Source: Bernardetia sp. (GTDB taxonomy: Bacteria > Bacteroidota > Bacteroidia > Cytophagales > Bernardetiaceae). Taken from it: a stretch of 62,102 bases of DNA. Shown here in pieces: positions 1 to 62,102 of the stretch. Numbering within the stretch: the first letter of the stretch is position 1; each line of letters opens with the position of its first letter. The position numbers and the translations under genes were made by a program. The stretch spans positions 1 through 62,102 of the forward strand of contig NZ_JAHDIG010000006.1 of the NCBI RefSeq assembly GCF_020630935.1. Reading direction: 5' to 3'. Below the pieces are notes generated by a model. The model was not told where the DNA came from. It searched no databases and saw only the letters and a list, made by a program, of their open reading frames with translations.

Positions 1-588
1 TAACATTAGTAAAGATAATCCTCCTCCTAATATTGCAAATAGTAAAGTATATGCTTTATCATATTTTTGGTTGTCGTCATTTAATGCGACACTTACACCA
101 ATAATTCCACTAATTATGGAGATAGGTAATAATAAAAGAGCTATTGATGCAAGATATTCAAATATAGCATACATTGCACCAATAGCAATTACTCCTATAA
201 AAATCAATAAGGCTGCTAAAGCTCCAAAAAATGCTAGATAAGCAGACCAATGTATTTTTTTTCGTCCTTCCTTATTGCCATTTTTTCTATTTTCTTTGTG
301 TAGGTGTCGCTGTTGTTTTATGTTTTTCCAAAGAGCTTTTCTAAGTTCTTTTCGGCTATTTTTTGCTATTTTCTTCTGCTCTTTCTTTTGACTTTTCTCA
401 ACTTTCTTGTTTTTAGATTGTTCTTTTCTCTTCTTGTTTTTTTTAGAAGTATTTGAGTGTTCAGAATTATTCTTATTTGATGGTTTTTCAGAGGATATTC
501 CTACTTCATAGTTTAGAAGGTTAGAAGCATTTGTAGTAATTGAGACGCTACAGAGTAGCAAAAATGATAAAAAAATAGATATGCGCAT
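1..588 (-). CDS. Lys-rich membrane protein, C-terminus cut by window edge
   Basis: This reading frame is open for 196 codons and runs off the left edge, so its C-terminus is missing. It starts with a signal-peptide-like stretch (MRISIFLSFLLLCSVS). A very basic, Lys/Glu/Asn/Gln-rich segment of about 90 residues follows (roughly 35-110), then hydrophobic stretches (from about residue 117) that look like two or three membrane helices rich in Ala, Ile, Leu and Gly. The likely topology is a charged N-terminal region followed by a small helical membrane domain. I do not recognise a family. dsbD lies upstream on the same strand, separated by a terminator-like hairpin, so the two are probably separate transcripts. 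The gene is convincing because no stop occurs over 588 bases and the composition matches neighbouring genes. Confidence 0.75.
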   Translation of the reverse strand, partial: MRISIFLSFLLLCSVSITTNASNLLNYEVGISSEKPSNKNNSEHSNTSKKNKKRKEQSKNKKVEKSQKKEQKKIAKNSRKELRKALWKNIKQQRHLHKENRKNGNKEGRKKIHWSAYLAFFGALAALLIFIGVIAIGAMYAIFEYLASIALLLLPISIISGIIGVSVALNDDNQKYDKAYTLLFAILGGGLSLLML

Positions 589-652
589 AGTTAGAAAAAT
601 TAAAATGTGAATCTAAAAATAGTTATTTCTACTGATAGATTTATTTTTATCC

Positions 653-685
653 AAAAAAATACCCTCACATTTGCGAAGGTATTTT
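653..685 (-). terminator. Rho-independent terminator of dsbD
   Basis: Read on the minus strand, an 8-bp stem (AAAATACC / GGTATTTT) with a 14-nt loop is followed by a T run. It starts 10 bases past the dsbD stop codon. Confidence 0.7.
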
Positions 686-694
686 GTCGTGTCT

Positions 695-2929
695 TTATAA
701 TCCACTATTTAAACGCTGTTTTTGAAACTCTCTAATTCCTTGTTGTAAAAATTCTTTGAATTTTTCCTTATCTACTCTTCCAACAGGCTTTACCAATGGC
801 TGATGCGTATAGGGATTAATAAGAAAATAATTAGGCTGTGCATTCTGCCCAAAACGACGAATCTGTAGGTCTGCGTTTCGTTTTCCTACTGTTGTAATCT
901 CTTTTCCATTTCTTGCCGAAACATATATTTCGTCTTCTGTCAATTCTTGGCGTTCATCTACATACAATGCTACAACAGTTAGCTCATCTTTAAGAATAGA
1001 AAGAACATCTGACTCACTCCAAACAGAGGCTTCCATTTCTCTACAATTTGGACAGCCGTGTCCAGTAAAGTCAATAAAAAGTGGTTGGTTAGCTTGCTTA
1101 GCTGCTTCGATAGCTTCAAAATATTCAAAATGTCCTTCAATGCCGTGAGGAATATGCAGAATATCTGAATACTTCGCCTTTCCATTTGTAGCTGATTCTT
1201 CCTCTCCTCTGATGAGAGCGACTAAATCAAACTCATTTGTGCTTTGTGGAGGTAAATATCCAGAAAGTGGACTAAGTGGCGCACCGAAAAGACCAGGCAT
1301 AAGATACAAGAAAAATGCAAAAGCAGTAATTGCCATCAGAAGTCTTCCCACTCCTAATTTTTCCATTATGCTATCGTGAGGTAGGCGAATTTTTCCTAAC
1401 AAATACAACCCTAAAAAGAAAGCTATCGACATCCAAATTACGATATAAACAGGACGGTCTAAAATTCCCCAATGATACACTTGGTCTGCCACACTCAAAA
1501 ACTTGAAAGCAAGAGCAAGTTCTATAAAACCCAAAACTACTTTCACAGTATTGAGCCAGCCTCCAGACTTTGGAAGGTTAGAAAGAAGTGATGGGAAAAT
1601 CGCAAAAATGGTAAAAGGCAGTGCAAATGCCATAGAGAAAGCAAACATTCCCAAAACTGGCTTGATAACTTCGCCTTGTGCAGACATTACCAAAATACTT
1701 CCTGCAATAGGACCTGTACAAGAAAAAGAAACCACAACAAGTGTTAGAGCCATAAAGAATATTCCCACATAACCACCTTTATCAGCTTGCTTATCGATGC
1801 TATTTACCATTTTGGAAGGCAACACAATATCAAATGCTCCGAAGAATGAAATAGCAAAAACTAAAAAGACTATAAAAAATAATGTATTTGGAAACCAATG
1901 AGTAGCTAAAAAATTAGCAGCATCATCTCCTAAAAGTTTAGAAACAATAAAACCGATTAGTGTATAAAGTCCAACAATAGAAGCACCATAAAACATCGCA
2001 CGGGCAATTCCTTCAAAACGGTTTTTACTACGAGATGTAAAAAATGAAACTGTCATCGGAATCATAGGAAAAACGCAAGGCGTAAGAAGTGCTGTAAGTC
2101 CACTCAAAAACGCCAAAATCATAAATCCCCACAGACTTTCTTCTTCTCCACTCAAATCCGTTGTTACTTCTGGCAAGTCTTTAAAAGGGTCTCCTGCTGG
2201 AATGTAGTTTTTTGTATTATCAAAAGTAGCTGTTTTTGCTTTGGTAGCTTTTGTCTCTATGGGTGTTTGATTTTCTTCTACTTCTGTTGTTTCTTGATTT
2301 TCAATAGTAGGATTATCATCCACATTATCTTTATTAACAGTTGTTGGAGCTTGATTATCAGCTTTTTCTACTTTTTGTGTTTTGTCGTCTGTATTATTTG
2401 TTTCATCTACTTTTTCCTCTACAGTTTGTTGGGCTTTTATATTGAATGTAAATTCAGGTTCTTGCATAATACACTTTCCCGAAACTTCTGAACATTCTTG
2501 ATAGGTTAGTGTAGCTTTAATAGTAACTGTCGGCTTTAAAATTTTTACAGTCTGATAAAACTTTCCTTTTTTTACGAAATAGGTATATTCTCCTTCCCAA
2601 AGGTCGTCATATTTTTTCTTGGGATTTACTGCTTTCAAATCTCCCACTACCTCAAAAGCATCACTTTTTTCAAAGACTACTTCTGTTACAATAGGTCCTA
2701 AAGTTTTATCAAAATCAGATGAATAGATATACCAATCTTTTTCAATATCTACTTCAAAACAGAGTTTGATAGTTTCGCCTACTTTTACCTTAGAAAGGTC
2801 AGTAGGTTCTGTATAGGTTTTCCATTTAGAATGCTGTTCTATTTGGGCTGAAACATCAGAGGAAGAAAAAAGTAAAGTAATTATTGTCAGAAAAAAGACA
2901 AATGGCGAAAAAGGAAAATATTTTTTCAT
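695..2929 (-). CDS. dsbD: Thiol:disulfide interchange protein DsbD
   Basis: The 744-residue protein has the three-part DsbD layout: a signal peptide, a periplasmic N-terminal immunoglobulin-like domain (about 30-170) with a Cys pair (ECSEVSGKC), a membrane core of about eight helices (about 265-560), and a C-terminal thioredoxin domain. The membrane core carries the two conserved Cys motifs LTPCVFPMIP and FSCTGPIAG. The thioredoxin domain has a CPNC active site near residue 627. DsbD passes electrons from cytoplasmic thioredoxin across the inner membrane to periplasmic thiol proteins. A Thr/Glu/Asn-rich linker of about 90 residues (about 170-260) between the first domain and the membrane core is longer than in Escherichia coli. 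The ATG start is followed at once by the signal peptide. The gene appears to be transcribed alone. Confidence 0.95.
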   Translation of the reverse strand: MKKYFPFSPFVFFLTIITLLFSSSDVSAQIEQHSKWKTYTEPTDLSKVKVGETIKLCFEVDIEKDWYIYSSDFDKTLGPIVTEVVFEKSDAFEVVGDLKAVNPKKKYDDLWEGEYTYFVKKGKFYQTVKILKPTVTIKATLTYQECSEVSGKCIMQEPEFTFNIKAQQTVEEKVDETNNTDDKTQKVEKADNQAPTTVNKDNVDDNPTIENQETTEVEENQTPIETKATKAKTATFDNTKNYIPAGDPFKDLPEVTTDLSGEEESLWGFMILAFLSGLTALLTPCVFPMIPMTVSFFTSRSKNRFEGIARAMFYGASIVGLYTLIGFIVSKLLGDDAANFLATHWFPNTLFFIVFLVFAISFFGAFDIVLPSKMVNSIDKQADKGGYVGIFFMALTLVVVSFSCTGPIAGSILVMSAQGEVIKPVLGMFAFSMAFALPFTIFAIFPSLLSNLPKSGGWLNTVKVVLGFIELALAFKFLSVADQVYHWGILDRPVYIVIWMSIAFFLGLYLLGKIRLPHDSIMEKLGVGRLLMAITAFAFFLYLMPGLFGAPLSPLSGYLPPQSTNEFDLVALIRGEEESATNGKAKYSDILHIPHGIEGHFEYFEAIEAAKQANQPLFIDFTGHGCPNCREMEASVWSESDVLSILKDELTVVALYVDERQELTEDEIYVSARNGKEITTVGKRNADLQIRRFGQNAQPNYFLINPYTHQPLVKPVGRVDKEKFKEFLQQGIREFQKQRLNSGL

Positions 2930-3111
2930 AATTTATATAAAAACAAATGAATACATTATCATACGTTGATTTGAACACGCAATTTACAAACCCTAACGGA
3001 AAGAGGTTGTTTTAAAGTTATGAATTTAATTTTATTTATTTTTTTGAGACGTATTTTATTGAATCTTAACGGACAAGATTTTTTAGAATACTGGATATCT
3101 TTAGATGTTTT

Positions 3112-3134
3112 CTGTTCTGTGAGTCACAGAACAG
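3112..3134. repeat. Perfect 11-bp palindrome in the dsbD-ybbR gap
   Basis: Two 11-base arms (CTGTTCTGTGA and its complement) surround a single central G, and T/A tracts extend the symmetry outward. There is no T run after the arm in the direction of either flanking gene, so it is a poor terminator; an operator or dispersed palindrome is more likely. The rest of the 309-base gap (2930-3238) holds only AT-rich sequence and the repeat at 3201-3230. Confidence 0.6.
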
Positions 3135-3200
3135 GAAAAAGAATGATTTTGACTTACAGATAAATTATTAAAACTATCATAATCTGCTAATTATCCATTT

Positions 3201-3230
3201 TCAAATGCTAGTTCAGCGTAGCTAAATTTT
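3201..3230 (+). repeat. Dispersed 'GCTAGTTCAGCG' repeat, copy 1
   Basis: The segment TCAAATGCTAGTTCAGCG followed by (T/A)AGCTAA recurs at 15091-15117, and a shorter complement lies at 7989-8004. Outer GCTA/TAGC arms can pair. This copy lies just past the stop of the YbbR-like gene. Confidence 0.6.
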
Positions 3231-3238
3231 ACATTTAC

Positions 3239-4243
3239 CTACCTTCTTCTACGCTGATTATTTTTTTGGGGGAAAATAAGAATAAGTTTTTCAGGTATAA
3301 TTTTTACATTTTCCATAAATGGAGGAGGAGAGAAAACAGGAAGTAGTGTCGAATCACTTTTATCTATCGTTTTATAATCTGCCAAAATAGTGAGTGTATC
3401 AGGAATAGGTTGCATTTCGTTAGCTCTTCTGACATCATATTCCACAACAGCCAACTGACGAGCTAAATATACAGAAGAGTCTTCTGGAAAATTGATAGCT
3501 CTAATAGGAACAGTAATGGTTTTTGGGAAAAATAAATCTACCTCAAACTTTACCTGTACACCTTCTGGATAAAAACTTACTTTTCTTGGAGGCTCATAAG
3601 CAATATCAAGCATTTCATCGTAGCTCTCATCTAATGTATTTTCGTTTAAGAAAATTTCAAAACTATCAGGTTCTGCACTTACAAAAGAAGATGCTCCACT
3701 TATGGTAAGAGAATCTGGGTCTAAGAAAATAGGAGAGGCTATGCGATATCCTTTTTCCAAAGGAATTTTGCTGCTGTCTATAAAAAGAGCAATTTGTTTT
3801 GTGCTAGTGCTGTCATAGTTTAGATAAATAGAATCTTCTGCAATAAAATCTACATTCACATCACTAAGCTGTTGTACAATGTTGGGCATTAGAGATTTTG
3901 CTGTGAAAAATTTGACTTGTGTAGGGTCTTCTACTTCTATTTTGAGTGGAGTAATGCCAAAACCCAATGTTTTTTGCAGCAGTCGCCAACCACTTCCACT
4001 GACCTGTACAGAAATATATTTGGGAGGGTCTTCTAAAGCAACTACATCTTGGCGTTCATAATCTATTACTAAAGGGAAATTGACAGTTGTATGATAATTG
4101 TCTTTATTGAGAGCTTGAAAACTCCAAATGAAGCAAGAAATAATAATACACAAAAAAAGACGACCCCAATTCCAAGTACGAATAAGTGGAAGAGAACTAT
4201 AAATAGCTTTGATGATGCCCTTTAAAGTGCGACGAATTCCCAA
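3239..4243 (-). CDS. YbbR-like domain protein
   Basis: The 334-residue protein has one N-terminal membrane anchor (about residues 27-45, including LFLCIIISCFIWSFQAL) preceded by a basic cytoplasmic segment; the rest is predicted to be extracytoplasmic. The body consists of beta-rich YbbR-type repeats. Typical features are the segment before VSGSGWRLL, PLKIEV and the 'YRIASPIFLDPDSLTISG' block that marks repeat boundaries. In Firmicutes, YbbR/CdaR proteins regulate the CdaA diadenylate cyclase; in Bacteroidota the role is unknown and no cyclase gene is visible here. The protein ends in a run of basic residues (NNQRRRR). The start is an ATG directly followed by the basic segment and anchor. Confidence 0.8.
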   Translation of the reverse strand: MGIRRTLKGIIKAIYSSLPLIRTWNWGRLFLCIIISCFIWSFQALNKDNYHTTVNFPLVIDYERQDVVALEDPPKYISVQVSGSGWRLLQKTLGFGITPLKIEVEDPTQVKFFTAKSLMPNIVQQLSDVNVDFIAEDSIYLNYDSTSTKQIALFIDSSKIPLEKGYRIASPIFLDPDSLTISGASSFVSAEPDSFEIFLNENTLDESYDEMLDIAYEPPRKVSFYPEGVQVKFEVDLFFPKTITVPIRAINFPEDSSVYLARQLAVVEYDVRRANEMQPIPDTLTILADYKTIDKSDSTLLPVFSPPPFMENVKIIPEKLILIFPQKNNQRRRR

Positions 4244-4375
4244 GAGGTAATAGTTTTATTGAAAAAATGGAAGTAGGAACAAATAAAAAAAAATTGTTGT
4301 TGCAAACAAAAACATAGGAAAACTAGCAAATCAAAAGTATAAAACAAAATTTGTTAGTTACAAAATACGAAGAAG

Positions 4376-5080
4376 ATGAAACAAGAATCTAAGCTACCCA
4401 CTTATTACAAATATCCTCGTACTTTTCATTTGCCTTACTCTCCCAAACGTGGTTCTGACGATAAAGTTCTTTACTCTGACTCTGATTTTGAAGGAAAAAA
4501 AGTAGTGGTGATGGAAAAAATGGATGGTGAAAATGCCACACTCTACACAAATCATTTACATGCTCGTTCATTGGATAGCACTAAAGACGAGTCACATCGC
4601 TGGTTGGAACGTTTTCGAAACTATATTTCTTCACAGTTAGAATCATTAGAAAATTGGAGGCTTTGTGGAGAGAATTTATTTTACAAACACACCATTTTTT
4701 ATCAAGACTTGCAAAGTATTTTCTTGGGGTATTCATTATGGGTAGAAAAGGAAGGTCGTAATATTTCACTTTCTTGGACAGACACAAAAACGACATTTGA
4801 AAGTATTGGTATATCTTATCCCACCATAATTTATGAAGGAGTATATGATAAGAAAGAAATTTTAAAGAACTTTGAAGCCTACAAAAATCAGAAAAATAGA
4901 CAAGTTGAGGGATTTGTCATTCGTTTAGAAGAGGCTTTTTTATATGAGGACTTTTCTAAATCTGTTGCAAAGTATGTTTGTGATGATTTTGAAATTACAA
5001 GTAGTAAGCATTGGCGTTACGAAGCTAAAACTCTTAATCAGTTAGAAAACAATCAGAACAGTTGGACAAAAATAATGTAG
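4376..5080 (+). CDS. RNA ligase family protein
   Basis: This 234-residue protein carries the nucleotidyltransferase motifs of ATP-dependent RNA ligases. Motif I is KMDGEN, with Lys48 the expected adenylation site. Motif III is CGENLFYKH (about 97-105), motif IV is EGFVIR (178-183), and a motif V-like AKYV with Lys199 follows. It has no extra C-terminal domain, which fits the small stand-alone RNA ligases (Pfam RNA_ligase) found in many bacteria, usually of unknown substrate. By analogy it would seal 5'-phosphate and 3'-hydroxyl RNA ends, perhaps in tRNA or stress-cleaved RNA repair. No kinase or phosphatase partner is adjacent. The ATG follows a purine-rich GAAGAAG stretch. Confidence 0.85.
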   Translation: MKQESKLPTYYKYPRTFHLPYSPKRGSDDKVLYSDSDFEGKKVVVMEKMDGENATLYTNHLHARSLDSTKDESHRWLERFRNYISSQLESLENWRLCGENLFYKHTIFYQDLQSIFLGYSLWVEKEGRNISLSWTDTKTTFESIGISYPTIIYEGVYDKKEILKNFEAYKNQKNRQVEGFVIRLEEAFLYEDFSKSVAKYVCDDFEITSSKHWRYEAKTLNQLENNQNSWTKIM

Positions 5081-5086
5081 TTTATT

Positions 5087-5109
5087 TGTAGTTCACTCTT
5101 CAGAGTGAG
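5087..5109 (+). repeat. TGTAG-head hairpin unit 1
   Basis: A TGTAG head is followed by the inverted arms TCACTCT/AGAGTGA with a 2-base centre. It lies between the RNA ligase stop and the GNAT start and belongs to the 11-member family described in the findings. Its closest sequence relative is at 50262. Confidence 0.75.
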
Positions 5110-5125
5110 AAAAATATAATCAAAT

Positions 5126-5620
5126 ATGCAAATAGAAAATAGCAAAGAATCCTTTAAAATCGTTGATTACAGAGATGATTTGAGCCATTATATAAAAACG
5201 CTCAATTACGAATGGCTTGAAAGATATTTTCATCTTGAAGAAGGAGATATAATTTCACTTTCCAACCCTAAAAAAGAAATTATTGATAAAGGAGGGTACA
5301 TTTTCTTTGTGGAAAAAGATTCAGAAATTATTGGTACTGCATCTTTACTAAAAAAAAATACTACTGTTTTTGAGTTGGGAAAAATGGCAATTACAGAAAA
5401 ATCTCAAGGTAAAGGCATTGGAAAAGCTCTTCTCACACACTGTTTAGACTTTGCTAAAAGCCATTCTATATCTATCATCATTCTATATTCTAATACAAAA
5501 TTAGAATCTGCTATTCGTTTGTACAAAAAAATAGGTTTTAAGGAAATACCTTTAGAAAAAGGACTTTATGAGCGAGCAAATATAAAAATGCAGCTAGATA
5601 TGAAAAACTACAACACATAA
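5126..5620 (+). CDS. GNAT family N-acetyltransferase
   Basis: The 164-residue protein has the GNAT fold signature. A central strand (YIFFVEKDSEIIGTASL) leads into ELGKMAITEKSQGKGIGKAL, which holds the acetyl-CoA pyrophosphate-binding R/Q-x-x-G-x-G/A motif as QGKGIG. A C-terminal region follows (LYSNTKLESAIRLYKKIGF) that is typical for the last helix and strand. It should transfer an acetyl group from acetyl-CoA to an amine. The sequence resembles the generic acyltransferases often annotated as PhnO or RimI-like, but the substrate cannot be read from it. It lies 45 bases after the RNA ligase gene, separated by a hairpin repeat; co-transcription is possible but not shown. Confidence 0.85.
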   Translation: MQIENSKESFKIVDYRDDLSHYIKTLNYEWLERYFHLEEGDIISLSNPKKEIIDKGGYIFFVEKDSEIIGTASLLKKNTTVFELGKMAITEKSQGKGIGKALLTHCLDFAKSHSISIIILYSNTKLESAIRLYKKIGFKEIPLEKGLYERANIKMQLDMKNYNT

Positions 5621-5810
5621 ATTTCGACAACTATTTGGAAATCAATAAGAAAACCTCTAATTTTGCAAGCCTATTAAAATAGCAGGATTGAGTTTTTGGC
5701 TATTCATAGTTATTGCCTTGATACTGAATGATTTTGATAGAACTTAGTTAATATTATTTTAGCAATTTGAATAAGTAGTATTTTGCTTATAATTAACGAA
5801 TAGACTTATG

Positions 5811-5850
5811 AATTATCATTCGTAATTATTAATTCGTAATTCGTAATTAG
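5811..5850. repeat. AT-rich 'ATTCGTAATT' repeat upstream of rplM
   Basis: Three tandem-like copies of (A)ATTCGTAATT lie within 40 bases, ending 27 bases before the rplM start. Related copies are at 7969-8029, and a complementary 'attacgaattt' trace is near 15770. The same lineage-specific repeat upstream of several genes suggests dispersed simple-sequence DNA rather than a gene-specific site. Confidence 0.55.
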
Positions 5851-5877
5851 CTGTTTGTTCAATTAATTTCCAAAAAA

Positions 5878-6327
5878 ATGGATTCACTTAGTTACAAAAC
5901 TGAGTTTGTTACAGCAGAAGACGGCAAAAAGAACCGTGAGTGGCTCATCGTTGATGCAGAAGGACAAACTCTTGGTCGTTTGGCAAGTGAAGTAGCGAAG
6001 CGTTTGCGTGGAAAACACAAACCATCTTACACTCCTCACAATGATTGTGGTGATAGTGTAATCGTTATCAATGCCGAAAAAATCCACCTTACAGGTAAGA
6101 AGTGGAACGACAAAAAGATCATTACTCACTCTGGATACCCAGGTGGTCAGAAAGTTTATACAGCACGCCAAATTTTGCAGCGTAAGCCTACACAACTTGT
6201 AGAAGATGCAGTAAGAGGTATGTTGCCTCACAACCGTTTAGGACGTGAGTTATTCCGTAATTTGTTTGTGCATGCAGGTAGTGAGCATCCTCATGAAGCA
6301 CAGCAACCTAAAGAAGTAAAATTCTAA
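5878..6327 (+). CDS. rplM: 50S ribosomal protein L13
   Basis: This is a full-length L13 (149 residues). It has the Bacteroidota-type N-terminus [11 protein letters not shown], the core [20 protein letters not shown], and the signature around residues 100-130 ([12 protein letters not shown]). L13 binds 23S rRNA early in large-subunit assembly. It is the first gene of the rplM-rpsI-rpsB block, and the 30-base gap to rpsI fits co-transcription. The upstream 250 bases are AT-rich; I could not assign a ribosomal leader structure there. Confidence 0.97.
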
Positions 6328-6357
6328 AGGCAAACCCAAAACCATTTAATTTTATAA

Positions 6358-6747
6358 ATGAGTACAACTCTTCATACCCTCGGAAGACGTAAGAAGTCAG
6401 TAGCTCGTGTTTATATGCAACCAGGTGCAGGAAAAATCACTGTAAATGGTCGTACTATAGAAGAGTACTTTCCAACAGAAATCTTGCGTATCATCATCAA
6501 TCAACCATTTGTTGTTACAGACAAAGTAGGTGTTTTTGATGTAAATGTTAATGTAGTTAGTGGTGGAATTGCAGGACAAGCAGGTGCTGTTCGCCTTGCT
6601 ATTGCTCGTGCTTTAGTAGAGCATGACCCAGAACTTCGCCCAGCTCTTAAAGCTGAAGGATTCCTTACTCGTGACCCTCGTATGGTTGAACGTAAGAAAT
6701 ACGGACGTAGAAAAGCACGTCGTAGATTCCAATTCAGCAAGCGTTAA
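6358..6747 (+). CDS. rpsI: 30S ribosomal protein S9
   Basis: This is a full-length S9 (129 residues). The N-terminus is [14 protein letters not shown], the mid-domain has [18 protein letters not shown], and the basic tail [14 protein letters not shown] ends in the conserved KR that reaches the P-site tRNA. It lies 30 bases after rplM, the usual order in bacteria, and is probably co-transcribed with it. Confidence 0.97.
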
Positions 6748-6944
6748 GAATTTTTTTATCTTTTGTTTTTTCAAATTTCTCAAAAGGCAATTTTGGAAAA
6801 ATATAAAATTCTTAACTCTTCTTTTTTTATTTAAAAATTACAATCCCGAATGCGTGGTTCTCGCCTCTACAAGAAATGTAGTAGAAAAAAGAACCAAAGT
6901 TTCGAAATTGATTTAGATTCTCTTCACAGAGTAAAAATATTACT

Positions 6945-7748
6945 ATGGACAAAATAGAATATAAAGACCTTTTGGACGCAGGCGTGCATTTCGGTCACTT
7001 GAAGCGCAAGTGGAATCCTAAAATGGCTCCTTACATCTTTATGGAGCGCAATGGTATCCACATCATTGACCTTAACAAGACTCTCGCCAGTCTAGAACGT
7101 ACTACGGCAGCTATTAAAGAAATGGCTCGTAGAGGAAATAAAATTATGTTTGTTGCGACTAAGAAACAAGCACAAGAAGTAGTATCACAGGAGGCACAAC
7201 GCCTCAATATGCCTTATGTTACAGACCGTTGGTTGGGTGGTATGCTCACTAACTTTGCTACTGTACGTAAGTCTATCAAAAAAATGCAATCTACTGAGCG
7301 CATGATGAAAAGTGATACATACAAAAACTTAGCAAAGCGTGAGCGTCTTATGATTACACGTGAGCAAGAGAAATTGGAGCGTGTATTAGGTGGTATTGCA
7401 GACCTTAACCGTTTGCCTGCTGCTCTTTTTGTAGTGGATATTGTTCGTGAACACATCGCTATCAAAGAAGCAAAACGCCTTAATATTCCTGTATTTGCTA
7501 TTGTTGATACAAATGCAGACCCTAATGAAGTTGATTATGCAGTTCCTGCAAACGACGACGCTTATAAGTCTATCTCTCTCTTGACTTCAGTGATTGGAAA
7601 AGCAATCGAAGAAGGTTTGGCAGAGCGTAAAGAAGAGCGTGAGCAAGCTAAATTGCAAGAAGAAGAAGATAAAAAACGTGCAGTAGATGAAGGTAAAAAG
7701 CCTGCTAAAGCTGCTGTTACTTCGGAAAATAACGAAGAAGAAGAATAA
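6945..7748 (+). CDS. rpsB: 30S ribosomal protein S2
   Basis: The 267-residue protein carries the S2 signatures LLDAGVHFGHLKRKWNPKM near the N-terminus and RLNIPVFAIVDTNADP near residue 190. S2 binds the 30S neck and recruits S1. The last 40 residues form a Lys/Glu-rich low-complexity tail (about 228-267), as in other Bacteroidota S2 proteins. The 197-base gap from rpsI contains no gene or clear terminator. As in most bacteria, tsf follows, but here a small extra gene and a palindrome pair lie between rpsB and tsf. Confidence 0.97.
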   Translation: MDKIEYKDLLDAGVHFGHLKRKWNPKMAPYIFMERNGIHIIDLNKTLASLERTTAAIKEMARRGNKIMFVATKKQAQEVVSQEAQRLNMPYVTDRWLGGMLTNFATVRKSIKKMQSTERMMKSDTYKNLAKRERLMITREQEKLERVLGGIADLNRLPAALFVVDIVREHIAIKEAKRLNIPVFAIVDTNADPNEVDYAVPANDDAYKSISLLTSVIGKAIEEGLAERKEEREQAKLQEEEDKKRAVDEGKKPAKAAVTSENNEEEE

Positions 7749-7968
7749 TTTTCTTAATGGTAAATTGTGAATCATAAATGATAAATTAATTGCTCATTTT
7801 ATTCCATTACCTTAATTAATTATTTCAATATACACTAGACAAAGAAAAGTAACAGACAGTATTCAAATACTTTGGAAACTGCTTGTTACTTTCAAAATAT
7901 AAATTGATTTTATCAAAAATATTTCAATTTAACATTTTATGAATAGCTTATTACTGAGTTAGTTGTAT

Positions 7969-8029
7969 TATTAATTCGTAATTGAAAAATTAGCTACGCT
8001 GAATACTATTTCGTAATTCGTAATTGAAA
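7969..8029. repeat. AT-rich 'ATTCGTAATT' repeat with nested 'TTAGCTACGCTGAA'
   Basis: Two blocks of the attcgtaatt repeat flank a 14-base complement of the GCTAGTTCAGCG repeat (7989-8004). The nesting suggests repeated insertion at this spot. It ends 19 bases before the downstream ATG. Confidence 0.55.
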
Positions 8030-8047
8030 TTAAATTCTTATATCACT

Positions 8048-8272
8048 ATGGCTTTCGAAACAAAGACCAAATTAAAGATTGAGAAGCGTGTTAGTGAGCT
8101 AAAAACTGTTCAGTCGGATTATTTCAAAAAGAAAAAATCTGAACGTTCTTCTGAAGGATTGGAAGAAGCTCGCAAAGAACTCAATCGTCTCAAAACTATT
8201 CTTGCTAACGATTATCGTGGTCGTGAAAATTCGCAAGAAGATATGGATTATGTAAGCTCAAACTTTGCTTAA
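8048..8272 (+). CDS. Small coiled-coil protein between rpsB and tsf
   Basis: A 74-residue highly charged protein starts at ATG 8048 (MAFETKTKLKIEKRVSEL). The longer frame would need a TTG at 8024 inside the AT-rich repeat, so the ATG is preferred. The sequence is nearly all helical and amphipathic (EARKELNRLKTILANDYRG), with many Lys, Glu and Arg residues, and ends in a short acidic segment (QEDMDYVSSNFA). I do not recognise the family. Its place inside the ribosomal protein/EF-Ts block suggests a housekeeping or ribosome-associated role, but that is inference only. A strong terminator-like hairpin at 8448-8489 separates it from tsf. Confidence 0.65.
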   Translation: MAFETKTKLKIEKRVSELKTVQSDYFKKKKSERSSEGLEEARKELNRLKTILANDYRGRENSQEDMDYVSSNFA

Positions 8273-8302
8273 TCAGTCCAAAATTACATTTTTATTACTA
8301 AA

Positions 8303-8404
8303 TGTAGGTCAGGCTTGCAGCCTGATGGAAAAGTTGAAATAACTTTTTCATATCAAAATACAGATTCTACTATCTTATCAACCAGTTGGGAAGACTGGTG
8401 TACA
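8303..8404. repeat. Inverted pair of TGTA-head hairpins (REPIN-like)
   Basis: The left unit (8303-8325, plus) has a TGTAG head and perfect arms TCAGGCT/AGCCTGA. The right unit (8381-8404, minus) has a TGTAC head and arms ACCAGT/ACTGGT. The heads face outward and about 55 bases separate the units. The two units share the pattern TGTA-NNN-CAG-N-CTT although their stems differ. Confidence 0.7.
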
Positions 8405-8447
8405 AAATTAATTGTATTAAATTTTGGTAATAATAATTCATAAATAG

Positions 8448-8489
8448 AGAGTGATTCGTAACTTTGTGGCTACTAATCACTCTTTTTTT
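8448..8489 (+). terminator. Terminator or attenuator upstream of tsf
   Basis: Perfect 9-bp arms AGAGTGATT/AATCACTCT are followed directly by seven T residues. The stop it terminates is 175 bases upstream, and tsf starts 50 bases downstream, so it could end the preceding gene or attenuate tsf. The 18-base loop contains TAACTTTG (8459-8466), which matches the phylum -7 promoter element, so a tsf promoter may overlap it. Confidence 0.6.
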
Positions 8490-8539
8490 AAATCGTTTTT
8501 AATCAATTTTCATTAAGAACATAAAACATAACAAAAGCA

Positions 8540-9373
8540 ATGGCAATTAAGGCAAGTGAAGTAAACAAACTTCGTCAGATGACAGGTGCAGGAATGATGG
8601 ACTGCAAAAAAGCTCTTACAGAAGCAAACGGAGATTTTGACGCAGCAGTAGATATTTTGCGTAAGCAAGGACAAAAAGTTTCTGCAAAGCGTGCTGACAG
8701 AGACACAGCAGAAGGAGCAGTTTTTATCGAAATTTTCAACAATGATTCAGAAGGTGTAATCGTTGGATTGGGTTGTGAAACTGACTTTGTAGCTCGTAAT
8801 GAAGAGTTCCAAACTCTTGGTGGCGAAATTGCAAAACTTGCAGCAGAGAAAAAGCCAGCAACAAAAGAAGAGTTATTAAAATTAGAAACTGGTGGACAAG
8901 CATTAGAAGCTAAAATCACTGACTTTGTAGGTAAAATGGGTGAGAAAATCTCTATCGTAGGTTACAACCACCTTTCTGCTGACAAACTAGCTGCTTACGT
9001 TCACTCAAACGGAAAAGTAGGAGTTTTGGTAGCTATGGAAAATGCTGGAAGTGCTGATTATGAGTCTATTGGAAAAGATTTGGGTATGCAAATCGCTGCA
9101 ATGAACCCAGTTGCACTTGATGAAAACGGTGTTGATCCTAAAATTACAGAGCGTGAAATGGCTATCGGTGTAGAGCGTGCAAGAGAAGAAGGTAAGCCAG
9201 AAAATATCCTAGACCGTATTGCTCAAGGTTATGTTAAAAAATATCTTCAAGAAAATACATTGATGAACCAAGCTTTTGTAAAAGACCCTAAAGTTACGAT
9301 TGCTCAGTATGTGAAAAATGAAGGAAAAGGAATGGAAATCAAAGCCTTCGAACGTGTATCTGTAGGTGAGTAG
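8540..9373 (+). CDS. tsf: Elongation factor Ts
   Basis: The full-length 277-residue EF-Ts has the N-terminal UBA-like domain (MAIKASEVNKLRQMTGAGMM), the conserved DCKKAL segment, and the TDF motif in CETDFVARN that inserts into EF-Tu. Two core subdomains and a C-terminal module follow. It catalyses GDP release from EF-Tu. It lies downstream of rpsB as in most bacteria, but is separated from it by about 790 bases containing a small gene, a palindrome pair and a terminator-like hairpin. A clear terminator follows at 9467. Confidence 0.97.
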   Translation: MAIKASEVNKLRQMTGAGMMDCKKALTEANGDFDAAVDILRKQGQKVSAKRADRDTAEGAVFIEIFNNDSEGVIVGLGCETDFVARNEEFQTLGGEIAKLAAEKKPATKEELLKLETGGQALEAKITDFVGKMGEKISIVGYNHLSADKLAAYVHSNGKVGVLVAMENAGSADYESIGKDLGMQIAAMNPVALDENGVDPKITEREMAIGVERAREEGKPENILDRIAQGYVKKYLQENTLMNQAFVKDPKVTIAQYVKNEGKGMEIKAFERVSVGE

Positions 9374-9466
9374 CTGACAGATATTCCTTGTAATATAGGT
9401 CAAAATGCTTGTTTCTTGAGAAGAAATACACATTTAGAATTTGCTCAAGAGCATTCTTAGATATTA

Positions 9467-9499
9467 AAAACGCTATACTCTAATGTGTAGCGTTTTTTT
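9467..9499 (+). terminator. Rho-independent terminator of tsf
   Basis: The arms AACGCTATAC and GTGTAGCGTT (10 bp, one T-G wobble) have a 6-base loop and are followed by a T run, 95 bases after the tsf stop. Confidence 0.85.
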
Positions 9500-9547
9500 A
9501 TGCAAATCAGAGTTCTCTGAAAGATTCATTTTATAAGCAGAATTGTT

Positions 9548-9555
9548 TAACTTTG
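9548..9555 (+). promoter_or_regulatory. Candidate accD promoter -7 element
   Basis: TAACTTTG matches the Bacteroidota -7 consensus TAnnTTTG and lies between the tsf terminator and accD. I see no good TTTG -33 element at 19-21 bases upstream, so the call is tentative. Confidence 0.4.
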
Positions 9556-9627
9556 TACTTCTATTCTATATTTTTGCTTGATGTAGAGTTAGTTCATACC
9601 TTAATCCATCATTGATAATTGGAGGTA

Positions 9628-9666
9628 TAAATTATCCATTATCAGTTTACAAATTGTCAATTTATT
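9628..9666. repeat. AT-rich 'ATTATCCATTATC' repeat upstream of accD
   Basis: The segment AAATTATCCATTATC followed by TTTACAAATTGTCAA closely resembles 47981-48024 upstream of cinA and a trace near 3190. It ends within a few bases of the accD start codon. Confidence 0.5.
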
Positions 9667-9669
9667 TAT

Positions 9670-10521
9670 ATGTCTTGGTTTCATCGAAAAAATAAAAATA
9701 TCACTACGCCAACCAATGAAAAGCGTGATTCTCCAAATATGTGGTTCAAAACGCCTAGTGGTACAATTATTCTTAAAAAAGAATTGAGGGATAATAACTG
9801 GGTATGTCCAGATGATAATCATCATCTCACTATTACACCTGCACAATATTTTGAGATTTTATTTGATGGAGGTAAATATACAGAGATAAATACTAACCTT
9901 ACTCCAAAAAATCCTCTAAATTTTAAGGACACCAAGACGTATGAACAGCGCATAGGAGAGGCCAACGCAAAATCTGGTGTCAATGAGGCTGCACAGTCGG
10001 CGTATGGAAAAATGAATGGAATTGATTTTATGGTAACTGCCATGAACTTCAAATACATTGGAGGTTCGATGGGAGCTGTGGTAGGAGAAAAAATTTCTCG
10101 TGCTGCCGATTATTGCCTTGAAAATAACATGCCTTTGATGGTAATTTCACAATCGGGTGGCGCACGTATGATGGAAGCTGGTTTTTCACTTATGCAGATG
10201 GCAAAAACCTCTGCAAAATTAGCTCTGCTTTCAGAAGCTAAGATTCCTTATATTTCATTATTGACAAACCCAACTACGGGAGGCGTAACAGCAAGTTTTG
10301 CTATGCTAGGAGATTTTAATATTGCAGAACCAGATGCGCTTATTGGTTTTGCAGGTCCACGAGTAATCCGTGAGACTATTGGAAAAGACCTTCCAAAAGG
10401 CTTCCAAACAGCAGAGTTTGTACAAGAACACGGATTTTTAGATTTTATTGTCGATAGAAGAGAACTCAAAGAAAAACTGACTTCGCTTTTGAATATGGTG
10501 TGGGTAAAAAATAAAAAATAG
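9670..10521 (+). CDS. accD: Acetyl-CoA carboxylase carboxyltransferase subunit beta
   Basis: The 283-residue AccD has the crotonase-fold carboxyltransferase core: the GGSMGAVVGEKI segment, the oxyanion-hole block SQSGGARMMEAGFSL, and NPTTGGVTASFAM followed by GFAGPRVIRETIG. With AccA it transfers CO2 from carboxybiotin to acetyl-CoA, the first step of fatty acid synthesis. The N-terminal zinc ribbon is degenerate: of the four zinc-binding Cys expected in E. coli AccD, only one remains (WVCPDDNHH), so it probably binds no zinc. As I recall, many Bacteroidota AccD proteins lack these Cys. No accA is nearby. Confidence 0.95.
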   Translation: MSWFHRKNKNITTPTNEKRDSPNMWFKTPSGTIILKKELRDNNWVCPDDNHHLTITPAQYFEILFDGGKYTEINTNLTPKNPLNFKDTKTYEQRIGEANAKSGVNEAAQSAYGKMNGIDFMVTAMNFKYIGGSMGAVVGEKISRAADYCLENNMPLMVISQSGGARMMEAGFSLMQMAKTSAKLALLSEAKIPYISLLTNPTTGGVTASFAMLGDFNIAEPDALIGFAGPRVIRETIGKDLPKGFQTAEFVQEHGFLDFIVDRRELKEKLTSLLNMVWVKNKK

Positions 10522-10548
10522 ATATTTATATATTTTGTACGAAATTTA

Positions 10549-10615
10549 AAGCCGTAGGCTTGTAATCTTTGTAGAAAAATATAGAATACATTTTAATTAG
10601 AAACACCGTAGGTGT
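10549..10615. repeat. Left REP pair of the RAYT
   Basis: The palindromes AAGCCgtaGGCTT (10549-10561) and ACACCgtaGGTGT (10603-10615) share the CCGTAGG core and lie 54 bases apart. The second ends 14 bases before the transposase ATG. Confidence 0.75.
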
Positions 10616-10628
10616 GAAATTTTTAAAT

Positions 10629-11090
10629 ATGCCAAATACCTATTCCCAAATCTATATTCAGTTTGTATTTGCTGTAAAAGGTCGACAAAGTTTAATACAA
10701 AATTCATTCAAAGACGAGTTAGAAAAGTATATTTGTGGTATTGTGAATGGAAAAAATCAAAAGCCATTAGCTGTTTATTGTATGCCAGACCATATACATC
10801 TGTTAGTTGGTTTGTCTCCAAATATGTCAGTTTCTGATTTGGTACGTGATGTAAAGAACAATTCTTCTAAATTTATTAATCAAGAAGATTTTACAAAAAT
10901 CAAATTCAAATGGCAGGAAGGATATGGAGCTTTTTCATATTCAAAATCACAATTAGATAGAGTCATAAATTATATTCTTAACCAAAAGGAACATCATAGA
11001 AAGAAAACTTTTAAGGAGGAATATATCGATTTTTTACAAAAATTTGAGGTAGAATACGATGAAAAATACCTCTTCGATTGGATTGAATAA
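10629..11090 (+). CDS. REP-associated tyrosine transposase (Y1_Tnp)
   Basis: This 153-residue protein belongs to the IS200-like Y1 transposase superfamily. It has the typical start MPNTYSQIYIQFVFAVKGRQ, the HUH metal-binding motif as HIHLLVG (in MPDHIHLLVGLSP), and a helix with the catalytic Tyr (VINYILNQKEHH). Such proteins nick single-stranded DNA through a Tyr-DNA link. The frame can be extended to a GTG at 10614, but that codon lies inside the REP palindrome, so ATG 10629 is preferred. The gene is stand-alone, without TnpB and with flanking REP-type palindromes, which fits a domesticated RAYT. It is full length and appears intact. Confidence 0.88.
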   Translation: MPNTYSQIYIQFVFAVKGRQSLIQNSFKDELEKYICGIVNGKNQKPLAVYCMPDHIHLLVGLSPNMSVSDLVRDVKNNSSKFINQEDFTKIKFKWQEGYGAFSYSKSQLDRVINYILNQKEHHRKKTFKEEYIDFLQKFEVEYDEKYLFDWIE

Positions 11091-11095
11091 ATTTC

Positions 11096-11164
11096 ACGCC
11101 TACGGCGTTTTTTTCATTCGTATCTTATTTTTGAATTTCTACAAAGATTTTACACCTACGGTGT
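11096..11164. repeat. Right REP pair of the RAYT
   Basis: The palindromes ACGCCtacGGCGT (11096-11108) and ACACCtacGGTGT (11152-11164) lie 56 bases apart, mirroring the left pair. The first is followed by a run of T and can also serve as terminator of the transposase gene. Confidence 0.75.
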
Positions 11165-11235
11165 TGTTAATAAAAACTTCCTTATCTTAGCTTTCATAAA
11201 TCATTTTTGATAAATAAAGTCAAAATATATATTCT

Positions 11236-13044
11236 ATGAAAGCAATTTTGGTAACAGGTGGAGCTGGTTTTATTGGTTCTAATTTTATTCCTTATTTTTT
11301 AGAAACTCATCAAGATTACAAAGTTATTAATCTGGATTTGCTGACGTATGCAGGAAATTTGGATAATTTGAGTGAGGTAGAAAACAATTCTCGTTATGAG
11401 TTTGTCAAAGGAGATATTGTCAATAGGCAATTAGTAGAACATATTTTTACAAAACACGACATCAGAGGAGTTATTCATTTTGCAGCCGAGTCGCACGTCG
11501 ATAATTCTATCACAGACCCAGAGGCTTTTGTCAGAACAAACGTTCATGGAACATTTACGCTTGTAGATGTAGCTCGTAAGTATTGGATGGATGCTCCATT
11601 TTCTTATAAAAAAGGCTATGAAGACACTCGTTTTCTTCACGTTTCGACAGATGAAGTCTATGGAACATTAGGAGAAACAGGCTTGTTTACAGAGACTACA
11701 CCGTATGCTCCAAACAGTCCGTATAGTGCTTCAAAGGCTGGAAGTGATTTGATTGTCAGAAGTTATTTTCATACCTACGGATTTGATGTTGTGATTACAA
11801 ATTGCTCCAATAATTTTGGAGAAAAACAGCATCATGAAAAACTAATTCCGACTATTATTCGAAAAGCACTCTCTAACCAGCCCATTCCAATTTATGGAAA
11901 TGGACAAAATATTAGAGATTGGCTCTATGTACTTGACCACGCCAAAGGAATCGATAAAGCATTTCATAAAGGTGAAAAAGGAGAGTCATATAATATTGGT
12001 TCAAATAACGAGTGGAACAATCTAAATTTAGCCAAGAAAATCTGTTCTCTTTTAGATGAAATCAAACCAAAAGCAGAAGGAAAATATGAAGACTTACTAA
12101 CCTTTGTAAAAGACCGTCCGGGGCATGATTTACGCTATGCCATTGATTCTTCAAAAATAGAAAATGAGTTAGATTGGAAAGCTGATACAGATTTTGATAC
12201 AGCTCTTACCAAAACTATTAATTGGTATATTGACTTATATAATTCTGAAAAGTTTAAAGAAAATGCTGCTTCTGATAAAAAAGAACAACCTAAAAAGGTA
12301 GAAGACAAAGAAGCCAAACAAGAGGTTAAACAGGAAACTAAAACAGAAGAACAACCCAAACAGCAACAAGCCACAAAAGAACCCAAAGAAGAGCCAGTTA
12401 TAGAATTAAAAACAAGACCTATTGAGCCAAAGACAGAAGCAAAGCAAGAAAAACACGTTTATCAATCTGCTTTTTCTACAACAGGATATGATAAGGTTTT
12501 TGATAATGCTAATCTGAATGAAGCATTAGAAGCGTTGGCAGAGGTAAAAGCTGCTGTTATCCGAACAAGAAAAGACTATGAGTTTTATCAAGAAAAGGAA
12601 AAGGACGCTGAAAATAAAGCAAAACGCATCATAGCAAAGGCGCAAGAAGGAAATTTGGATTGGAATGAAGCTAATAACTTAGCTATGGAGCTTTTAAAGG
12701 AACAAGAACGTTCCAAACAACTCGCTGATGGTGCATTAAATCAGTTGGCAGAATTAGGAAAGTTGCAAGACAAAATGGAAAAACATGCTCAAACTGTAAA
12801 ATCTATCAAAGAAAAGCAGCGTGTAAAGATGCCAGATTCTTCTGAAACCATTTCTATGATAGAACGCATGAAAGCCAAAATCCAGAAAGATGAAGTTTTG
12901 GGAGATTTGTATGAGGATTTTAGCAAAAACTCTCCTCAAAATGACCCTATTTTAGATAAAAAAGTAAATGATGCACTAGGCATTGACCCAGAAAAAGATG
13001 CTCTAAACGCTCTCAAATCTAAACTGGGAATGAATAAAAAATAG
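11236..13044 (+). CDS. rfbB: dTDP-glucose 4,6-dehydratase with coiled-coil C-terminal extension
   Basis: Residues 1-340 form a complete RmlB/RfbB-type extended SDR. They contain the NAD-binding VTGGAGFIGSN, the catalytic Thr-Asp-Glu in STDEVYGTL (138-140), and the Tyr/Lys pair YSASK (163-167). This enzyme makes dTDP-4-keto-6-deoxyglucose for rhamnose and related sugars. A normal RmlB ends at about 350 residues. Here about 75 residues of Lys/Glu/Gln-rich low-complexity sequence (345-410) follow, then a helical, coiled-coil region to residue 602 (about 425-560 strongly heptad-like). No frameshift separates the parts. The usual partners rmlA, rmlC and rmlD are absent nearby. The tail may mediate oligomer or membrane-protein contacts, but its role is unknown. 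Confidence 0.88.
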   Translation: MKAILVTGGAGFIGSNFIPYFLETHQDYKVINLDLLTYAGNLDNLSEVENNSRYEFVKGDIVNRQLVEHIFTKHDIRGVIHFAAESHVDNSITDPEAFVRTNVHGTFTLVDVARKYWMDAPFSYKKGYEDTRFLHVSTDEVYGTLGETGLFTETTPYAPNSPYSASKAGSDLIVRSYFHTYGFDVVITNCSNNFGEKQHHEKLIPTIIRKALSNQPIPIYGNGQNIRDWLYVLDHAKGIDKAFHKGEKGESYNIGSNNEWNNLNLAKKICSLLDEIKPKAEGKYEDLLTFVKDRPGHDLRYAIDSSKIENELDWKADTDFDTALTKTINWYIDLYNSEKFKENAASDKKEQPKKVEDKEAKQEVKQETKTEEQPKQQQATKEPKEEPVIELKTRPIEPKTEAKQEKHVYQSAFSTTGYDKVFDNANLNEALEALAEVKAAVIRTRKDYEFYQEKEKDAENKAKRIIAKAQEGNLDWNEANNLAMELLKEQERSKQLADGALNQLAELGKLQDKMEKHAQTVKSIKEKQRVKMPDSSETISMIERMKAKIQKDEVLGDLYEDFSKNSPQNDPILDKKVNDALGIDPEKDALNALKSKLGMNKK

Positions 13045-13072
13045 GAATTAGATTTTTATATGAAGTGTGTAA

Positions 13073-13111
13073 GTAGGGCAAGATGGTTTATCATCTTGTC
13101 CTATTTTTTTT
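13073..13111 (+). terminator. Terminator of the rfbB fusion gene
   Basis: The arms TAGGGCAAGATG and CATCTTGTCCTA pair with one mismatch around a 6-base loop and are followed by eight T residues, 29 bases after the stop. Confidence 0.88.
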
Positions 13112-13135
13112 GCTTGCTTTAGTAAATATGCAATC

Positions 13136-14845
13136 TTACAAAGCTGTTTTTAGTCTTCCATTCTGCCAAATGCCTATTTGTTTTTGTCCATTGGTTTTGT
13201 AGAGTGTTCCTTTTCCAGTCTGTGAGTTATAAGACCATGCTCCAATATAATGTTCGCCATTTGGATAGTACATTGAACCCTCTCCGTGACGTTGGTCTTG
13301 ATACCATTGTCCTTCGTAGCGACTTCTATTCTGATAATACATTGCTCCCACTCCGTGTTTTTGATTATTTTTCCATTGTCCAATATATTTGCTGTTGTCA
13401 GACCAAATATAAGTTCCTCTGCCATCTCTCATGCCTTTAGAAAAATTTCCTTTGTAATAGCCTCCAGATGAATAATACATTGTTCCTTGCCCGTCAAATT
13501 TTCCATCTTTAAATTTACCTACATAGCGTCCTGCTTCTGATATGAGTTCTCCAAACCCATTTTGGCAATCGCCAGTTTTGCATGTGCCTTTACTTGCATC
13601 TACCAAAATATCATCGTCGTTGAGAGTAACATCTATGCCATCCATAATGCCGTTTTTAGTAAACTGAACTCGTAAATCAAATTTTTGGTCTTTGTAGAGC
13701 CACGTCGAACCTGTACGATATGTATATTTTTTGTAGGGAGACCCCATAATATAGGCAACATAATTTTGGTCAGAGTAAGGAGTAACTTTTTCTGTTAGGG
13801 GATGAGAAACTTCTCCAAATCCTGATTTATTGACAGCTACTTTATACAAATAGCCATAATCATTGAAATAAAAACGGAGTTTGTTATTATTAAAAACATA
13901 TTTAAAATGGTCGTAGGCAAGGTGTATTTGTTGGTAGCCTTTCTTCTGTCTGTTGCTGGCAGATTTTACCTCTTCACTGTCTTTGTGTTTGCCTAAGAGG
14001 TCATACAAGCCATTGGAGGTAAAAAAATCTTGTCCTCTATAATTTCCTGTTTCCCAAAATCCTGTTTTTGTTACGCCATTTGTATAAACGAGTTTTCCTT
14101 TTCCGTGGCGTTTGCCATCTTTCCACTCTCCTTCATAACGAGAGCCGTCTCTTTCCACATAAATTCCTTCTCCGTTCTGACAGTCTCCAGCAATGCAGTG
14201 TTTAAATCGTAACAAAATACCTCGTAACCTTGATTTAATACGTGAACCTGTATAATATAGCACAACTTCGACTGGTAAATTATCATATTCCATATAGTTG
14301 GCGTTGTCTTTAGAAGGTGCACCTAGTTTTAAAATACTAGAAGATTTGGTGTCGTTCCAAGTTAGATTTTTTGGTAGTTTGCTAGAGTAGGCTGCAAATT
14401 TTTTATCATTGACAGAGTAGGTATTATCATACAACATAATTTTGTCAATGATATCTTCTTTATAAAAACCTATTCGTATGCCGTCTTTTGAATATGTCCA
14501 AACGGAAGAAGAACTAAGAGCTTGGTCTCTAATACCTAGTTTATTCAAAAACTCTCTAACCAATGGGTCAGTTTTCGATTTTCCTATAAGTTTGAACAAA
14601 TTATCTCCATCTACCGTATTTGTCAATAGGTTTGTTGCTAAAGAGGAAAAGCAAAAACAGAAAACAAAAACAAGACAGAAAAAAATATGTTGATAACTAA
14701 CTATTTTAGGAAAAATAGAACTATCATTTTTATGTATTTTTGTGTCTAAATTATTTTTTCTAGAAATGGAAAAAGTAAAAATATTCAAATTAAACAGGAT
14801 AGAATAATAGGTTTCATTAAAGGATAAATAGTTGTTTAAATACAA
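13136..14845 (-). CDS. Secreted MORN-repeat protein with duplicated domain plan
   Basis: Six consecutive MORN repeats of about 23 residues occupy the C-terminus (about 425-569; G-x-G-x-x-Y...Y-x-G-x-W pattern, e.g. GRGTYIWSDNSKYIGQWKNN). Two more repeats lie mid-protein (about 225-275). Each cluster is preceded by a similar globular region and a short Cys block (CIAGDCQNGEG, CKTGDCQNGFG), so the protein looks like an internal duplication. A hydrophobic signal segment (HIFFCLVFVFCFCFSS) lies near residues 53-68. The frame opens with TTG at 14845 and has no ATG before the signal segment, so the true start is uncertain (another TTG is at 14788). MORN repeats often bind lipids or proteins; the function here is unknown. 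Confidence 0.82.
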   Translation of the reverse strand: MYLNNYLSFNETYYSILFNLNIFTFSISRKNNLDTKIHKNDSSIFPKIVSYQHIFFCLVFVFCFCFSSLATNLLTNTVDGDNLFKLIGKSKTDPLVREFLNKLGIRDQALSSSSVWTYSKDGIRIGFYKEDIIDKIMLYDNTYSVNDKKFAAYSSKLPKNLTWNDTKSSSILKLGAPSKDNANYMEYDNLPVEVVLYYTGSRIKSRLRGILLRFKHCIAGDCQNGEGIYVERDGSRYEGEWKDGKRHGKGKLVYTNGVTKTGFWETGNYRGQDFFTSNGLYDLLGKHKDSEEVKSASNRQKKGYQQIHLAYDHFKYVFNNNKLRFYFNDYGYLYKVAVNKSGFGEVSHPLTEKVTPYSDQNYVAYIMGSPYKKYTYRTGSTWLYKDQKFDLRVQFTKNGIMDGIDVTLNDDDILVDASKGTCKTGDCQNGFGELISEAGRYVGKFKDGKFDGQGTMYYSSGGYYKGNFSKGMRDGRGTYIWSDNSKYIGQWKNNQKHGVGAMYYQNRSRYEGQWYQDQRHGEGSMYYPNGEHYIGAWSYNSQTGKGTLYKTNGQKQIGIWQNGRLKTAL

Positions 14846-15038
14846 CTGGTACTTTAAAATATAACGAGTTTATTTACAAACTGTTAGCAAAATTATGAAT
14901 ACTTTGTTTTGCTCTTACTACAACAAAAATATTCAATTTAATCTACAAAACATATAACAATTATTGTTCTAATAGAGTAAACGAGTCTGACCTTAATAAG
15001 TTCTATTTGTATTTTTAGAAAAAATTAAATTTCATAAT

Positions 15039-15064
15039 CATCGTCGGTAAAGACACTGACAATG
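15039..15064. repeat. Imperfect palindrome 'CATCGTCGGT' upstream of ribE
   Basis: The arms CATCGTCGGT and ACTGACAATG form 10 pairs with one mismatch and one wobble around a 6-base loop. It lies 67 bases before ribE, with no T run. It could be a dispersed palindrome; I see no FMN riboswitch (RFN) features in this gap. Confidence 0.5.
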
Positions 15065-15090
15065 GCAGTAAAAAGTATCAACTTTTCATT

Positions 15091-15117
15091 GTCAAATGCT
15101 AGTTCAGCGAAGCTAAT
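15091..15117 (+). repeat. Dispersed 'GCTAGTTCAGCG' repeat, copy 2
   Basis: It is nearly identical to 3201-3222 over 20 bases and lies 14 bases before the ribE start. Confidence 0.6.
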
Positions 15118-15130
15118 TATCAATTAAATT

Positions 15131-15751
15131 ATGTTTACAGGAATTATTGAAGAGATAGGAACTCTTATTTCCATAAAAAAAGAAGGAACAAATCAGATTT
15201 TTGAAATTGAATCTGCTATTTCTAATGAGCTTAAAGTCGACCAAAGCGTGGCGCATAATGGTGTTTGCCTCACGGTTACAGAAGTAGATAAAAACAAAAA
15301 CAGGCATTTTGTAACTGCTATAGAAGAAACGCTCCAAAAAACAGATTTGGGAAACTGGGCTGCAGGTTCAAAACTCAATTTAGAACGCTGTATGCCTGCC
15401 AATGGGCGTTTTGATGGACATATCGTACAAGGACACGTCGACCAAACGGCTACTTGTGTAAAAATAGTAGATGAAAATGGAAGTTGGCGTTTTTATTTTG
15501 AATATGAAGACAAAGGGAACTTTACAGTAGAAAAGGGTTCTATCTGTACAAATGGAGTAAGTTTAACTGTTGTAGATTCAGAGAGTGGTTCGGAAACAAA
15601 AAAAGGAAGTTTTAGCGTCGCTATTATTCCCTATACCTATCAACATACGAACTATCACAAACTAAAAGTAGGAGATACCATCAATCTTGAATTTGACATT
15701 GTTGGAAAATATATGAAACTCCTTTTTGAAAAACACATGAATAAAAATTGA
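15131..15751 (+). CDS. ribE: Riboflavin synthase, alpha chain
   Basis: The 206-residue protein has the two homologous lumazine-binding domains. The first begins at MFTGIIEEIG and carries VAHNGVCLTVTEV. The second begins near residue 98 (FDGHIVQGHVDQTATC) and carries ICTNGVSLTVVDS. It converts two molecules of 6,7-dimethyl-8-ribityllumazine to riboflavin plus a pyrimidinedione in the cytoplasm. The length matches the family (about 200 residues). It stands alone here, without other rib genes, and no FMN riboswitch is evident upstream. Confidence 0.96.
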   Translation: MFTGIIEEIGTLISIKKEGTNQIFEIESAISNELKVDQSVAHNGVCLTVTEVDKNKNRHFVTAIEETLQKTDLGNWAAGSKLNLERCMPANGRFDGHIVQGHVDQTATCVKIVDENGSWRFYFEYEDKGNFTVEKGSICTNGVSLTVVDSESGSETKKGSFSVAIIPYTYQHTNYHKLKVGDTINLEFDIVGKYMKLLFEKHMNKN

Positions 15752-15839
15752 GAATTAGGAATTAAAAATTACGAATTTATTCTGATTTTGACTAACTTTC
15801 CATTTATTCAAAGACATTATTTAAAGAATTTCCAAACCG

Positions 15840-15865
15840 TAAACGAGGATTAAAGCCGTCGTTTA
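15840..15865. repeat. Hairpin upstream of the LytTR regulator
   Basis: Perfect 7-base arms TAAACGA/TCGTTTA surround a 12-base loop, 27 bases before the regulator's ATG. It could act in the leader mRNA or be another dispersed palindrome. Confidence 0.5.
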
Positions 15866-15892
15866 GGATAAAAAACTATAAGCCTATACTAT

Positions 15893-16579
15893 ATGAATTG
15901 TTTAATTGTAGATGACGACGAATTTTCACGCAACGTAATCAAGCATTTTGTCAATAAGACGGATGGTCTTACAGTTCTGGATGAAAAAGACAATGCTGCT
16001 GATGCTTTCACGGTCATCAAAACAAAAGAAGTCGATATTGTTTTCTTAGATGTTGAGATGCCTGAAATGACAGGACTAGACCTTATGAAAACGTTGGATG
16101 ATATGCCACAGATTATTTTGGTTACTTCTCGTGCTAGTTATGCTGTGGAAGCCTTCGAACACAATGTAACCGATTATTTGGTCAAGCCAGTAAATTATGC
16201 TCGTTTTTTGAAAGCTGTTGGAAAAGCAGAAGCCAACCTAAAAGCCTCTAACGTAACAGTTGAAAACCAAGACGAAGTTTTTATTAAAGCAGATAACAAA
16301 ATTGTGCGTTTGCGCCTAAGTGATGTATATTTTATTGAGGCATTATCAGATTATGTAATCATCAATACAGATAAGCGAAAATATATTATTCATTCTACAA
16401 TGAAAGGCTTGGAGAAAAAACTGCCTGAATCTGATTTCATACGTGTACACCGTTCGTATATTGTCAATTTTACTAAAATAACAAGCATTGAAGACACAAG
16501 TGTAGTGATGCCAAGCAAAACTATTCCGATTGGAGCATCTTATAAAAATCGCTTTATGAAGAAACTGAATCTTTTGTAA
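15893..16579 (+). CDS. LytTR family response regulator
   Basis: The 228-residue two-domain regulator has a receiver domain at 1-118. It shows the acidic pocket (DDDE at 7-10), phospho-acceptor Asp53 in FLDVEMPEMTG and the conserved Lys98 in YLVKPVN. A LytTR DNA-binding domain follows from about 125 to 228 (VFIKADNKIVRLRLSDVYFIEALSDY, then FIRVHRSYIVN). It should bind direct repeats upstream of target genes when phosphorylated. The usual partner, a histidine kinase of the LytS or YehU type, is not adjacent, so the sensor is unknown. The next gene encodes a membrane protein after 128 bases. Confidence 0.94.
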   Translation: MNCLIVDDDEFSRNVIKHFVNKTDGLTVLDEKDNAADAFTVIKTKEVDIVFLDVEMPEMTGLDLMKTLDDMPQIILVTSRASYAVEAFEHNVTDYLVKPVNYARFLKAVGKAEANLKASNVTVENQDEVFIKADNKIVRLRLSDVYFIEALSDYVIINTDKRKYIIHSTMKGLEKKLPESDFIRVHRSYIVNFTKITSIEDTSVVMPSKTIPIGASYKNRFMKKLNLL

Positions 16580-16707
16580 AGAATAGCATTTTTTGAATAA
16601 AAATTAAGTTTGGATAGAAATATCTGAACTTTTTTTTTGTTATTTGTAGTTTTATTACTTTATACTTACTCATCTGTACACATATAGTGTGCAAAAACCT
16701 ACACGAA

Positions 16708-17277
16708 ATGGAAAAAGAATTTGAAAAAAATGAATCGTATCAAGATACAACTGCAACAGGTCAAACTACTCAAGGATCTTTCATAGACCCAAATATTGAA
16801 ACAGAATATCTCAATAAACTTCGTAGAGAACAGAATCTAGGGTTAGGAGTATTGGGAGGTATTGGAGGTGCTATTATTGGCGCAGCACTTTGGGCAGTAG
16901 TAACAGTAGCAACAGGCTGGCAAATTGGCTATATGGCAATTGGTGTTGGTATTTTGGTTGGTTTTGCTGTGCGTTTTTTAGGAAAAGGAGTAGATATGCC
17001 TTTCAGCATCATAGGAGCTGTCTTTGCTCTAGTAGGCTGTGCCTTAGGTAATTTTCTTGCTATGTATGGAATTTCAGCGAAAGAGTTTAGTGTTGGCTAT
17101 TTTGAAGTATTCGGATTAGTTGATTTTAGTGTAGGAGTAGATAGTTTTATCTCTAATATAAGACCTATGGACTTACTTTTCTACGGAATTGCTATTTATG
17201 AAGGATTCAAATTTGCTAAAATCTCTCCAACAGAAGAAGATGTTCTAGAATATGCTGCTGAAAAGCAAAACGCATAA
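16708..17277 (+). CDS. Conserved-type small membrane protein
   Basis: The 189-residue protein starts at ATG 16708; a GTG at 16687 would add seven residues. The first 35 residues are polar, and IETEYLNKLRREQNLGLG leads into two close hydrophobic helices (about 47-68, 72-90) and a third at about 98-118. A further hydrophobic segment lies near residue 155 (DLLFYGIAIYEGFKFAKI), with an acidic C-terminus. The Gly-rich first helix (LGVLGGIGGAIIGAALW) recalls small inner-membrane proteins of unknown function in Bacteroidota. No catalytic motif is visible. It is followed by a terminator and is probably a single-gene transcript. Confidence 0.75.
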   Translation: MEKEFEKNESYQDTTATGQTTQGSFIDPNIETEYLNKLRREQNLGLGVLGGIGGAIIGAALWAVVTVATGWQIGYMAIGVGILVGFAVRFLGKGVDMPFSIIGAVFALVGCALGNFLAMYGISAKEFSVGYFEVFGLVDFSVGVDSFISNIRPMDLLFYGIAIYEGFKFAKISPTEEDVLEYAAEKQNA

Positions 17278-17307
17278 TATAGAATAGAAACAGTAAATGA
17301 AATACAG

Positions 17308-17341
17308 AACGATTTAGCATTTTTTGTTAAATCGTTTTTTT
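17308..17341 (+). terminator. Terminator of the 16708 gene
   Basis: The perfect 9-bp arms AACGATTTA/TAAATCGTT have an 11-base loop and are followed by a run of T. Confidence 0.85.
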
Positions 17342-17366
17342 ACATCAATAGAAGAACACTTACATT

Positions 17367-17903
17367 CTAAATCGTGCTAACAGAAGCCAATATATTCTTA
17401 GCAAGACTTGCCAAGGTATTTTCTTCTTCTCTAAATACCATCCATTCATACAAAAATTCTTTTCCAATAATATGCGCTCCCACTCTACATTTTGCTTTAC
17501 TAAGTAACAAGATGCGTTCAAAAAGTGCAACGTGTTGGTTACTAATACAGAAAAGATAATCAAATTCGGTTGAGATAAATTTTTGTACTGCCACTACATC
17601 CATATTTCCATTCCAATCCATTTGTTCTGAGTTTACCAAGAAAAAGCGATACGGAACTTGTAGTTCTTCCTTAATTTTTTTTGTTTGGAAGAGTATGACC
17701 TCTACTTTTTTCTTGTCTTTTTGAAGTTTTTCAACGATAGGAGCGATTTGTTTGGCATCCTCTGCATTTTCTATAAGTAGTAAAATCCCAAAATGCTGTG
17801 CTTCTTCATAGGGAAGTGTGTAGTGTTTGGAGGTCGAAGGACGAATTTTTCTATTCTTACGACTAACTAAATAATTTTTAATAGGGTAGAGTAATTGATT
17901 CAT
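17367..17903 (-). CDS. Conserved Bacteroidota protein (DUF6913-like)
   Basis: The 178-residue protein starts at ATG 17903 (MNQLLYPIKNYLVSRKNRK); the longer frame needs a TTG. A basic N-terminal 25 residues precede an alternating strand/helix pattern (FGILLLIENAEDAKQIAPIV, KVEVILFQTK, DYLFCISNQH). There follows a C-terminal block with CRVGAHIIGKE, recalling a Rossmann-like, glycosyltransferase-B-like half. The pattern resembles a widespread Bacteroidota family that I recall as DUF6913, but I cannot confirm it. The function is unknown. It stands alone on the minus strand, convergent with the 16708 gene. Confidence 0.72.
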   Translation of the reverse strand: MNQLLYPIKNYLVSRKNRKIRPSTSKHYTLPYEEAQHFGILLLIENAEDAKQIAPIVEKLQKDKKKVEVILFQTKKIKEELQVPYRFFLVNSEQMDWNGNMDVVAVQKFISTEFDYLFCISNQHVALFERILLLSKAKCRVGAHIIGKEFLYEWMVFREEENTLASLAKNILASVSTI

Positions 17904-18045
17904 TGTCTTCAAAAAGCTAGTAAAAGGCTACAAAAATACTACTTTCAAATCTAACTTTCCGATGCTGAAAAGTGATTAGCTAGTTTATTAACTTTATTTA
18001 TCCTTGATTTGTTGTTTTTCAAGTGTTTTGTACAATAAATCTGTT

Positions 18046-18753
18046 TTATCTATCACCACACGGACAAGCATATTTGTATTCCATTTCTCCAATAATTAGC
18101 TGTATATTGTTAGGAATGATGTAAATATCATCTAATTTATTTTTTTGTATTAATTCTATTAACTCGTAATTAGTTATTCCATTTATTCTTGGAATATCAT
18201 AAATACTCATTTGTTTTTTTGTAGTATAATAGAAATATCGTTTTCTTGGTTTGGTAGGAAATCCCTTTTGATAGTCTTTTCTCAAGGCTACTTTCAAATA
18301 CTCTCCTTCATAAAGTTTAAATCCTTTCAAATATTCAAATATTATTTCTGTTGCAACATCAGGAATTGTTCTGAGTTTTCTAGTTTCTCCTACGATAGGA
18401 AATTCTCTGTATTCAAACTCAAAATTATTCCACTTTGCAAAACAAGGTGCACAAATCTGGTAGAGTTCAAGGAGATATTCTGTGCTTTCTCCTTCAGCTA
18501 CTTTATGGTAGATGTAGTTGCTATCCAAATCAGTATTTTCAAAGTTGGGTTTTCTTCTTTCATTAGAGGCTACTCTTTCAAAAGCATACTCTATTCCATC
18601 TTTTCTTATTACTATTATATCGTCTGACATATCGTATTCTGAATTCTTGGAAATAGAATCTTCAAAACTTCTTCCATTAATATCATACTCATAAGTTTGA
18701 GCAAATACATTTTGGAAAACTAAAATCAGTAGAGTTGTGAGAAAAAACTTCAT
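18046..18753 (-). CDS. Secreted protein with weak LysM-like segments
   Basis: The 235-residue protein has a clear signal peptide (MKFFLTTLLILVFQNVFAQ) and is probably periplasmic or surface-exposed. Residues about 80-113 (YIYHKVAEGESTEYLLELYQ, then a Cys pair, KWN) fit the LysM pattern 'Y-V-x-x-G-E-[ST]-x-x-x-[IL]-A..N', and a second such stretch is near 178-217. This is a weak, by-eye similarity. The C-terminus ends in CACPCGDR, with closely spaced Cys. I do not recognise the family. It is a monocistronic gene divergent from lnt. Confidence 0.68.
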   Translation of the reverse strand: MKFFLTTLLILVFQNVFAQTYEYDINGRSFEDSISKNSEYDMSDDIIVIRKDGIEYAFERVASNERRKPNFENTDLDSNYIYHKVAEGESTEYLLELYQICAPCFAKWNNFEFEYREFPIVGETRKLRTIPDVATEIIFEYLKGFKLYEGEYLKVALRKDYQKGFPTKPRKRYFYYTTKKQMSIYDIPRINGITNYELIELIQKNKLDDIYIIPNNIQLIIGEMEYKYACPCGDR

Positions 18754-18895
18754 AGAGAAAATGATTGATGGTTTTGGCTATAGAAATCTATCAAATTCTA
18801 TATCAAAAAACAATTTCTCTTAATTTTAGCTTGCATGAAAATCAATTCAAATTGGTTTGGTTAAATTTGTAACTTCAAATCCATTTGGATCTATA

Positions 18896-18917
18896 AAAGG
18901 CTCGCCTTTGACCTACT
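18896..18917 (-). repeat. TGTAG-type hairpin unit upstream of lnt
   Basis: On the minus strand, an AGTAG head is followed by arms built on AAAGG and CCTTT. The unit lies 20 bases before the lnt ATG and is a member of the 11-unit hairpin family. Confidence 0.6.
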
Positions 18918-18936
18918 AAAATATAAATTTAAAAAA

Positions 18937-20625
18937 ATGCTGTCTCTCTTGTCATTTCAAGCACATATAGAAAATTATCGTCGAAAGAAATACTATGCTC
19001 TCTCACTATCTATTTTAGGAGGGATTTTGATGGCTTTGGGATGGTATTTTCCATTTTCTCCTTTGCTTTTTGTCGGACTCATTCCTATGATGGAACTGAT
19101 AGAATTTTATTTTGATAAAAATGAAAAACAGAAAGCAGATACAACCACTACAAAAAAGAAGAAGTATTTTACTCGCTTATGCTTTTTTATCTGGATTTAT
19201 TTTATTGTTTGGAATGTAGGTGTCTATTGGTGGCTTTGGAATGCGCTTAGTGTGGGAGTAATTGGTGTGTTTTTATTGAATGCTTTTTTACAACTTCTAC
19301 CCATTATTTTTTATGTCTTTACGAGGCGTTTTTCAGTAGGGTTTATCAATTATCTATCGCTTGTTTCGTGTTGGTTATTTTTTGAATATGTTCATCTAAA
19401 TTGGGTTTTGTCTTATCCTTGGATGAATCTTGGCAATGCACTTGGCGAAGTTCCGATGTGGGCGCAATGGTACGAATATACAGGAGCATTAGGAGGGAGT
19501 ATTTGGATTTTGCTGGCAAATATTTTAGGACATCACGTTTTTATAAAGCAAGATATTAAAGTAGGGGCATATTTAGTTTGGATTTTAGTTCCGATAGGAA
19601 TTTCTTACGGAATTTATGCAAGTTACAATGATGAAGAAATGAAAAACTTAGACTCAGTAGAAATGGCAGTTCTTCAACCTAATTTAGACTGTTACAATGA
19701 AAAATTTTCTCGCAATCCTAAAACGGGTGAACCTGCTACAAACCACATTTCTTTCAAAGACCAAATTCAGCGTTACATCGATTTAGCTAAGAGTGTTATG
19801 ACTGATTCTACAAAGTATATTGTTCTTCCAGAAACAGCGTTTCATCAAAATTCGACAGAGTACAATTATACAAGTCAGCCAGATTTAGAACCCATTTTTG
19901 ATTTTTGTAGAGAGAATAATCTCATTCTGATTGCTGGAGCAGACACATATAAGTTTTATACAGAAAGCGATACCATTCCCAAGACAGCACGACAGTCTAA
20001 TGGAGGTTCGTATTACGATATGTATAACGCAGCCGTTCAGTTTGCGCCTTTTGTGAAAGATTCGATTTCATTTTATCATAAATCTAAACTTGTTATTGGA
20101 GCAGAAACTAATCCTATCAAAATGATTTTGCCTAATCAAAGTGCTTCTCTTCTGTTTGTAGATATTATGGGAACACTTGGAACACAAGATTATAGAGGAG
20201 TTTTTACTTCTCCTAATTCAAAAGCAAAAGTAGCTCCTGCTATCTGTTGGGAAGCCGTTTATGGAGAATTTTGTACAGAATATGCTCAAAATGGTGCAAA
20301 CGTAATTGTTGTTCCTACAAATGAAGGTTGGTGGGGAAATACGCCAGCTCCTCGTCAGCTTTGGGCGTTGTCTGCCTTGCGTGCCATCGAAACACGCAGA
20401 AGTGTAGCACGAGCAGCCAACACAGGAATTTCTGGATTTATAGACCAAACAGGAAAAGATATTTCAAGAAGTAATTATGGAGAACAGACTGCATTGAAAT
20501 ACAAAGTAAAGCTAAATAACGAAATCACTTTTTACACTCTTCACGGCGATTATTTAGGCAGGTTAGCAGGTTTTTTAGCTGTCTTTTTCTTTATATCAGC
20601 TTTTGTAAGAAAGTTGAGACAGTAA
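18937..20625 (+). CDS. lnt: Apolipoprotein N-acyltransferase
   Basis: The 562-residue protein has an N-terminal part with about seven membrane helices (to about residue 230) and a nitrilase-fold periplasmic domain with the Glu-Lys-Cys triad. These are Glu299 in VLPETAFHQN, Lys382 in YHKSKLV and Cys437 in APAICWEAVYGE. The typical NEGWWG and ALRAIETRRSVARAANTGISG blocks follow, and a final C-terminal membrane helix completes the fold. It adds the third acyl chain to the N-terminal Cys of lipoproteins at the inner membrane. It is slightly longer than E. coli Lnt because of a Lys-rich cytoplasmic loop near residue 65. menA lies 91 bases downstream, beyond a hairpin pair. Confidence 0.95.
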   Translation: MLSLLSFQAHIENYRRKKYYALSLSILGGILMALGWYFPFSPLLFVGLIPMMELIEFYFDKNEKQKADTTTTKKKKYFTRLCFFIWIYFIVWNVGVYWWLWNALSVGVIGVFLLNAFLQLLPIIFYVFTRRFSVGFINYLSLVSCWLFFEYVHLNWVLSYPWMNLGNALGEVPMWAQWYEYTGALGGSIWILLANILGHHVFIKQDIKVGAYLVWILVPIGISYGIYASYNDEEMKNLDSVEMAVLQPNLDCYNEKFSRNPKTGEPATNHISFKDQIQRYIDLAKSVMTDSTKYIVLPETAFHQNSTEYNYTSQPDLEPIFDFCRENNLILIAGADTYKFYTESDTIPKTARQSNGGSYYDMYNAAVQFAPFVKDSISFYHKSKLVIGAETNPIKMILPNQSASLLFVDIMGTLGTQDYRGVFTSPNSKAKVAPAICWEAVYGEFCTEYAQNGANVIVVPTNEGWWGNTPAPRQLWALSALRAIETRRSVARAANTGISGFIDQTGKDISRSNYGEQTALKYKVKLNNEITFYTLHGDYLGRLAGFLAVFFFISAFVRKLRQ

Positions 20626-20630
20626 TTTTT

Positions 20631-20697
20631 AGTAGTTCAAAGGTTCGTCTTTGAAAGAATATACAACATTAGTCAAAGGCAAGCCTTTTGACATACA
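20631..20697. repeat. Inverted pair of TGTA-head hairpins (REPIN-like)
   Basis: The left unit (20631-20655, plus) has an AGTAG head and arms TTCAAAG/CTTTGAA. The right unit (20672-20697, minus) has a TGTA head and arms GTCAAA-GGC/GCC-TTTTGAC with one bulge. The heads face outward. The pair fills the gap between lnt and menA. Confidence 0.7.
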
Positions 20698-20716
20698 TTA
20701 ATACATTCAAAAAATT

Positions 20717-21637
20717 ATGAAACATTGGATAGAAGCAGCCCGATTACGAACACTTCCTTTAGCACTAGCAAGTATGTTGATGGGTTGTTTTTTAGCTGCC
20801 ATAAATGGATATTTTGATATAAAAATTGCTTCTCTGACTATTCTGACGGCTGTTTTATTACAGATTCTGTCAAATTACGCCAATGATTATGGAGATAGCA
20901 TTCACGGTGCAGACCATAAAGACCGAGTAGGTCCTAAGCGTGCCGTACAAGAAGGAAAAATAAGCTCTTCGCAAATGAAAAAAGCTGTAGTTTTATTTTC
21001 TATTTTATCTTTTTTGAGTGGTGTTTTACTCTTAATTGTAGCGATAGATTTTGAAAAAGAAAGTAGCCTAAAAACGTTAGGTTTCTTTCTATTATTAGGA
21101 CTTTTCTGTATCGCTGGGGCGATTCTCTACACAGCAGGGAAAAAACCATACGGATATATGGGTTTGGGAGATATTGCTGTTTTGATTTTCTTTGGTTGGG
21201 TTGCTGGTGGAGGAACGTATTTTTTGCAAGCACAAGCATACACAGATTTTCAAACTATTTCTTGGGATATTTTCTTACCTGCTACCTCGTGTGGGTTATT
21301 TGCTGTTGGAGTATTGAATCTAAATAATATCAGAGATATAAAATCCGATATTTTAGCTGGAAAAAACTCTATTCCTGTACGTTTGGGCAAAGAAAAGGCA
21401 AGTATTTATCACGCTCTTGTGATTAGTTTGGCTTGGATTTGTGTGTTCTTTTTCTTGTTTTTGAAGTATCAAAATCCTATAAATTTTGTATTTCTAATTA
21501 CTTTGCCTTTGTTTATCAATAACATCATTCAAGTTTTCAAAAGAAAAGATATGCAACTTGACCCACTTCTAAAACAATTAGCTCTTTCTACACTTCTTTT
21601 TGTGGTTCTTTTTGGAATTAGTTTTTTGATAGACTAA
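20717..21637 (+). CDS. menA: 1,4-dihydroxy-2-naphthoate polyprenyltransferase
   Basis: The 306-residue UbiA-superfamily membrane enzyme has about eight helices. The first Asp-rich prenyl-diphosphate motif is in NYANDYGDSIHGADHKDRVG, with the MenA-typical GPKRAVQEGKIS right after it. The second is in NLNNIRDIKSDILAGKNSIP. It attaches the polyprenyl tail to DHNA, giving demethylmenaquinone, which implies menaquinone-based respiration. No other men genes are adjacent. The short N-terminus (MKHWIEAARLRTLPLA) is standard for the family, which supports the start. Confidence 0.95.
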   Translation: MKHWIEAARLRTLPLALASMLMGCFLAAINGYFDIKIASLTILTAVLLQILSNYANDYGDSIHGADHKDRVGPKRAVQEGKISSSQMKKAVVLFSILSFLSGVLLLIVAIDFEKESSLKTLGFFLLLGLFCIAGAILYTAGKKPYGYMGLGDIAVLIFFGWVAGGGTYFLQAQAYTDFQTISWDIFLPATSCGLFAVGVLNLNNIRDIKSDILAGKNSIPVRLGKEKASIYHALVISLAWICVFFFLFLKYQNPINFVFLITLPLFINNIIQVFKRKDMQLDPLLKQLALSTLLFVVLFGISFLID

Positions 21638-21794
21638 GCCTTAACAATATACAGCAGAAAAATATTATTTTGTTCAATATAACTATAAATCAACAATTTA
21701 TTCCTGCCTAAAAGCAGTTTTTGCATAGAAATTGTTAATTTTAATAACTATTGAACTATCATGTGTTTTGAAACAACTTTTCTATTTTATTACG

Positions 21795-24700
21795 ATGAAA
21801 TTCTTATATAAAAGCAAGCTACTTTTTACTTTGCTTCTTGCCTTCTTATCCTTCTCTGCATATTCTCAAACAGGTCCTGGTGGAGTAGGAACAAATACTG
21901 GTACAGCACCTCTCCAACTTTGGCTTCGTGCTAATGCTATCACACCAGCTCCAGCAGATGGAACAGCAACAAACTTTACAGATGCTTCTGGGCATGGTCG
22001 CACTGCTGCTAATTCAAATGGAGTTGGCGATGGAGTACGTGGTCTGTATCAATCTAGTATAGCAAATACATTTCCTGTAGTTCGTTTTAATGGACTCAAT
22101 ACTACAGCTGGCTCTCAATATGATGATGCTTATTCTTATAATGCACGCACAGTTTTTGCCGTATATCGTACCTCTTCTACTACACAAGTCAATACTGATT
22201 TAGGTCAGATTTGGGGAGACTATAATCCATCACAAGTTCAAATAGCTTTAGATGCTCGTACAGGAGGAAATAACAGAGGGTTTAGTTTTGATGGAGCTGG
22301 CGCAGCAAGGGCAAGGTACGGAATAAATGCTGCAAACTTTACTGGATTTGCTGCAAATACTAATACTCAACAATGGACATATAATCAGTTTGAAGTGCTT
22401 TCTGTGGAGTTTGAAAATACACAAGCTATGACTAATCAGCGTATCAGTACTCTTGCAAGTAATTTTACTATTGACCACAGGTTTGGAGGTGATATAGCAG
22501 AAATTATTGTATATGATAGAGTTTTGAATCCAGCTGAAAGAATTGTAGTAGAAAACTATTTATCTGCTAAATATAATGTTACACTTACACAAAATGATTT
22601 TTACTCACACGATGCTGCTACTGCACAGCCTTACTTTCATAATGTTATTGGTGTAGGAAAAACAACAGGAACAAATGTACACCTAACATCTGCATCATCC
22701 CTATTAGAAATAAATGCAGTCAGCACCATTAGTAATAACTCTTATCTTTTTGCAGGACACAATAATGCTTCTTCAGCAAGCTATACAACTACAAATTCAG
22801 TTACAGGTTATGAGCGTATTCCAAGAACGTGGCGACTAGACAGAACTGGTACTATTGGTACAGTAAATTTTAGAGTAGATGTCTCCCAACTACCTGGAGG
22901 GGTAGGTTGTCAGTTAGCTATCTTTACAGATGGAGATGGAGATTTTACTACTGGAGCTACTGTAACTAATCTTACTCAAGTAGGTACATCTTCTATCTAT
23001 CAAGCGAGTGTAGCTGTAAATGACAATGAATTTCTCACAATAGGACAAGCCTTAGGCTCTGCCATAACACTTACAGCAACTCCTACAGGTATATCAGGAG
23101 AAGTAAATCTAAACTGGAACAATCCAGGATTAGCTAATTTTCAAGAGTATAGAGTGTATGGAGGACAAACTAATAATCCTACAACTTTATTAGCTACTAT
23201 TACAGACCCAACAACAATTTCTACTACAATTACTGGGCTTACAAATTGTAGATTATATTATTTTAGGTTAGTACCTGTTACGCTGACAGATAACGAGTCT
23301 CCTTGTGAGGGTAGCGACACAGCTATTCCTTCTAATGGTATTGCTCCTGCTGTGATGAACCTCACAGGAGCTGCTCCAGTTACTTTACCCTCCCCAAATG
23401 GACGTGTTACACTCACATTTGATGCTAGTGGAGACCCTGAAATAAGAGAAATAAGGGTATATACTTATAGAGATGGAGATCCTGTTCCAGCTACTGCAAC
23501 TCTTGTAGCCACAACTGGTATAAATGCATCTACTACATCAGTAGTAGTTCCAGGCTTGTTTCCCTCACCACCAGCCACTTGTTTTAGAATTACACAAGTG
23601 AATGCCTGTGGTATAGAAAGTCCTATATCTGGGGAACAATGTGCCAGTATTACTGTGCCACCAGAAGATTGTAATAATAGTATAGATGATGATGAGGATG
23701 GTAGTATTGATGATGGAGATATAGATTGTAATGATTGTGTTTTTCAAATTACAGACCCAGGAGAATTTCAGCTTTTCCAATTTAAAGTTATTCCAGTAAA
23801 TGGAAATAATATTGGTTATCAGACTCCTATTTTTGGAGATGTAGATAATGATGGAGAAAGGGAAATAGTTGTTTTAGGAGATAATGGTATTATTAGTGTT
23901 TTGAATCCAAGAAATGATGGGAATCCAGATGTAGAATATGAGCAATCTGGACTTCTTACTCCTGATGGAGCAACAAGTCTTTTAACTATGGCAAATGTGG
24001 ATGGAGATCCTTACATAGAATTCTTTTATGTATTGAGTGGTGCTAATAACCCTTTGGCTTGTTATCAATATAACTATACCATACCAGCGTTTGAATTGGA
24101 ATGGAGAACAGATGATGCTACGATAAACCCAGTAGCAGCTAGAAGAGTTGCTAATACTGACCGTGCAAACACTAACTTGACTGATTTCAATGAAGATGGA
24201 ATACCAGAAGTTTATACAGGAGGAACTATCTTTAATGCTCAAACAGGACAATGGTTAGGGTATGTAGGAGCAGGTAACCCAGATGGAGACCCTAGAGATA
24301 CAGGAGCTCCTATATTTCAAATTTCAAATGCTGCTGATGTGCTGCCAGATGCTTTTTGTACAGATTGTGCAGGGTTAGAATTATTGGCAGGAAACACAGT
24401 GTATTCTGTAAATATTGCAACCAATACAATAACTCCTGTTGCAGTAGCTCCAGTTCCACTTACAGGAGGTTTTGTAGATGCAGTAATGTCAGTTGCAGAT
24501 ATGGACAATGATGGAGATATTGATGCAGTTGTCTCAGGATATGGTAGAATTTATGTTTGGGATATTCAAACAAGCGCACTACTTTCTAATGTCTTTGATT
24601 TGAGAAGTTATAATGCTGGAGTTTTTATAAATGGTGTAGAAGGAGTTGGAGGAACTAGTCCTTATTCTGGTATTCCAACAATTAATGATTTTGATAATGA

Positions 24701-26213
24701 TGGAAGAAATGAATTTGGAGTAACTAAAGAACGTGGTGTAGTAATGTTTAATGATGTAGATACAGCAGCCATAAATGGAGGTAATCTACAACCTATGTGG
24801 ACACTACCAACTACAGATAACTCTGGAACTACTGGACTTTCTTCGTTTGATTTTCTAGGAAATGGTTTTGCTAACCTTGTATATCGTGATGAAACAAAAG
24901 TACGAGTTTTTCAAGGAGCTAGTGGTGATGTCTATTTTGATTCAGATGTTTCTGGTTTTCCTGCTTGTAATAGTGGTACAGGAATGGAAATCCCTACAAT
25001 TGGTGATGTAAACGACGATGGACAAACTGAAATCATAGCTTCCTGTAATGGAAGGGTAATAATTTACCAGTCTTCTAATATTCCTTGGTTGCCTTCTCGT
25101 GATTTATGGAATCAAGTAAATTATAATATTACAAATATCAATGGTGACTTGACAATCCCTGCTGTTATTTCTCCTCAAAACTTTGAAACTGTTGCACCTC
25201 CATTGAATAACTATATGGCACAGCGTCCACTTAGTAATTCTACTGATCCATTCATTCCTTCTGCTGATATTGTAGCTTTAGTAGATGTAGATGATGGTGC
25301 TATTGATTTAGGTAACTGTCCAGCCGAAGTTACTTTTACAATAGACATAGAAAATCAAGGAGATGCTGATGTAGTAGTGCAATATCCGATTACTTTCTAT
25401 AGTGAAAATCCTCAAGGTGCTTCTTGGTCAAACCTCAGTACTTTTGCCATAAATGATGGACTCGCTGTTGGAGAACAAAGGGAATACACATATTCTTTTC
25501 CTCTTACAAGTGACCCTGCTAATGTGTATGTAGTACTCAATGATGCTGGAACAAGTACACCAGGTGCACCTATTGTATTACCTAATACTTCGGTGGCAGA
25601 ATGTGAATACAATAATAATTTTTTAGGGCCTTATACCATTTCTAGTTGTTTTGACCCACTGCCTGTGGAATTATTAAGATTTGTAGGAAAAGATGAAAGT
25701 GACAAAGTACGATTAGACTGGGCGACAGCTTCAGAGCGAGATAACGCTTATTTTGAAGTGCAACGTAGTCAAGACGGAGAGAAGTTTGTAACGATTGATG
25801 TTATTCAAGGCAAAACATTTTCCAATCAAGTAACAGAATATCAAACCTATGATTATGAAGACTGGACAGGAGTGATGTATTATAGATTGAAGCAAGTAGA
25901 TATAGATGAAACCCAAACTCTAAGCAACACAATCGTATTTAGAAGAGATAAGGATTTAGAAATAAAAATATATCCAAATCCAGTTTCTTCTGGACAAAAC
26001 TTAAATATTGAAGGCTTGAGTGGAGAATGGAATGCTATTTTATACGATATGGCAGGAAGAAGCATTAAAAACTGGATAATTAGTTTTGATAGACAAACTT
26101 ATACCACTCCGTTTCCAAATCTAAGAAAAGGAATGTACATCATTCAGTTAGAGCCTCTTTCAAGCAATAATAGCGAAAAAGGTAGAGTCGTAGAAAAAAT
26201 TGTAGTAGAGTAA
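21795..26213 (+). CDS. Giant secreted T9SS cargo with LamG-, Fn3- and FG-GAP-like regions
   Basis: The 1472-residue protein begins with a signal peptide (MKFLYKSKLLFTLLLAFLSF); ATG 21795 is chosen over an upstream TTG. Its regions, in order, are: a concanavalin/LamG-like domain (about 25-290; PLQLWLRAN, ending in IAEIIVYDRVLNPAERI); a region typical of Bacteroidota gliding or adhesion proteins with TWRLDRTGTIG; two fibronectin-like segments (about 430-640); an Asp-rich Ca-binding segment (NNSIDDDEDGSIDDGDIDCN); FG-GAP/VCBS-like repeats (about 670-1130; FGDVDNDGERE, MDNDGDIDAVVSGYG); a CARDB-like domain; and a type A T9SS sorting domain (about 1395-1472; IYPNPVSSG.. GMYIIQLEP). The sorting domain directs export and surface anchoring. 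A surface adhesin role is inferred. Confidence 0.92.
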   Translation: MKFLYKSKLLFTLLLAFLSFSAYSQTGPGGVGTNTGTAPLQLWLRANAITPAPADGTATNFTDASGHGRTAANSNGVGDGVRGLYQSSIANTFPVVRFNGLNTTAGSQYDDAYSYNARTVFAVYRTSSTTQVNTDLGQIWGDYNPSQVQIALDARTGGNNRGFSFDGAGAARARYGINAANFTGFAANTNTQQWTYNQFEVLSVEFENTQAMTNQRISTLASNFTIDHRFGGDIAEIIVYDRVLNPAERIVVENYLSAKYNVTLTQNDFYSHDAATAQPYFHNVIGVGKTTGTNVHLTSASSLLEINAVSTISNNSYLFAGHNNASSASYTTTNSVTGYERIPRTWRLDRTGTIGTVNFRVDVSQLPGGVGCQLAIFTDGDGDFTTGATVTNLTQVGTSSIYQASVAVNDNEFLTIGQALGSAITLTATPTGISGEVNLNWNNPGLANFQEYRVYGGQTNNPTTLLATITDPTTISTTITGLTNCRLYYFRLVPVTLTDNESPCEGSDTAIPSNGIAPAVMNLTGAAPVTLPSPNGRVTLTFDASGDPEIREIRVYTYRDGDPVPATATLVATTGINASTTSVVVPGLFPSPPATCFRITQVNACGIESPISGEQCASITVPPEDCNNSIDDDEDGSIDDGDIDCNDCVFQITDPGEFQLFQFKVIPVNGNNIGYQTPIFGDVDNDGEREIVVLGDNGIISVLNPRNDGNPDVEYEQSGLLTPDGATSLLTMANVDGDPYIEFFYVLSGANNPLACYQYNYTIPAFELEWRTDDATINPVAARRVANTDRANTNLTDFNEDGIPEVYTGGTIFNAQTGQWLGYVGAGNPDGDPRDTGAPIFQISNAADVLPDAFCTDCAGLELLAGNTVYSVNIATNTITPVAVAPVPLTGGFVDAVMSVADMDNDGDIDAVVSGYGRIYVWDIQTSALLSNVFDLRSYNAGVFINGVEGVGGTSPYSGIPTINDFDNDGRNEFGVTKERGVVMFNDVDTAAINGGNLQPMWTLPTTDNSGTTGLSSFDFLGNGFANLVYRDETKVRVFQGASGDVYFDSDVSGFPACNSGTGMEIPTIGDVNDDGQTEIIASCNGRVIIYQSSNIPWLPSRDLWNQVNYNITNINGDLTIPAVISPQNFETVAPPLNNYMAQRPLSNSTDPFIPSADIVALVDVDDGAIDLGNCPAEVTFTIDIENQGDADVVVQYPITFYSENPQGASWSNLSTFAINDGLAVGEQREYTYSFPLTSDPANVYVVLNDAGTSTPGAPIVLPNTSVAECEYNNNFLGPYTISSCFDPLPVELLRFVGKDESDKVRLDWATASERDNAYFEVQRSQDGEKFVTIDVIQGKTFSNQVTEYQTYDYEDWTGVMYYRLKQVDIDETQTLSNTIVFRRDKDLEIKIYPNPVSSGQNLNIEGLSGEWNAILYDMAGRSIKNWIISFDRQTYTTPFPNLRKGMYIIQLEPLSSNNSEKGRVVEKIVVE

Positions 26214-26234
26214 TCTACATTTATAAACAACATA

Positions 26235-26270
26235 AAAATGGTTCAAGCCTTAAAATTTGAACCATTTTTT
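26235..26270 (+). terminator. Terminator of the T9SS cargo gene
   Basis: The arms AAAATGGTTCAA/TTGAACCATTTT (12 bp, 10-base loop) end in a T run. Confidence 0.88.
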
Positions 26271-26302
26271 ATGGATTATTTTTAGTAGATTTGATTTATA
26301 AG

Positions 26303-26326
26303 TGTAGCTCAAAGGTTTGACTTTGA
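26303..26326 (+). repeat. TGTAG-head hairpin upstream of asnB
   Basis: A TGTAG head is followed by arms TCAAAG/CTTTGA with a 6-base loop. It lies 32 bases before the asnB start and is similar to the unit at 20631. Confidence 0.65.
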
Positions 26327-26357
26327 TAACTGTTTACTGAAAACTGATAACTCAAAT

Positions 26358-28292
26358 ATGTGTGGAATAACAGGAATTTTTGCGTTTAATGAAATTGGTC
26401 GTTTTTCGCTTGTGCGTTTGCAGGAAGCCACAGAAAGACTAGAACATCGTGGACAAGATGCACAACGCCTTTACAACGATTTTTTTGTAGGCTTGGGGCA
26501 TCGTCGTTTGTCTATTTTAGATTTATCTTCGGAGGCAAATCAGCCGATGAGCAGCAAAGATGAGCGTTATACTATCGTCTTTAATGGAGAGATTTATAAT
26601 TTTCAGCAGCTTCGAAAAGAATTTTTGAGTGATGTAGAATTTGAAACTGAAGGAGATACAGAGGTTTTATTACAGCTTTATATTCGCTTTAAAGAAAAGT
26701 GTCTAGAAAAAATCAATGGCTTTTTTGCTTTTGCTGTCTATGACAATCAAGAACAATCTATTTTTATTGCTCGTGATAGAATTGGAATAAAACCACTTCT
26801 CTACTATCACGACGAAGACAAGTTTGTTTTTTCTTCTGAAATGGCATCACTAATGGCGTATCGTTTTCCAAAGAAAATAGACTGGGCAAGTGTTCGTTTG
26901 TATTTTTCGCTGCATTATATTCCTGCACCTCATACGATTTTTGAAAATGTCTATAAACTCCCTGCTGGGCATTATCTCAAAATAAAAAAGAAAGAAGTTC
27001 AGTTAGAAAAATACTACGAAATTCCAAAAAGCTACGAAAATCAAAGTTATGAATCTCTTTCTTATGATGATGCACAGAAAAAACTGCTAGAACTTTTAGA
27101 GGACTCTGTCAAAAAACGCTTAATTTCTGATGTTCCGATTGGTTCTTTTTTGAGTGGAGGAACAGATTCTTCGGCTATTGTTGCACTTGCCACACGCCAT
27201 ACGCAACACCTCAATACGTTTTCAATAGGTTATAAAGATGAGCCTTTGTTTGATGAGACAAGTTATGCAAATCTAGTAGCTAAAAAATTCAATACCAATC
27301 ATACTGTTTTTACGCTTTCGAATAACGATATTTTTGATGCCGTTTTTGAAATGTTACCATTTTTAAGTGAACCGTTTGCAGATTCTTCGGCAATTCCGTT
27401 TTATGTGTTGAGCAAGCACACGAAAAAGACAGCTTCGGTAGCTCTTTCTGGTGATGGTGGCGATGAACTTTTTGCAGGTTACAATAAATATTTGGGGGAG
27501 TACAAAGTCAGAAATGCAGGTTGGAAAGAAAATTTGATAAAAAATAACTTAGGATTTTTAGAAAAACTACCCAAATCAAGAAATTCATTTTGGGGAAATA
27601 AATTCAGACAACTTCATCGTTTTGCAAAAGCTGCACAATTATCTAAGCAAGAACGCTATTGGTTTTTGAGTAGTTTTATTGATGAACAAAATGTTCAAAA
27701 TATCTTTCAATCTGATGTTTTTGAGTGGTCTAATGAAGGCAATACATTTCAAAATCGAAAAAAAGACTTCACAAAATTCATTTCAGAACAGCAGAAAAGA
27801 GATATTAATGAAATGCTTTATGCTGATATGAATTTACTTTTGCCTAATGACATGCTTCATAAGGCAGACCAGTTTTCGATGGCGCATGCGCTAGAGGTGC
27901 GTGTTCCTTTTCTTGACCATAACGTTGTAAACTTTGCTTTTGGTTTGCAAGAAAATTATAAAATCAATCCGAAAATCAAGAAGCGAATTGTGCAAGATGC
28001 CTTTAAGTCTATTCTTCCTGCTGAACTTTACAACCGAAGCAAACACGGTTTTGATGTTCCTTTAGCAAAAGGTTTTCAAACCCTTCTAAAGCCACTGGTG
28101 GAACAGTCTTTGGACAGAGATTTTATACAAGAACAAGGCATTTTTAGTCCAGTTTATACAGAAAATTTAAAGCAAAAAGTAAAGCAAGGCACAGATTATG
28201 ACCAAAACCACGTTTGGGCATTTATCGTTTTCCAAGAATGGTGGAAAAAGTACGATTTGCAGAAAGTAATTGAGGAAGAAGAAGAATTTTAA
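26358..28292 (+). CDS. asnB: Asparagine synthase (glutamine-hydrolysing)
   Basis: The 644-residue protein begins MCGITGIFAF, exposing Cys2 as the glutaminase nucleophile. The N-terminal class II glutamine amidotransferase domain (1-200; EHRGQDAQ, GHRRLSILDLS, FNGEIYNF) is followed by the synthetase domain (about 225-640). That domain has the ATP-pyrophosphatase loop SGGTDSS near residue 265, and VALSGDGGDELFAGY. It forms asparagine from aspartate, glutamine and ATP. The AsnB family includes paralogues in polysaccharide loci that amidate sugars; the context here is not a sugar cluster, so a metabolic role is likelier. The acidic tail EEEEEF is unremarkable. Confidence 0.93.
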   Translation: MCGITGIFAFNEIGRFSLVRLQEATERLEHRGQDAQRLYNDFFVGLGHRRLSILDLSSEANQPMSSKDERYTIVFNGEIYNFQQLRKEFLSDVEFETEGDTEVLLQLYIRFKEKCLEKINGFFAFAVYDNQEQSIFIARDRIGIKPLLYYHDEDKFVFSSEMASLMAYRFPKKIDWASVRLYFSLHYIPAPHTIFENVYKLPAGHYLKIKKKEVQLEKYYEIPKSYENQSYESLSYDDAQKKLLELLEDSVKKRLISDVPIGSFLSGGTDSSAIVALATRHTQHLNTFSIGYKDEPLFDETSYANLVAKKFNTNHTVFTLSNNDIFDAVFEMLPFLSEPFADSSAIPFYVLSKHTKKTASVALSGDGGDELFAGYNKYLGEYKVRNAGWKENLIKNNLGFLEKLPKSRNSFWGNKFRQLHRFAKAAQLSKQERYWFLSSFIDEQNVQNIFQSDVFEWSNEGNTFQNRKKDFTKFISEQQKRDINEMLYADMNLLLPNDMLHKADQFSMAHALEVRVPFLDHNVVNFAFGLQENYKINPKIKKRIVQDAFKSILPAELYNRSKHGFDVPLAKGFQTLLKPLVEQSLDRDFIQEQGIFSPVYTENLKQKVKQGTDYDQNHVWAFIVFQEWWKKYDLQKVIEEEEEF

Positions 28293-28333
28293 AATAAAAT
28301 TAGTTAAGACTTGAAAGCAAGTGAAGCTAATAT

Positions 28334-28533
28334 AACGTGAAGTCGGGATTATATTTATTGATTATCAATACGTTATAGTATGTTTTTTGTATATCGGTAC
28401 TGACCTTAATTAAGTTAGGTCAGTCTCATTAGAGCAGACCAAAAACTATATATAATCTGTTTTAAACAAATAAAAACCTTATTGTTAATCCCAAGTTCAC
28501 GTTAATATACTTTATACATTTATTGGTACTGAC
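28334..28533. repeat. Inverted-repeat element plus duplicated 'GGTACTGAC' repeat
   Basis: The 325-base gap after asnB holds no gene but is highly structured. Seventeen-base arms (AACGTGAA-GTC-GGGATT at 28334-28350 and its complement at 28487-28503, 15 of 17 matching) enclose about 136 bases, like a miniature inverted-repeat element. Two related 36-base segments, each starting ACGTTA and ending GGTACTGAC, lie at about 28370-28403 and 28499-28533. Inside is a perfect 8-bp palindrome ACTGACCT/AGGTCAGT (28399-28424). A third, inverted copy of the same repeat is at 59190-59262. Confidence 0.6.
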
Positions 28534-28617
28534 ATTGTTTTGCTAGAGTAGGCTTTAAATATTTGTTTTTCTCAATTTTTAAACAACTTCAATAAATATA
28601 TTACAAAATATAAAAAA

Positions 28618-29067
28618 ATGAAACTCAAACAAACTATACGTTCTCTTTTTGAAAGAGATATACAAAAAGTAAAAGTAGAAATTGAAAGCTACAAAAATGA
28701 AGAAAATATGTGGAAACTAGATGGAGAAATCCTCAACTCTGCTGGTAATCTTTGTTTGCATCTTATAGGAAACCTTAATCATTTTATTGGTGAAGGAATA
28801 GGAAAAACAGGATACGTCAGACAAAGAGAACTAGAATTTTCTCAAAAAAATATCTCTAAAAAAGAACTCAGCGAAAAGCTAGATGAGGTAACAAAGATTG
28901 TTGATGCTTCTATAAATTCATTGACGGAAGAAGAATTACATGTTGAAACAACAATTCCAAAGTTTACAGAAAAACAAACCACAGCATTCTTACTTTTGCA
29001 TTTACATGCTCACCTCAATTATCATCTAGGACAAATCAATTATCATAGAAGATTATTGGACAAATAA
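28618..29067 (+). CDS. DinB-like (DUF1572) protein
   Basis: The 149-residue helical protein resembles the DinB/YfiT four-helix-bundle superfamily, specifically DUF1572. The conserved His positions appear as LHLIGNLNHFIG (helix 2) and HLHAHLNYHLGQINYHRR (C-terminal helix), which would form a three-His metal site. Members are metal-dependent, often thiol-linked enzymes, and most lack an assigned reaction. The start ATG follows an A-rich stretch. It precedes the lipoprotein gene by 7 bases and the T9SS plug gene shortly after, so all three may share a transcript. Confidence 0.82.
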   Translation: MKLKQTIRSLFERDIQKVKVEIESYKNEENMWKLDGEILNSAGNLCLHLIGNLNHFIGEGIGKTGYVRQRELEFSQKNISKKELSEKLDEVTKIVDASINSLTEEELHVETTIPKFTEKQTTAFLLLHLHAHLNYHLGQINYHRRLLDK

Positions 29068-29074
29068 ATACCAA

Positions 29075-29917
29075 ATGAAATCCTACATTTTATTATTTTT
29101 ACTGATTTTGGTATTGTTTTTTTCTTGTACGAAAAAGTCTGTTGTTAATAATAAACAACCATATTTCACAGAAGAACAGAAACAAACAGAGAGCGTTGTT
29201 ACAACAAATGAACCCACTAATTTTGAAAACTATAACGATGCCGAGTTTGATTCTCTCTTTCATGTATCATTAGATTCTATAGTGGACTTGTTGAATGTTG
29301 TCAAGTTTGATAAGGATACAATTATAAAAAATGAATTTACTTTTGCAATGTACTCAGCAGCAAAAAATGGTTTTTCTGATTTTGCTTTTATTGAGAGTAT
29401 GTATCCAGATTTATTAGATTCTTTAAAAACTCCAACATATCTGTATGTAAAACATAACGACAAGTTTGAGTTAAAAAATCAATTTGAATTTAGTGAAATG
29501 AGCTGGAGAAACTCAGAAGTTCAACAACGAGATATAAATTTTGATGGAAAGGCAGATATTCTGCTTCAACGCCCTTGGTTTGCTAATAGAATGATAGCTG
29601 ATTATTTAATAATAATGGATTCAAATTTTGAGAGAATAACTGAAACGAACTCTACCTATGAACTACTTATCAACGAGAAAAACAAAACAGTCATTTCTTT
29701 TATAGATGGAGGAAATTGTTGTACACACCACAAAATTATCAATAAATGGCAAGGTGATAGTTTAGTAAAGATAAGGAGTTTAGAAAAATCGTATAATCAT
29801 GCAGAAGGAGGACAAATTTTAGAAGAGTTTGTAATAAAAAACGGAGAAAAAACTAAAATCAAAAGCCAAAAAATGAGTTCTGATAAAGCAGAAGCATATT
29901 TTGAAAATTATCAGTAA
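29075..29917 (+). CDS. Putative lipoprotein of unknown function
   Basis: The 280-residue protein starts with a lipoprotein-like signal (MKSYILLFLLILVLFFSC) with the lipidated Cys expected at position 18, so it should sit in an outer or inner membrane leaflet. The mature part is charged. A later region contains DINFDGKADILLQ, which looks like an FG-GAP-type 'D-x-N-x-D-G' calcium loop, and SFIDGGNCCTHHKI with a vicinal Cys pair and two His. I do not recognise the family. Its last 23 codons closely resemble a fragment after the 31228 gene, indicating a former second copy. It lies 7 bases after the DinB-like gene and 12 bases before the plug gene. Confidence 0.75.
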   Translation: MKSYILLFLLILVLFFSCTKKSVVNNKQPYFTEEQKQTESVVTTNEPTNFENYNDAEFDSLFHVSLDSIVDLLNVVKFDKDTIIKNEFTFAMYSAAKNGFSDFAFIESMYPDLLDSLKTPTYLYVKHNDKFELKNQFEFSEMSWRNSEVQQRDINFDGKADILLQRPWFANRMIADYLIIMDSNFERITETNSTYELLINEKNKTVISFIDGGNCCTHHKIINKWQGDSLVKIRSLEKSYNHAEGGQILEEFVIKNGEKTKIKSQKMSSDKAEAYFENYQ

Positions 29918-29929
29918 AAAAAATACCCA

Positions 29930-31216
29930 ATGAAAATTCAGTTATTTGCATTACTACCCCTACTATTTTTATCAAATCTTATAGTAGCTCAAAATACAGA
30001 AAGCTATTATGAAGATATGTCGTTCCGAACAGAGGATTTTGTGTACGACCCTTATATCAAAACGGTTCGGTTGTTTCCAAGACAAACCAACTTACAAGCT
30101 GCCCAACTCTCACAGCCTGTTGTTCCACTCTCACAGCAAACTTTGCTTCTTACCTTTGATGAACTAGCCAGCGATGCTAGAGTTTATAAAGCTAAAATTA
30201 TTCGCTGCGAATCGGATTGGACAGAAAGCACACTACCAGATATGGAATATTTGAGTGTCTATAATGATTTTCTAATTCGTGATTACGACTTTTCTATCAA
30301 TACGAAAGTGCCTTTTGTACATTACAAATTTCAAATTCCACGAGTGAAGATTTCTGGAAATTATGTGGTAAAAGTATTTTTTGAAGATGAAGAAAACCTA
30401 ATCTTGACTAAGCGTTTTATGGTTTTTGAAGAGAAAACGAGTGTAGGGTTTGAACAAATTCCAGCCGTTGGGGGACAGAGTTCACTTATTTATCAGCAGT
30501 TTAAACTCTCTGTAAATTATACAGGTGTGAAGGGCGTAGTAAATCCGAATCAGCAAATTAGTGTAGTGGTAAGGCAAAATTATCGTTGGGACAATGCCAT
30601 TTATGATTTGCAGCCTACTTTTGTAAAAGACTTTCAAAAAACATTAGAATTTTCTTCGCTTACCGAATCGCAGCGTTTTTTGGGAAGTAATGAGTTTAGA
30701 TTATTTGATATTCGTACACAACGAAAATTTGGCTGGGGCGTAGATAGTGTACGCTATCAGAAAGATGCCGACCATGTTTTTCTTCAACGAGAAAAATCAA
30801 GAGCTGATTTAGCCTATGGAACTCGCTTAGAAGACTTCAACGGACAGTTTTATGTGGAAAACAGCCAACGCCCAGAGCAATCTACCACAGAAGCTGATTA
30901 TGCGTATGTAAATTTTGTGTTGAAATCTCAAAAATTAGATAACGATGTCTATGTTATTGGAGGATTGACAGACTGGAAAATCAACCCACTTTTCAAGATG
31001 CGTTATGTCAATGAAGGAGGATATTACACAGCCGAAGTATTGTTGAAGCAAGGTATTTATAATTATTTCTACACCACAGTCAATCAGAAAAAAGAAATTG
31101 ATTATTCTCCACTAGAAAATAATTATTTCCAGACAGAAAACGCTTATGATGTTTTCATTTATTACCGTCCGATGAGTAGCCGAACAGATTATTTGGTAGG
31201 GTATAGGAAGATTTAA
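29930..31216 (+). CDS. Type IX secretion system plug protein (DUF5103)
   Basis: The 428-residue protein has a signal peptide (MKIQLFALLPLLFLSNLIVA) and the layout of the DUF5103 family. The first beta-rich domain (about 28-150) includes RLFPRQTNLQAAQLSQPV, LLLTFDELASDARVYKAKI and LSVYNDFLIRDYDFSINTKV. The second domain (about 165-428) has QFKLSVNYTGV and GIYNYFYTTVN. Members were identified as the Plug that closes the empty SprA/Sov translocon pore on the periplasmic side in the T9SS. This matches the T9SS cargo gene upstream at 21795. It lies in a tight group with the lipoprotein and DinB-like genes. Confidence 0.85.
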   Translation: MKIQLFALLPLLFLSNLIVAQNTESYYEDMSFRTEDFVYDPYIKTVRLFPRQTNLQAAQLSQPVVPLSQQTLLLTFDELASDARVYKAKIIRCESDWTESTLPDMEYLSVYNDFLIRDYDFSINTKVPFVHYKFQIPRVKISGNYVVKVFFEDEENLILTKRFMVFEEKTSVGFEQIPAVGGQSSLIYQQFKLSVNYTGVKGVVNPNQQISVVVRQNYRWDNAIYDLQPTFVKDFQKTLEFSSLTESQRFLGSNEFRLFDIRTQRKFGWGVDSVRYQKDADHVFLQREKSRADLAYGTRLEDFNGQFYVENSQRPEQSTTEADYAYVNFVLKSQKLDNDVYVIGGLTDWKINPLFKMRYVNEGGYYTAEVLLKQGIYNYFYTTVNQKKEIDYSPLENNYFQTENAYDVFIYYRPMSSRTDYLVGYRKI

Positions 31217-31227
31217 TTTGCATCATT

Positions 31228-31638
31228 ATGCTTGAGTTTGATAAGGCTATTCGATGTAAAAACCATGCTACTATAAATTTGTTAAATCTCAAAGGACAGA
31301 CTTATTTTTATATCCTCACAACAGAAAATAAAATGGAAACACAAGAGATAATGGCAGCTTATCAAAAGGGCTTTCTAGGAGCAGTAAATGATAATGTAGT
31401 TGCGATAGCATTTGATTACGATGAAGGTAACTTATTTACTTATGTGTATCTGAAAACTATTCCTACAGATGAGGACTTTGAAATAGTAGATATTGCAGTT
31501 ACGGAAACTATAGCACATCTTCCTAAGATAACTTATGAGAAGATATATTTGGAAAAGAAATGTCAAGGTTTTAGGATGAGAGAACACCAAGGTTGGTTCT
31601 TTATGAGATATTCTAAAAGTTCTCTTTGGTTATCTTAA
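31228..31638 (+). CDS. Unknown small protein after the plug gene
   Basis: The 136-residue protein opens at ATG 31228, 11 bases after the plug stop; an internal ATG at 31333 (METQEIMAAYQKG) would give a 101-residue protein. The middle has alternating strands (VVAIAFDYDEGNLFTYVYLK), and the C-terminus is aromatic and basic (MREHQGWFFMRYSKSS). I recognise no family. It sits between the plug gene and a fragment of a duplicated lipoprotein gene, as if inserted or captured in a duplicated region. The long frame without stops supports a real gene, but with less certainty than its neighbours. Confidence 0.55.
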   Translation: MLEFDKAIRCKNHATINLLNLKGQTYFYILTTENKMETQEIMAAYQKGFLGAVNDNVVAIAFDYDEGNLFTYVYLKTIPTDEDFEIVDIAVTETIAHLPKITYEKIYLEKKCQGFRMREHQGWFFMRYSKSSLWLS

Positions 31639-31655
31639 CTGGATAGTTAAACCGA

Positions 31656-31721
31656 GAGAAAATTAAAAGCCGAAAAGTGATTTCTGACAGAGCAGAAGAA
31701 TATTTTGAAAATTATAAATAA
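31656..31721 (+). pseudogene. Relic of a second copy of the 29075 lipoprotein gene (3' end)
   Basis: Twenty-one codons followed by TAA encode EKIKSRKVISDRAEEYFENY(K). They match the C-terminal residues KIKSQKMSSDKAEAYFENYQ of the lipoprotein at 29075, with the stop at the same place. An in-frame TAG lies four codons upstream (31644-31646), so only a remnant is left. It implies an ancestral duplication around the plug gene. Confidence 0.8.
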
Positions 31722-31758
31722 AAAATCGCTTATTCTAAAAAATGGAACAAGCGATTTT
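31722..31758. terminator. Bidirectional terminator between the 31228 gene and phaC
   Basis: The arms AAAATCGCTT/AAGCGATTTT (10 bp) flank a 17-base loop. A/T tracts on both sides allow termination of both convergent transcripts. Confidence 0.8.
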
Positions 31759-31798
31759 CTAAAAATTTTCCTCACAAAAACTTAATTCTATTCAAAAG

Positions 31799-32878
31799 TT
31801 AGTCTCTCTCTTTCAACCACTCCGAAACTTTAGGCGCAAGTTCTTTCTGTGAACGTCCACCTACAAAAACGCCAATGTGTCCACCTGGAAACTCATACAA
31901 GGTTTTATCTTTTGTTCCTACGTGGTCGTTTAATGGTTTGGTAGCAGAAGGGGGTACTAAGTGGTCAGCAGAGGCATAAATTGTCAAGACTGGATTTTTG
32001 ATGTCTTGTAGATTTACTTTTTTTCCTCCTAGTTCAAATTCTCCTTTAATAAGTTTATTTTCTTGGTATAAATCTTTAATAAATTTACGATAACATTCTC
32101 CAGCTTGCGAAGGACTGTCGCCTACCCATTGTTCCATTCTGAGGAAGTTCATCAGTTTGGCTTTATCTTCCATAATATTTGTAATGGTTGCCATTTTCTT
32201 GAACTTGCTAAGAGGCTTCAACATATCAAAACCCATATTCAAAAACTCACCTGGTACGAGTCCGTCGTTTCCATCTACTACTTTATCTACATCCAAATCT
32301 CTTGACCACTTGAAAAGTAATCCGTCGTCGGTGTTAAAGTCAAATGGAGCAACCAGTGTAATTAGGTTTTTGATTTTGTCTTGATTGAGAGCTGTATAAA
32401 TTGTGGAAAATGTACCACCTTGGCAGACGCCTAATAAGTTGATTTTATCAATACCATGTTCTTTTCGGATAAAATTAACACAAGAATTGATGTAGCCATT
32501 GATGTAATCTTCCATTGTCAAATATCTATCTACACGAGAAGGATAGCCCCAATCTATGAGATAAATATCTATTCCATTGTCTAGCAAATTTCTGATAAAA
32601 CTACGGTCGGCTTGCAAGTCCATCATATCAAAACGATTGACAAGTGCGTATGAAATGAGAAGTGGAGTTTTGAGGCTACGTTTTTTAGATGCATAACGGT
32701 ATAGTTTCACTTTGTCTTCACTCCAAACAATTTCTTTTTCTGCTGTAGCAACATCTACTTCTTCTACATCACTCAAAAGTTGGTAGCCTTTTACAAGTTT
32801 TTCAGTTTGTTCTGTAATTTCTTTTGTAAAGCTCTCATACACGTTAGTTTGTATGTTTTCATGCTTAGGATTTGCCAT
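31799..32878 (-). CDS. phaC: Class III polyhydroxyalkanoate synthase catalytic subunit
   Basis: The 359-residue alpha/beta hydrolase matches class III PhaC in length and motifs. The lipase-like box is GVCQGG with nucleophile Cys152, followed by catalytic Asp305 (YASADHLVPP) and His334 (PGGHIGVFVG). The YLIDWGYPS and EQWVGDSPSQAG stretches are also typical. It polymerises (R)-3-hydroxyacyl-CoA into storage granules. ATG 32878 (MANPKHENIQ) is preferred over a start at 32995, because the extra residues lie in the palindrome region and look non-coding. Its partner phaE is upstream on the same strand, about 290 bases away with an intervening terminator. No phaA or phaB is in view. Confidence 0.95.
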   Translation of the reverse strand: MANPKHENIQTNVYESFTKEITEQTEKLVKGYQLLSDVEEVDVATAEKEIVWSEDKVKLYRYASKKRSLKTPLLISYALVNRFDMMDLQADRSFIRNLLDNGIDIYLIDWGYPSRVDRYLTMEDYINGYINSCVNFIRKEHGIDKINLLGVCQGGTFSTIYTALNQDKIKNLITLVAPFDFNTDDGLLFKWSRDLDVDKVVDGNDGLVPGEFLNMGFDMLKPLSKFKKMATITNIMEDKAKLMNFLRMEQWVGDSPSQAGECYRKFIKDLYQENKLIKGEFELGGKKVNLQDIKNPVLTIYASADHLVPPSATKPLNDHVGTKDKTLYEFPGGHIGVFVGGRSQKELAPKVSEWLKERD

Positions 32879-32895
32879 AATTTTTTTAGTTTGTG

Positions 32896-33013
32896 TGTAG
32901 CACACTCTATTAGAATTAGAATGTGATGATTTGTAACTCAATAAATTCTTTGTTCTAAACGACAGCTTTAGTATTCGTTTATGGTTGTTTCGCATTCTAA
33001 AGAATGCGCTACA
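32896..33013. repeat. Inverted pair of TGTAG-head hairpins upstream of phaC (REPIN-like)
   Basis: The left unit (32896-32925, plus) has a TGTAG head and arms CACACTCTA/TAGAATGTG (one mismatch). The right unit (32991-33013, minus) has a TGTAG head and arms GCATTCT/AGAATGC. The heads face outward, with about 65 bases between. It lies immediately upstream of the phaC start. Confidence 0.75.
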
Positions 33014-33028
33014 TTTTTGTTTTTATCA

Positions 33029-33062
33029 AAAACCCCAACTTCAACGTTGAAGTTAGGGTTTT
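33029..33062 (-). terminator. Terminator of phaE
   Basis: The 16-bp nearly perfect arms (AAAACCC-AACTTCAA and complement, one mismatch, 2-base centre) end in T-rich sequence on the minus strand. It lies 108 bases past the phaE stop, so phaC probably needs its own promoter or read-through. Confidence 0.82.
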
Positions 33063-33169
33063 GCGTTGAAGGAAATGTTAGATTTCTTTCGCTTATTATT
33101 TCTAATAAGCACGTTTTAGATAACTACTCCAATCTAAAACGAATTTGATTTTGACTATCTACTCAAAAA

Positions 33170-34627
33170 CTATTTTGTAGTTTTTTTGCTGGCAGTCGTT
33201 GTTTTTTTAGTAGCTGTTACTGTTTTGGCTGGGGTTGCCTTAGCTACTGGCTTTGCTTCTGCACTATTTTCTAGCTCACGAACACGAGCTTTTAGTGCGT
33301 GTACTTGTTTTGCTAACTCATCGATTTCAGAGTTGAGAACTACTGGATAAGGAGAAAGCACTTGTTCCATTCCTTTATTGAAATTGGTTTTCAAATCTAA
33401 TTGAAGAGCCAAAATCTCACCTTGTAGTTTAGAAAACTCATCACCTTTAAAGATAGTAATCATTTGGTCTTCCAATGTATTGAGCCAGTCCATATAAAAT
33501 TCATTGTATGTACTTACTTTTCCGTCTTTGGCAGCCTCAAACATTTTAGTCATAAACTCCTCAGCAGTTTCTTTTACTGTCTTACCAATGATAGCATTCA
33601 TATCTGCTGTTTTCATTTGGTAGTCTAGCAAAATTGCCTGCATTTGAGAGAAAAGTTTAATCGTTTCCTTTTCTTTGCTTGGTGGCATTAATTTATAAAA
33701 CGGAGCATACATTTTTTGCATGCGCTCATATATTTCTTTGCCAAAGGTTGGACTCATGACGTTTTCCATAGAAAAATTTTCTAGGTTCATCATTTTTGCC
33801 ATATCTGTTGGCATCATAGAAGAGAATTTTTCAAAAGTATCTTTATAAGGTGCAAACATAGGGTTTTGCATCATCGTATTACGATACTGCTCTACCATTT
33901 TGTTCATTTGCTCGTTCATCTGACTGAAATTAGCAAAGCCAAACTGTGAAGGATTTTGAGAGAACATGTTTTTTGCCATCTCTTGCAATTTGTCCATATT
34001 CATCATTTTGAAGTATTCTTGTACATCAAAATTTTTGTTGTTGGTCATATTTACAAATGGCTTCCACATTTCGTACGCATCAAAATACGTCTTTGCTCCT
34101 TTTGTCATGTTTTCAAAGGCTTCTTGCATCGGTTGCATAGATTTGAAAACAGGGTTTTCAGTCATCATTTTTTTGCTCTCGTTCATCATCTCAGTTGTTG
34201 AATCTAACCAAGTTTTGTAAGAGCTAGTCATCATTTCTTGCATTTTGGCTGCATTTTCTTGCAAGTTGAGGCTGTTCTGACCATTTGTGTTAGTCATTTT
34301 TACCATTTGCATCTGACGGTCTGCCATTTCACTCATTGTGTCAATCCACTTTTTAGAAAGTGTTGTTTGCTGTTCCATAAGCTGACTTACTTGTGTTGGC
34401 ATAGTTTCAGAAGAAATTTCTTTGCCTTTCTCCATTGCTTCAGAAATGATATTTTTCTGATTGTCGTACCAATTTTTATACATATCCGTAGCTTGCTCCA
34501 TTACTTTGCCTTCTTTGGCAGCTTCTTGAAGCTGACGAGTAGAATCTACCCAGTTTTCCACGACTTTATTTTGAGTAGTTGCCCAAAAATCTAACATTTC
34601 CTTCGCAGAATCCATTACGTTTGTCAT
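33170..34627 (-). CDS. phaE: PHA synthase subunit PhaE, extended phasin-like form
   Basis: The 485-residue helical protein resembles PhaE, the partner that class III PhaC requires. The PhaE-like core covers roughly residues 180-450 (MNAIIGKTVKETAEEFMTKM, YNEFYMDWLNTLEDQM, FSKLQGEILALQLDLK) and ends in the typical LAKQVHALKARVRELE coiled coil. The N-terminal 150 residues are Met/Gln-rich with a repeated Trp motif (NWVDSTRQL, NWYDNQKNI, KWIDTMSEM, TWLDSTTEM), which looks phasin-like and may coat the granule. The last 30 residues are Lys/Thr/Ala-rich (KTVTATKKTTTASKKTTK), like the DNA-binding tails of some granule proteins. Known PhaE proteins are usually about 350 residues. ATG 34627 follows a good promoter. 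Confidence 0.85.
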   Translation of the reverse strand: MTNVMDSAKEMLDFWATTQNKVVENWVDSTRQLQEAAKEGKVMEQATDMYKNWYDNQKNIISEAMEKGKEISSETMPTQVSQLMEQQTTLSKKWIDTMSEMADRQMQMVKMTNTNGQNSLNLQENAAKMQEMMTSSYKTWLDSTTEMMNESKKMMTENPVFKSMQPMQEAFENMTKGAKTYFDAYEMWKPFVNMTNNKNFDVQEYFKMMNMDKLQEMAKNMFSQNPSQFGFANFSQMNEQMNKMVEQYRNTMMQNPMFAPYKDTFEKFSSMMPTDMAKMMNLENFSMENVMSPTFGKEIYERMQKMYAPFYKLMPPSKEKETIKLFSQMQAILLDYQMKTADMNAIIGKTVKETAEEFMTKMFEAAKDGKVSTYNEFYMDWLNTLEDQMITIFKGDEFSKLQGEILALQLDLKTNFNKGMEQVLSPYPVVLNSEIDELAKQVHALKARVRELENSAEAKPVAKATPAKTVTATKKTTTASKKTTK

Positions 34628-34655
34628 AGTATATAAAATTTTTTTGGTAAAAAAT

Positions 34656-34679
34656 AAGTGCTATAAAAAATAAGCACTT
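34656..34679 (-). promoter_or_regulatory. Hairpin at the likely 5' end of the phaE mRNA
   Basis: The perfect 7-bp arms AAGTGCT/AGCACTT with a 10-base A/T loop are followed on the minus strand by ATTTTTT. It starts at about the transcription start predicted from the adjacent promoter, so it would cap the mRNA or act as an attenuator before phaE. Confidence 0.5.
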
Positions 34680-34681
34680 CT

Positions 34682-34712
34682 CAAATGTACAAGCAATTTT
34701 TTAGACTACAAA
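34682..34712 (-). promoter_or_regulatory. phaE promoter, Bacteroidota sigma-A type
   Basis: On the minus strand, TTTG (34712-34709) is followed after exactly 19 bases by TACATTTG (34689-34682). This is a full match to the phylum consensus TTTG-N19-21-TAnnTTTG. The start of transcription would be near 34676, giving a leader of about 50 bases. Confidence 0.72.
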
Positions 34713-35235
34713 ATCTTGTATGCAAGCAGCTAAAGTTCTGATTTTGAGCAAAATAGCTTAAATATTTTGTTGAATTTCAATATATAGAATAATATTTGGA
34801 AATATCATAAAAATACCACATTAAAAAGAGGTTAGTTTGTAAATTTCATAATTTAAAAAAGTTGCACAATGCTCTAAATGATTGAAAATGAGAGGTTTAT
34901 TTTTTGAAAGTTTTGAAAAAAATCCGATTTTAATGCTAATCTAAGAGTCGTTTTCTCTAAAAAAGTGAAACAATACTCTCTCTATTACAGCTAGATTAAT
35001 TTTAATTTAATTTTTAATAGCTGTAGAAAATAACCTTATACAAGACTTGAAAATACTATTTATTCAACTCTAAATTTCCTTTTAAACTATAAATTATTTT
35101 GAGATTTTTTTTAAGCTAAAAAAACTCATTTGCTAGTCTTCTTAACTCATCGAAAAAACATATTTATGATCTTGTAGGTAAAATTATTTTTAGTATTTTA
35201 GCTAACTACAAACATTACTTATTTTAGTTACTATT
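34713..35235. other. Long AT-rich intergenic region upstream of the receptor cluster
   Basis: About 520 bases separate the divergent phaE and first receptor genes. I find no open frame of convincing composition and no RNA gene. The sequence is very AT-rich, with short A/T tracts and a weak inverted repeat TACAGCTA/TAGCTGTA (34986-35026, 25-base loop). Promoters for the receptor cluster must lie here, but no clear TTTG/TAnnTTTG pair stands out near 35180. Confidence 0.5.
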
Positions 35236-37428
35236 TTGAAGACACTTTATCTTACAAAAAAACTATTCTTCTATTTTGGGAAGTTATGTTTATCAGCTAC
35301 TATAGCTGTCTTATTGTTATGTTCTTCAGAATTATCTCTAGCTCAATCTTTACCTTCTATTTTATTAGAAGATAAGAATCAAGAGTATATTATCACCAAT
35401 AAACTGGGAGTATATGAAGAAGTTATAAGTGATACAATTAAGAAAGAGACTATAGAAATTATTCAAAGTAAAAATTTTAAAGTATTTGAAAAAGACATCC
35501 TTAGTATCAATAGTGGAAAACATATTTTATGGGTAAAGATTCCATTTCAAAATAACTCTGAATTAGAGAAGTGGTATTTAGAAATAGGAAATGGATTAGC
35601 TGATATTGATATTTTTATTCCACAAAACAAAGAAGAAAAGTCATCTATTGATTTTGAAAAGACCTCTATGGGTTTTTCATTGCCATTTGATAAGAGGTTT
35701 ATTAAAACAAATGTATTTTTAATTCCAATTAAACTACCTAAAAATGAAGTAACAACTATCTATTTACGAATAGAAAGTGACTATTTTCAAGCACCTTTTC
35801 GTATAGCTCCTGTAGAATATTATTTGGAGCGTAACCATAAAATAGATTTAGCAGAAGGTATTTATTATGGTTTTGCAATTGTGATGGTGCTTTATAACTT
35901 ATTTATTTTTTTTACACTCAAAGAAAAAAGTTATCTATACTATTTGAGTTATTTGTTATTTCTTGCACTAGCTATGGCTCAATTAAGAGGACATTTTTTT
36001 GAGTTTTTAGTATTTGACCTACCTATTATGAATCGCTATGTTCCTATGATTCATTCCTTATCGGGAATTTTTGCAAGCTTATTTCTCATTGACTTTTTAA
36101 ATACAAAGAAAAATTCTCACTTTTTTCATACTACTTTACATATTGTAATAAGTATTTTTTCACTAGCTTTAATAGTAAGCCTATTAGGTTTTAAACCTAT
36201 AGCATCATTAATTAATCAAATAATAGCAGGACTATCTACTATAAACGCTTTAGCTGCTGCTATTTTTATTTATTACATAGGTTACAAACCTGCCAAATAT
36301 ATTATTGTAGGATGGTCTTTTTATTTGATAGGAGTGCTTCTATTTGTGCTGGCAGGAGCTGAAATAATTCCTTATAACTCTTTTACCTCAAATGGAGTGT
36401 TATTTGGTTCTGCAATTGAAATGATACTACTTTCTGTGGCATTGGCAGCTAAAATTGATTTTTATAAAAAAGGAAAAGAAGAGCTACAAGGTAAAATGTT
36501 AGAGCTTATAGAAAATGAGAATAAAAGGTTAGAAAAGCGAGTAAATGAACGCACAGAAGAACTGAATGTTGTGAATGAGGAACTTTCCATAAACTTAGAA
36601 CGCCTAAATGAGCAACACTTATTAATTGAGAAAAAAAATCAGGATATTACCTCTAGTATAACATATGCTAAGAGAATACAAGATGCAATGTTGCCTAGCT
36701 TAGAAGAAATTAGAAAATGTTTACCTAATTCTTTCATACTTTTTAAGCCAAAAGATATTGTATCAGGAGATTTTTATTATTTCAAACAAGTACATCAGAA
36801 AATCATTATTGGTGTGATTGATTGCACAGGGCATGGCGTACCAGGAGCTTTTATGTCTTTAATTGGAAATGACCTTTTAAATGAAATTGTAGAGCTAAAA
36901 TCTGTAACTAAGGCATCTCATATCTTAGATAGACTTAATCAAGGTGTTGTTAAGGCACTTCGCCAAACAGATACACAAGTCAGAGATGGAATGGATGCAG
37001 CCATTTGTGTTTATGATATAGAAACTCAAATATTAGAATATGCTGGAGCTAAAAATCCGATGATATATGTACAGAATGGAGAACTAAAAGTGATAAAAGC
37101 AGACAGGCAATCTATTGGAGGTAGTCTCATTAAAAATGAATTTAATAAAAAACCTTTCACAACACATACGATTCATCTTAAAGACAATCAAGATACAATA
37201 TTCTATCTATTTTCAGATGGTTTTCAAGACCAATTTGGAGGAGAAAATGATAAAAAATTTACAATAAAAAGATTTAGAAATACATTATTAGAAGCTTCAA
37301 AATTACCTCTAAATCAGCAAAAAGAATTTCTACATACTATACTCTTAGATTGGATGAATGAAGAAACTCAGCAAATTGATGATATTTTGGTCGTTGGCTT
37401 CAACTGTTTGAAAACAATAAAAAAATAA
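35236..37428 (+). CDS. 7TMR-DISM receptor with SpoIIE phosphatase domain, paralogue 1
   Basis: The 730-residue membrane protein has a signal peptide, an extracytoplasmic 7TMR-DISMED2-like domain (about 40-195), seven helices of the 7TMR-DISM type (about 205-400), a coiled coil (about 410-475, ERVNERTEELN type) and a PP2C-type SpoIIE phosphatase (about 480-725). Phosphatase metal-site motifs are VSGDFYYF, DCTGHGVPGAFMS, RDGMDAA and FSDGFQDQFGG. It would sense an outside ligand and dephosphorylate a Ser/Thr-phosphorylated partner, perhaps an anti-sigma antagonist. The only start is TTG at 35236 (MKTLYLTKK); no ATG precedes the signal segment. It heads a tandem of three paralogues. Confidence 0.9.
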   Translation: MKTLYLTKKLFFYFGKLCLSATIAVLLLCSSELSLAQSLPSILLEDKNQEYIITNKLGVYEEVISDTIKKETIEIIQSKNFKVFEKDILSINSGKHILWVKIPFQNNSELEKWYLEIGNGLADIDIFIPQNKEEKSSIDFEKTSMGFSLPFDKRFIKTNVFLIPIKLPKNEVTTIYLRIESDYFQAPFRIAPVEYYLERNHKIDLAEGIYYGFAIVMVLYNLFIFFTLKEKSYLYYLSYLLFLALAMAQLRGHFFEFLVFDLPIMNRYVPMIHSLSGIFASLFLIDFLNTKKNSHFFHTTLHIVISIFSLALIVSLLGFKPIASLINQIIAGLSTINALAAAIFIYYIGYKPAKYIIVGWSFYLIGVLLFVLAGAEIIPYNSFTSNGVLFGSAIEMILLSVALAAKIDFYKKGKEELQGKMLELIENENKRLEKRVNERTEELNVVNEELSINLERLNEQHLLIEKKNQDITSSITYAKRIQDAMLPSLEEIRKCLPNSFILFKPKDIVSGDFYYFKQVHQKIIIGVIDCTGHGVPGAFMSLIGNDLLNEIVELKSVTKASHILDRLNQGVVKALRQTDTQVRDGMDAAICVYDIETQILEYAGAKNPMIYVQNGELKVIKADRQSIGGSLIKNEFNKKPFTTHTIHLKDNQDTIFYLFSDGFQDQFGGENDKKFTIKRFRNTLLEASKLPLNQQKEFLHTILLDWMNEETQQIDDILVVGFNCLKTIKK

Positions 37429-37478
37429 AATATTTGGTAACTTAGCTTATAGCTAAACTATTAATTACTATTAGGCTT

Positions 37479-39671
37479 TTGAAAAACATTTACTTTAAAA
37501 ATAATACAAGTGCAATTTCAAATATCAGCAGTAAGTTTTTTACTGTTATTGTTTTTCTGATGGTTTTATTTTTTATAAATTTTGTATTTGCACAACCTGT
37601 TCCAAGTATTTTATTAGAAGATGTCAATAAAGAGTATGTTATCACAAATCAGCTTGGACTTTATGAGGAAGTAATCAAAGAAGAGTTACTTCAAGAAAAT
37701 ATACAAACTATCCAAAAGGCAAATTTTTCAGTAAGAGGAAAAGATATTGTTACTCTTAATAGTGGGAATCATGTAATGTGGGTTAAGATTCCAGTACAAA
37801 ATAATACGGATAGGGTAAGGTGGTATTTAGAAATTGGTAATGGACTTGCTGATATTGAGGCATTTATATCAAAGAAAGAAAACCCTAATGAGTTTGAAAA
37901 ATTAACATTTGGCTATTCTTTACCATTTTCAGAGCGTATTATACAAACAGATAGATTTTTAATACCTTTTGATGTTTCAAAAAATAATAAGAGTACAATA
38001 TATTTACGAATAGAAAGTGACTATTTTCAAGCACCTTTTCGAATAGCTCCACTAGAATATTATTTTGAAAGAGACCATAAAGTAGATTTATCAGAAGGTA
38101 TTTATTATGGTTTTGTAATTGTAATGGCTCTCTACAACCTATTTATTTTTTTTACTGTAAGAGAAAAAGGGTATTTATTTTATGTTTTCTACTTAATATC
38201 TCTTGGTTTAGCTATGGCACAACTGAGAGGACATTTATTTGAATTTATTTTCTTTGCAACTCCCACTCTCAACAGATATGTTCCTATTATACATTCTTTT
38301 GTTGGAATATTTGCTAGTTTGTTTCTGATAAACTTTTTGCATACCAAAAAGAACTCTCGTGTATTTCATATAATACTACACATCGTAATCATTATATTTT
38401 GTTTGAATTTAGTAATAGGATTATTAGGTTTTAAACCTATTGCATCTGCAATCAATCAAGTGGTGGCAGGACTTTCTTCTATCAATGCTTTAGTGGCTGC
38501 TATTTACATTTATTACAAAGGTTATAAGCCTGCAAAATTTATTATTTTAGCATGGTCATTTTATCTTTTAGGAGTAGTTGTATTTGTTCTTGCTGGGGCA
38601 GATATTATACCTTACAATACTTTTAACTCTAGTGCAATGCTTTGGGGATCTGCTATCGAAATGATTTTGCTCTCTGTAGCTTTAGCTGCAAAAATAGAAT
38701 ATTATAAAAAAGATAGAGAAGCTTTACAAGTTAAAATGTTGGAAGATTCTGAAAAACACAGAGAGTTTGTAGAAACACAAAATAAGCGATTAGAGCAACG
38801 AGTTAATGAACGCACAGAAGAACTAAATGTAGTAAATGAAGAGCTTTCCGTTAATCTTGAACGTCTACATGAACAAAACGTGATTATTGAGAAAAAAAAT
38901 CATGACATAACAGCAAGTATCAATTATGCAAAGCGTATACAAAATGCAATGCTTCCTACTATTGAAGAGATAAAAAGTGTTTTGCCTAAATCTTTTATTT
39001 TCTTTGAACCAAGAGATATTGTAAGTGGGGATTTTTATTATTTTAAAGAAATACACAACAAAATCATTATTGGAGCAATAGATTGTACTGGACATGGTGT
39101 ACCAGGAGCTTTTATGTCCTTGATTGGAAATGATTTACTAAATGAGATTGTTGAATCAAAATCTGTTACTCAAGCATCACATATTTTGGACAAATTAGAT
39201 GAAGGAGTTACGAAAGTCTTAAGACAAACCAATACGCAAATTCGTGATGGAATGGATGCTGCTTTTTGCGTTTATGATACAAAAACAAAACAGATAGAAT
39301 ATGCAGGAGCGAGAAATCCTCTCATCTATATAAAAGATGAAGAACTTAAAGTAATTAGAGCTGATAGGCAGTCTGTTGGGGGAAATCTTGTTAAGAACCA
39401 AATTACGAAGAAGCTATTTACTAATCATGTTTTCAATTTTTTACCAAATACTACTTTTTATTTATTCTCAGATGGATTTCAAGACCAATTTGGAGGAAAA
39501 GATGATAGAAAGTTTACAGTTAAAAGGTTTAGAAATATGTTATTAGAGGCATCCAAACTACCTTTTTCAGAACAAGAACAGTTTTTAAATGACACATTAA
39601 AAAATTGGAAAGGATATAATAATAGGCAAATCGATGATATATTAGTGTTTGGATTTAATTTCTCTCAATAA
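37479..39671 (+). CDS. 7TMR-DISM receptor with SpoIIE phosphatase domain, paralogue 2
   Basis: Same length (730) and architecture as the gene 50 bases upstream: signal peptide, DISMED2-like domain, seven helices, coiled coil, SpoIIE phosphatase (DIVSGDFYYFKE, DCTGHGVPGAFMS, RDGMDAAFCVYD, FSDGFQDQFGG). It also opens at TTG (MKNIYFKNN). The extracytoplasmic domain is closest to paralogue 1 (SILLEDVNKEYVITNQLGLY), and a stretch of about 40 bases near 38001-38041 is identical to 35761-35801. The coiled coil instead has the EKHREFVETQNKRLE insertion shared with paralogue 3. This mosaic pattern suggests duplication followed by gene conversion. All catalytic motifs are intact. Confidence 0.9.
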   Translation: MKNIYFKNNTSAISNISSKFFTVIVFLMVLFFINFVFAQPVPSILLEDVNKEYVITNQLGLYEEVIKEELLQENIQTIQKANFSVRGKDIVTLNSGNHVMWVKIPVQNNTDRVRWYLEIGNGLADIEAFISKKENPNEFEKLTFGYSLPFSERIIQTDRFLIPFDVSKNNKSTIYLRIESDYFQAPFRIAPLEYYFERDHKVDLSEGIYYGFVIVMALYNLFIFFTVREKGYLFYVFYLISLGLAMAQLRGHLFEFIFFATPTLNRYVPIIHSFVGIFASLFLINFLHTKKNSRVFHIILHIVIIIFCLNLVIGLLGFKPIASAINQVVAGLSSINALVAAIYIYYKGYKPAKFIILAWSFYLLGVVVFVLAGADIIPYNTFNSSAMLWGSAIEMILLSVALAAKIEYYKKDREALQVKMLEDSEKHREFVETQNKRLEQRVNERTEELNVVNEELSVNLERLHEQNVIIEKKNHDITASINYAKRIQNAMLPTIEEIKSVLPKSFIFFEPRDIVSGDFYYFKEIHNKIIIGAIDCTGHGVPGAFMSLIGNDLLNEIVESKSVTQASHILDKLDEGVTKVLRQTNTQIRDGMDAAFCVYDTKTKQIEYAGARNPLIYIKDEELKVIRADRQSVGGNLVKNQITKKLFTNHVFNFLPNTTFYLFSDGFQDQFGGKDDRKFTVKRFRNMLLEASKLPFSEQEQFLNDTLKNWKGYNNRQIDDILVFGFNFSQ

Positions 39672-39759
39672 TCTTCAAAAACAAGCAAAGTATGTATTTT
39701 TTTTAGTAATTTAGTTTTCCATAAAGAGATCTTGAGTTATTATTTTTAATTATCTACTA

Positions 39760-41946
39760 TTGAGAGGTTTTTATTCCAATTTTAGTTTAAATTTTATTCC
39801 TTTTATAAATAAAAACCATATTGTCATTGTGTTGGTGACAACTATTTTTTTATGCCTTCCTTATTCTATTCTAGCTCAATCTATTTCTTTTATTAGCTTA
39901 GATAAAAAACAAGATTACTCAATAGCTAATCGAATTGGAATTTATAGAGCCGACAAAGAAAAAAAAGAAACCATAGAAAGTATACAAGAAATTGATTTTG
40001 TAACTGAACCAAATAAGTTTATCAATATTAATGGAGCAACACAAAAAATTTGGCTCAAAATTCCTTTAAAAAATAAAACAAATTTAAAAGACTGGTACTT
40101 GGAAGTTGGAAGTGGAAGGGCAAACGTAGAAGTTTTTATTCCAAATTCAGATAATAGCTATAAAAAAATTGAACTTGGTTATGGTAAGCCATTTAGTGAA
40201 AGAATTTTACAGACAGACCGTTTTATTATCCCACTTGAAATAGATGAAAATGAAGAAATAATGCTTTTTGTCAGTATAGAAAGTAATTACTTTCAAGGAC
40301 CGATTCATGTTGCCCCTTGGGAATATTACTTTGAAAGAGACCATAAAGTAGATCTAGCAGAAGGAATGTATTATGGTTTTATCTTGGTAATGTTGTTATA
40401 TAATCTTTTCCTTTATTTTACATTAAGAGAAAAAGGCTACCTCTACTACATTATTTACTTACTTACCTTAGGCTTGGGAATCGCACAGATAAGAGGACAT
40501 AGCTTTGAATTTTTGTGGGGAAATCAACCTTGGGTAAATGATTATGATCCTATTATTTATGCTGTCTCTAGTATTTTTGCAAATCTGTTTTTTATGGATT
40601 TTCTTCATACCAAACGACACGCTATAGTCTTTCATCGTATTTTACAAGCACTAATAGGAATTTTTGTTATTATTATTATTATCGTTCTTTTTGGTCATAA
40701 GGCTTTGGGGTCGTCAATTAACCAAGTACTTCTTGGGTTTTCCTGCCTTAATGGACTAGCTACTGCTCTCTACATTTATTACAAAGGCTACAAGCCAGCT
40801 AAGTATATTATAGTAGCTTGGACATCTTATTTAGCAGGGTTATTTATTTTCGTGTTAGCAGGAGCAGGAATTATAGTCTATAATGATTTTACTTCAAGTG
40901 GACTTTTACTTGGCTCTGCTATTGAAGTGGTAGTTTTGTCTGTTGCTTTAGCAGCCAAAATAGATTTTTATAAGAAAAAGCAAGCAGAATTGCAGGCTCA
41001 AATGCTCAAATCTTCTGAAGAACACCGTGAGTTTGTAGAAACTCAAAACAAGAGATTAGAAGAGCGAGTAGCCGAACGAACAGAAGAACTAAATGTAGTG
41101 AATGAAGAACTTTCTGTCAATTTAGAACGTCTCAACGAACAAAATATCACAATAGCCAAGAAAAATCAAGACATAACAGCTAGTATCAATTATGCTAAAC
41201 GCATACAAGATGCCATGCTACCAACGCTTGAAGAAATCAAGACAGGTTTTCCTAATTCATTTGTGTTTTTTGAACCAAGAGATATTGTAAGTGGAGATTT
41301 TTATTTCTATAGACAAATCAACAATAAAATTATTATTGGAGCTATTGACTGTACTGGACACGGTGTTCCAGGAGCTTTTATGTCATTGATTGGAAATGAC
41401 CTCTTAAATGAAATTGTAGAATCCAAATCAGTAACAAAAGTCTCTCATATTTTAGACAGGTTAGATAAAGGCATTACAAAAGTGCTTCGCCAAACCGATA
41501 CACAAATCCGTGACGGAATGGATGTTGCTTTTTGTGTTTATGATACCCAAACAGGGGAAATAGAATATGCAGGAGCTAGAAATCCACTCATTTATATAGA
41601 AGGTGAGGAACTAAAAGTGATAAAGGCTGATAGACAATCCATTGGAGGCAGCCTTATAAAAAATCAGTTCCATAAACAAGAATTTACTACACACAACATC
41701 AAGTTAAAAGAAAATACTAACTATTCATTTTACCTCTTTACAGACGGATATCAAGACCAGTTTGGAGGTGGAAATGATAAAAAGTTTACTACCAAAAGAC
41801 TTAGAAACACTTTGTTAGAAACATCAAAGCTACCTTTTTCAGAACAAGAAGACTTTTTAAGACAGACATTGAAAGACTGGATGGGCTACACTAACAAACA
41901 GATAGACGACATACTTATAGTCGGCTTTGAACCAAATAGAAAATAA
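39760..41946 (+). CDS. 7TMR-DISM receptor with SpoIIE phosphatase domain, paralogue 3
   Basis: The 728-residue third copy lies 88 bases after paralogue 2. The membrane, coiled-coil and phosphatase regions are close to the other two (VSGDFYFYRQ, DCTGHGVPGAFMS, RDGMDVAFCVYD, FTDGYQDQFGG). The extracytoplasmic sensor domain is the most divergent of the three (SISFISLDKKQDYSIANRIG), which suggests a different ligand. It opens at TTG (MRGFYSNFS), aligned with the TTG starts of the other copies. The next gene, an SDR, starts 13 bases after its stop and may be co-transcribed. No kinase, anti-sigma factor or STAS-domain target is adjacent, so the phosphatase substrate must be encoded elsewhere. Confidence 0.9.
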   Translation: MRGFYSNFSLNFIPFINKNHIVIVLVTTIFLCLPYSILAQSISFISLDKKQDYSIANRIGIYRADKEKKETIESIQEIDFVTEPNKFININGATQKIWLKIPLKNKTNLKDWYLEVGSGRANVEVFIPNSDNSYKKIELGYGKPFSERILQTDRFIIPLEIDENEEIMLFVSIESNYFQGPIHVAPWEYYFERDHKVDLAEGMYYGFILVMLLYNLFLYFTLREKGYLYYIIYLLTLGLGIAQIRGHSFEFLWGNQPWVNDYDPIIYAVSSIFANLFFMDFLHTKRHAIVFHRILQALIGIFVIIIIIVLFGHKALGSSINQVLLGFSCLNGLATALYIYYKGYKPAKYIIVAWTSYLAGLFIFVLAGAGIIVYNDFTSSGLLLGSAIEVVVLSVALAAKIDFYKKKQAELQAQMLKSSEEHREFVETQNKRLEERVAERTEELNVVNEELSVNLERLNEQNITIAKKNQDITASINYAKRIQDAMLPTLEEIKTGFPNSFVFFEPRDIVSGDFYFYRQINNKIIIGAIDCTGHGVPGAFMSLIGNDLLNEIVESKSVTKVSHILDRLDKGITKVLRQTDTQIRDGMDVAFCVYDTQTGEIEYAGARNPLIYIEGEELKVIKADRQSIGGSLIKNQFHKQEFTTHNIKLKENTNYSFYLFTDGYQDQFGGGNDKKFTTKRLRNTLLETSKLPFSEQEDFLRQTLKDWMGYTNKQIDDILIVGFEPNRK

Positions 41947-41959
41947 CACACACAATACA

Positions 41960-42754
41960 ATGCTTTTAGACTTAACTGGAAAAATTGCTCTTGTAGCAGG
42001 AAGTACACAAGGAATTGGACTTGCAACAGCCAAACAATTTGCTCAAAGTGGCGCAACTCTAATCCTTCTAGCACGAAGTGAAGAAAAATTAAAAAACATT
42101 GTTTCAGAACTTCCCACGCCTCAAAATCAGAACCATAGCTATTTAGTAGCAGATTTTTCTTCTCCCAATACACTACAAGATGCCTTGAGTGAAGCTCAAA
42201 AAAATAAAGGTTTTGAAGGCGCACATATTTTGATAAACAATACTGGAGGACCTCCACCCAACAAAGCGCATGAAGCTTCTTTACAATCGTTTAGAGATGC
42301 TTTTGAGCAACATCTTATCTGCAATCAGATTTTAGTACAAGCACTTTTGCCTTTTATGAAAAAGGAGAAGTTTGGCAGAATAATAAATGTGATTTCTACC
42401 AGTGTCAAACAACCGATTGAGAACTTAGGGGTTTCTAATACTATTCGTGCTGCCGTAGCAAATTGGGCAAAAACTCTTTCTTTCGAACTAGCTCAACATG
42501 GGATTACTGTAAATAATGTATTACCTGGTATGACCTCAACAGCAAGACTAGATGCTATTATCAAGAATAAAGCAAAAAATGCTAATATTTCAGAAGATGA
42601 AGCTATTCATCAATTAAAATCGACTATTCCAGCCTACCGTTTCGCAGAACCAGAAGAGACTGCCAATGCAATTTTATTTTTAGCTTCGGAAAAAGCAAGT
42701 TACATAAATGGTATAAATCTTCCTGTTGATGGAGGTAGAACAAAAAATCTATAA
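41960..42754 (+). CDS. Atypical SDR oxidoreductase (NNTGGP type)
   Basis: The 264-residue short-chain dehydrogenase-like protein starts at ATG 41960; a TTG at 41927 would overlap the upstream gene. It binds NAD(P) through GSTQGIGLATAKQ, has the NNTGGPPPN loop in place of the usual NNAG, and ends with FLASEKASYINGINLPVDGG. The catalytic Tyr-x-x-x-Lys is missing: after ISTSVKQPIENLG the sequence reads VSNTIRAAVANWAK, so Tyr is replaced and an Arg lies near the Lys position. This is a recognised subgroup of 3-oxoacyl-ACP-reductase-like proteins of uncertain activity. It closes the receptor cluster and is followed by a strong terminator. Confidence 0.88.
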   Translation: MLLDLTGKIALVAGSTQGIGLATAKQFAQSGATLILLARSEEKLKNIVSELPTPQNQNHSYLVADFSSPNTLQDALSEAQKNKGFEGAHILINNTGGPPPNKAHEASLQSFRDAFEQHLICNQILVQALLPFMKKEKFGRIINVISTSVKQPIENLGVSNTIRAAVANWAKTLSFELAQHGITVNNVLPGMTSTARLDAIIKNKAKNANISEDEAIHQLKSTIPAYRFAEPEETANAILFLASEKASYINGINLPVDGGRTKNL

Positions 42755-42780
42755 ATAAAAACTAACATATTGGATAAACA

Positions 42781-42813
42781 AAAAAGGCTGTTCCCATTTG
42801 GGAACAGCTTTTT
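42781..42813 (+). terminator. Terminator of the receptor-SDR cluster
   Basis: The arms AAAAAG-CTGTTCCC/GGGAACAGCTTTTT (14 bp with one bulged G, 4-base loop) form the strongest hairpin in the window. It lies 27 bases after the SDR stop. Confidence 0.92.
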
Positions 42814-43013
42814 GCTTCCTCTTTCTGCTTAATTGTCTAGTCTTTAATGTCTTTTGTTAACTACAAATTAAAATTGTTAGTTTTGCAACTGTGCTTAATA
42901 GCTATACTATCAAATATAATGTAATTACTATTTTTTAGCAAATTTTGTCTCAATTTTTTCAATAAAAATACCTTTTAAGTAGTTGAGTAGTACAATTTAG
43001 TTTATAAAACCTA

Positions 43014-43054
43014 TTGTCAAGGTCTGTTTTTTTCTTCGAAAAGACCATTGACAA
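43014..43054. repeat. Long inverted repeat in the gap before the MmcQ/YjbR-like gene
   Basis: The arms TTGTCAAGGTCT and AGACC-A-TTGACAA pair over 12 bp with one bulge around a 16-base T-rich loop. The rest of the 422-base gap (42755-43176) is AT-rich, without open frames or a recognisable promoter. Confidence 0.6.
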
Positions 43055-43176
43055 AGTTAAAATTCAACATTTTATAAAATTGCACTAGCTTTTGAAAATA
43101 ACAAAATTATACCAGCTAACTACTTATTATGAATTTATAAATAAAGTTTAATTTTTTCACTTTAAAATACCAAACT

Positions 43177-43581
43177 ATGGATATAGAATCGTTTAGAGAA
43201 TTTTGTCTTTCTCTTCCTGCTGTAACAGAAGGGCTACCTTTTGGGGAAGATACTTTAGTTTTTAAAGTAGAAGGGAAAATGTTTGCTCTCATCAACCTCA
43301 ATAAGCCTAATAGCTTTAATGTAAAGTGTAATCCTGAAAAGGCTATTGAGTTACGTGAAAAATATGATTGTGTGAAAGAGGGCTATCACATGAACAAGAA
43401 ACATTGGAATACTATTTATTTTGGAGGCATATACACAGAATTTGAAACTTCCCTTACACAAAGACAATTAAAACACTGGATTCGCCATTCGTATGAGTTG
43501 GTGGTAAGTAAGTTACCCAAAAAGACAAGAGAGGTTATTCAAAGAGAACTAGAAAATATGCAGTCAGAAAATGACCAATAG
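43177..43581 (+). CDS. MmcQ/YjbR family protein
   Basis: The 134-residue protein fits the YjbR/MmcQ family (CyaY-like fold): EFCLSLPAVTEGLPFGEDTLVFKVEGKMFALI near the N-terminus, then VKCNPEKAIELREKY, and the C-terminal helical SYELVVSKLPKK. E. coli YjbR has been annotated as a DNA-binding protein from its fold and basic surface, but no function is established. The gene is single, flanked by terminator-like hairpins. The start agrees with the family N-terminus, which begins within five residues of the first helix. Confidence 0.88.
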   Translation: MDIESFREFCLSLPAVTEGLPFGEDTLVFKVEGKMFALINLNKPNSFNVKCNPEKAIELREKYDCVKEGYHMNKKHWNTIYFGGIYTEFETSLTQRQLKHWIRHSYELVVSKLPKKTREVIQRELENMQSENDQ

Positions 43582-43732
43582 AACAGAGAATCAGATAGCT
43601 TATCTTATCAAATTGTTACCAAAGTAAGAAATTAATACTAATTTATGTAAAATCGAAAATATTGACAACTATTTAATTAAGTGTCCGTATATACAAACAA
43701 GATTTCACAACAACTACTAAATATTAATGATT

Positions 43733-43773
43733 AAAAGGTTGATAGTTAAGCATTTATAATCATCAACCTTTTT
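43733..43773 (+). terminator. Terminator of the MmcQ/YjbR-like gene
   Basis: The arms AAAAGGTTGAT/ATCAACCTTTT (11 bp, 18-base loop) end in T. It lies about 150 bases after the stop. Confidence 0.75.
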
Positions 43774-43810
43774 GTGCTTTATCAAAATAAACCAGCTATT
43801 ATCTACTCCT

Positions 43811-44251
43811 ATGTTTAAATCTATCCAACCTATACTTACCATTCAAACCACTGATATTTCCTCTCTTGTAGGTGTAGTGTTTGAGTTTTTCGCCAACCCA
43901 AATACAAATAATCTTTCTATTGTAAAGAACAATACAGAAAAAGTGGTAGAGATGAATATATCTTTGGAAAAGTTAAAAAATTGGGCATGGCAACACGCAG
44001 ATTTGGAGTACTCAAAAAAATATTTTCATCAAGCAAAGGAAGTAGAAAGAGTAGTAGAAACTACTTACAATTCATTAGCAGTTCTGATGAAAAGCAATAT
44101 CTCAGAGCCAATACAAGAATTTCTCAACAAATTTGAACAGCTTCTAAAAAACTTACAATCTTATTGTTCTATTCTAGAAAATGATTTAAGAAATGAACAA
44201 ATTCAAAAAGAACTCAAAACGCTGACAAGGCGTAGACTCAATATTGCCTAA
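43811..44251 (+). CDS. Unknown helical protein
   Basis: The 146-residue protein starts at ATG 43811 (MFKSIQPILTIQTTDISSLV); the longer frame uses a TTG inside a terminator hairpin and is rejected. The N-terminal 55 residues mix strands and helices. The rest is helical and charged, with a possible coiled coil at about 90-135 (SEPIQEFLNKFEQLLKNLQS) and a basic end (KTLTRRRLNIA). I do not recognise a family. It is a single-gene transcript bounded by terminators on both sides. Confidence 0.6.
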   Translation: MFKSIQPILTIQTTDISSLVGVVFEFFANPNTNNLSIVKNNTEKVVEMNISLEKLKNWAWQHADLEYSKKYFHQAKEVERVVETTYNSLAVLMKSNISEPIQEFLNKFEQLLKNLQSYCSILENDLRNEQIQKELKTLTRRRLNIA

Positions 44252-44286
44252 AGAATCTAAAGAATAAGGAAAACAATTACCATTAT

Positions 44287-44317
44287 AAGGAATGATATTT
44301 TTAACGTATCATTCCTT
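44287..44317. terminator. Bidirectional terminator between convergent genes
   Basis: The perfect arms AAGGAATGATA/TATCATTCCTT (11 bp, 9-base loop) are flanked by a T run on the plus side and A on the other. They serve the 43811 gene and the ABM gene at 44320. Confidence 0.88.
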
Positions 44318-44319
44318 TT

Positions 44320-44619
44320 TTATTCTACTAAAGATTTTTGAAAAGATGAAAAAGCAACTGGTTTTTCAGAGAACAATTGTTTGGTCTTTTTCCAAACTAT
44401 TCCAAAAAGTTCGGACTTTCTGTAATTATTGAGTTTTTCTTCGCTCTCCCAATGGCTATACGTCATAAAAATACACGGATTATGAGCGTCTTGCCATAGT
44501 TCCAAGTGATTACATCCATCAAAATGACGGATTTTTTGTTTATTTTCTTCAAAGTTTTCAATAAAATCTTCAATGTGTTTTTCTTCAAAGGTCATTCTGA
44601 CCACACGTAATAGACTCAT
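44320..44619 (-). CDS. Antibiotic biosynthesis monooxygenase (ABM) family protein
   Basis: The 99-residue protein has the ferredoxin-like ABM fold pattern. It opens with LLRVVRMTFEEKHIEDFIENF, followed by HLELWQDAHNPCIFMTYSHWESEEKLNNYRKSELF, ending in a helix. Members are dimeric and include quinol monooxygenases and haem-degrading enzymes. The haem-degrading IsdG residues cannot be confirmed here, so a specific reaction is not assigned. The start is an ATG two residues before the first strand. It is a single gene on the minus strand. Confidence 0.85.
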   Translation of the reverse strand: MSLLRVVRMTFEEKHIEDFIENFEENKQKIRHFDGCNHLELWQDAHNPCIFMTYSHWESEEKLNNYRKSELFGIVWKKTKQLFSEKPVAFSSFQKSLVE

Positions 44620-44698
44620 TATATTGCTTTTATAAATGGGTTGGGAATAGATAAAATACTTAATTTTAATTTATTTGTTAGATTTGTCTAACTTTTTA

Positions 44699-44721
44699 TG
44701 TAGCTTACTCTTTAGAGTGAG
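44699..44721 (+). repeat. TGTAG-head hairpin unit
   Basis: A TGTAG head is followed by arms TTACTCT/AGAGTGA (one G-T pair). It lies between the divergent ABM and ABC permease genes. Confidence 0.7.
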
Positions 44722-44782
44722 ATAATGTAATGCAAACTTTAGTTTGAAAAAGAATCTATACAAATTTAGCTTAATTTCTTAA

Positions 44783-45634
44783 ATGAATGACTTTCAAATA
44801 ATATTGGTCGGTGTTTTAGTGGCTATTAGCTGCGCTATTTTAGGGTGCTTTCTAATATTGCGTAAGATGGCAATGGTAGGCGATGCAATTTCTCATGCCG
44901 TTTTACCAGGAATTGTGATTGCTTTTTTGGTGGTGCAGCGTTTTGATTCTATTTTTATGCTCTTGGGTGCTGCTGTATTAGGTGTCTTTACGACTCTTTT
45001 GATAGAATTTTTACACCGACAGGGAAAACTACAAACAGATGCATCTATTGGAGTATCTTTTACATTTCTTTTTGCTGTGGGCGTAATTCTGATTTCTGTA
45101 TTTGCCAGCAAGGTAGATATTGATGCCGACTGTGTTTTGTTTGGTGAAATTGCTTATGTTCCTTTAGACGTTTGGCGAATAGATTTAGGCGACGGAGCAA
45201 TTTTAAATTTGGGAGCAACAGCAGCATGGTGGATTGGTTCTGTACTTCTGATTATCTTAGTTTTTGTTAGTCTATTTTATAAAGAAATGCTTCTTACCAC
45301 TTTTGACTCTTCCTTTGCGTCTGCTATTGGCATAAATACATCGGTTTGGCATTACTCCCTTATGAGTTTGGTTTCACTGGCTACAGTAGCTGCTTTTGAG
45401 TCCGTAGGAGCAGTTTTAGTGCTTGCTTTTTTGGTTGTTCCTCCTGCTACGTCTTATCTACTGACTACTAATTTCAAGAAAATGCTTTTAATTTCTTGTT
45501 GTATTGGGACAATAACAGCTATTTTGGGCTATTATGTAGCTTCTTATCTCAATGCTTCTATTGCTGGAACAATGACAAGTGTGGCTGGAGTTATTTTCTT
45601 TATTGTCTTTGTATTGGTTAGGTTGAGAAAATAA
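44783..45634 (+). CDS. Metal ABC transporter permease (ZnuB/MntB type), orphan
   Basis: The 283-residue protein has eight or nine membrane helices and the ABC-3 family signature: CFLILRKMAMVGDAISHAVLPGIVIAFLV at the N-terminus and ASAIGIN followed by AFESVGAVLVLAFLVVPPATSYLLT. These permeases import zinc, manganese or iron with an ATPase and a binding protein. Neither partner is adjacent, which is unusual; in most genomes the permease is in an operon with both. It may pair with subunits elsewhere. It begins with an ATG right before the first helix and is followed 71 bases later by an unrelated two-gene module. Confidence 0.9.
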   Translation: MNDFQIILVGVLVAISCAILGCFLILRKMAMVGDAISHAVLPGIVIAFLVVQRFDSIFMLLGAAVLGVFTTLLIEFLHRQGKLQTDASIGVSFTFLFAVGVILISVFASKVDIDADCVLFGEIAYVPLDVWRIDLGDGAILNLGATAAWWIGSVLLIILVFVSLFYKEMLLTTFDSSFASAIGINTSVWHYSLMSLVSLATVAAFESVGAVLVLAFLVVPPATSYLLTTNFKKMLLISCCIGTITAILGYYVASYLNASIAGTMTSVAGVIFFIVFVLVRLRK

Positions 45635-45705
45635 ATGAACCAAAATATATATAATTTCCGTTTTGAAGAAGAAAGAAATTAGAGCCAACTAGAAGTAAAG
45701 CAAGG

Positions 45706-46395
45706 ATGTACACAGGTTTTTTCGAAGCACATATTACCCTAAAAAATACAAATCAAAATATAGAGGATTTTAAAGAGTTTTGTAATGAGAATAAAGCAAA
45801 GCCTATTTTTATAGAATTAGAACGTGGCGACGTGCAAAAACAACTCATGACAAGCTCCTTGCACAATGGAAATTTCAATGAGATAAAAAAAGAAGTTGAG
45901 CAGTTGGCTGCCAAAATGAAACAAAAAAACTATGAAGTTAGCCGAGTAAAAATAGAAGCTCATCCAGAAAATACAGGAATTCCGATGACAAAAAGTGATA
46001 TTCTGAAAAGCCAATTAGAGAACTACTTTGAAGCACATTACAAAATAATACTTCCTGTTTTTTCTCAAGCAAAAGAAAATCTCCTTTCTCTTGTAGAAAA
46101 ACACGCAGCACACCTTTCAAAAAATGCTTTTAAGAAACGAAAAAATCATTCTGAAGAACGATTTGTTACCAAACGAATGTATAATGTAGGTAAAACAGAA
46201 GCCTATCAATCATTTGAAGAATTGCATAAAACTTTGAAAGAAAATAACTATCAAATCGATAAGAAAATAGTAGAATATTGTGTCTTTGATAGCAATGTTT
46301 CAGTAGATAACAACTGGCTCACATTAGAAGAACCTTGTTATGCATGTGAAGCAGAGTGTAAAATGAACTTTAATTTCCCTCAACGACACCTTTAG
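45706..46395 (+). CDS. Unknown two-domain enzyme-like protein paired with a nucleotidyltransferase
   Basis: The 229-residue protein starts with FFEAHITLKNT. It has the block PIFIELERGDVQKQLMTSSL, then VSRVKIEAHPENTG, and a second half starting FEAHYKIILP followed by HLSKNAFKK and ERFVTKR. The repeated FEAH-[IY]-x-[LI] start, near residues 6 and 110, suggests two similar halves with conserved His residues. The pattern resembles an unnamed family I have seen beside or fused to AbiEii-like nucleotidyltransferases, but I cannot name it. A Cys-rich end (EEPCYACEAECKM) could bind metal. The next gene, 28 bases downstream, is such a nucleotidyltransferase, so the two probably act together. Confidence 0.7.
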   Translation: MYTGFFEAHITLKNTNQNIEDFKEFCNENKAKPIFIELERGDVQKQLMTSSLHNGNFNEIKKEVEQLAAKMKQKNYEVSRVKIEAHPENTGIPMTKSDILKSQLENYFEAHYKIILPVFSQAKENLLSLVEKHAAHLSKNAFKKRKNHSEERFVTKRMYNVGKTEAYQSFEELHKTLKENNYQIDKKIVEYCVFDSNVSVDNNWLTLEEPCYACEAECKMNFNFPQRHL

Positions 46396-46422
46396 GTTCG
46401 TTGACAGTTAAAATAAAACTGA

Positions 46423-47232
46423 ATGCAGAACAATAAATTATATATCTTAGAACTACTTTTAGAAACTACTTTCAATATTCAGTCAGCAGAGAGTTTTGTC
46501 GTCTTTAGAGGAAGTTTACTTACCAAAAGTTGGATTCAACCAAAATATTTTCGTTCAGTAAGTGATTTAGATTTTCTTGCTATTTCTGATTATGATAAAG
46601 ATGCTTATACTGGTTTTGTAAAGACAGTTTTAAAAAAAACACAAGAATTGTATCAAGAAATAAAAATTGATTTAGGGTCTTTGAAAGTAGAAGATACTTG
46701 GACAGAGACAGAAAATCCTTCTTTTCGCTTTTATTTTGATGTAAAGTTAAACTATGAACTTTTTGAAGCTATCCAAATAGATATTGCTTTTGGTGATACA
46801 TTAGTGCTGCCTTCGCATTGGACAAAATATGAATGTTTTTCATCAGAGAAAAATATAGATGTTTTTGCTGTACAAACAGAACAGGCTCTTGCTTGGAAAG
46901 TACACGGACTTTTTGAGTTTTACGACAAGGGAGGAAGGTGGCAAGTAAAAGATTTGTATGATGTGTTTTGCATCTTAAAAACTAGAAAAATTGATAAAAT
47001 AAAGTTTGAAAAGTGTATTCCCATTGCTTTCCAAGACAAAAAAACGCCTATTGCATTATCGTATCAGAAAATGAAAAATGGAACATTTGGGAAAAGTAAG
47101 GGAAGCCAAAAGAAGTGGAAAAAGTTTTTATTAGAAAAATTGAATTACCAAAACATACCTCAAGAACTAGAATTAGATAACGTGATAAGTAGGGTAAAAA
47201 TATTTTTAGACCCAGTTTTAACCAACAATTGA
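46423..47232 (+). CDS. AbiEii/AbiGii-like nucleotidyltransferase
   Basis: The 269-residue protein has the nucleotidyltransferase motif FRGSLLTKSW followed by SVSDLDFLA (Gly30-Ser31, then Asp48 and Asp50). A third acidic site lies in IDIAFGD (about 118), and the family-typical EQALAWKVHGLFEF, then KDLYDVFCIL, follows. AbiEii toxins of type IV toxin-antitoxin systems transfer NTPs, for instance onto tRNA. The expected antitoxin (AbiEi, a winged-helix protein) is absent. Instead the upstream partner is the two-domain protein at 45706, which suggests a different system. A promoter-like element follows at 47229, so the pair forms a unit of two genes. Confidence 0.82.
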   Translation: MQNNKLYILELLLETTFNIQSAESFVVFRGSLLTKSWIQPKYFRSVSDLDFLAISDYDKDAYTGFVKTVLKKTQELYQEIKIDLGSLKVEDTWTETENPSFRFYFDVKLNYELFEAIQIDIAFGDTLVLPSHWTKYECFSSEKNIDVFAVQTEQALAWKVHGLFEFYDKGGRWQVKDLYDVFCILKTRKIDKIKFEKCIPIAFQDKKTPIALSYQKMKNGTFGKSKGSQKKWKKFLLEKLNYQNIPQELELDNVISRVKIFLDPVLTNN

Positions 47233-47260
47233 ATTTTTATGAATCATTGACATAAGTTTG
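47229..47260 (+). promoter_or_regulatory. Promoter of the DsbA-like gene
   Basis: TTG (47229-47231) is followed after 21 bases by TAAGTTTG (47253-47260), a good match to the Bacteroidota consensus, 37 bases before the start codon. Confidence 0.6.
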
Positions 47261-47297
47261 TACAAACATTTGCTCACAAAACACGCTTTTACTAACT

Positions 47298-47960
47298 ATG
47301 AAAATAATTTATATCTATGATGCCCTTTGTGGCTGGTGCTATGGCTTTGCACCTACAATGCGAACGTTTTTTGATAAACACAAAAGCGAATTTGAAAGTA
47401 TTGAAGTTGTCTCTGGTGGAATGATAACTGGAAATCGTATTGGTGCGATTGGAGAAGTTGCTCCCTACATCAAAACAGCTTACAAAGATGTAGAGAACCG
47501 AACAGGCGTAACTTTTGGAGAAAAATTTTTAAAAGATATTTTAGAAGAAGGTAGTTCTATCTTTACTTCTATTCCTCCATCTATTGCTCTTTCTGTTTTT
47601 AAGAAGGAAGTAGAAAAAAATACGGCTTTAGCAGGAGAGAAAAATGAAAAAACACTACATTTTGCAGAAGATTTGCAAAGTCTTATTTATTTTGATGGTA
47701 TAGAGCCAAAAGACTATTCAAAATATGGAGAGTTAGCAGAAAAATATGGTTTGGATAAGTCTGATTTCGTGAAAAAAATGAATAGTCCAGAATACGAAAA
47801 ATTAGCTCAGCAAGATTTTCAGCTCTCACAAGATTTTGGGGTTAATGGTTTTCCTACCGTAATTATTCAAAAAGAAGAAGAATACTATTTATTTGCTAGA
47901 GGTTTTGTAGATTTAGAGACTTTAGAAAAACGATTTGAATCTATGAAAACTTCTGTTTAG
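47298..47960 (+). CDS. DsbA-family thiol oxidoreductase
   Basis: The 220-residue protein has a thioredoxin-like fold with the active site CGWC at residues 11-14, directly after the first strand (MKIIYIYDAL). A helical insertion (about 60-150) is typical of the DsbA/FrnE branch. The cis-Pro loop GVNGFPTVIIQ lies near residue 190. No signal peptide is visible, so it is likely cytoplasmic, as for FrnE-like proteins. It could catalyse disulfide exchange or glutathione-dependent isomerisation; the partner is unknown. It has its own promoter and is followed by cinA. Confidence 0.88.
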   Translation: MKIIYIYDALCGWCYGFAPTMRTFFDKHKSEFESIEVVSGGMITGNRIGAIGEVAPYIKTAYKDVENRTGVTFGEKFLKDILEEGSSIFTSIPPSIALSVFKKEVEKNTALAGEKNEKTLHFAEDLQSLIYFDGIEPKDYSKYGELAEKYGLDKSDFVKKMNSPEYEKLAQQDFQLSQDFGVNGFPTVIIQKEEEYYLFARGFVDLETLEKRFESMKTSV

Positions 47961-47980
47961 CCTTATCAGAATAAAGCTGT

Positions 47981-48024
47981 CAAATTTTCAATTATCCATT
48001 ATCCATTTACAAATTATCCATTAA
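47981..48024. repeat. AT-rich 'ATTATCCATT' repeat upstream of cinA
   Basis: Three related copies of (A)ATTATCCATT in 44 bases, like the repeat at 9628-9666, end six bases before the cinA start. Confidence 0.55.
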
Positions 48025-48030
48025 CTATAA

Positions 48031-49278
48031 ATGATTCCTGCTTACATTGTTGCTATCGGCGACGAACTCCTCTACGGACAAACCCTCAACACCAATGCTT
48101 ATCACCTCTCCAAAATGCTGACTGATGTGGGTTTTAAAGTTATCAAACATCTTTCTATTGCTGATGAAAGGCAAGTAATTTTAGATACATTAGATGAAAT
48201 GGCAAAGGTTGCTAAGGTGGTTTTGATTACTGGAGGACTAGGACCAACAAAAGATGACATTACAAAGAAAACTTTTGCTGAATATTTTGGAGTGGGAATG
48301 CGAAGAGATGAAAATGTTTTGAAGCACATAGACGACCTTTTCTCTAGCCGAGGCAGAATGATGACAGAGATGAACAAATCGCAAGCAGATGTTCCAACAA
48401 ATTGTAAAATTATGCACAATGCCTATGGAACAGCCCCTGGAATGTGGTTTGAAAAAGAGGGTTGTATTTTCGTATCTATGCCTGGTGTTCCTCATGAGAC
48501 ATTGAGTATGACAGAAAAAGAGGTAATTCCACGCCTTTTAGAGTATTTCAAGCCTCCTTTTATTGTTCATAAGAAAATAGAAACGATTGGCGTTCCAGAG
48601 TCCATTTTAGCGCAAACAATTGAAGAATGGGAAAATGCTTTACCTTCTCACATCCGTTTAGCATATCTTCCACATTTGGGAAAAGTAACACTACGATTAA
48701 CCAGTGAAGGCGACGACAAAGAAAAAATTGAAACTGAATTAGACGAGCAAGTAAAGAAGGTAATTCCTCTTATTGAAAAGTATGTTTATGGTTATGATGG
48801 CGAACTGATAGAAGAAATAATAGGTAATTTACTCAAAGAAAAGAATTTTAGACTCTCTATTGCAGAAAGTTGTACAGGTGGATATGCTGCTCGCACATTC
48901 ACACAACATGATGGTTCGTCAGCGTTTTTTGAAGGTGGCGTAATTGCTTATTCCAATGATGTCAAGATGAAAGTATTGGGTGTAAAACTAGATACCATCA
49001 TCAAACATGGAGCTGTAAGCGAACAAACAGCCTTAGAAATGGCAGAAGGAGTAAGAAAAACTCTAGGCACAAACATAGGAATTTCGACCACAGGAGTTGC
49101 AGGGACAGGAGGTGGAACGCCAGAAAAACCAGTAGGAACAGTTTGGATAGCTTATTCAGATGAAAACGAAACAGTAGCCAAAAAGTATCAACTCACTAAA
49201 AATAGAAATTTGAACATTCAACTTACCACAAATGCTGTTCTGAATCTTTTGAGAAAGAAATTAAAAGGGATAGAATAA
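48031..49278 (+). CDS. cinA: CinA family nicotinamide-nucleotide amidohydrolase
   Basis: The 415-residue protein combines the N-terminal MoaB/MogA-like COG1058 domain (1-170; IAIGDELLYGQTLNTN, VLITGGLGPTKDDITKKT) with the C-terminal CinA/PncC amidase domain (about 255-412; LSIAESCTGGYAARTFT, GVAGTGGGTPEKPVGTVWIAY). It is thought to salvage NAD breakdown products by deamidating NMN (C-terminal) and hydrolysing ADP-ribose-like diphosphates (N-terminal). The length is standard. It stands alone here; recA, often linked in Firmicutes, is not present. Confidence 0.95.
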   Translation: MIPAYIVAIGDELLYGQTLNTNAYHLSKMLTDVGFKVIKHLSIADERQVILDTLDEMAKVAKVVLITGGLGPTKDDITKKTFAEYFGVGMRRDENVLKHIDDLFSSRGRMMTEMNKSQADVPTNCKIMHNAYGTAPGMWFEKEGCIFVSMPGVPHETLSMTEKEVIPRLLEYFKPPFIVHKKIETIGVPESILAQTIEEWENALPSHIRLAYLPHLGKVTLRLTSEGDDKEKIETELDEQVKKVIPLIEKYVYGYDGELIEEIIGNLLKEKNFRLSIAESCTGGYAARTFTQHDGSSAFFEGGVIAYSNDVKMKVLGVKLDTIIKHGAVSEQTALEMAEGVRKTLGTNIGISTTGVAGTGGGTPEKPVGTVWIAYSDENETVAKKYQLTKNRNLNIQLTTNAVLNLLRKKLKGIE

Positions 49279-49287
49279 AAAATAAAC

Positions 49288-49318
49288 TTTCTGATTCATC
49301 AAATACGTTATAACTTTG
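49288..49318 (+). promoter_or_regulatory. Candidate promoter of the sterol-desaturase-family gene
   Basis: TTTC (49288-49291) is followed after 19 bases by TAACTTTG (49311-49318). The -33 element differs from TTTG in one base. Confidence 0.5.
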
Positions 49319-49350
49319 TAAACAATAGTTTAAAAAAGACACACTATACG

Positions 49351-50283
49351 ATGATTTGGAATTTCGAACATATAAAAGATTCTTTTGATAAAATAAGTCA
49401 AAATGACCCTGTGGCATATTTTGCACCTTTTTTCCTGCTCTTAATTCTCTTAGAGTTGGGTATTGATTTAGCTCAAAAAAAGGAGTGGTACAACAAAAAA
49501 GATGCTTGGGCTTCTATTGCTATGGGCATTGGCTCTATATTTTTGAGCCTTTTAGCAAAACTTTTTTATATCGGAATTTATATGTGGATTTACGATAATT
49601 TCCGACTCTTTACCCTTCCTAATGTTTGGTGGGTGTGGGTGTTGCTTGTCTTTGCAGATGATTTTTCATTTTACTGGCATCATAGGCTAAGTCATCAAGT
49701 TCGTGTTTTATGGGCTGCTCATTCTAATCATCATTCGGCACAGAGTTATAACTTAGCAGTAGCACTCAGACAAAGTTGGACAGAAATGTTCTATAAATAC
49801 ATTTTTTGGCTATGGTTGCCTCTATTAGGTTTCCATCCGATTATGATGTTTGCCATGATGTCTGTTAGTCTGATTTATCAATTCTTTTTGCATACAGAAG
49901 CTGTTGGTAAATTGGGTTTCTTGGAATATTTTATGAATACACCTTCTCACCACCGAGTACACCATGCTACTAATATCAAATACTTGGATAAAAATCACGC
50001 AGGAATTTTCATTATTTGGGATAGAATGTTCGGAACGTTCATAGAAGAAGACGAAGAAAAGCCTATTTATGGACTTACCCAGAATCTTGAAACCTATAAT
50101 CCTATCCGAATTGCATCACACGAATACGAAAAAATTTGGGAAGATATTAAAAAGCCTATCTCTTGGAAACACCGAATCGGCTACCTTATTCAGCCCCCTG
50201 GGTGGAGTCATGATGGAAGTAGAAAGACAACAAAACAACTGGTAGAAGAAATGAAAAACAATGTAGCTCACTCTTCAGAGTGA
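49351..50283 (+). CDS. Sterol desaturase/fatty acid hydroxylase family protein
   Basis: The 310-residue membrane protein has the di-iron His clusters of the family: WHHRLSH, HSNHHS, and HRVHH with a later HAGIF (about residues 110-220). About five hydrophobic segments surround the core. Members hydroxylate or desaturate lipids, carotenoids or sterols at the inner membrane with O2; the exact lipid is unknown. The last codons (NVAHSSE) and the stop lie inside a TGTAG hairpin repeat (50262-50284), so the repeat inserted into or created the 3' end. The start is an ATG before a helix-poor segment of about 20 residues. Confidence 0.9.
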   Translation: MIWNFEHIKDSFDKISQNDPVAYFAPFFLLLILLELGIDLAQKKEWYNKKDAWASIAMGIGSIFLSLLAKLFYIGIYMWIYDNFRLFTLPNVWWVWVLLVFADDFSFYWHHRLSHQVRVLWAAHSNHHSAQSYNLAVALRQSWTEMFYKYIFWLWLPLLGFHPIMMFAMMSVSLIYQFFLHTEAVGKLGFLEYFMNTPSHHRVHHATNIKYLDKNHAGIFIIWDRMFGTFIEEDEEKPIYGLTQNLETYNPIRIASHEYEKIWEDIKKPISWKHRIGYLIQPPGWSHDGSRKTTKQLVEEMKNNVAHSSE

Positions 50284-50284
50284 G
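50262..50284 (+). repeat. TGTAG-head hairpin overlapping a gene end
   Basis: A TGTAG head and arms TCACTCT/AGAGTGA (2-base centre) provide the last six codons and TGA stop of the sterol-desaturase-family gene. The stem is identical to the unit at 5087. Confidence 0.78.
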
Positions 50285-50292
50285 AAAAGAAA

Positions 50293-51057
50293 TTATTTCA
50301 GTATTTTATTCCATTGTCTTTCATCTAGTTCAATGGCTTCCATTTTTATATGTGAAAGATTATTACTCATCTTGAAAATATCATTGAACCATTCTTTTGT
50401 GTCTTCATCATCGTCTAAACAATACCATGTCCATAAAGAAGTTTTACCTGTCTTTTCTGACCAACTAGATAAAGCTGTGGCTGTTTCTACAAGACGAATC
50501 ATATTAGACGTGGCGATATAATCTATTTTAAAATAAGAATGAATTTGGTCTATATCACTTTGAAATAATTTCTCAAGCCAGCAAAAGAATGGATGCATGA
50601 AGTATAGCGAGTAAGAATTATACATTTCTTGTGATATTTCTACTACGCCTGTCTCAAAATTTCCTTTTATTTTAGGAAATCTTCCTGAAGCATAATTTCC
50701 CACACCCCATTTACCTTCAATTAGAAAATTAAAATTAGGAATGGTCTTAATAATTTCTGTCAATGGATTTGTGATATTTTCCATGAAAGGCAAAGGCTTT
50801 TTGATAATGAAATTCTCTTCTCTAGGTTCTGTAAAAGGTAAAGAATCTAAAACGTCTATAAGCTCAATAGTTAGTATTTCTTCGTTATTTTGTAAATAGC
50901 CTTCTAGCCATTCTTCAAAGGGAAGCAATTCTTCTGCTGTGAAACAGTTTGCCCAGTTTGAAATAATGATTTTTTTCTGTTTTGCACTTGCAAGAATACT
51001 TGCTCTTAATCCATTATTATTTGCCTTGCTTTCTATCTTTATATCTCTAATTTTCAT
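50293..51057 (-). CDS. Unknown protein overlapping the 51047 gene
   Basis: The 254-residue protein starts with an ATG overlapping the stop of the upstream gene by 11 bases, so the two are translationally coupled. There is no signal peptide or membrane segment. The sequence has mixed strands and helices (KKIIISNWANCF, EEWLEGYLQNNEEILTIELIDVLDSL) and many Trp, Phe and acidic residues in the C-terminal half (TSLWTWYCLDDDEDTKEWF). I do not recognise a family. The upstream partner is a secreted or barrel-like protein, so the pair spans the envelope and cytoplasm. Function is unknown. Confidence 0.7.
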   Translation of the reverse strand: MKIRDIKIESKANNNGLRASILASAKQKKIIISNWANCFTAEELLPFEEWLEGYLQNNEEILTIELIDVLDSLPFTEPREENFIIKKPLPFMENITNPLTEIIKTIPNFNFLIEGKWGVGNYASGRFPKIKGNFETGVVEISQEMYNSYSLYFMHPFFCWLEKLFQSDIDQIHSYFKIDYIATSNMIRLVETATALSSWSEKTGKTSLWTWYCLDDDEDTKEWFNDIFKMSNNLSHIKMEAIELDERQWNKILK

Positions 51058-52075
51058 AGTCTAGAATCTTACGAGTTTCTACTTGTCTTGTTTTGGTAGG
51101 AATAACAAAGCGAAGTGAAAAAGCATGTCGATTGAGATTGGTAATAATTTGGTCTCTTCCAGCAGATGCAATGATAAAGTGATAGGAATAAGTAAAGTGT
51201 AAACCATTTCCAATTTTTCCTAAATTTCCTTCTCCTAAAAGGTTTCTTGGAGAAACACCCATCAGAATACGTACCCCTGGATTTACTTTTTCTCCATCTG
51301 TATGGATAGTAGCAGCTCCACCCAAAGCGACCCAAGATTGTGTCCAGCCTGTTAGGGCAAGACCGTAATAATTATTCCAAGGCGATACTTGAATGGTGTC
51401 AATCGGTGTTCCCAAATTATCTGTTCTTATTTCAACTTCTTCTTTAAAAGAATTATTGAAAGGTGCAATTTCTCCAGAAAGTGAGACAGCAAAAAATGTT
51501 TTTTTCCAGTTCCATTTGGCTTTTGCAATGCCAAGTTCTAAAACAGGACTTTTATAATAATGTATCCCTCCAACAATTCCCCAACCAACAGTTTCTTGAA
51601 AAAGTGAACGAGAATCATAAAACTGGCTTGTTTCATTAGCTTTACATTCAGCATAAACTTCTAAGTAGGTATTTCTTTGTGTAATATCCAAAATAGCCAT
51701 ACTATCGTATTTTTCAGAAGTAGAAGCTCCATAAATTTCATATCTTCTCAATATTTTTCCGTTGGGTTTTTTCAAAACAAAAGTAGAATCATTTTCAGTT
51801 TGCCATGTGCCTGTTTCGGTTCTGTCAAAGGCTGAAAAATTATAACTTTTATCTTCATTGAGTTCTAAAAACTCCTTTTCACAGTCTCTTACACTAAAAA
51901 GAGTATCTGATTCGCTAAGATAGATTTCAATATAGTGGGATAATCCCCATTTTTTCCCTATGATGTTCTTCATCTTATTTTCCAGTTTGCCTTCCGTATT
52001 CTGAGCAACAACAAAAGATAGCGACGAAGAAATAGTAAAAAATAGAATAGAGAGTATGACAAATTTGATTTTCAT
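51047..52075 (-). CDS. Secreted protein, probable beta-rich C-terminal part
   Basis: The 342-residue protein has a signal peptide (MKIKFVILSILFFTISSSLSFVVA). Residues 30-150 look like a lipocalin-style beta domain (SFSVRDC-type acidic stretch, NFSAFDRTETGTWQTENDST, RRYEIYG). The C-terminal two-thirds has alternating strands with aromatic residues (GIHYYKSPVLELGIAKAKW, YYGLALTGWTQSWVALGG), compatible with an outer-membrane barrel or surface module. The last residue block (ETRKILDYEN) overlaps the start of the 50293 gene. I do not recognise a family. No sorting domain is visible. Confidence 0.72.
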   Translation of the reverse strand: MKIKFVILSILFFTISSSLSFVVAQNTEGKLENKMKNIIGKKWGLSHYIEIYLSESDTLFSVRDCEKEFLELNEDKSYNFSAFDRTETGTWQTENDSTFVLKKPNGKILRRYEIYGASTSEKYDSMAILDITQRNTYLEVYAECKANETSQFYDSRSLFQETVGWGIVGGIHYYKSPVLELGIAKAKWNWKKTFFAVSLSGEIAPFNNSFKEEVEIRTDNLGTPIDTIQVSPWNNYYGLALTGWTQSWVALGGAATIHTDGEKVNPGVRILMGVSPRNLLGEGNLGKIGNGLHFTYSYHFIIASAGRDQIITNLNRHAFSLRFVIPTKTRQVETRKILDYEN

Positions 52076-52277
52076 TGTAAGAGATTTAAACTAAAAAAAT
52101 AGACAATTTGAAAGCATAAGAATAGTAAGCAAAAATACTACTCAATTTTTTGTAGCCCAAAATAAATTGTATCATTATTTTTTCATAAATTAAAACCTAA
52201 AGAAACTTTTTCTAAAAAAGTGAGGTTAGGCGATTATATATATCAAATTTATTTATCACACAAAATACAACTTAATC

Positions 52278-53030
52278 ATGGCAAACAAATTACATGAGCT
52301 TTTAGCTGTCGAACAAGACCGAAAAAACAAAGCCAATCAAGCGATTGGGGAAGCAAAAAAAACATTTACTAAAAATGACCCTTATTTTGATGGAATGGTC
52401 AAGCACTATGTTGCATTAGAGGAAAACTCTGATGAAATTCCAGACGAAACAAAGGAAATGGTAACGACAGTAAAGCAAAAGCTAGAGCAAGCGATGGAGA
52501 TTATTGTGGCAGGTATAGATGCCAATATTTCAAAAGAAGAAACTAATTCTTCTGATGTTGCGAAAGCAGAGTTAGTAGTTGGAGACAAAAAATTTGGCAC
52601 ATTTTCAGCAACTTCACTTTTAGCATTAGAAAGCCATATCAATCGCTTAAAGGATTTGTACAATGCTGTTCCTACATTAGACCAAACTCGTAAGTGGGAA
52701 TTTGACAAAAAAACCAATGTCTATCGTACGCCCGAAGAAGTCAAGTTTCGTACTGTAAAGCGTCCGAAAGTTATTGTGAAATATGAGGCAACAAAAGAGC
52801 ACCCAGCACAAACAGAACTTTTAAACCTTGACTTTCAAGTGGGTAAATATGAAACTGTTTATACTTCTGGGAAGGTTACTCCATCTCAAAAAAGCGATAT
52901 GATTGCACGTATTGATGAGCTTTTGGAAGCTGTGAAGGTGGCTCGCTCAAAAGCAAATAGTGCAGAAGTCAAGAATACCAAAGTAGGAAAAGATATTTTC
53001 GAATTTATCCATAAAGGAATTTTGAAATAA
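52278..53030 (+). CDS. Conserved protein of unknown function (DUF7873-like)
   Basis: The 250-residue protein begins MANKLHELLAVEQDRKNKAN. It has ELVVGDKKFGTFSATSLLALE, KLPTLDQT-like VPTLDQTRKWEFDKKTNVYRT, and EHPAQTELLN with a C-terminal helix (IARIDELLEAVKVARSKAN). This pattern recurs in many unrelated bacteria; I recall it as DUF7873, but cannot check it. It lacks signals or membrane segments and is Lys/Glu-rich. Single-gene context with a terminator behind. The function is unknown. Confidence 0.75.
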   Translation: MANKLHELLAVEQDRKNKANQAIGEAKKTFTKNDPYFDGMVKHYVALEENSDEIPDETKEMVTTVKQKLEQAMEIIVAGIDANISKEETNSSDVAKAELVVGDKKFGTFSATSLLALESHINRLKDLYNAVPTLDQTRKWEFDKKTNVYRTPEEVKFRTVKRPKVIVKYEATKEHPAQTELLNLDFQVGKYETVYTSGKVTPSQKSDMIARIDELLEAVKVARSKANSAEVKNTKVGKDIFEFIHKGILK

Positions 53031-53067
53031 TATTTTCTATCAAGATAAAGCGTATCACATAAAAATT

Positions 53068-53104
53068 ACACTAAGAGTAGAAATTATTCTTAGTGTTTTT
53101 TTTG
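53068..53104 (+). terminator. Terminator of the 52278 gene
   Basis: The arms ACACTAAG/CTTAGTGT (8 bp) have a 13-base loop and are followed by eight T residues. Confidence 0.85.
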
Positions 53105-53243
53105 CTAAAAAAAATGATGTTTTCTAATCAAAATTAGCAATAGATTATAGAAAGCATCAAAAAATTGCTATTTTTGTTAGGTACTCAATTTATTTTGAAG
53201 AGAAAATTTTAACAGCAGCCAGCATTTTAGATACTCATTTTTT

Positions 53244-56003
53244 ATGGCAGATAACTTATTTAAAAATACTGTTTTAGAAGAGCAAGACGAATCTCAAAAG
53301 ATAGAACAAGAAACAGAAAAACAAACCTCTACTTTTTCTGAAAATAATTTTACGTCACTTATTTCTGTACAACTCATCTCTGCTATCGGAATTTGGGTTT
53401 TGATTTTGTTGTTAGCAGTTTCTTTTATATCATTTATTTATACTGGAGAAGCTGACCAAAGTCTTGTATTAGGGCTTTTTTCAGACACACCTACAAAAGA
53501 AACTCCTCAAAATTGGTTGGGAATGTTTGGAGCAGTAGTTTCTCATTTCCTGATTGAACGTTGGTTTGGAATTGGTGCTTTTTTGTTGTTGGTTGTCGGA
53601 GCAACGGCTGGAATGGTCTTGATAAACAAGTACGAACTGAAAAAGTGGAAAGAACTTTCTGTAAGTCTGTTTTTTGTTATTTTCTTATTGAGTTCTATTT
53701 TGGGGTATTTAGTTTATATGACTGAAACCCAAACAGCTTGGGCGTTTCTTTGTGGAGGCATAGGCTACGCTATTTCAGCACTTTTTGGACAAATTTTTAC
53801 ACCTATTTTTATTGTTATTAGTGTCATTGCTTTTGGTTATTTCTTTGGTAAAGATCGTCTCAATATTGAACTATACGCTAACTTTTCGGATAAAAAAGAT
53901 AAAAAGAAACAAAAAGAAAATCCTCAAAGCCCTGTTCCTTCAGCAGAAGTGGAGGCGTTTAAAGAAGTTGAAATTGGTAGAGTAGAAACACAGCACGTTG
54001 TAGAAAAACAAAGTCCTGTATCTGATGAAAGGCAAGTATCTGACAAAAAAGAAGACAAGAATCCATTACAGGAAGTAAAAAAGCAAAGTTTTGCAGAGAA
54101 GTTATTTGGAAATAATACTCCGAAAGCAACAACAAAAACACAAAGCGAAGAAACAAAACAACAAAAAGAAAATCCTTTTGAAAGCAAAAACAAAATCAAA
54201 GATAGTTTTGATAGAAGTCTGCCAAAGAAAGAAATTAAAAATGAGCAGTTTGGTAAGAGAGAAGAGCCAGCCAATGACTTAAAAAGTGAGATTGAAAGAG
54301 CAAGAGAAGAAGCAAAAAATAAATCTAAAAAAGATAAAAATAAAGAAGAGGAAAAAAATCAAGAACAAGATGGTTTTTTTATTCCATCAGCTAGAGATTT
54401 TGGTATCGAAAGTGATAAGGAAGAGGAAGAAGAAAAGAAAGAACAAGAAAATCCATTTGCTATCAATATTCCTTCTACCAAAAGTCCAACATCAAAAGAA
54501 GATATAGAAAGCGTAGAAAATACTGTTCACAATACCTCTCAAGAAGAAGCAAAAACATTAGAAAAAAGAAAAATAGAAGAGGCAGAAGAAAACCAAGACG
54601 AAAAAGATTTTAGTATGCCTATGCCTCCGTCGGTCAGTAGGGTAAAAGATTTGTATGGGGAAAATGTAGAAGAACTAGCAGAGGAAGAGGAAAACGGACA
54701 GAAAAATTATACTGGAATTACAGTCTATAACCCAAATGATGAACTTCCAAAATATACATCTCCTCCAACAGAACTGTTGGACAATCCAGTAGTAAAGAAA
54801 CATCAAGTTAAGAAAGAAGACTTGCAGGAAGTAAAAGATAGAATCGAACAAACACTCAAAAACTTCAAAATTGATATAAAAAGAATTGAGGCAGAAGTTG
54901 GTCCAACTGTAACACTCTATGAAATTGTACCTGCACCGGGGGTAAAGATTGCACAAATCCGAAACTTAGGAGATGATATTGCACTCAATTTGTCAGCATT
55001 GGGAATCCGTATTATTGCGCCAATGCCGGGGAAGGGAACTATCGGCATTGAAGTTCCGAATAAAAATAGAGAAATTGTTCCTCTTCGAACACTACTAGAA
55101 CACCATTCTTTCAAATATTCTAAAAAAGATTTGCCTTTAGTTTTGGGACGAGATATTTCCAATGAAATTTTTATTGCTGACCTTACCAAAATGCCTCACC
55201 TATTGATTGGAGGAGCAACAGGGCAAGGAAAATCTGTTGGAATCAATGTTATCTTGACTTCGCTCATTTACAAAAAACATCCTAGCGAACTCAAGTTTGT
55301 GATGATTGACCCTAAGAAAGTGGAGTTTTCTCTATTTGCAAAACTAGAAAAACACTATTTAGCACATCTTCCAAATGCTGAACCGATTGTTACAGATTCA
55401 GTAGAGGCTGTCAAAACATTAGAAGCTCTTTGTAGGGAAATGGATAGTCGTTACGACCTTTTGAAAGATGGAGATTGTAGGAATGTAAAGGAATACAATC
55501 ATAAATTCAAAACCCATCAGCTTTTAGAAGAACATCATCGTTTCTTGCCATATATTGTTTTGGTAATTGATGAGCTTGCCGATTTGATGATTATTGCAGG
55601 AAAAGCAGCCGAAAAACCGATTGCAAGACTTGCTCAAATGGCTCGTGCGATAGGCATTCATTTAGTAGTAGCAACGCAGCGTCCGTCTGTAAACGTGGTT
55701 ACAGGAATCATCAAAGCCAACTTTCCTGCTCGTATGGCGTTTCGTGTTACTTCAAAAATTGATTCACGAATTATTTTGGATGCGACAGGAGCAGAGCAAC
55801 TTATCGGACAAGGTGATATGCTACTTTCCAATGGTTCAGATATTTTGCGTTTGCAATGTGCTTTTGTAGATACGCCAGAAGTAGAACGTATTTGTAAACA
55901 CATCCAAGACCAAAAAGGATTCTCAACAGCCTATACACTTCCAGAGGAAACTAACTTTGATGTAGAAGACGATGAGTATTTGGCTGGCGATGAATTGTTT
56001 TAA
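53244..56003 (+). CDS. ftsK: DNA translocase FtsK, lacking the gamma domain
   Basis: The 919-residue protein has four N-terminal membrane helices (about 35-200), a very long charged linker (about 215-500; Lys/Glu/Gln-rich), the alpha/beta motor domain (about 520-895) with Walker A (GATGQGKS, about 657-664) and Walker B (VLVIDELADLM, about 773-783), and RPSVNVVTGIIKANFPARMAF. The motor pumps DNA through the closing septum. In most FtsK proteins a winged-helix gamma domain follows and reads KOPS and activates XerCD; here the protein ends with DDEYLAGDELF, and no gamma-like sequence follows in any frame that I can see. The linker is rich in poly-A codons, a risk for frameshift artefacts, but the frame is intact. 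Confidence 0.92.
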   Translation: MADNLFKNTVLEEQDESQKIEQETEKQTSTFSENNFTSLISVQLISAIGIWVLILLLAVSFISFIYTGEADQSLVLGLFSDTPTKETPQNWLGMFGAVVSHFLIERWFGIGAFLLLVVGATAGMVLINKYELKKWKELSVSLFFVIFLLSSILGYLVYMTETQTAWAFLCGGIGYAISALFGQIFTPIFIVISVIAFGYFFGKDRLNIELYANFSDKKDKKKQKENPQSPVPSAEVEAFKEVEIGRVETQHVVEKQSPVSDERQVSDKKEDKNPLQEVKKQSFAEKLFGNNTPKATTKTQSEETKQQKENPFESKNKIKDSFDRSLPKKEIKNEQFGKREEPANDLKSEIERAREEAKNKSKKDKNKEEEKNQEQDGFFIPSARDFGIESDKEEEEEKKEQENPFAINIPSTKSPTSKEDIESVENTVHNTSQEEAKTLEKRKIEEAEENQDEKDFSMPMPPSVSRVKDLYGENVEELAEEEENGQKNYTGITVYNPNDELPKYTSPPTELLDNPVVKKHQVKKEDLQEVKDRIEQTLKNFKIDIKRIEAEVGPTVTLYEIVPAPGVKIAQIRNLGDDIALNLSALGIRIIAPMPGKGTIGIEVPNKNREIVPLRTLLEHHSFKYSKKDLPLVLGRDISNEIFIADLTKMPHLLIGGATGQGKSVGINVILTSLIYKKHPSELKFVMIDPKKVEFSLFAKLEKHYLAHLPNAEPIVTDSVEAVKTLEALCREMDSRYDLLKDGDCRNVKEYNHKFKTHQLLEEHHRFLPYIVLVIDELADLMIIAGKAAEKPIARLAQMARAIGIHLVVATQRPSVNVVTGIIKANFPARMAFRVTSKIDSRIILDATGAEQLIGQGDMLLSNGSDILRLQCAFVDTPEVERICKHIQDQKGFSTAYTLPEETNFDVEDDEYLAGDELF

Positions 56004-56102
56004 ACAATGGCTTTGATTTCTTCAATATTATTTCTAACTCTCATTTTTTCCACATTTAAAATGGCATCTTATCTTACTTAAGGTAAGAATAGAGTTTTTC
56101 TA

Positions 56103-56118
56103 TAATTTTGTACCTTTG
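56103..56118 (+). promoter_or_regulatory. Candidate cmk promoter, overlapping -7 elements
   Basis: Two -7 consensus matches lie in tandem: TAATTTTG (56103-56110) and TACCTTTG (56111-56118), 43 bases before the cmk start. No clear -33 TTTG is seen at 19-21 bases upstream. Confidence 0.45.
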
Positions 56119-56160
56119 TGCAAAGTTTAGTGATTACATCAAAAATAGAGTAAATAAGTT

Positions 56161-56856
56161 ATGGTGCAAAATGAAAATTCAAAGATTATTATTGCCATTG
56201 ATGGATATTCTGGTTGTGGAAAAAGCAGTACTGCGAAAACTGTTGCCTCCAAACTAGGATATGCCTATATCGATACAGGAGCAATGTACAGAGCTGTAAC
56301 ACTTTATTTTTATCAACAAAAAGTGGATCATCAAAGCAAGGGACAAGTTAGAAAAGCTCTTACTTCTATTCTTTTAGAATTCAAATTTGATGAAAATACT
56401 AAAAGCAGTCATATTTATTTGAATGGCGAAAATGTAGAATCTCTTATCCGTCAGATGCATATTTCTGAAAGAGTAAGTCAAGTAAGTACGATTGCAGAAG
56501 TGCGTCATTTTTTAGTAGCACAACAACGCCAGATGGGAGAGAAAAAAGGAATCGTAATGGATGGAAGAGATATAGGAACTGTTGTATTTCCTAATGCAGA
56601 ATTAAAAGTCTTTATGACAGCACAAGTGCCTACAAGAGCCTTGCGTCGCCAAAAAGAATTAGAGAGTTTAGGACAACAAGTAGAATTAGCAGAAATTATT
56701 GCTAACCTAGAAAAACGAGATTTGATAGACTCTACACGTGAAGAAAGTCCACTTCGTAAGGCAGAAGATGCTATTGAGATTGATACTACATATTTAGAAT
56801 TTGAGGAGCAGGTAGAAAAAATTCTTAAATTGGTAAAAGAACCACAGTCTACATAA
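56161..56856 (+). CDS. cmk: Cytidylate kinase
   Basis: The 231-residue protein has the P-loop GYSGCGKSSTAK (about 15-26), the substrate region YAYIDTGAMYRAVT, IVMDGRDIGTVVFPNAELK near residue 136, and a lid region with RRQKELE. It phosphorylates CMP and dCMP with ATP. The length fits (about 225). The next gene starts 11 bases after its stop, so cmk probably heads the polysaccharide-cluster transcript. Confidence 0.95.
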   Translation: MVQNENSKIIIAIDGYSGCGKSSTAKTVASKLGYAYIDTGAMYRAVTLYFYQQKVDHQSKGQVRKALTSILLEFKFDENTKSSHIYLNGENVESLIRQMHISERVSQVSTIAEVRHFLVAQQRQMGEKKGIVMDGRDIGTVVFPNAELKVFMTAQVPTRALRRQKELESLGQQVELAEIIANLEKRDLIDSTREESPLRKAEDAIEIDTTYLEFEEQVEKILKLVKEPQST

Positions 56857-56867
56857 AATATAGAGTA

Positions 56868-57602
56868 ATGACTGAAAAAATAGTAAAGCAAGCACCAAAT
56901 AGTTATTGTGAAGTGATAGGAAAAGGTTTAATAGGTTTGGCATTCGAAGAAAAACCTAGTTTACACCTTGATTCAGCAGCTATTATATTTGCATCAGGAG
57001 TTTCAAACTCTTTAGAAACAAATCCACAACCTTATTTGAGGGAAAAAAAACTTCTTGAAAGCGTGATTAAAAAAAAAACAGACACAGATAAGTTTGTTTA
57101 TTTTAGTACACTTTCTATTTATGATGAGCAAAAACAGAATTCAGCTTATATACAGCATAAATTAGAGCTAGAGAAGTTTATTCAGCAAGAATGTCAAAAT
57201 CATCTTATTTTACGTGTACCTAATATTGTAGGTTTTGGGGGAAATCCTACTACATTACTCAATTACTTGATAACTTCTGTAATGGAAGGCAGAGAAATAA
57301 AAATCTTTCAAAATGCTTACCGTAATTTTATAGATGTAGGAGATTTGGTGGTATTAGTAAAAGCACTTCTTGCTTCTCAAAATAATGCTACAATAAACTT
57401 ACTACATCCTGTTTCATACTCTATGCTAGAAGTGATGAAATATATTGAGTTATATACTGGGAAAGCCTCAAAGTCTATATATATTGAACAAGGAAATAAT
57501 TATTTCCCATTACTAAATGAGCAGGTAAAAACTACTTTTGAACAAAATAATATTGATACAAGTAAAAATTATTTAAATCAAATTTTAAGAAAATATTATT
57601 AA
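56868..57602 (+). CDS. NAD-dependent epimerase/dehydratase-like protein
   Basis: The 244-residue protein fits an extended SDR that is shorter than usual. The Rossmann motif appears as VIGKGLIG (GxGxxG, about 17-24), and the active-site helix YIQHKLELE has Tyr-x-x-x-Lys (about residues 97-101), preceded by FSTLSIY. ILRVPNIVGFGGNPTTLLNYLI and FIDVGDLVVLVKALL are typical epimerase blocks. The sugar nucleotide substrate is unknown. It starts 11 bases after cmk and ends 13 bases before the next gene, so it belongs to the polysaccharide operon. Confidence 0.8.
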   Translation: MTEKIVKQAPNSYCEVIGKGLIGLAFEEKPSLHLDSAAIIFASGVSNSLETNPQPYLREKKLLESVIKKKTDTDKFVYFSTLSIYDEQKQNSAYIQHKLELEKFIQQECQNHLILRVPNIVGFGGNPTTLLNYLITSVMEGREIKIFQNAYRNFIDVGDLVVLVKALLASQNNATINLLHPVSYSMLEVMKYIELYTGKASKSIYIEQGNNYFPLLNEQVKTTFEQNNIDTSKNYLNQILRKYY

Positions 57603-57615
57603 AAAAGACAATAGG

Positions 57616-59139
57616 ATGAATATCATTGTATTTACTACTTGGACAGTACAACACTTTTTGCCTGCTGTCCATGCTGAAATAATTACCTCTCATTTAGAAA
57701 AAGGACACAATGTAAAAGTAATTGTATGTGATGCTCAACTACATTCATGTTTTATTCCTCATCTTCTACAGGAAAACCAAAATAAAGCTCCATTTAAAGA
57801 TAAATCTACTTGTACAGAATGTCAGTTTAAATGGCTTTCTGTTTTAAAAAATGACGTAGGGGTAAAGAAAGAAGATATAATTTCCTTAAAGCCTTTTCCC
57901 AAAAATATTGCCCTACCTTCTTTTAAATCACATGATGAAATTCGAAATCATCAGTATCAAGATATAAATATAGGAGTGGGGATTTTATCTACGCTTATTT
58001 CTTTGTCTAGAAATGTAGATGTAGATATTGTAGAATATCGTCCATCCTTAGAAGCTATTTATAAAAATGCTATTTCTGCTGTAGAGACAATGAATTCACT
58101 AAAAGACTTTGCTCCAGATAAAGTCTATATCTACAATGGTAGATTAGCAGAGAGAAGAGCTGTAGTAGAGTTTTGTAAGCTATATAATATAGATTACGAT
58201 ACTTGGGAGGTCGCACAAAGCTTACAACATTATTACTTAGTAAATAAAACACTGCCTCACAACCCTAAGCCATTTGCCCTAGAAGCCATAGAGCGTTTTT
58301 ATGACAATACATCTATTTCTCAAGAAACAAAAACAGAAATAGGACATCAGTGGTACAACACCAAGCGTTATGGTCATTATGAAGATAAACCAAATGACAT
58401 CAATTACGGAAAACTGATGCAAAACACGGATATATCTTCATTACAAATAGATAAAAGCAAAACAAATGTAGCACTTTTTGTTTCTTCTGAAGACGAAATA
58501 GCCAGTCTTGGTAAAGATATTTGGCCTTTTGAATATCGACAGACTGAAAGCATACAAAAAATTATATCCTATTTTGATGCTAAAGACGATAATAATGTCC
58601 ATTTGTATCTAAGAATACACCCTAATTTGAGAGGATTAGATAATGCTGAGACGAAAAAATTAAAATCTCTAAAAGGTAATTGTTTAACAGTCATTCCTTC
58701 TGAATCACCCTTAAACTCTTATGCCTTATTAGATGAATGTGATAAGATTGTTTGTTTTAGTTCTACAATAGGTATAGAGGCTACTTACTGGCAAAAGCCA
58801 TCCATACTATTTGGTACATCTGCTTATAAGCATATTGATAATAGCATTCATATAGCTAATACTATTGAAGAGGTGTGTCAATTAATAGAAGATAAAAATT
58901 TGTCTCCAAAATCTATAGAAGCTGCCTTAATCTATGCTTATGGACTGCTCAACAGAGGAAAACAAATTAAAGCATTAGATATTTATCAGCAGCCTGTCAA
59001 GGAATTATACAATAAAAATAAATTACTTTATCCAATCTATAAACTCTATAAAAAGTCTGATACAGTAGGAAAAGTAGTGCGTTTTTTAAATTTGCAGAAA
59101 ATAACAAAAAATATATTGGTACGGTTTGGCAAAAATTAA
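57616..59139 (+). CDS. Capsule/polysaccharide biosynthesis protein, GT-B-like
   Basis: The 507-residue protein opens with a strand-helix unit (MNIIVFTTWTVQHFLPAVHA), has a Cys block (STCTECQFKWL) near residue 75, and a C-terminal half resembling capsule glycosyltransferases: LRIHPNLRGLDNAETKK, VIPSESPLNSYALLDECDKIVCFSSTIGIEATYW, and PSILFGTSAYK. These positions match the nucleotide-sugar side of GT-B or KpsC/KpsS-like enzymes. Some members are annotated only as 'capsule biosynthesis protein', so the sugar is unknown. It lies 13 bases after the epimerase gene and is likely part of the same transcript, with a 226-base gap before the next glycosyltransferase. Confidence 0.75.
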   Translation: MNIIVFTTWTVQHFLPAVHAEIITSHLEKGHNVKVIVCDAQLHSCFIPHLLQENQNKAPFKDKSTCTECQFKWLSVLKNDVGVKKEDIISLKPFPKNIALPSFKSHDEIRNHQYQDINIGVGILSTLISLSRNVDVDIVEYRPSLEAIYKNAISAVETMNSLKDFAPDKVYIYNGRLAERRAVVEFCKLYNIDYDTWEVAQSLQHYYLVNKTLPHNPKPFALEAIERFYDNTSISQETKTEIGHQWYNTKRYGHYEDKPNDINYGKLMQNTDISSLQIDKSKTNVALFVSSEDEIASLGKDIWPFEYRQTESIQKIISYFDAKDDNNVHLYLRIHPNLRGLDNAETKKLKSLKGNCLTVIPSESPLNSYALLDECDKIVCFSSTIGIEATYWQKPSILFGTSAYKHIDNSIHIANTIEEVCQLIEDKNLSPKSIEAALIYAYGLLNRGKQIKALDIYQQPVKELYNKNKLLYPIYKLYKKSDTVGKVVRFLNLQKITKNILVRFGKN

Positions 59140-59189
59140 GTTTTACATAGAAGTTATTTAAAGAATAGAGAAAGAATGTTTATTTATGT

Positions 59190-59262
59190 TTTGCTCTATT
59201 GAGATTGACCTAAATGAACCAAAGTCAGTACTAATAATTGTGTAAAAATACATTAGGTTTCG
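59190..59262 (-). repeat. Dispersed intergenic repeat, inverted copy of 28369-28440
   Basis: Read on the minus strand, the region aligns with the repeat after asnB: TAATGTATTTTTACA, then TAGTACTGAC, then TTAGGTCAATCTCAATAGAG. The corresponding part at 28400-28440 is CTGAC..TTAGGTCAGTCTCATTAGAG. The conserved non-coding match in an unrelated place suggests a mobile or structural repeat. Confidence 0.62.
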
Positions 59263-59318
59263 TTCACTTTCAGGTATTAAACAACTTATAAACTTAGCTA
59301 TTACTAGCAAAAATCAAA

Positions 59319-59326
59319 TAACTTTG
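59319..59326 (+). promoter_or_regulatory. Candidate -7 element before the GT8-like gene
   Basis: TAACTTTG lies 39 bases before the start codon and matches TAnnTTTG. No TTTG is evident at the -33 position, so confidence is low. Confidence 0.4.
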
Positions 59327-59365
59327 AAGTAAAAGGTTTGAAATAAGCAAGGACTATAAAATATT

Positions 59366-60277
59366 ATGTTAGAAGATACAGTTGTATTTACTCTTGGTAA
59401 CAGTGCCTACGAAGCAGGAGTAGCAGCACTCATAAATTCATTGTTACACAATGGTTTCAAGGGAAAAATAAAAGTAGGTATTCCTCCTCCTCACTTTGAA
59501 GGAACACCTTTAGAAAATGTAGAGTATATTCACTTAGACTCCACAGCACATCCTATAAACCTCAAAACAGATTTGATTCTTAATAATCCTTGTAAAAACT
59601 TTATTTATTTTGACTCTGATATTATTGTCAATACTAAGGAGTTTTTAGAGGAGTTAGAAAGTCTAATAAAAGAATGTGCTGTATTTCCAATAGAAGCTAT
59701 TATACCTAAAGAAGATTTTAGAAGGTTGAGGTGGAATCAGCAAATTAGAGGAGAGATGGGTTTTACTAAAAACTATTCCTCTTCTTATTACAATGCAGGT
59801 TTTTTTGCTGGCAACTGGGATAGAGACATAGCCCTGATAGAAGAGTGGAGAAGCAAGATGAATACATGTCTAAGTTCTCTAAATAGTGTAGAAGATGTTT
59901 CCAAGTATTTCAAGTTATCTGACCAAGATGTTTTGAATGCACTTCTACAAGATGATAAATACAATATAGCAGGAATTTCTCCTCCTGATTGGTGGGGTAA
60001 TATGGGAGGAGAACAAAAACCATTTTTATTTATTGGCTTATGGAAAGAAGCAGGATTTTATCATCACACTGCAACTCCCAAAACGTGGTTACACCAGTCA
60101 GTTCCCTTACGTCCCCCCAATGCCTATGATATGCTTTGGTACAAGTATTTGCAAATGGATTATTATCAATTAGATAAAAATAAAATTCTATCTAAGAAAA
60201 TGACAGACTGGCTAGAACATAAAAAACAGTCTAGATATTACCAAGCTATTAAAAAAATACTAAATAAAGTTTTATAA
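59366..60277 (+). CDS. Glycosyltransferase, GT8-like GT-A fold
   Basis: The 303-residue protein opens with VVFTLGNSAYEAGVAALINSLLHNG, a GT8-type start that binds UDP-sugar. It has KNFIYFDSDIIVNTKEF, with a DxD-type metal motif (DSD), near residue 75, and YYNAGFFAGNWDRD near 140. SDQDVLNALLQDD follows, and the HQS segment near the end may complete the metal site. It likely transfers a hexose or related sugar in surface polysaccharide synthesis in the cytoplasm. The next glycosyltransferase starts 21 bases downstream. Confidence 0.85.
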   Translation: MLEDTVVFTLGNSAYEAGVAALINSLLHNGFKGKIKVGIPPPHFEGTPLENVEYIHLDSTAHPINLKTDLILNNPCKNFIYFDSDIIVNTKEFLEELESLIKECAVFPIEAIIPKEDFRRLRWNQQIRGEMGFTKNYSSSYYNAGFFAGNWDRDIALIEEWRSKMNTCLSSLNSVEDVSKYFKLSDQDVLNALLQDDKYNIAGISPPDWWGNMGGEQKPFLFIGLWKEAGFYHHTATPKTWLHQSVPLRPPNAYDMLWYKYLQMDYYQLDKNKILSKKMTDWLEHKKQSRYYQAIKKILNKVL

Positions 60278-60298
60278 AAAATCTGTTTGTCTTAAACT

Positions 60299-61252
60299 AT
60301 GAAACTTATCTCTGTTATCATTCCAGCTTACAACTGTGAAAATTTTATTGAAGAAACCCTTGAAAGTGTTTTTAACCAATCTATTGGAAGCGAAAATATA
60401 GAAGTTATTGTAATTAATGATGGCTCAACAGATAATACATTAGACATTTTAAAAGACTACCAAGCACAAGATAAAATTACCTTAATAGATACGCCCAACC
60501 GAGGTGTAAGTGCAGCACGTGAAACAGGTAGAAAACTAGCTAAGGGAAAATATATTCAATATTTGGATAGTGATGATTTACTAACTTCGGAAAAGCTAGA
60601 AATACAGTACAAGGCTTTAGAGAAAGAAAAAGCAGATATTGCTTATGGAGATTGGCAAAAGTTTTCGGAAAAAAATGGAAGCAAAACATTTTTAGAAAAA
60701 ATAGAAAGGCAAATTGAAGGAGATGAGCAAATAGCTCTCTTTAACGATTTTTGGTGTCCTCCTGCTGCTATTTTATATTCTAAATCTATCGTAGATAAGA
60801 TAGGAGAATGGAATATGAGTTTGCCTATCATTCAAGATGCTCGTTATTTTTTGGATGCTGCTATTCATAAGGGTAAGTTTGTCTATACAAAAGGAATAAT
60901 GGCAAAGTATAGAGTTTCAGAGGGAACTTCCCTTTCTCAACGCCATGGAGAGGTGAAATTTGTACAGGATGTTTTTACAAATGCTAAACAGATTCATCAG
61001 TTATGGAAAAATGAACTAGATACAAGAAAAGATAAAGCTGATGCGCTTATTTCTTCTTATAGATATTGTGTCAGAGTTTTTGGAATCTATAATGAAAAAA
61101 CGCTTTTTGAGAAAACGCTTTCTAAAATCTATGAAATTGACTCCAATTATATTCCTCAAACATCAAAGCCTATGCAATATTTAAGCTCTGTCATAGGATA
61201 TTCAAAAGCTGAAAAGTTAGTAAGTTTGTATCATAGAATGAAAAAAATATAA
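60299..61252 (+). CDS. Glycosyltransferase family 2 protein
   Basis: The 317-residue protein has the GT2 signature: SVIIPAYNCENFIEETLESV, VIVINDGSTDNTLDIL and TPNRGVSAARETG, with the DxD-type motif QYLDSDDLL near residue 95. IIQDARYFLDAA is the typical acceptor-side block. It is cytoplasmic and should add a sugar from a nucleotide donor in the inverting manner. The C-terminal part (about 210-317) is helical without membrane segments. The next gene starts 4 bases after its stop, indicating co-transcription. Confidence 0.93.
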   Translation: MKLISVIIPAYNCENFIEETLESVFNQSIGSENIEVIVINDGSTDNTLDILKDYQAQDKITLIDTPNRGVSAARETGRKLAKGKYIQYLDSDDLLTSEKLEIQYKALEKEKADIAYGDWQKFSEKNGSKTFLEKIERQIEGDEQIALFNDFWCPPAAILYSKSIVDKIGEWNMSLPIIQDARYFLDAAIHKGKFVYTKGIMAKYRVSEGTSLSQRHGEVKFVQDVFTNAKQIHQLWKNELDTRKDKADALISSYRYCVRVFGIYNEKTLFEKTLSKIYEIDSNYIPQTSKPMQYLSSVIGYSKAEKLVSLYHRMKKI

Positions 61253-61256
61253 ACAA

Positions 61257-62102
61257 ATGAAAATAGCGTTAGGTGTGGGTTACTATTATCCAGATTCTAT
61301 TGGAGGAACAGAAAAGTATATACATGATTTGGCAATTTTTCTTCTTTCCAAAGGTGTTGAAGTAGTTGTTATTGCACCTAGTGTGAAAGGAAACTACTCA
61401 TATCAACAAGAAGAAGGATATACTGTTCATAGATTTGAAGAGCCTCAAGATTTTACAAAAGAAGAAATTAGAGACAAAGTGATTTGTAGAGGATGGGAAA
61501 ACTTTGATAAGTTACTCGTCCAGTTGAAGCCAGATATTTTTCATCTACATACAATTTCTACATCTCTTAGTTATCGCCATTTGGAATTAGCAAAACAAAA
61601 GGGAATCAAAACACTTTTTACAGCTCACATACCAGGAGTGATTTGCCCTAAAGGAGATTTTATAAAATACCCTAATGAGGTTTGTAATGGTAAGGTAAGT
61701 CATGCAAATTGTGGCTCTTGTCATGCACATTGGCGTCATCAAAATATGTTTGCGGCTAAAGTTACAGGAAAGCTAGCCCAATCGTCTCGTATATCTAGTT
61801 TGTTGAAGAAAAAGATTTCTCAATTTGAGGTCATTCATCAAAGAAAAACAATATTTCAAGCTCTTCAAGATAATACAAGCTATATTATTGCAGTGTGTCA
61901 ATGGCTCTATGATGCTTTCTTGATAAATGGTATTCCTGCTGAAAAACTAAGAATTTGTAGGCAAGGCGTAAGTACAAACTATATGAAGTCTGCAAAACAA
62001 GAAAGAAAGTTAAAAGAAAAGATTTTACCTATAAAAATCGGATTTATTGGTAGATTAGAACCCATTAAAGGTTTACATGTCCTTTTAGATGTTTATGAAA
62101 AA
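61257..62102 (+). CDS. Glycosyltransferase family 4, cut by window end
   Basis: The first 282 codons of a GT-B family glycosyltransferase are present; the C-terminus is beyond the window. The N-terminal domain shows MKIALGVGYYYPDSIGGTEK (the usual GG-T/A-E loop), PDIFHLHTIS near residue 95 and AHIPG. A Cys-rich insertion (VICPKGDF.. EVCNG.. HANCGSCHAHW, about 128-160) recalls the Cys-containing GT4 enzymes of some Bacteroidota and may bind metal. IGFIGRLEPIKGLHVLLDVY, the start of the nucleotide-binding domain, closes the window. It lies 4 bases after the GT2 gene. Confidence 0.92.
   Translation, partial: MKIALGVGYYYPDSIGGTEKYIHDLAIFLLSKGVEVVVIAPSVKGNYSYQQEEGYTVHRFEEPQDFTKEEIRDKVICRGWENFDKLLVQLKPDIFHLHTISTSLSYRHLELAKQKGIKTLFTAHIPGVICPKGDFIKYPNEVCNGKVSHANCGSCHAHWRHQNMFAAKVTGKLAQSSRISSLLKKKISQFEVIHQRKTIFQALQDNTSYIIAVCQWLYDAFLINGIPAEKLRICRQGVSTNYMKSAKQERKLKEKILPIKIGFIGRLEPIKGLHVLLDVYEK

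Follow-up and report, generated by a model that had tools for sequence, protein, structure and literature searches.

SiaC-family proteins are the substrates of the phosphatase SiaA in Pseudomonas, and the switch is known there from biofilm control. In published accounts of Pseudomonas aeruginosa, SiaA is described as part of the SiaABCD partner switch (PMC7647112, PMC8457831). Receptors of the 7TMR-DISM class (PF07695 with PF07696) carry both domains N-terminal to an intracellular signaling domain. A third point of comparison is the RsbU/SpoIIE phosphatases, which share the PPM fold and have undergone a large lineage expansion in Streptomyces, with 46 SpoIIE-like proteins given for S. coelicolor in one account of that expansion (PMC2887360). 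The locus described here has features of all three. The SiaABC-type switch is known; what seems to differ is the number of phosphatases, their 7TMR-DISM sensors and a lineage seemingly without the GGDEF target enzyme.

The locus lies in a 62,102-nucleotide stretch of Bernardetia sp. DNA, hereafter the window (GCF_020630935.1, contig NZ_JAHDIG010000006.1, positions 1-62,102, forward strand). Copy 1 (35236..37428, 730 aa), copy 2 (37479..39671, 730 aa) and copy 3 (39760..41946, 728 aa) follow one another on the + strand as open reading frames, with TTG taken as the start codon of each. Identity to copy 1 is 67% for copy 2 and 60% for copy 3. An N-terminal signal peptide, judged by eye, precedes the DISMED2 domain (aa 62-189), the 7TMR-DISM domain (205-405), a coiled coil (~406-478) and a SiaA-like PP2C phosphatase (~479-723) in copy 1, and copies 2 and 3 have the same architecture. 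In all three, 7TMR-DISMED2, 7TMR-DISM_7TM and SpoIIE exceed the Pfam cut-offs in profile searches, and the GD, D-C-T-G-H-G, DG and final DD motifs are present, together with a DQ after DG. Three full-length tandem paralogues with intact phosphatase motifs, as claimed by an earlier sequence-only reading, are thus confirmed. A predicted structure of copy 1 (model mdcceb3b372c4; mean pLDDT 68, 10 sequences, coiled coil mostly below 50) supports the domain order only, and the 404-aa sensor part had no match among PDB sequences at E up to 1. The domain order is that of 7TMR-DISM receptors in 3/3 copies, but here the output is a SiaA-like phosphatase; within one collection of papers, a text search found none containing both 7TMR-DISM and SpoIIE, and eight in which 7TMR-DISM occurs together with phosphatase.

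Downstream lies a short-chain dehydrogenase (SDR) gene (41961..42754, + strand, from a proposed ATG start; the ORF list begins it at a TTG at 41927). The three copies and the SDR gene are perhaps one operon, with SDR last. A consensus scan, which is not proof, listed a terminator-like hairpin of 14 pairs with a T tail 3' of the SDR gene (42782..42813, +) and none in the gaps between copies.

The array phosphatase is nearest to SiaA. Among PDB sequences, the copy 1 phosphatase matched the SiaA PP2C domain (6k4e) at E 5.9e-33; RssB followed at 0.33, and other PP2Cs matched only at E>0.3. SiaA also came first in a fold comparison with the predicted structure of copy 1 (TM 0.84 by target), and for the one control, an RsbU-like outlier from the same genome, SpoIIE and RssB matched ahead of SiaA. 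The copies are by these measures nearer SiaA than SpoIIE, RsbU, RsbX or RssB. The curated NCBIfam SiaA model aligned with only the C-terminal part of copies 1-3, which score 187, 201 and 197 bits, far below the cut-off of 700; because an RsbU-like outlier is matched too (in a scan that covered 38 of the 75 proteins described below), a match to this model is by itself non-discriminating.

The resemblance does not extend to two SiaA residues, F612 and R652, which one account proposes as SiaC contacts on the basis of simulation (PMC7647112). The array copies keep neither: in the PDB alignment, the F612 place is K, R and K in copies 1-3, and the R652 place is I in each. A candidate for the F612 equivalent, the position next to the catalytic DG (F, F and Y in copies 1-3), was rejected, since F612 lies further on. 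Among the 73 phosphatase domains of the same group in this genome, the R652 place is occupied by R in 25, I in 24, T in 14, V in 7 and L in 1, with a gap in 2. Four phosphatases have a SiaB gene in their neighborhood; three of these (C9, C16 and C49) have Arg at R652, and the fourth (C2), with R and I at the two places, is the one that the window copies resemble.

By copy number the array is unremarkable, accounting for 3 of the 75 SpoIIE-domain ORFs in the genome. The PPM metal-binding acidic residues in GD, D and DG are conserved in 75/75 domains, the final DD in 73/75 (including copies 1-3) and the C-T-G-H-G/DQ signature in 73/75. In phosphatase trees (FastTree and quick IQ-TREE), 73 domains form one group against two RsbU-like outliers, C15 and C54 (SH-aLRT 100). 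The sensors attached to them vary. Pfam assigns 7TMR-DISM_7TM to 21/75 proteins (12/38 and 9/37) and our own profile to 20; Reg_prop is assigned to 20 by Pfam, and our own propeller profile found only 8. With the DISM label alone as the sensor label, 15 changes are needed on the phosphatase tree, a mild clustering (18/500 shuffles gave as few). Grouping sensors by BLAST single linkage was dropped when 50 of them merged together.

Candidate partners are few. The genome has 6 SiaB-like and 7 SiaC-like matches, with five SiaB-SiaC pairs, two of which immediately follow a phosphatase gene, giving the order SiaA-B-C; the phosphatases C2 and C9 stand at the head of SiaB-SiaC pairs. None of the SiaB genes is close to the array. 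All seven SiaC proteins have a Thr aligned to the SiaC phosphosite (Thr68 equivalent). A profile search found no GGDEF match in the genome, and the candidate in which SiaC controls a diguanylate cyclase was rejected as improbable. The setting thereby differs from that of SiaA, for which siaD encodes a GGDEF protein, and also in that the array adjoins none of siaB, siaC or siaD and is accompanied by so many phosphatases of its kind.

The sequence-only reading held that no cognate kinase or anti-sigma partner is nearby. This stands for SiaB (DUF6272), HATPase_c_2 and STAS (PF01740), none of which is matched in the window, but a SiaC-domain protein is encoded at 50293..51057 on the - strand (254 aa, with a C-terminal SiaC domain at aa 126-233 that keeps the phosphosite-aligned Thr). 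Its 28 matches in the PDB include no SiaC structure and are nearly all designed Armadillo repeats, which we take as chance. Full-length relatives occur in 3 of the 10 other genomes of the family. In G003 the relative and the array are on different contigs, and in G004 and G005 the distance between them exceeds 300 kb. Because it is away from the array in these three, its nearness here looks accidental, and it is probably not the array's dedicated partner.

The explanation that we favor, with somewhat better than even confidence, is that a small SiaB/SiaC switch, with some output other than c-di-GMP, takes in the signals of many sensors. The array proteins would be homologous membrane receptors whose periplasmic DISMED2 and 7TM domains sense ligands, probably different ones, with the coiled coil passing the signal on to switch the cytoplasmic SiaA-like PP2C phosphatase. 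SiaB-family kinases would phosphorylate SiaC-family proteins, the phosphatase would remove that phosphate, and the summed output would be dephosphorylated SiaC, the target of which is probably no diguanylate cyclase. The array would then be a small part of a fan-in network in which 73 phosphatases with varied sensors converge on 6 SiaB and 7 SiaC proteins. The sequences themselves show the domain architecture, the intact motifs, the nearest phosphatase type, the gene inventory, the lack of GGDEF matches and the discordance of the trees; we infer that SiaC is the substrate, that ligands differ, that signals are summed and that selection acts for a common output. The earlier label of a combinatorial sensing array is too local: the three are 3 of 75 in this genome, and relatives have one to three copies.

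Divergence among the window copies differs from domain to domain. Amino-acid identity of the extracytoplasmic domain is 0.61 between copies 1 and 2, 0.40 between 1 and 3 and 0.39 between 2 and 3, so that copy 3 does have the most divergent sensor, as first noticed. The 7TM domain follows the same pattern (0.73, 0.59 and 0.59); the phosphatase does not (0.70, 0.71 and 0.75). Such values leave room for insulated pathways, in which each copy has a private substrate and the three outputs are not common. Phosphatase identity among the copies is just 70-75%, with synonymous differences of 0.69-0.75, and PPM phosphatases are described in one source as capable of high specificity through three variable loops (PMC11418112). 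We consider this unlikely: no candidate substrate gene adjoins any copy, 73 phosphatases of the SiaA group face 7 SiaC proteins, and the array copies of relatives seem to have traded output domains, a process that would break down any private specificity.

In relatives, the exchange is suggested by discordant trees. For window copies 2 and 3 the signals are mixed. In DNA trees, the copy 2 sensor joins copy 1 (85/82) and the copy 2 phosphatase joins copy 3 (81/98), a phosphatase pairing that is absent from the protein tree; sensor DNA rejects joining copies 2 and 3 (p 1.2e-4), a pairing chosen after tree inspection. The locus has one copy in G001 and G005, two in G006 and three in G000, G003 and G004, while G002 has three copies on separate contigs, with the SDR gene beside only one; an SDR gene adjoins an array copy in 6/6 relatives. 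Across these relatives, sensors split by type and phosphatase parts group otherwise. Enforcing either of two sensor clades on the phosphatase DNA is rejected (p 0.002 and 0.005, with identical G006 rows left free in the first test), and the protein versions give p 0.028 and 0.154, the latter no rejection. With sensor data, a tree that unites the two G006 copies is rejected (p 6e-5 for protein, 9e-23 for DNA); in this pair, 962 nt of the output are identical and the sensors are 63-69% identical; this longest tract rests on one MAG, and an assembly artefact is possible. The two gene parts support different trees, and in sequence terms the relatives' array genes look mosaic, with partly separate histories for sensor and phosphatase; the discordance looks like gene conversion. 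The process that we envisage is one of changing copy number at the locus and diverging sensors, with output domains reshuffled among copies through gene conversion or recombination. The earlier proposal of differing sensors with a common output is supported in part, by the split of sensor types and the regrouping of phosphatases in relatives; a substrate common to the copies is hypothetical.

Slightly less likely than insulated outputs is an RsbU-like system, in which the phosphatases would free a sigma factor through their action on STAS anti-anti-sigma proteins bound by RsbW-like kinases. Pfam does assign a SpoIIE domain, and the SiaC-contact residues proposed for SiaA are absent from the array. 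A search of the whole genome with PF01740 for STAS (PF13466, STAS_2, was left out) and PF13581 (HATPase_c_2) for RsbW-like proteins found three small STAS and two strong HATPase_c_2 proteins, including a STAS-HATPase pair on C32 and, on C13, a STAS gene between two SiaA-group phosphatase genes. These counts are small against 75 phosphatases, with PF01740 alone counted for STAS, and copy 1 is nearest SiaA in sequence and fold; the phosphatases on C15 and C54, a separate group, are better candidates for the STAS/RsbW pair. The array phosphatase is of another subtype than RsbU/SpoIIE, and the few STAS and RsbW-like matches lie elsewhere in the genome, none in the window (again by PF01740 and PF13581). 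With fewer genes and another type of phosphatase, STAS/RsbW was set aside as the main partner, with PF01740 as the STAS profile searched, and the partner implied by the sequence-only reading gives way to SiaB/SiaC, which fits better.

Equally improbable are near-redundant duplicates with no difference in ligand, held by dosage or drift. Copy number does vary within the genus, and most comparisons are close to saturation at synonymous sites, which leaves divergence times uncontrolled. The copy-3 sensor type, however, is present in five genomes (support 100/100). Nonsynonymous differences in the extracytoplasmic domain are also larger among the window copies (0.24-0.36) than when corresponding copies of different genomes are compared (0.16-0.23, nine comparisons; the even lower values of three close G003/G004 pairs and of G003_c2/G001_a were left out). 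Single-copy relatives, which the earlier reading had set beside a lack of sensor divergence as counterevidence, do occur (2/6), but the sensors have diverged.

If the SiaB/SiaC reading is right, one genome would contain 73 same-group phosphatase receptors for about 13 candidate partners (6 SiaB, 7 SiaC), and it would become testable how many inputs one SiaB/SiaC switch sums and what SiaC binds in the apparent absence of a diguanylate cyclase. Natural relatives with one, two and three copies would make the array a small experimental handle on the network.

More tentatively, and at rather less than even confidence, we speculate that a phosphatase-led sensory network operates in much of Cytophagales. 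Receptors numbering in the tens, some in the membrane and some soluble, would give a common dephosphorylation input to a few SiaB/SiaC switches with a non-c-di-GMP target; sensors would be swapped onto a standard phosphatase, and gene conversion would keep tandem copies output-compatible. The favored SiaB/SiaC reading also draws on counts across the order: among 291 genomes, SiaB is present in all 69 that have at least 11 phosphatases (high counts being first-look candidates), and none of the 164 genomes without SiaB has more than 9. The counts correlate at a Spearman coefficient of 0.86, or 0.84 on the medians of 21 families; as the genomes are related, common descent may underlie this correlation. 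SiaC accompanies SiaB in 126/127 genomes, and GGDEF, present in 5/291 genomes of the order, occurs in a single one of the 126 that carry SiaB and SiaC together (125/126 are without it).

The three tandem receptor phosphatase genes of the array are real and well preserved, as the sequence-only reading had held. Copies 1 (35236-37428), 2 (37479-39671) and 3 (39760-41946), listed as open reading frames (ORFs) on the plus strand, all contain DISMED2, 7TMR-DISM_7TM and SpoIIE domains above Pfam cut-offs. In a structure model of low to moderate confidence, a beta-rich domain (about 42-192) comes first, then seven membrane helices and a long coiled coil, with the PP2C domain last. Gaps of 50 and 88 nt separate the copies, and an SDR gene begins 14 nt past the copy 3 stop, given an ATG start at 41961 by our reading. 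Given this spacing, and because a terminator-like 14-pair hairpin lies at 42782-42813 and the gaps between copies contain none of the terminator-like hairpins listed, the three copies and the SDR gene may form a single operon. Each copy starts with TTG (35236, 37479, 39760), with no ATG upstream of the signal peptide hydrophobic core; TTG lies near the same place in 15 of 16 genus homologues (G002_c has ATG there), and in two a later ATG could also serve as start. Four named loci were matched, at 77% identity in Bernardetia sp. MAG-102, 69% in an uncultured Cytophagales MAG, and 62% and 58% in Flexibacter sp. CG_4_10; the window therefore probably comes from Bernardetiaceae (Cytophagales, Bacteroidota). 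Elsewhere in the window, the 1493-aa product of 21732-26213 combines FG-GAP repeats with a secretion sorting domain (Por_Secre_tail) at its C terminus.

The sequence-only reading had suggested that the array could serve combinatorial sensing. As a triplet it is ordinary, with one to three copies at the locus in relatives; its interest lies in representing a large phosphatase network. In the open-licence PMC papers searched, we found no description of this phosphatase expansion in Cytophagales. Among six genus relatives (G001-G006), the interval between phaE and the SDR gene holds one copy in G001 and three in G003 and G004, as in the window's genome. One copy in G005 and two in G006 lie beside the SDR gene, with different genes upstream. 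G002 has three copies on separate contigs, one adjoining SDR; the second may lie elsewhere, because none of the window locus's other genes appears in the 19 kb around it, and the third is on a 3.7-kb contig. The best match in G007, outside the genus, has none of these array neighbours. A class III PHA synthase pair (PhaC/PhaE-like; 31799-34627, minus strand) lies immediately 5' of the array, and directly upstream of it in G001, G003 and G004; other genes intervene in G005.

Phylogenies of sensor and phosphatase, proposed in the sequence-only reading, are discordant in the relatives; a possible discordance for the window's copies 2 and 3 shows in the DNA tree only. Sensor trees unite the copy-3 type of five genomes (support 100/100), a clade that phosphatase DNA (p 0.002) and protein (0.028) both reject, with the identical G006 rows left free. 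The sensor clade of G003_c2, G004_c2 and G001_a (100/99) is likewise rejected by phosphatase DNA (p 0.005), but not by protein (0.154). Synonymous differences between G003_c2 and G001_a are 0.29 and 0.35 in the sensor parts versus 0.51 in the phosphatase. The G006 pair is identical over 962 nt, from inside the coiled coil to one base short of the stop codon, versus 63% nucleotide identity in the extracytoplasmic domain and 69% in the 7TM; because the single contig holding this lengthy exact repeat belongs to a MAG, the tract could be an assembly artefact. Mixing of array copies in relatives is thus well supported. Among the window's own copies it is only suggested: the copy 2 sensor groups with copy 1 (85/82), joining to copy 3 being rejected (p 1.2e-4), and for its phosphatase the DNA tree favours copy 3 (81/98), whereas the protein tree does not.

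By sequence, the array phosphatase is nearest to SiaA, the phosphatase of Pseudomonas aeruginosa. Against PDB sequences, the copy 1 phosphatase matched SiaA-PP2C (6k4e) at E 5.9e-33, and the only other matches listed up to E 1 were two RssB entries (0.33 and 0.74). An RsbU-like outlier (716 aa) from the window's genome, used as a control, hit SpoIIE and RssB with E values of 5e-9 to 3e-8, against 7e-6 for SiaA. A fold search also placed SiaA first (E 5.3e-16) and RssB second (2e-9). In a published simulation, SiaA residues F612 and R652 contact SiaC (PMC7647112). Counted along the PDB-search alignment, copies 1-3 have K, R and K at the first place and I at the second in all three. The phosphatase heading the phosphatase-SiaB-SiaC row at locus C2 also has R and I, and phosphatases near SiaB at C9, C16 and C49 keep Arg at the R652 place. 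The two residues thus neither firmly support nor firmly exclude SiaC as substrate, but speak against the array phosphatases being a simple copy of SiaA. Over the 73 SiaA-group phosphatases of the genome, that place is R in 25, I in 24, T in 14, V in 7, L in 1 and a gap in 2, a split that may mark substrate classes; the window copies have their Ile ahead of the final DD.

This group accounts for most SpoIIE-domain proteins of the 4.75-Mb draft genome, in which the SpoIIE model gave 76 matches in 75 ORFs. All 75 domains have GD, D and DG unchanged; 73 have the final DD (one of the exceptions being cut by a contig end), and 73 retain the DQ that follows the catalytic DG. A C-T-G-H-G signature is common to the 73 of the SiaA group, which cluster together (SH-aLRT 100); the other two domains, RsbU-like, sit apart on long branches as outliers. 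At C48 (L051:1739-5710), a 1324-aa phosphatase ORF ends without the DD motif and is perhaps truncated or frameshifted. Sensors are apparently swapped among the 75: several phosphatase pairs are 52-57% identical with sensors lacking similarity at E 1e-3, among the 40 most alike of 2709 pairs. On the phosphatase tree, many of whose inner branches are weak, the DISM label requires a minimum of 15 changes, compared with 17.9 on average when labels are shuffled, and well-supported branches force at least four; 18 of 500 shuffles were as low, and clustering is therefore mild.

The large number is no outlier, since the window's genome ranks eighth in a sample of 291 genomes of the order. Phosphatases ranged from 0 to about 176 per genome, counts beyond about ten scored places being first-look candidates that match the full count for the window's genome. 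Matches to copy 1 numbered 48-82 in each of 11 family genomes, the window's own included. SiaB occurred in 127 genomes, SiaC in 130 and both in 126; all 69 genomes with at least 11 phosphatases had SiaB, and none of the 164 without it exceeded nine. Phosphatase number correlated with SiaB over genomes (Spearman 0.86) and over medians of 21 families (0.84), an association rather than proof because genomes and families are related. GGDEF was found in five of the 291 genomes and in one of the 126 with SiaB and SiaC.

In Pseudomonas, SiaB phosphorylates SiaC at Thr68, SiaA takes the phosphate off, and SiaC in that unphosphorylated form activates the cyclase SiaD (PMC7647112, PMC8457831). The search for STAS and HATPase (RsbW-like) proteins proposed earlier found four STAS matches (three small proteins) and seven to HATPase_c_2 (two strong), alongside six SiaB-like DUF6272 and seven SiaC matches. 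An equivalent of Thr68 aligns in all seven SiaC proteins. Unlike Pseudomonas, the window's genome gave no match to GGDEF, the SiaD domain, in a search positive in 8 of 14 control genomes; the open-licence PMC papers searched yielded no description of SiaB/SiaC without GGDEF. We infer that the three receptors, as most of the 73, would dephosphorylate SiaC proteins, and that SiaC would act on a target other than SiaD. Such an output is no new idea, because the SiaC domain (DUF1987) is described as widespread and its proteins are suggested to commonly modulate neighbouring proteins (PMC8457831).

The order phosphatase-SiaB-SiaC occurs at C2 and C9, SiaB-SiaC pairs without it lie at C49, C51 and C53, and at C16 one SiaB comes after a phosphatase gene. 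At C2 (L087:1532-12474), GAF, CheB and CheR genes come before the row and a 1106-aa ABC transporter fusion after it, all candidate SiaC targets. At C9 (L073:3259-8700), the row adjoins a squalene/phytoene-synthase-like gene and a sigma-70-family (ECF-like) gene on the opposite strand. At C13 (L093:2181-8848), two SiaA-group phosphatase genes flank a STAS gene, and such a phosphatase could possibly act on a STAS substrate. Within the window (50293-51057, minus strand), a 254-aa protein carries a C-terminal SiaC domain, and its N-terminal half resembles, by eye, a worn second one; among the 11 family genomes, it is full-length only in the window's own, G003, G004 and G005.
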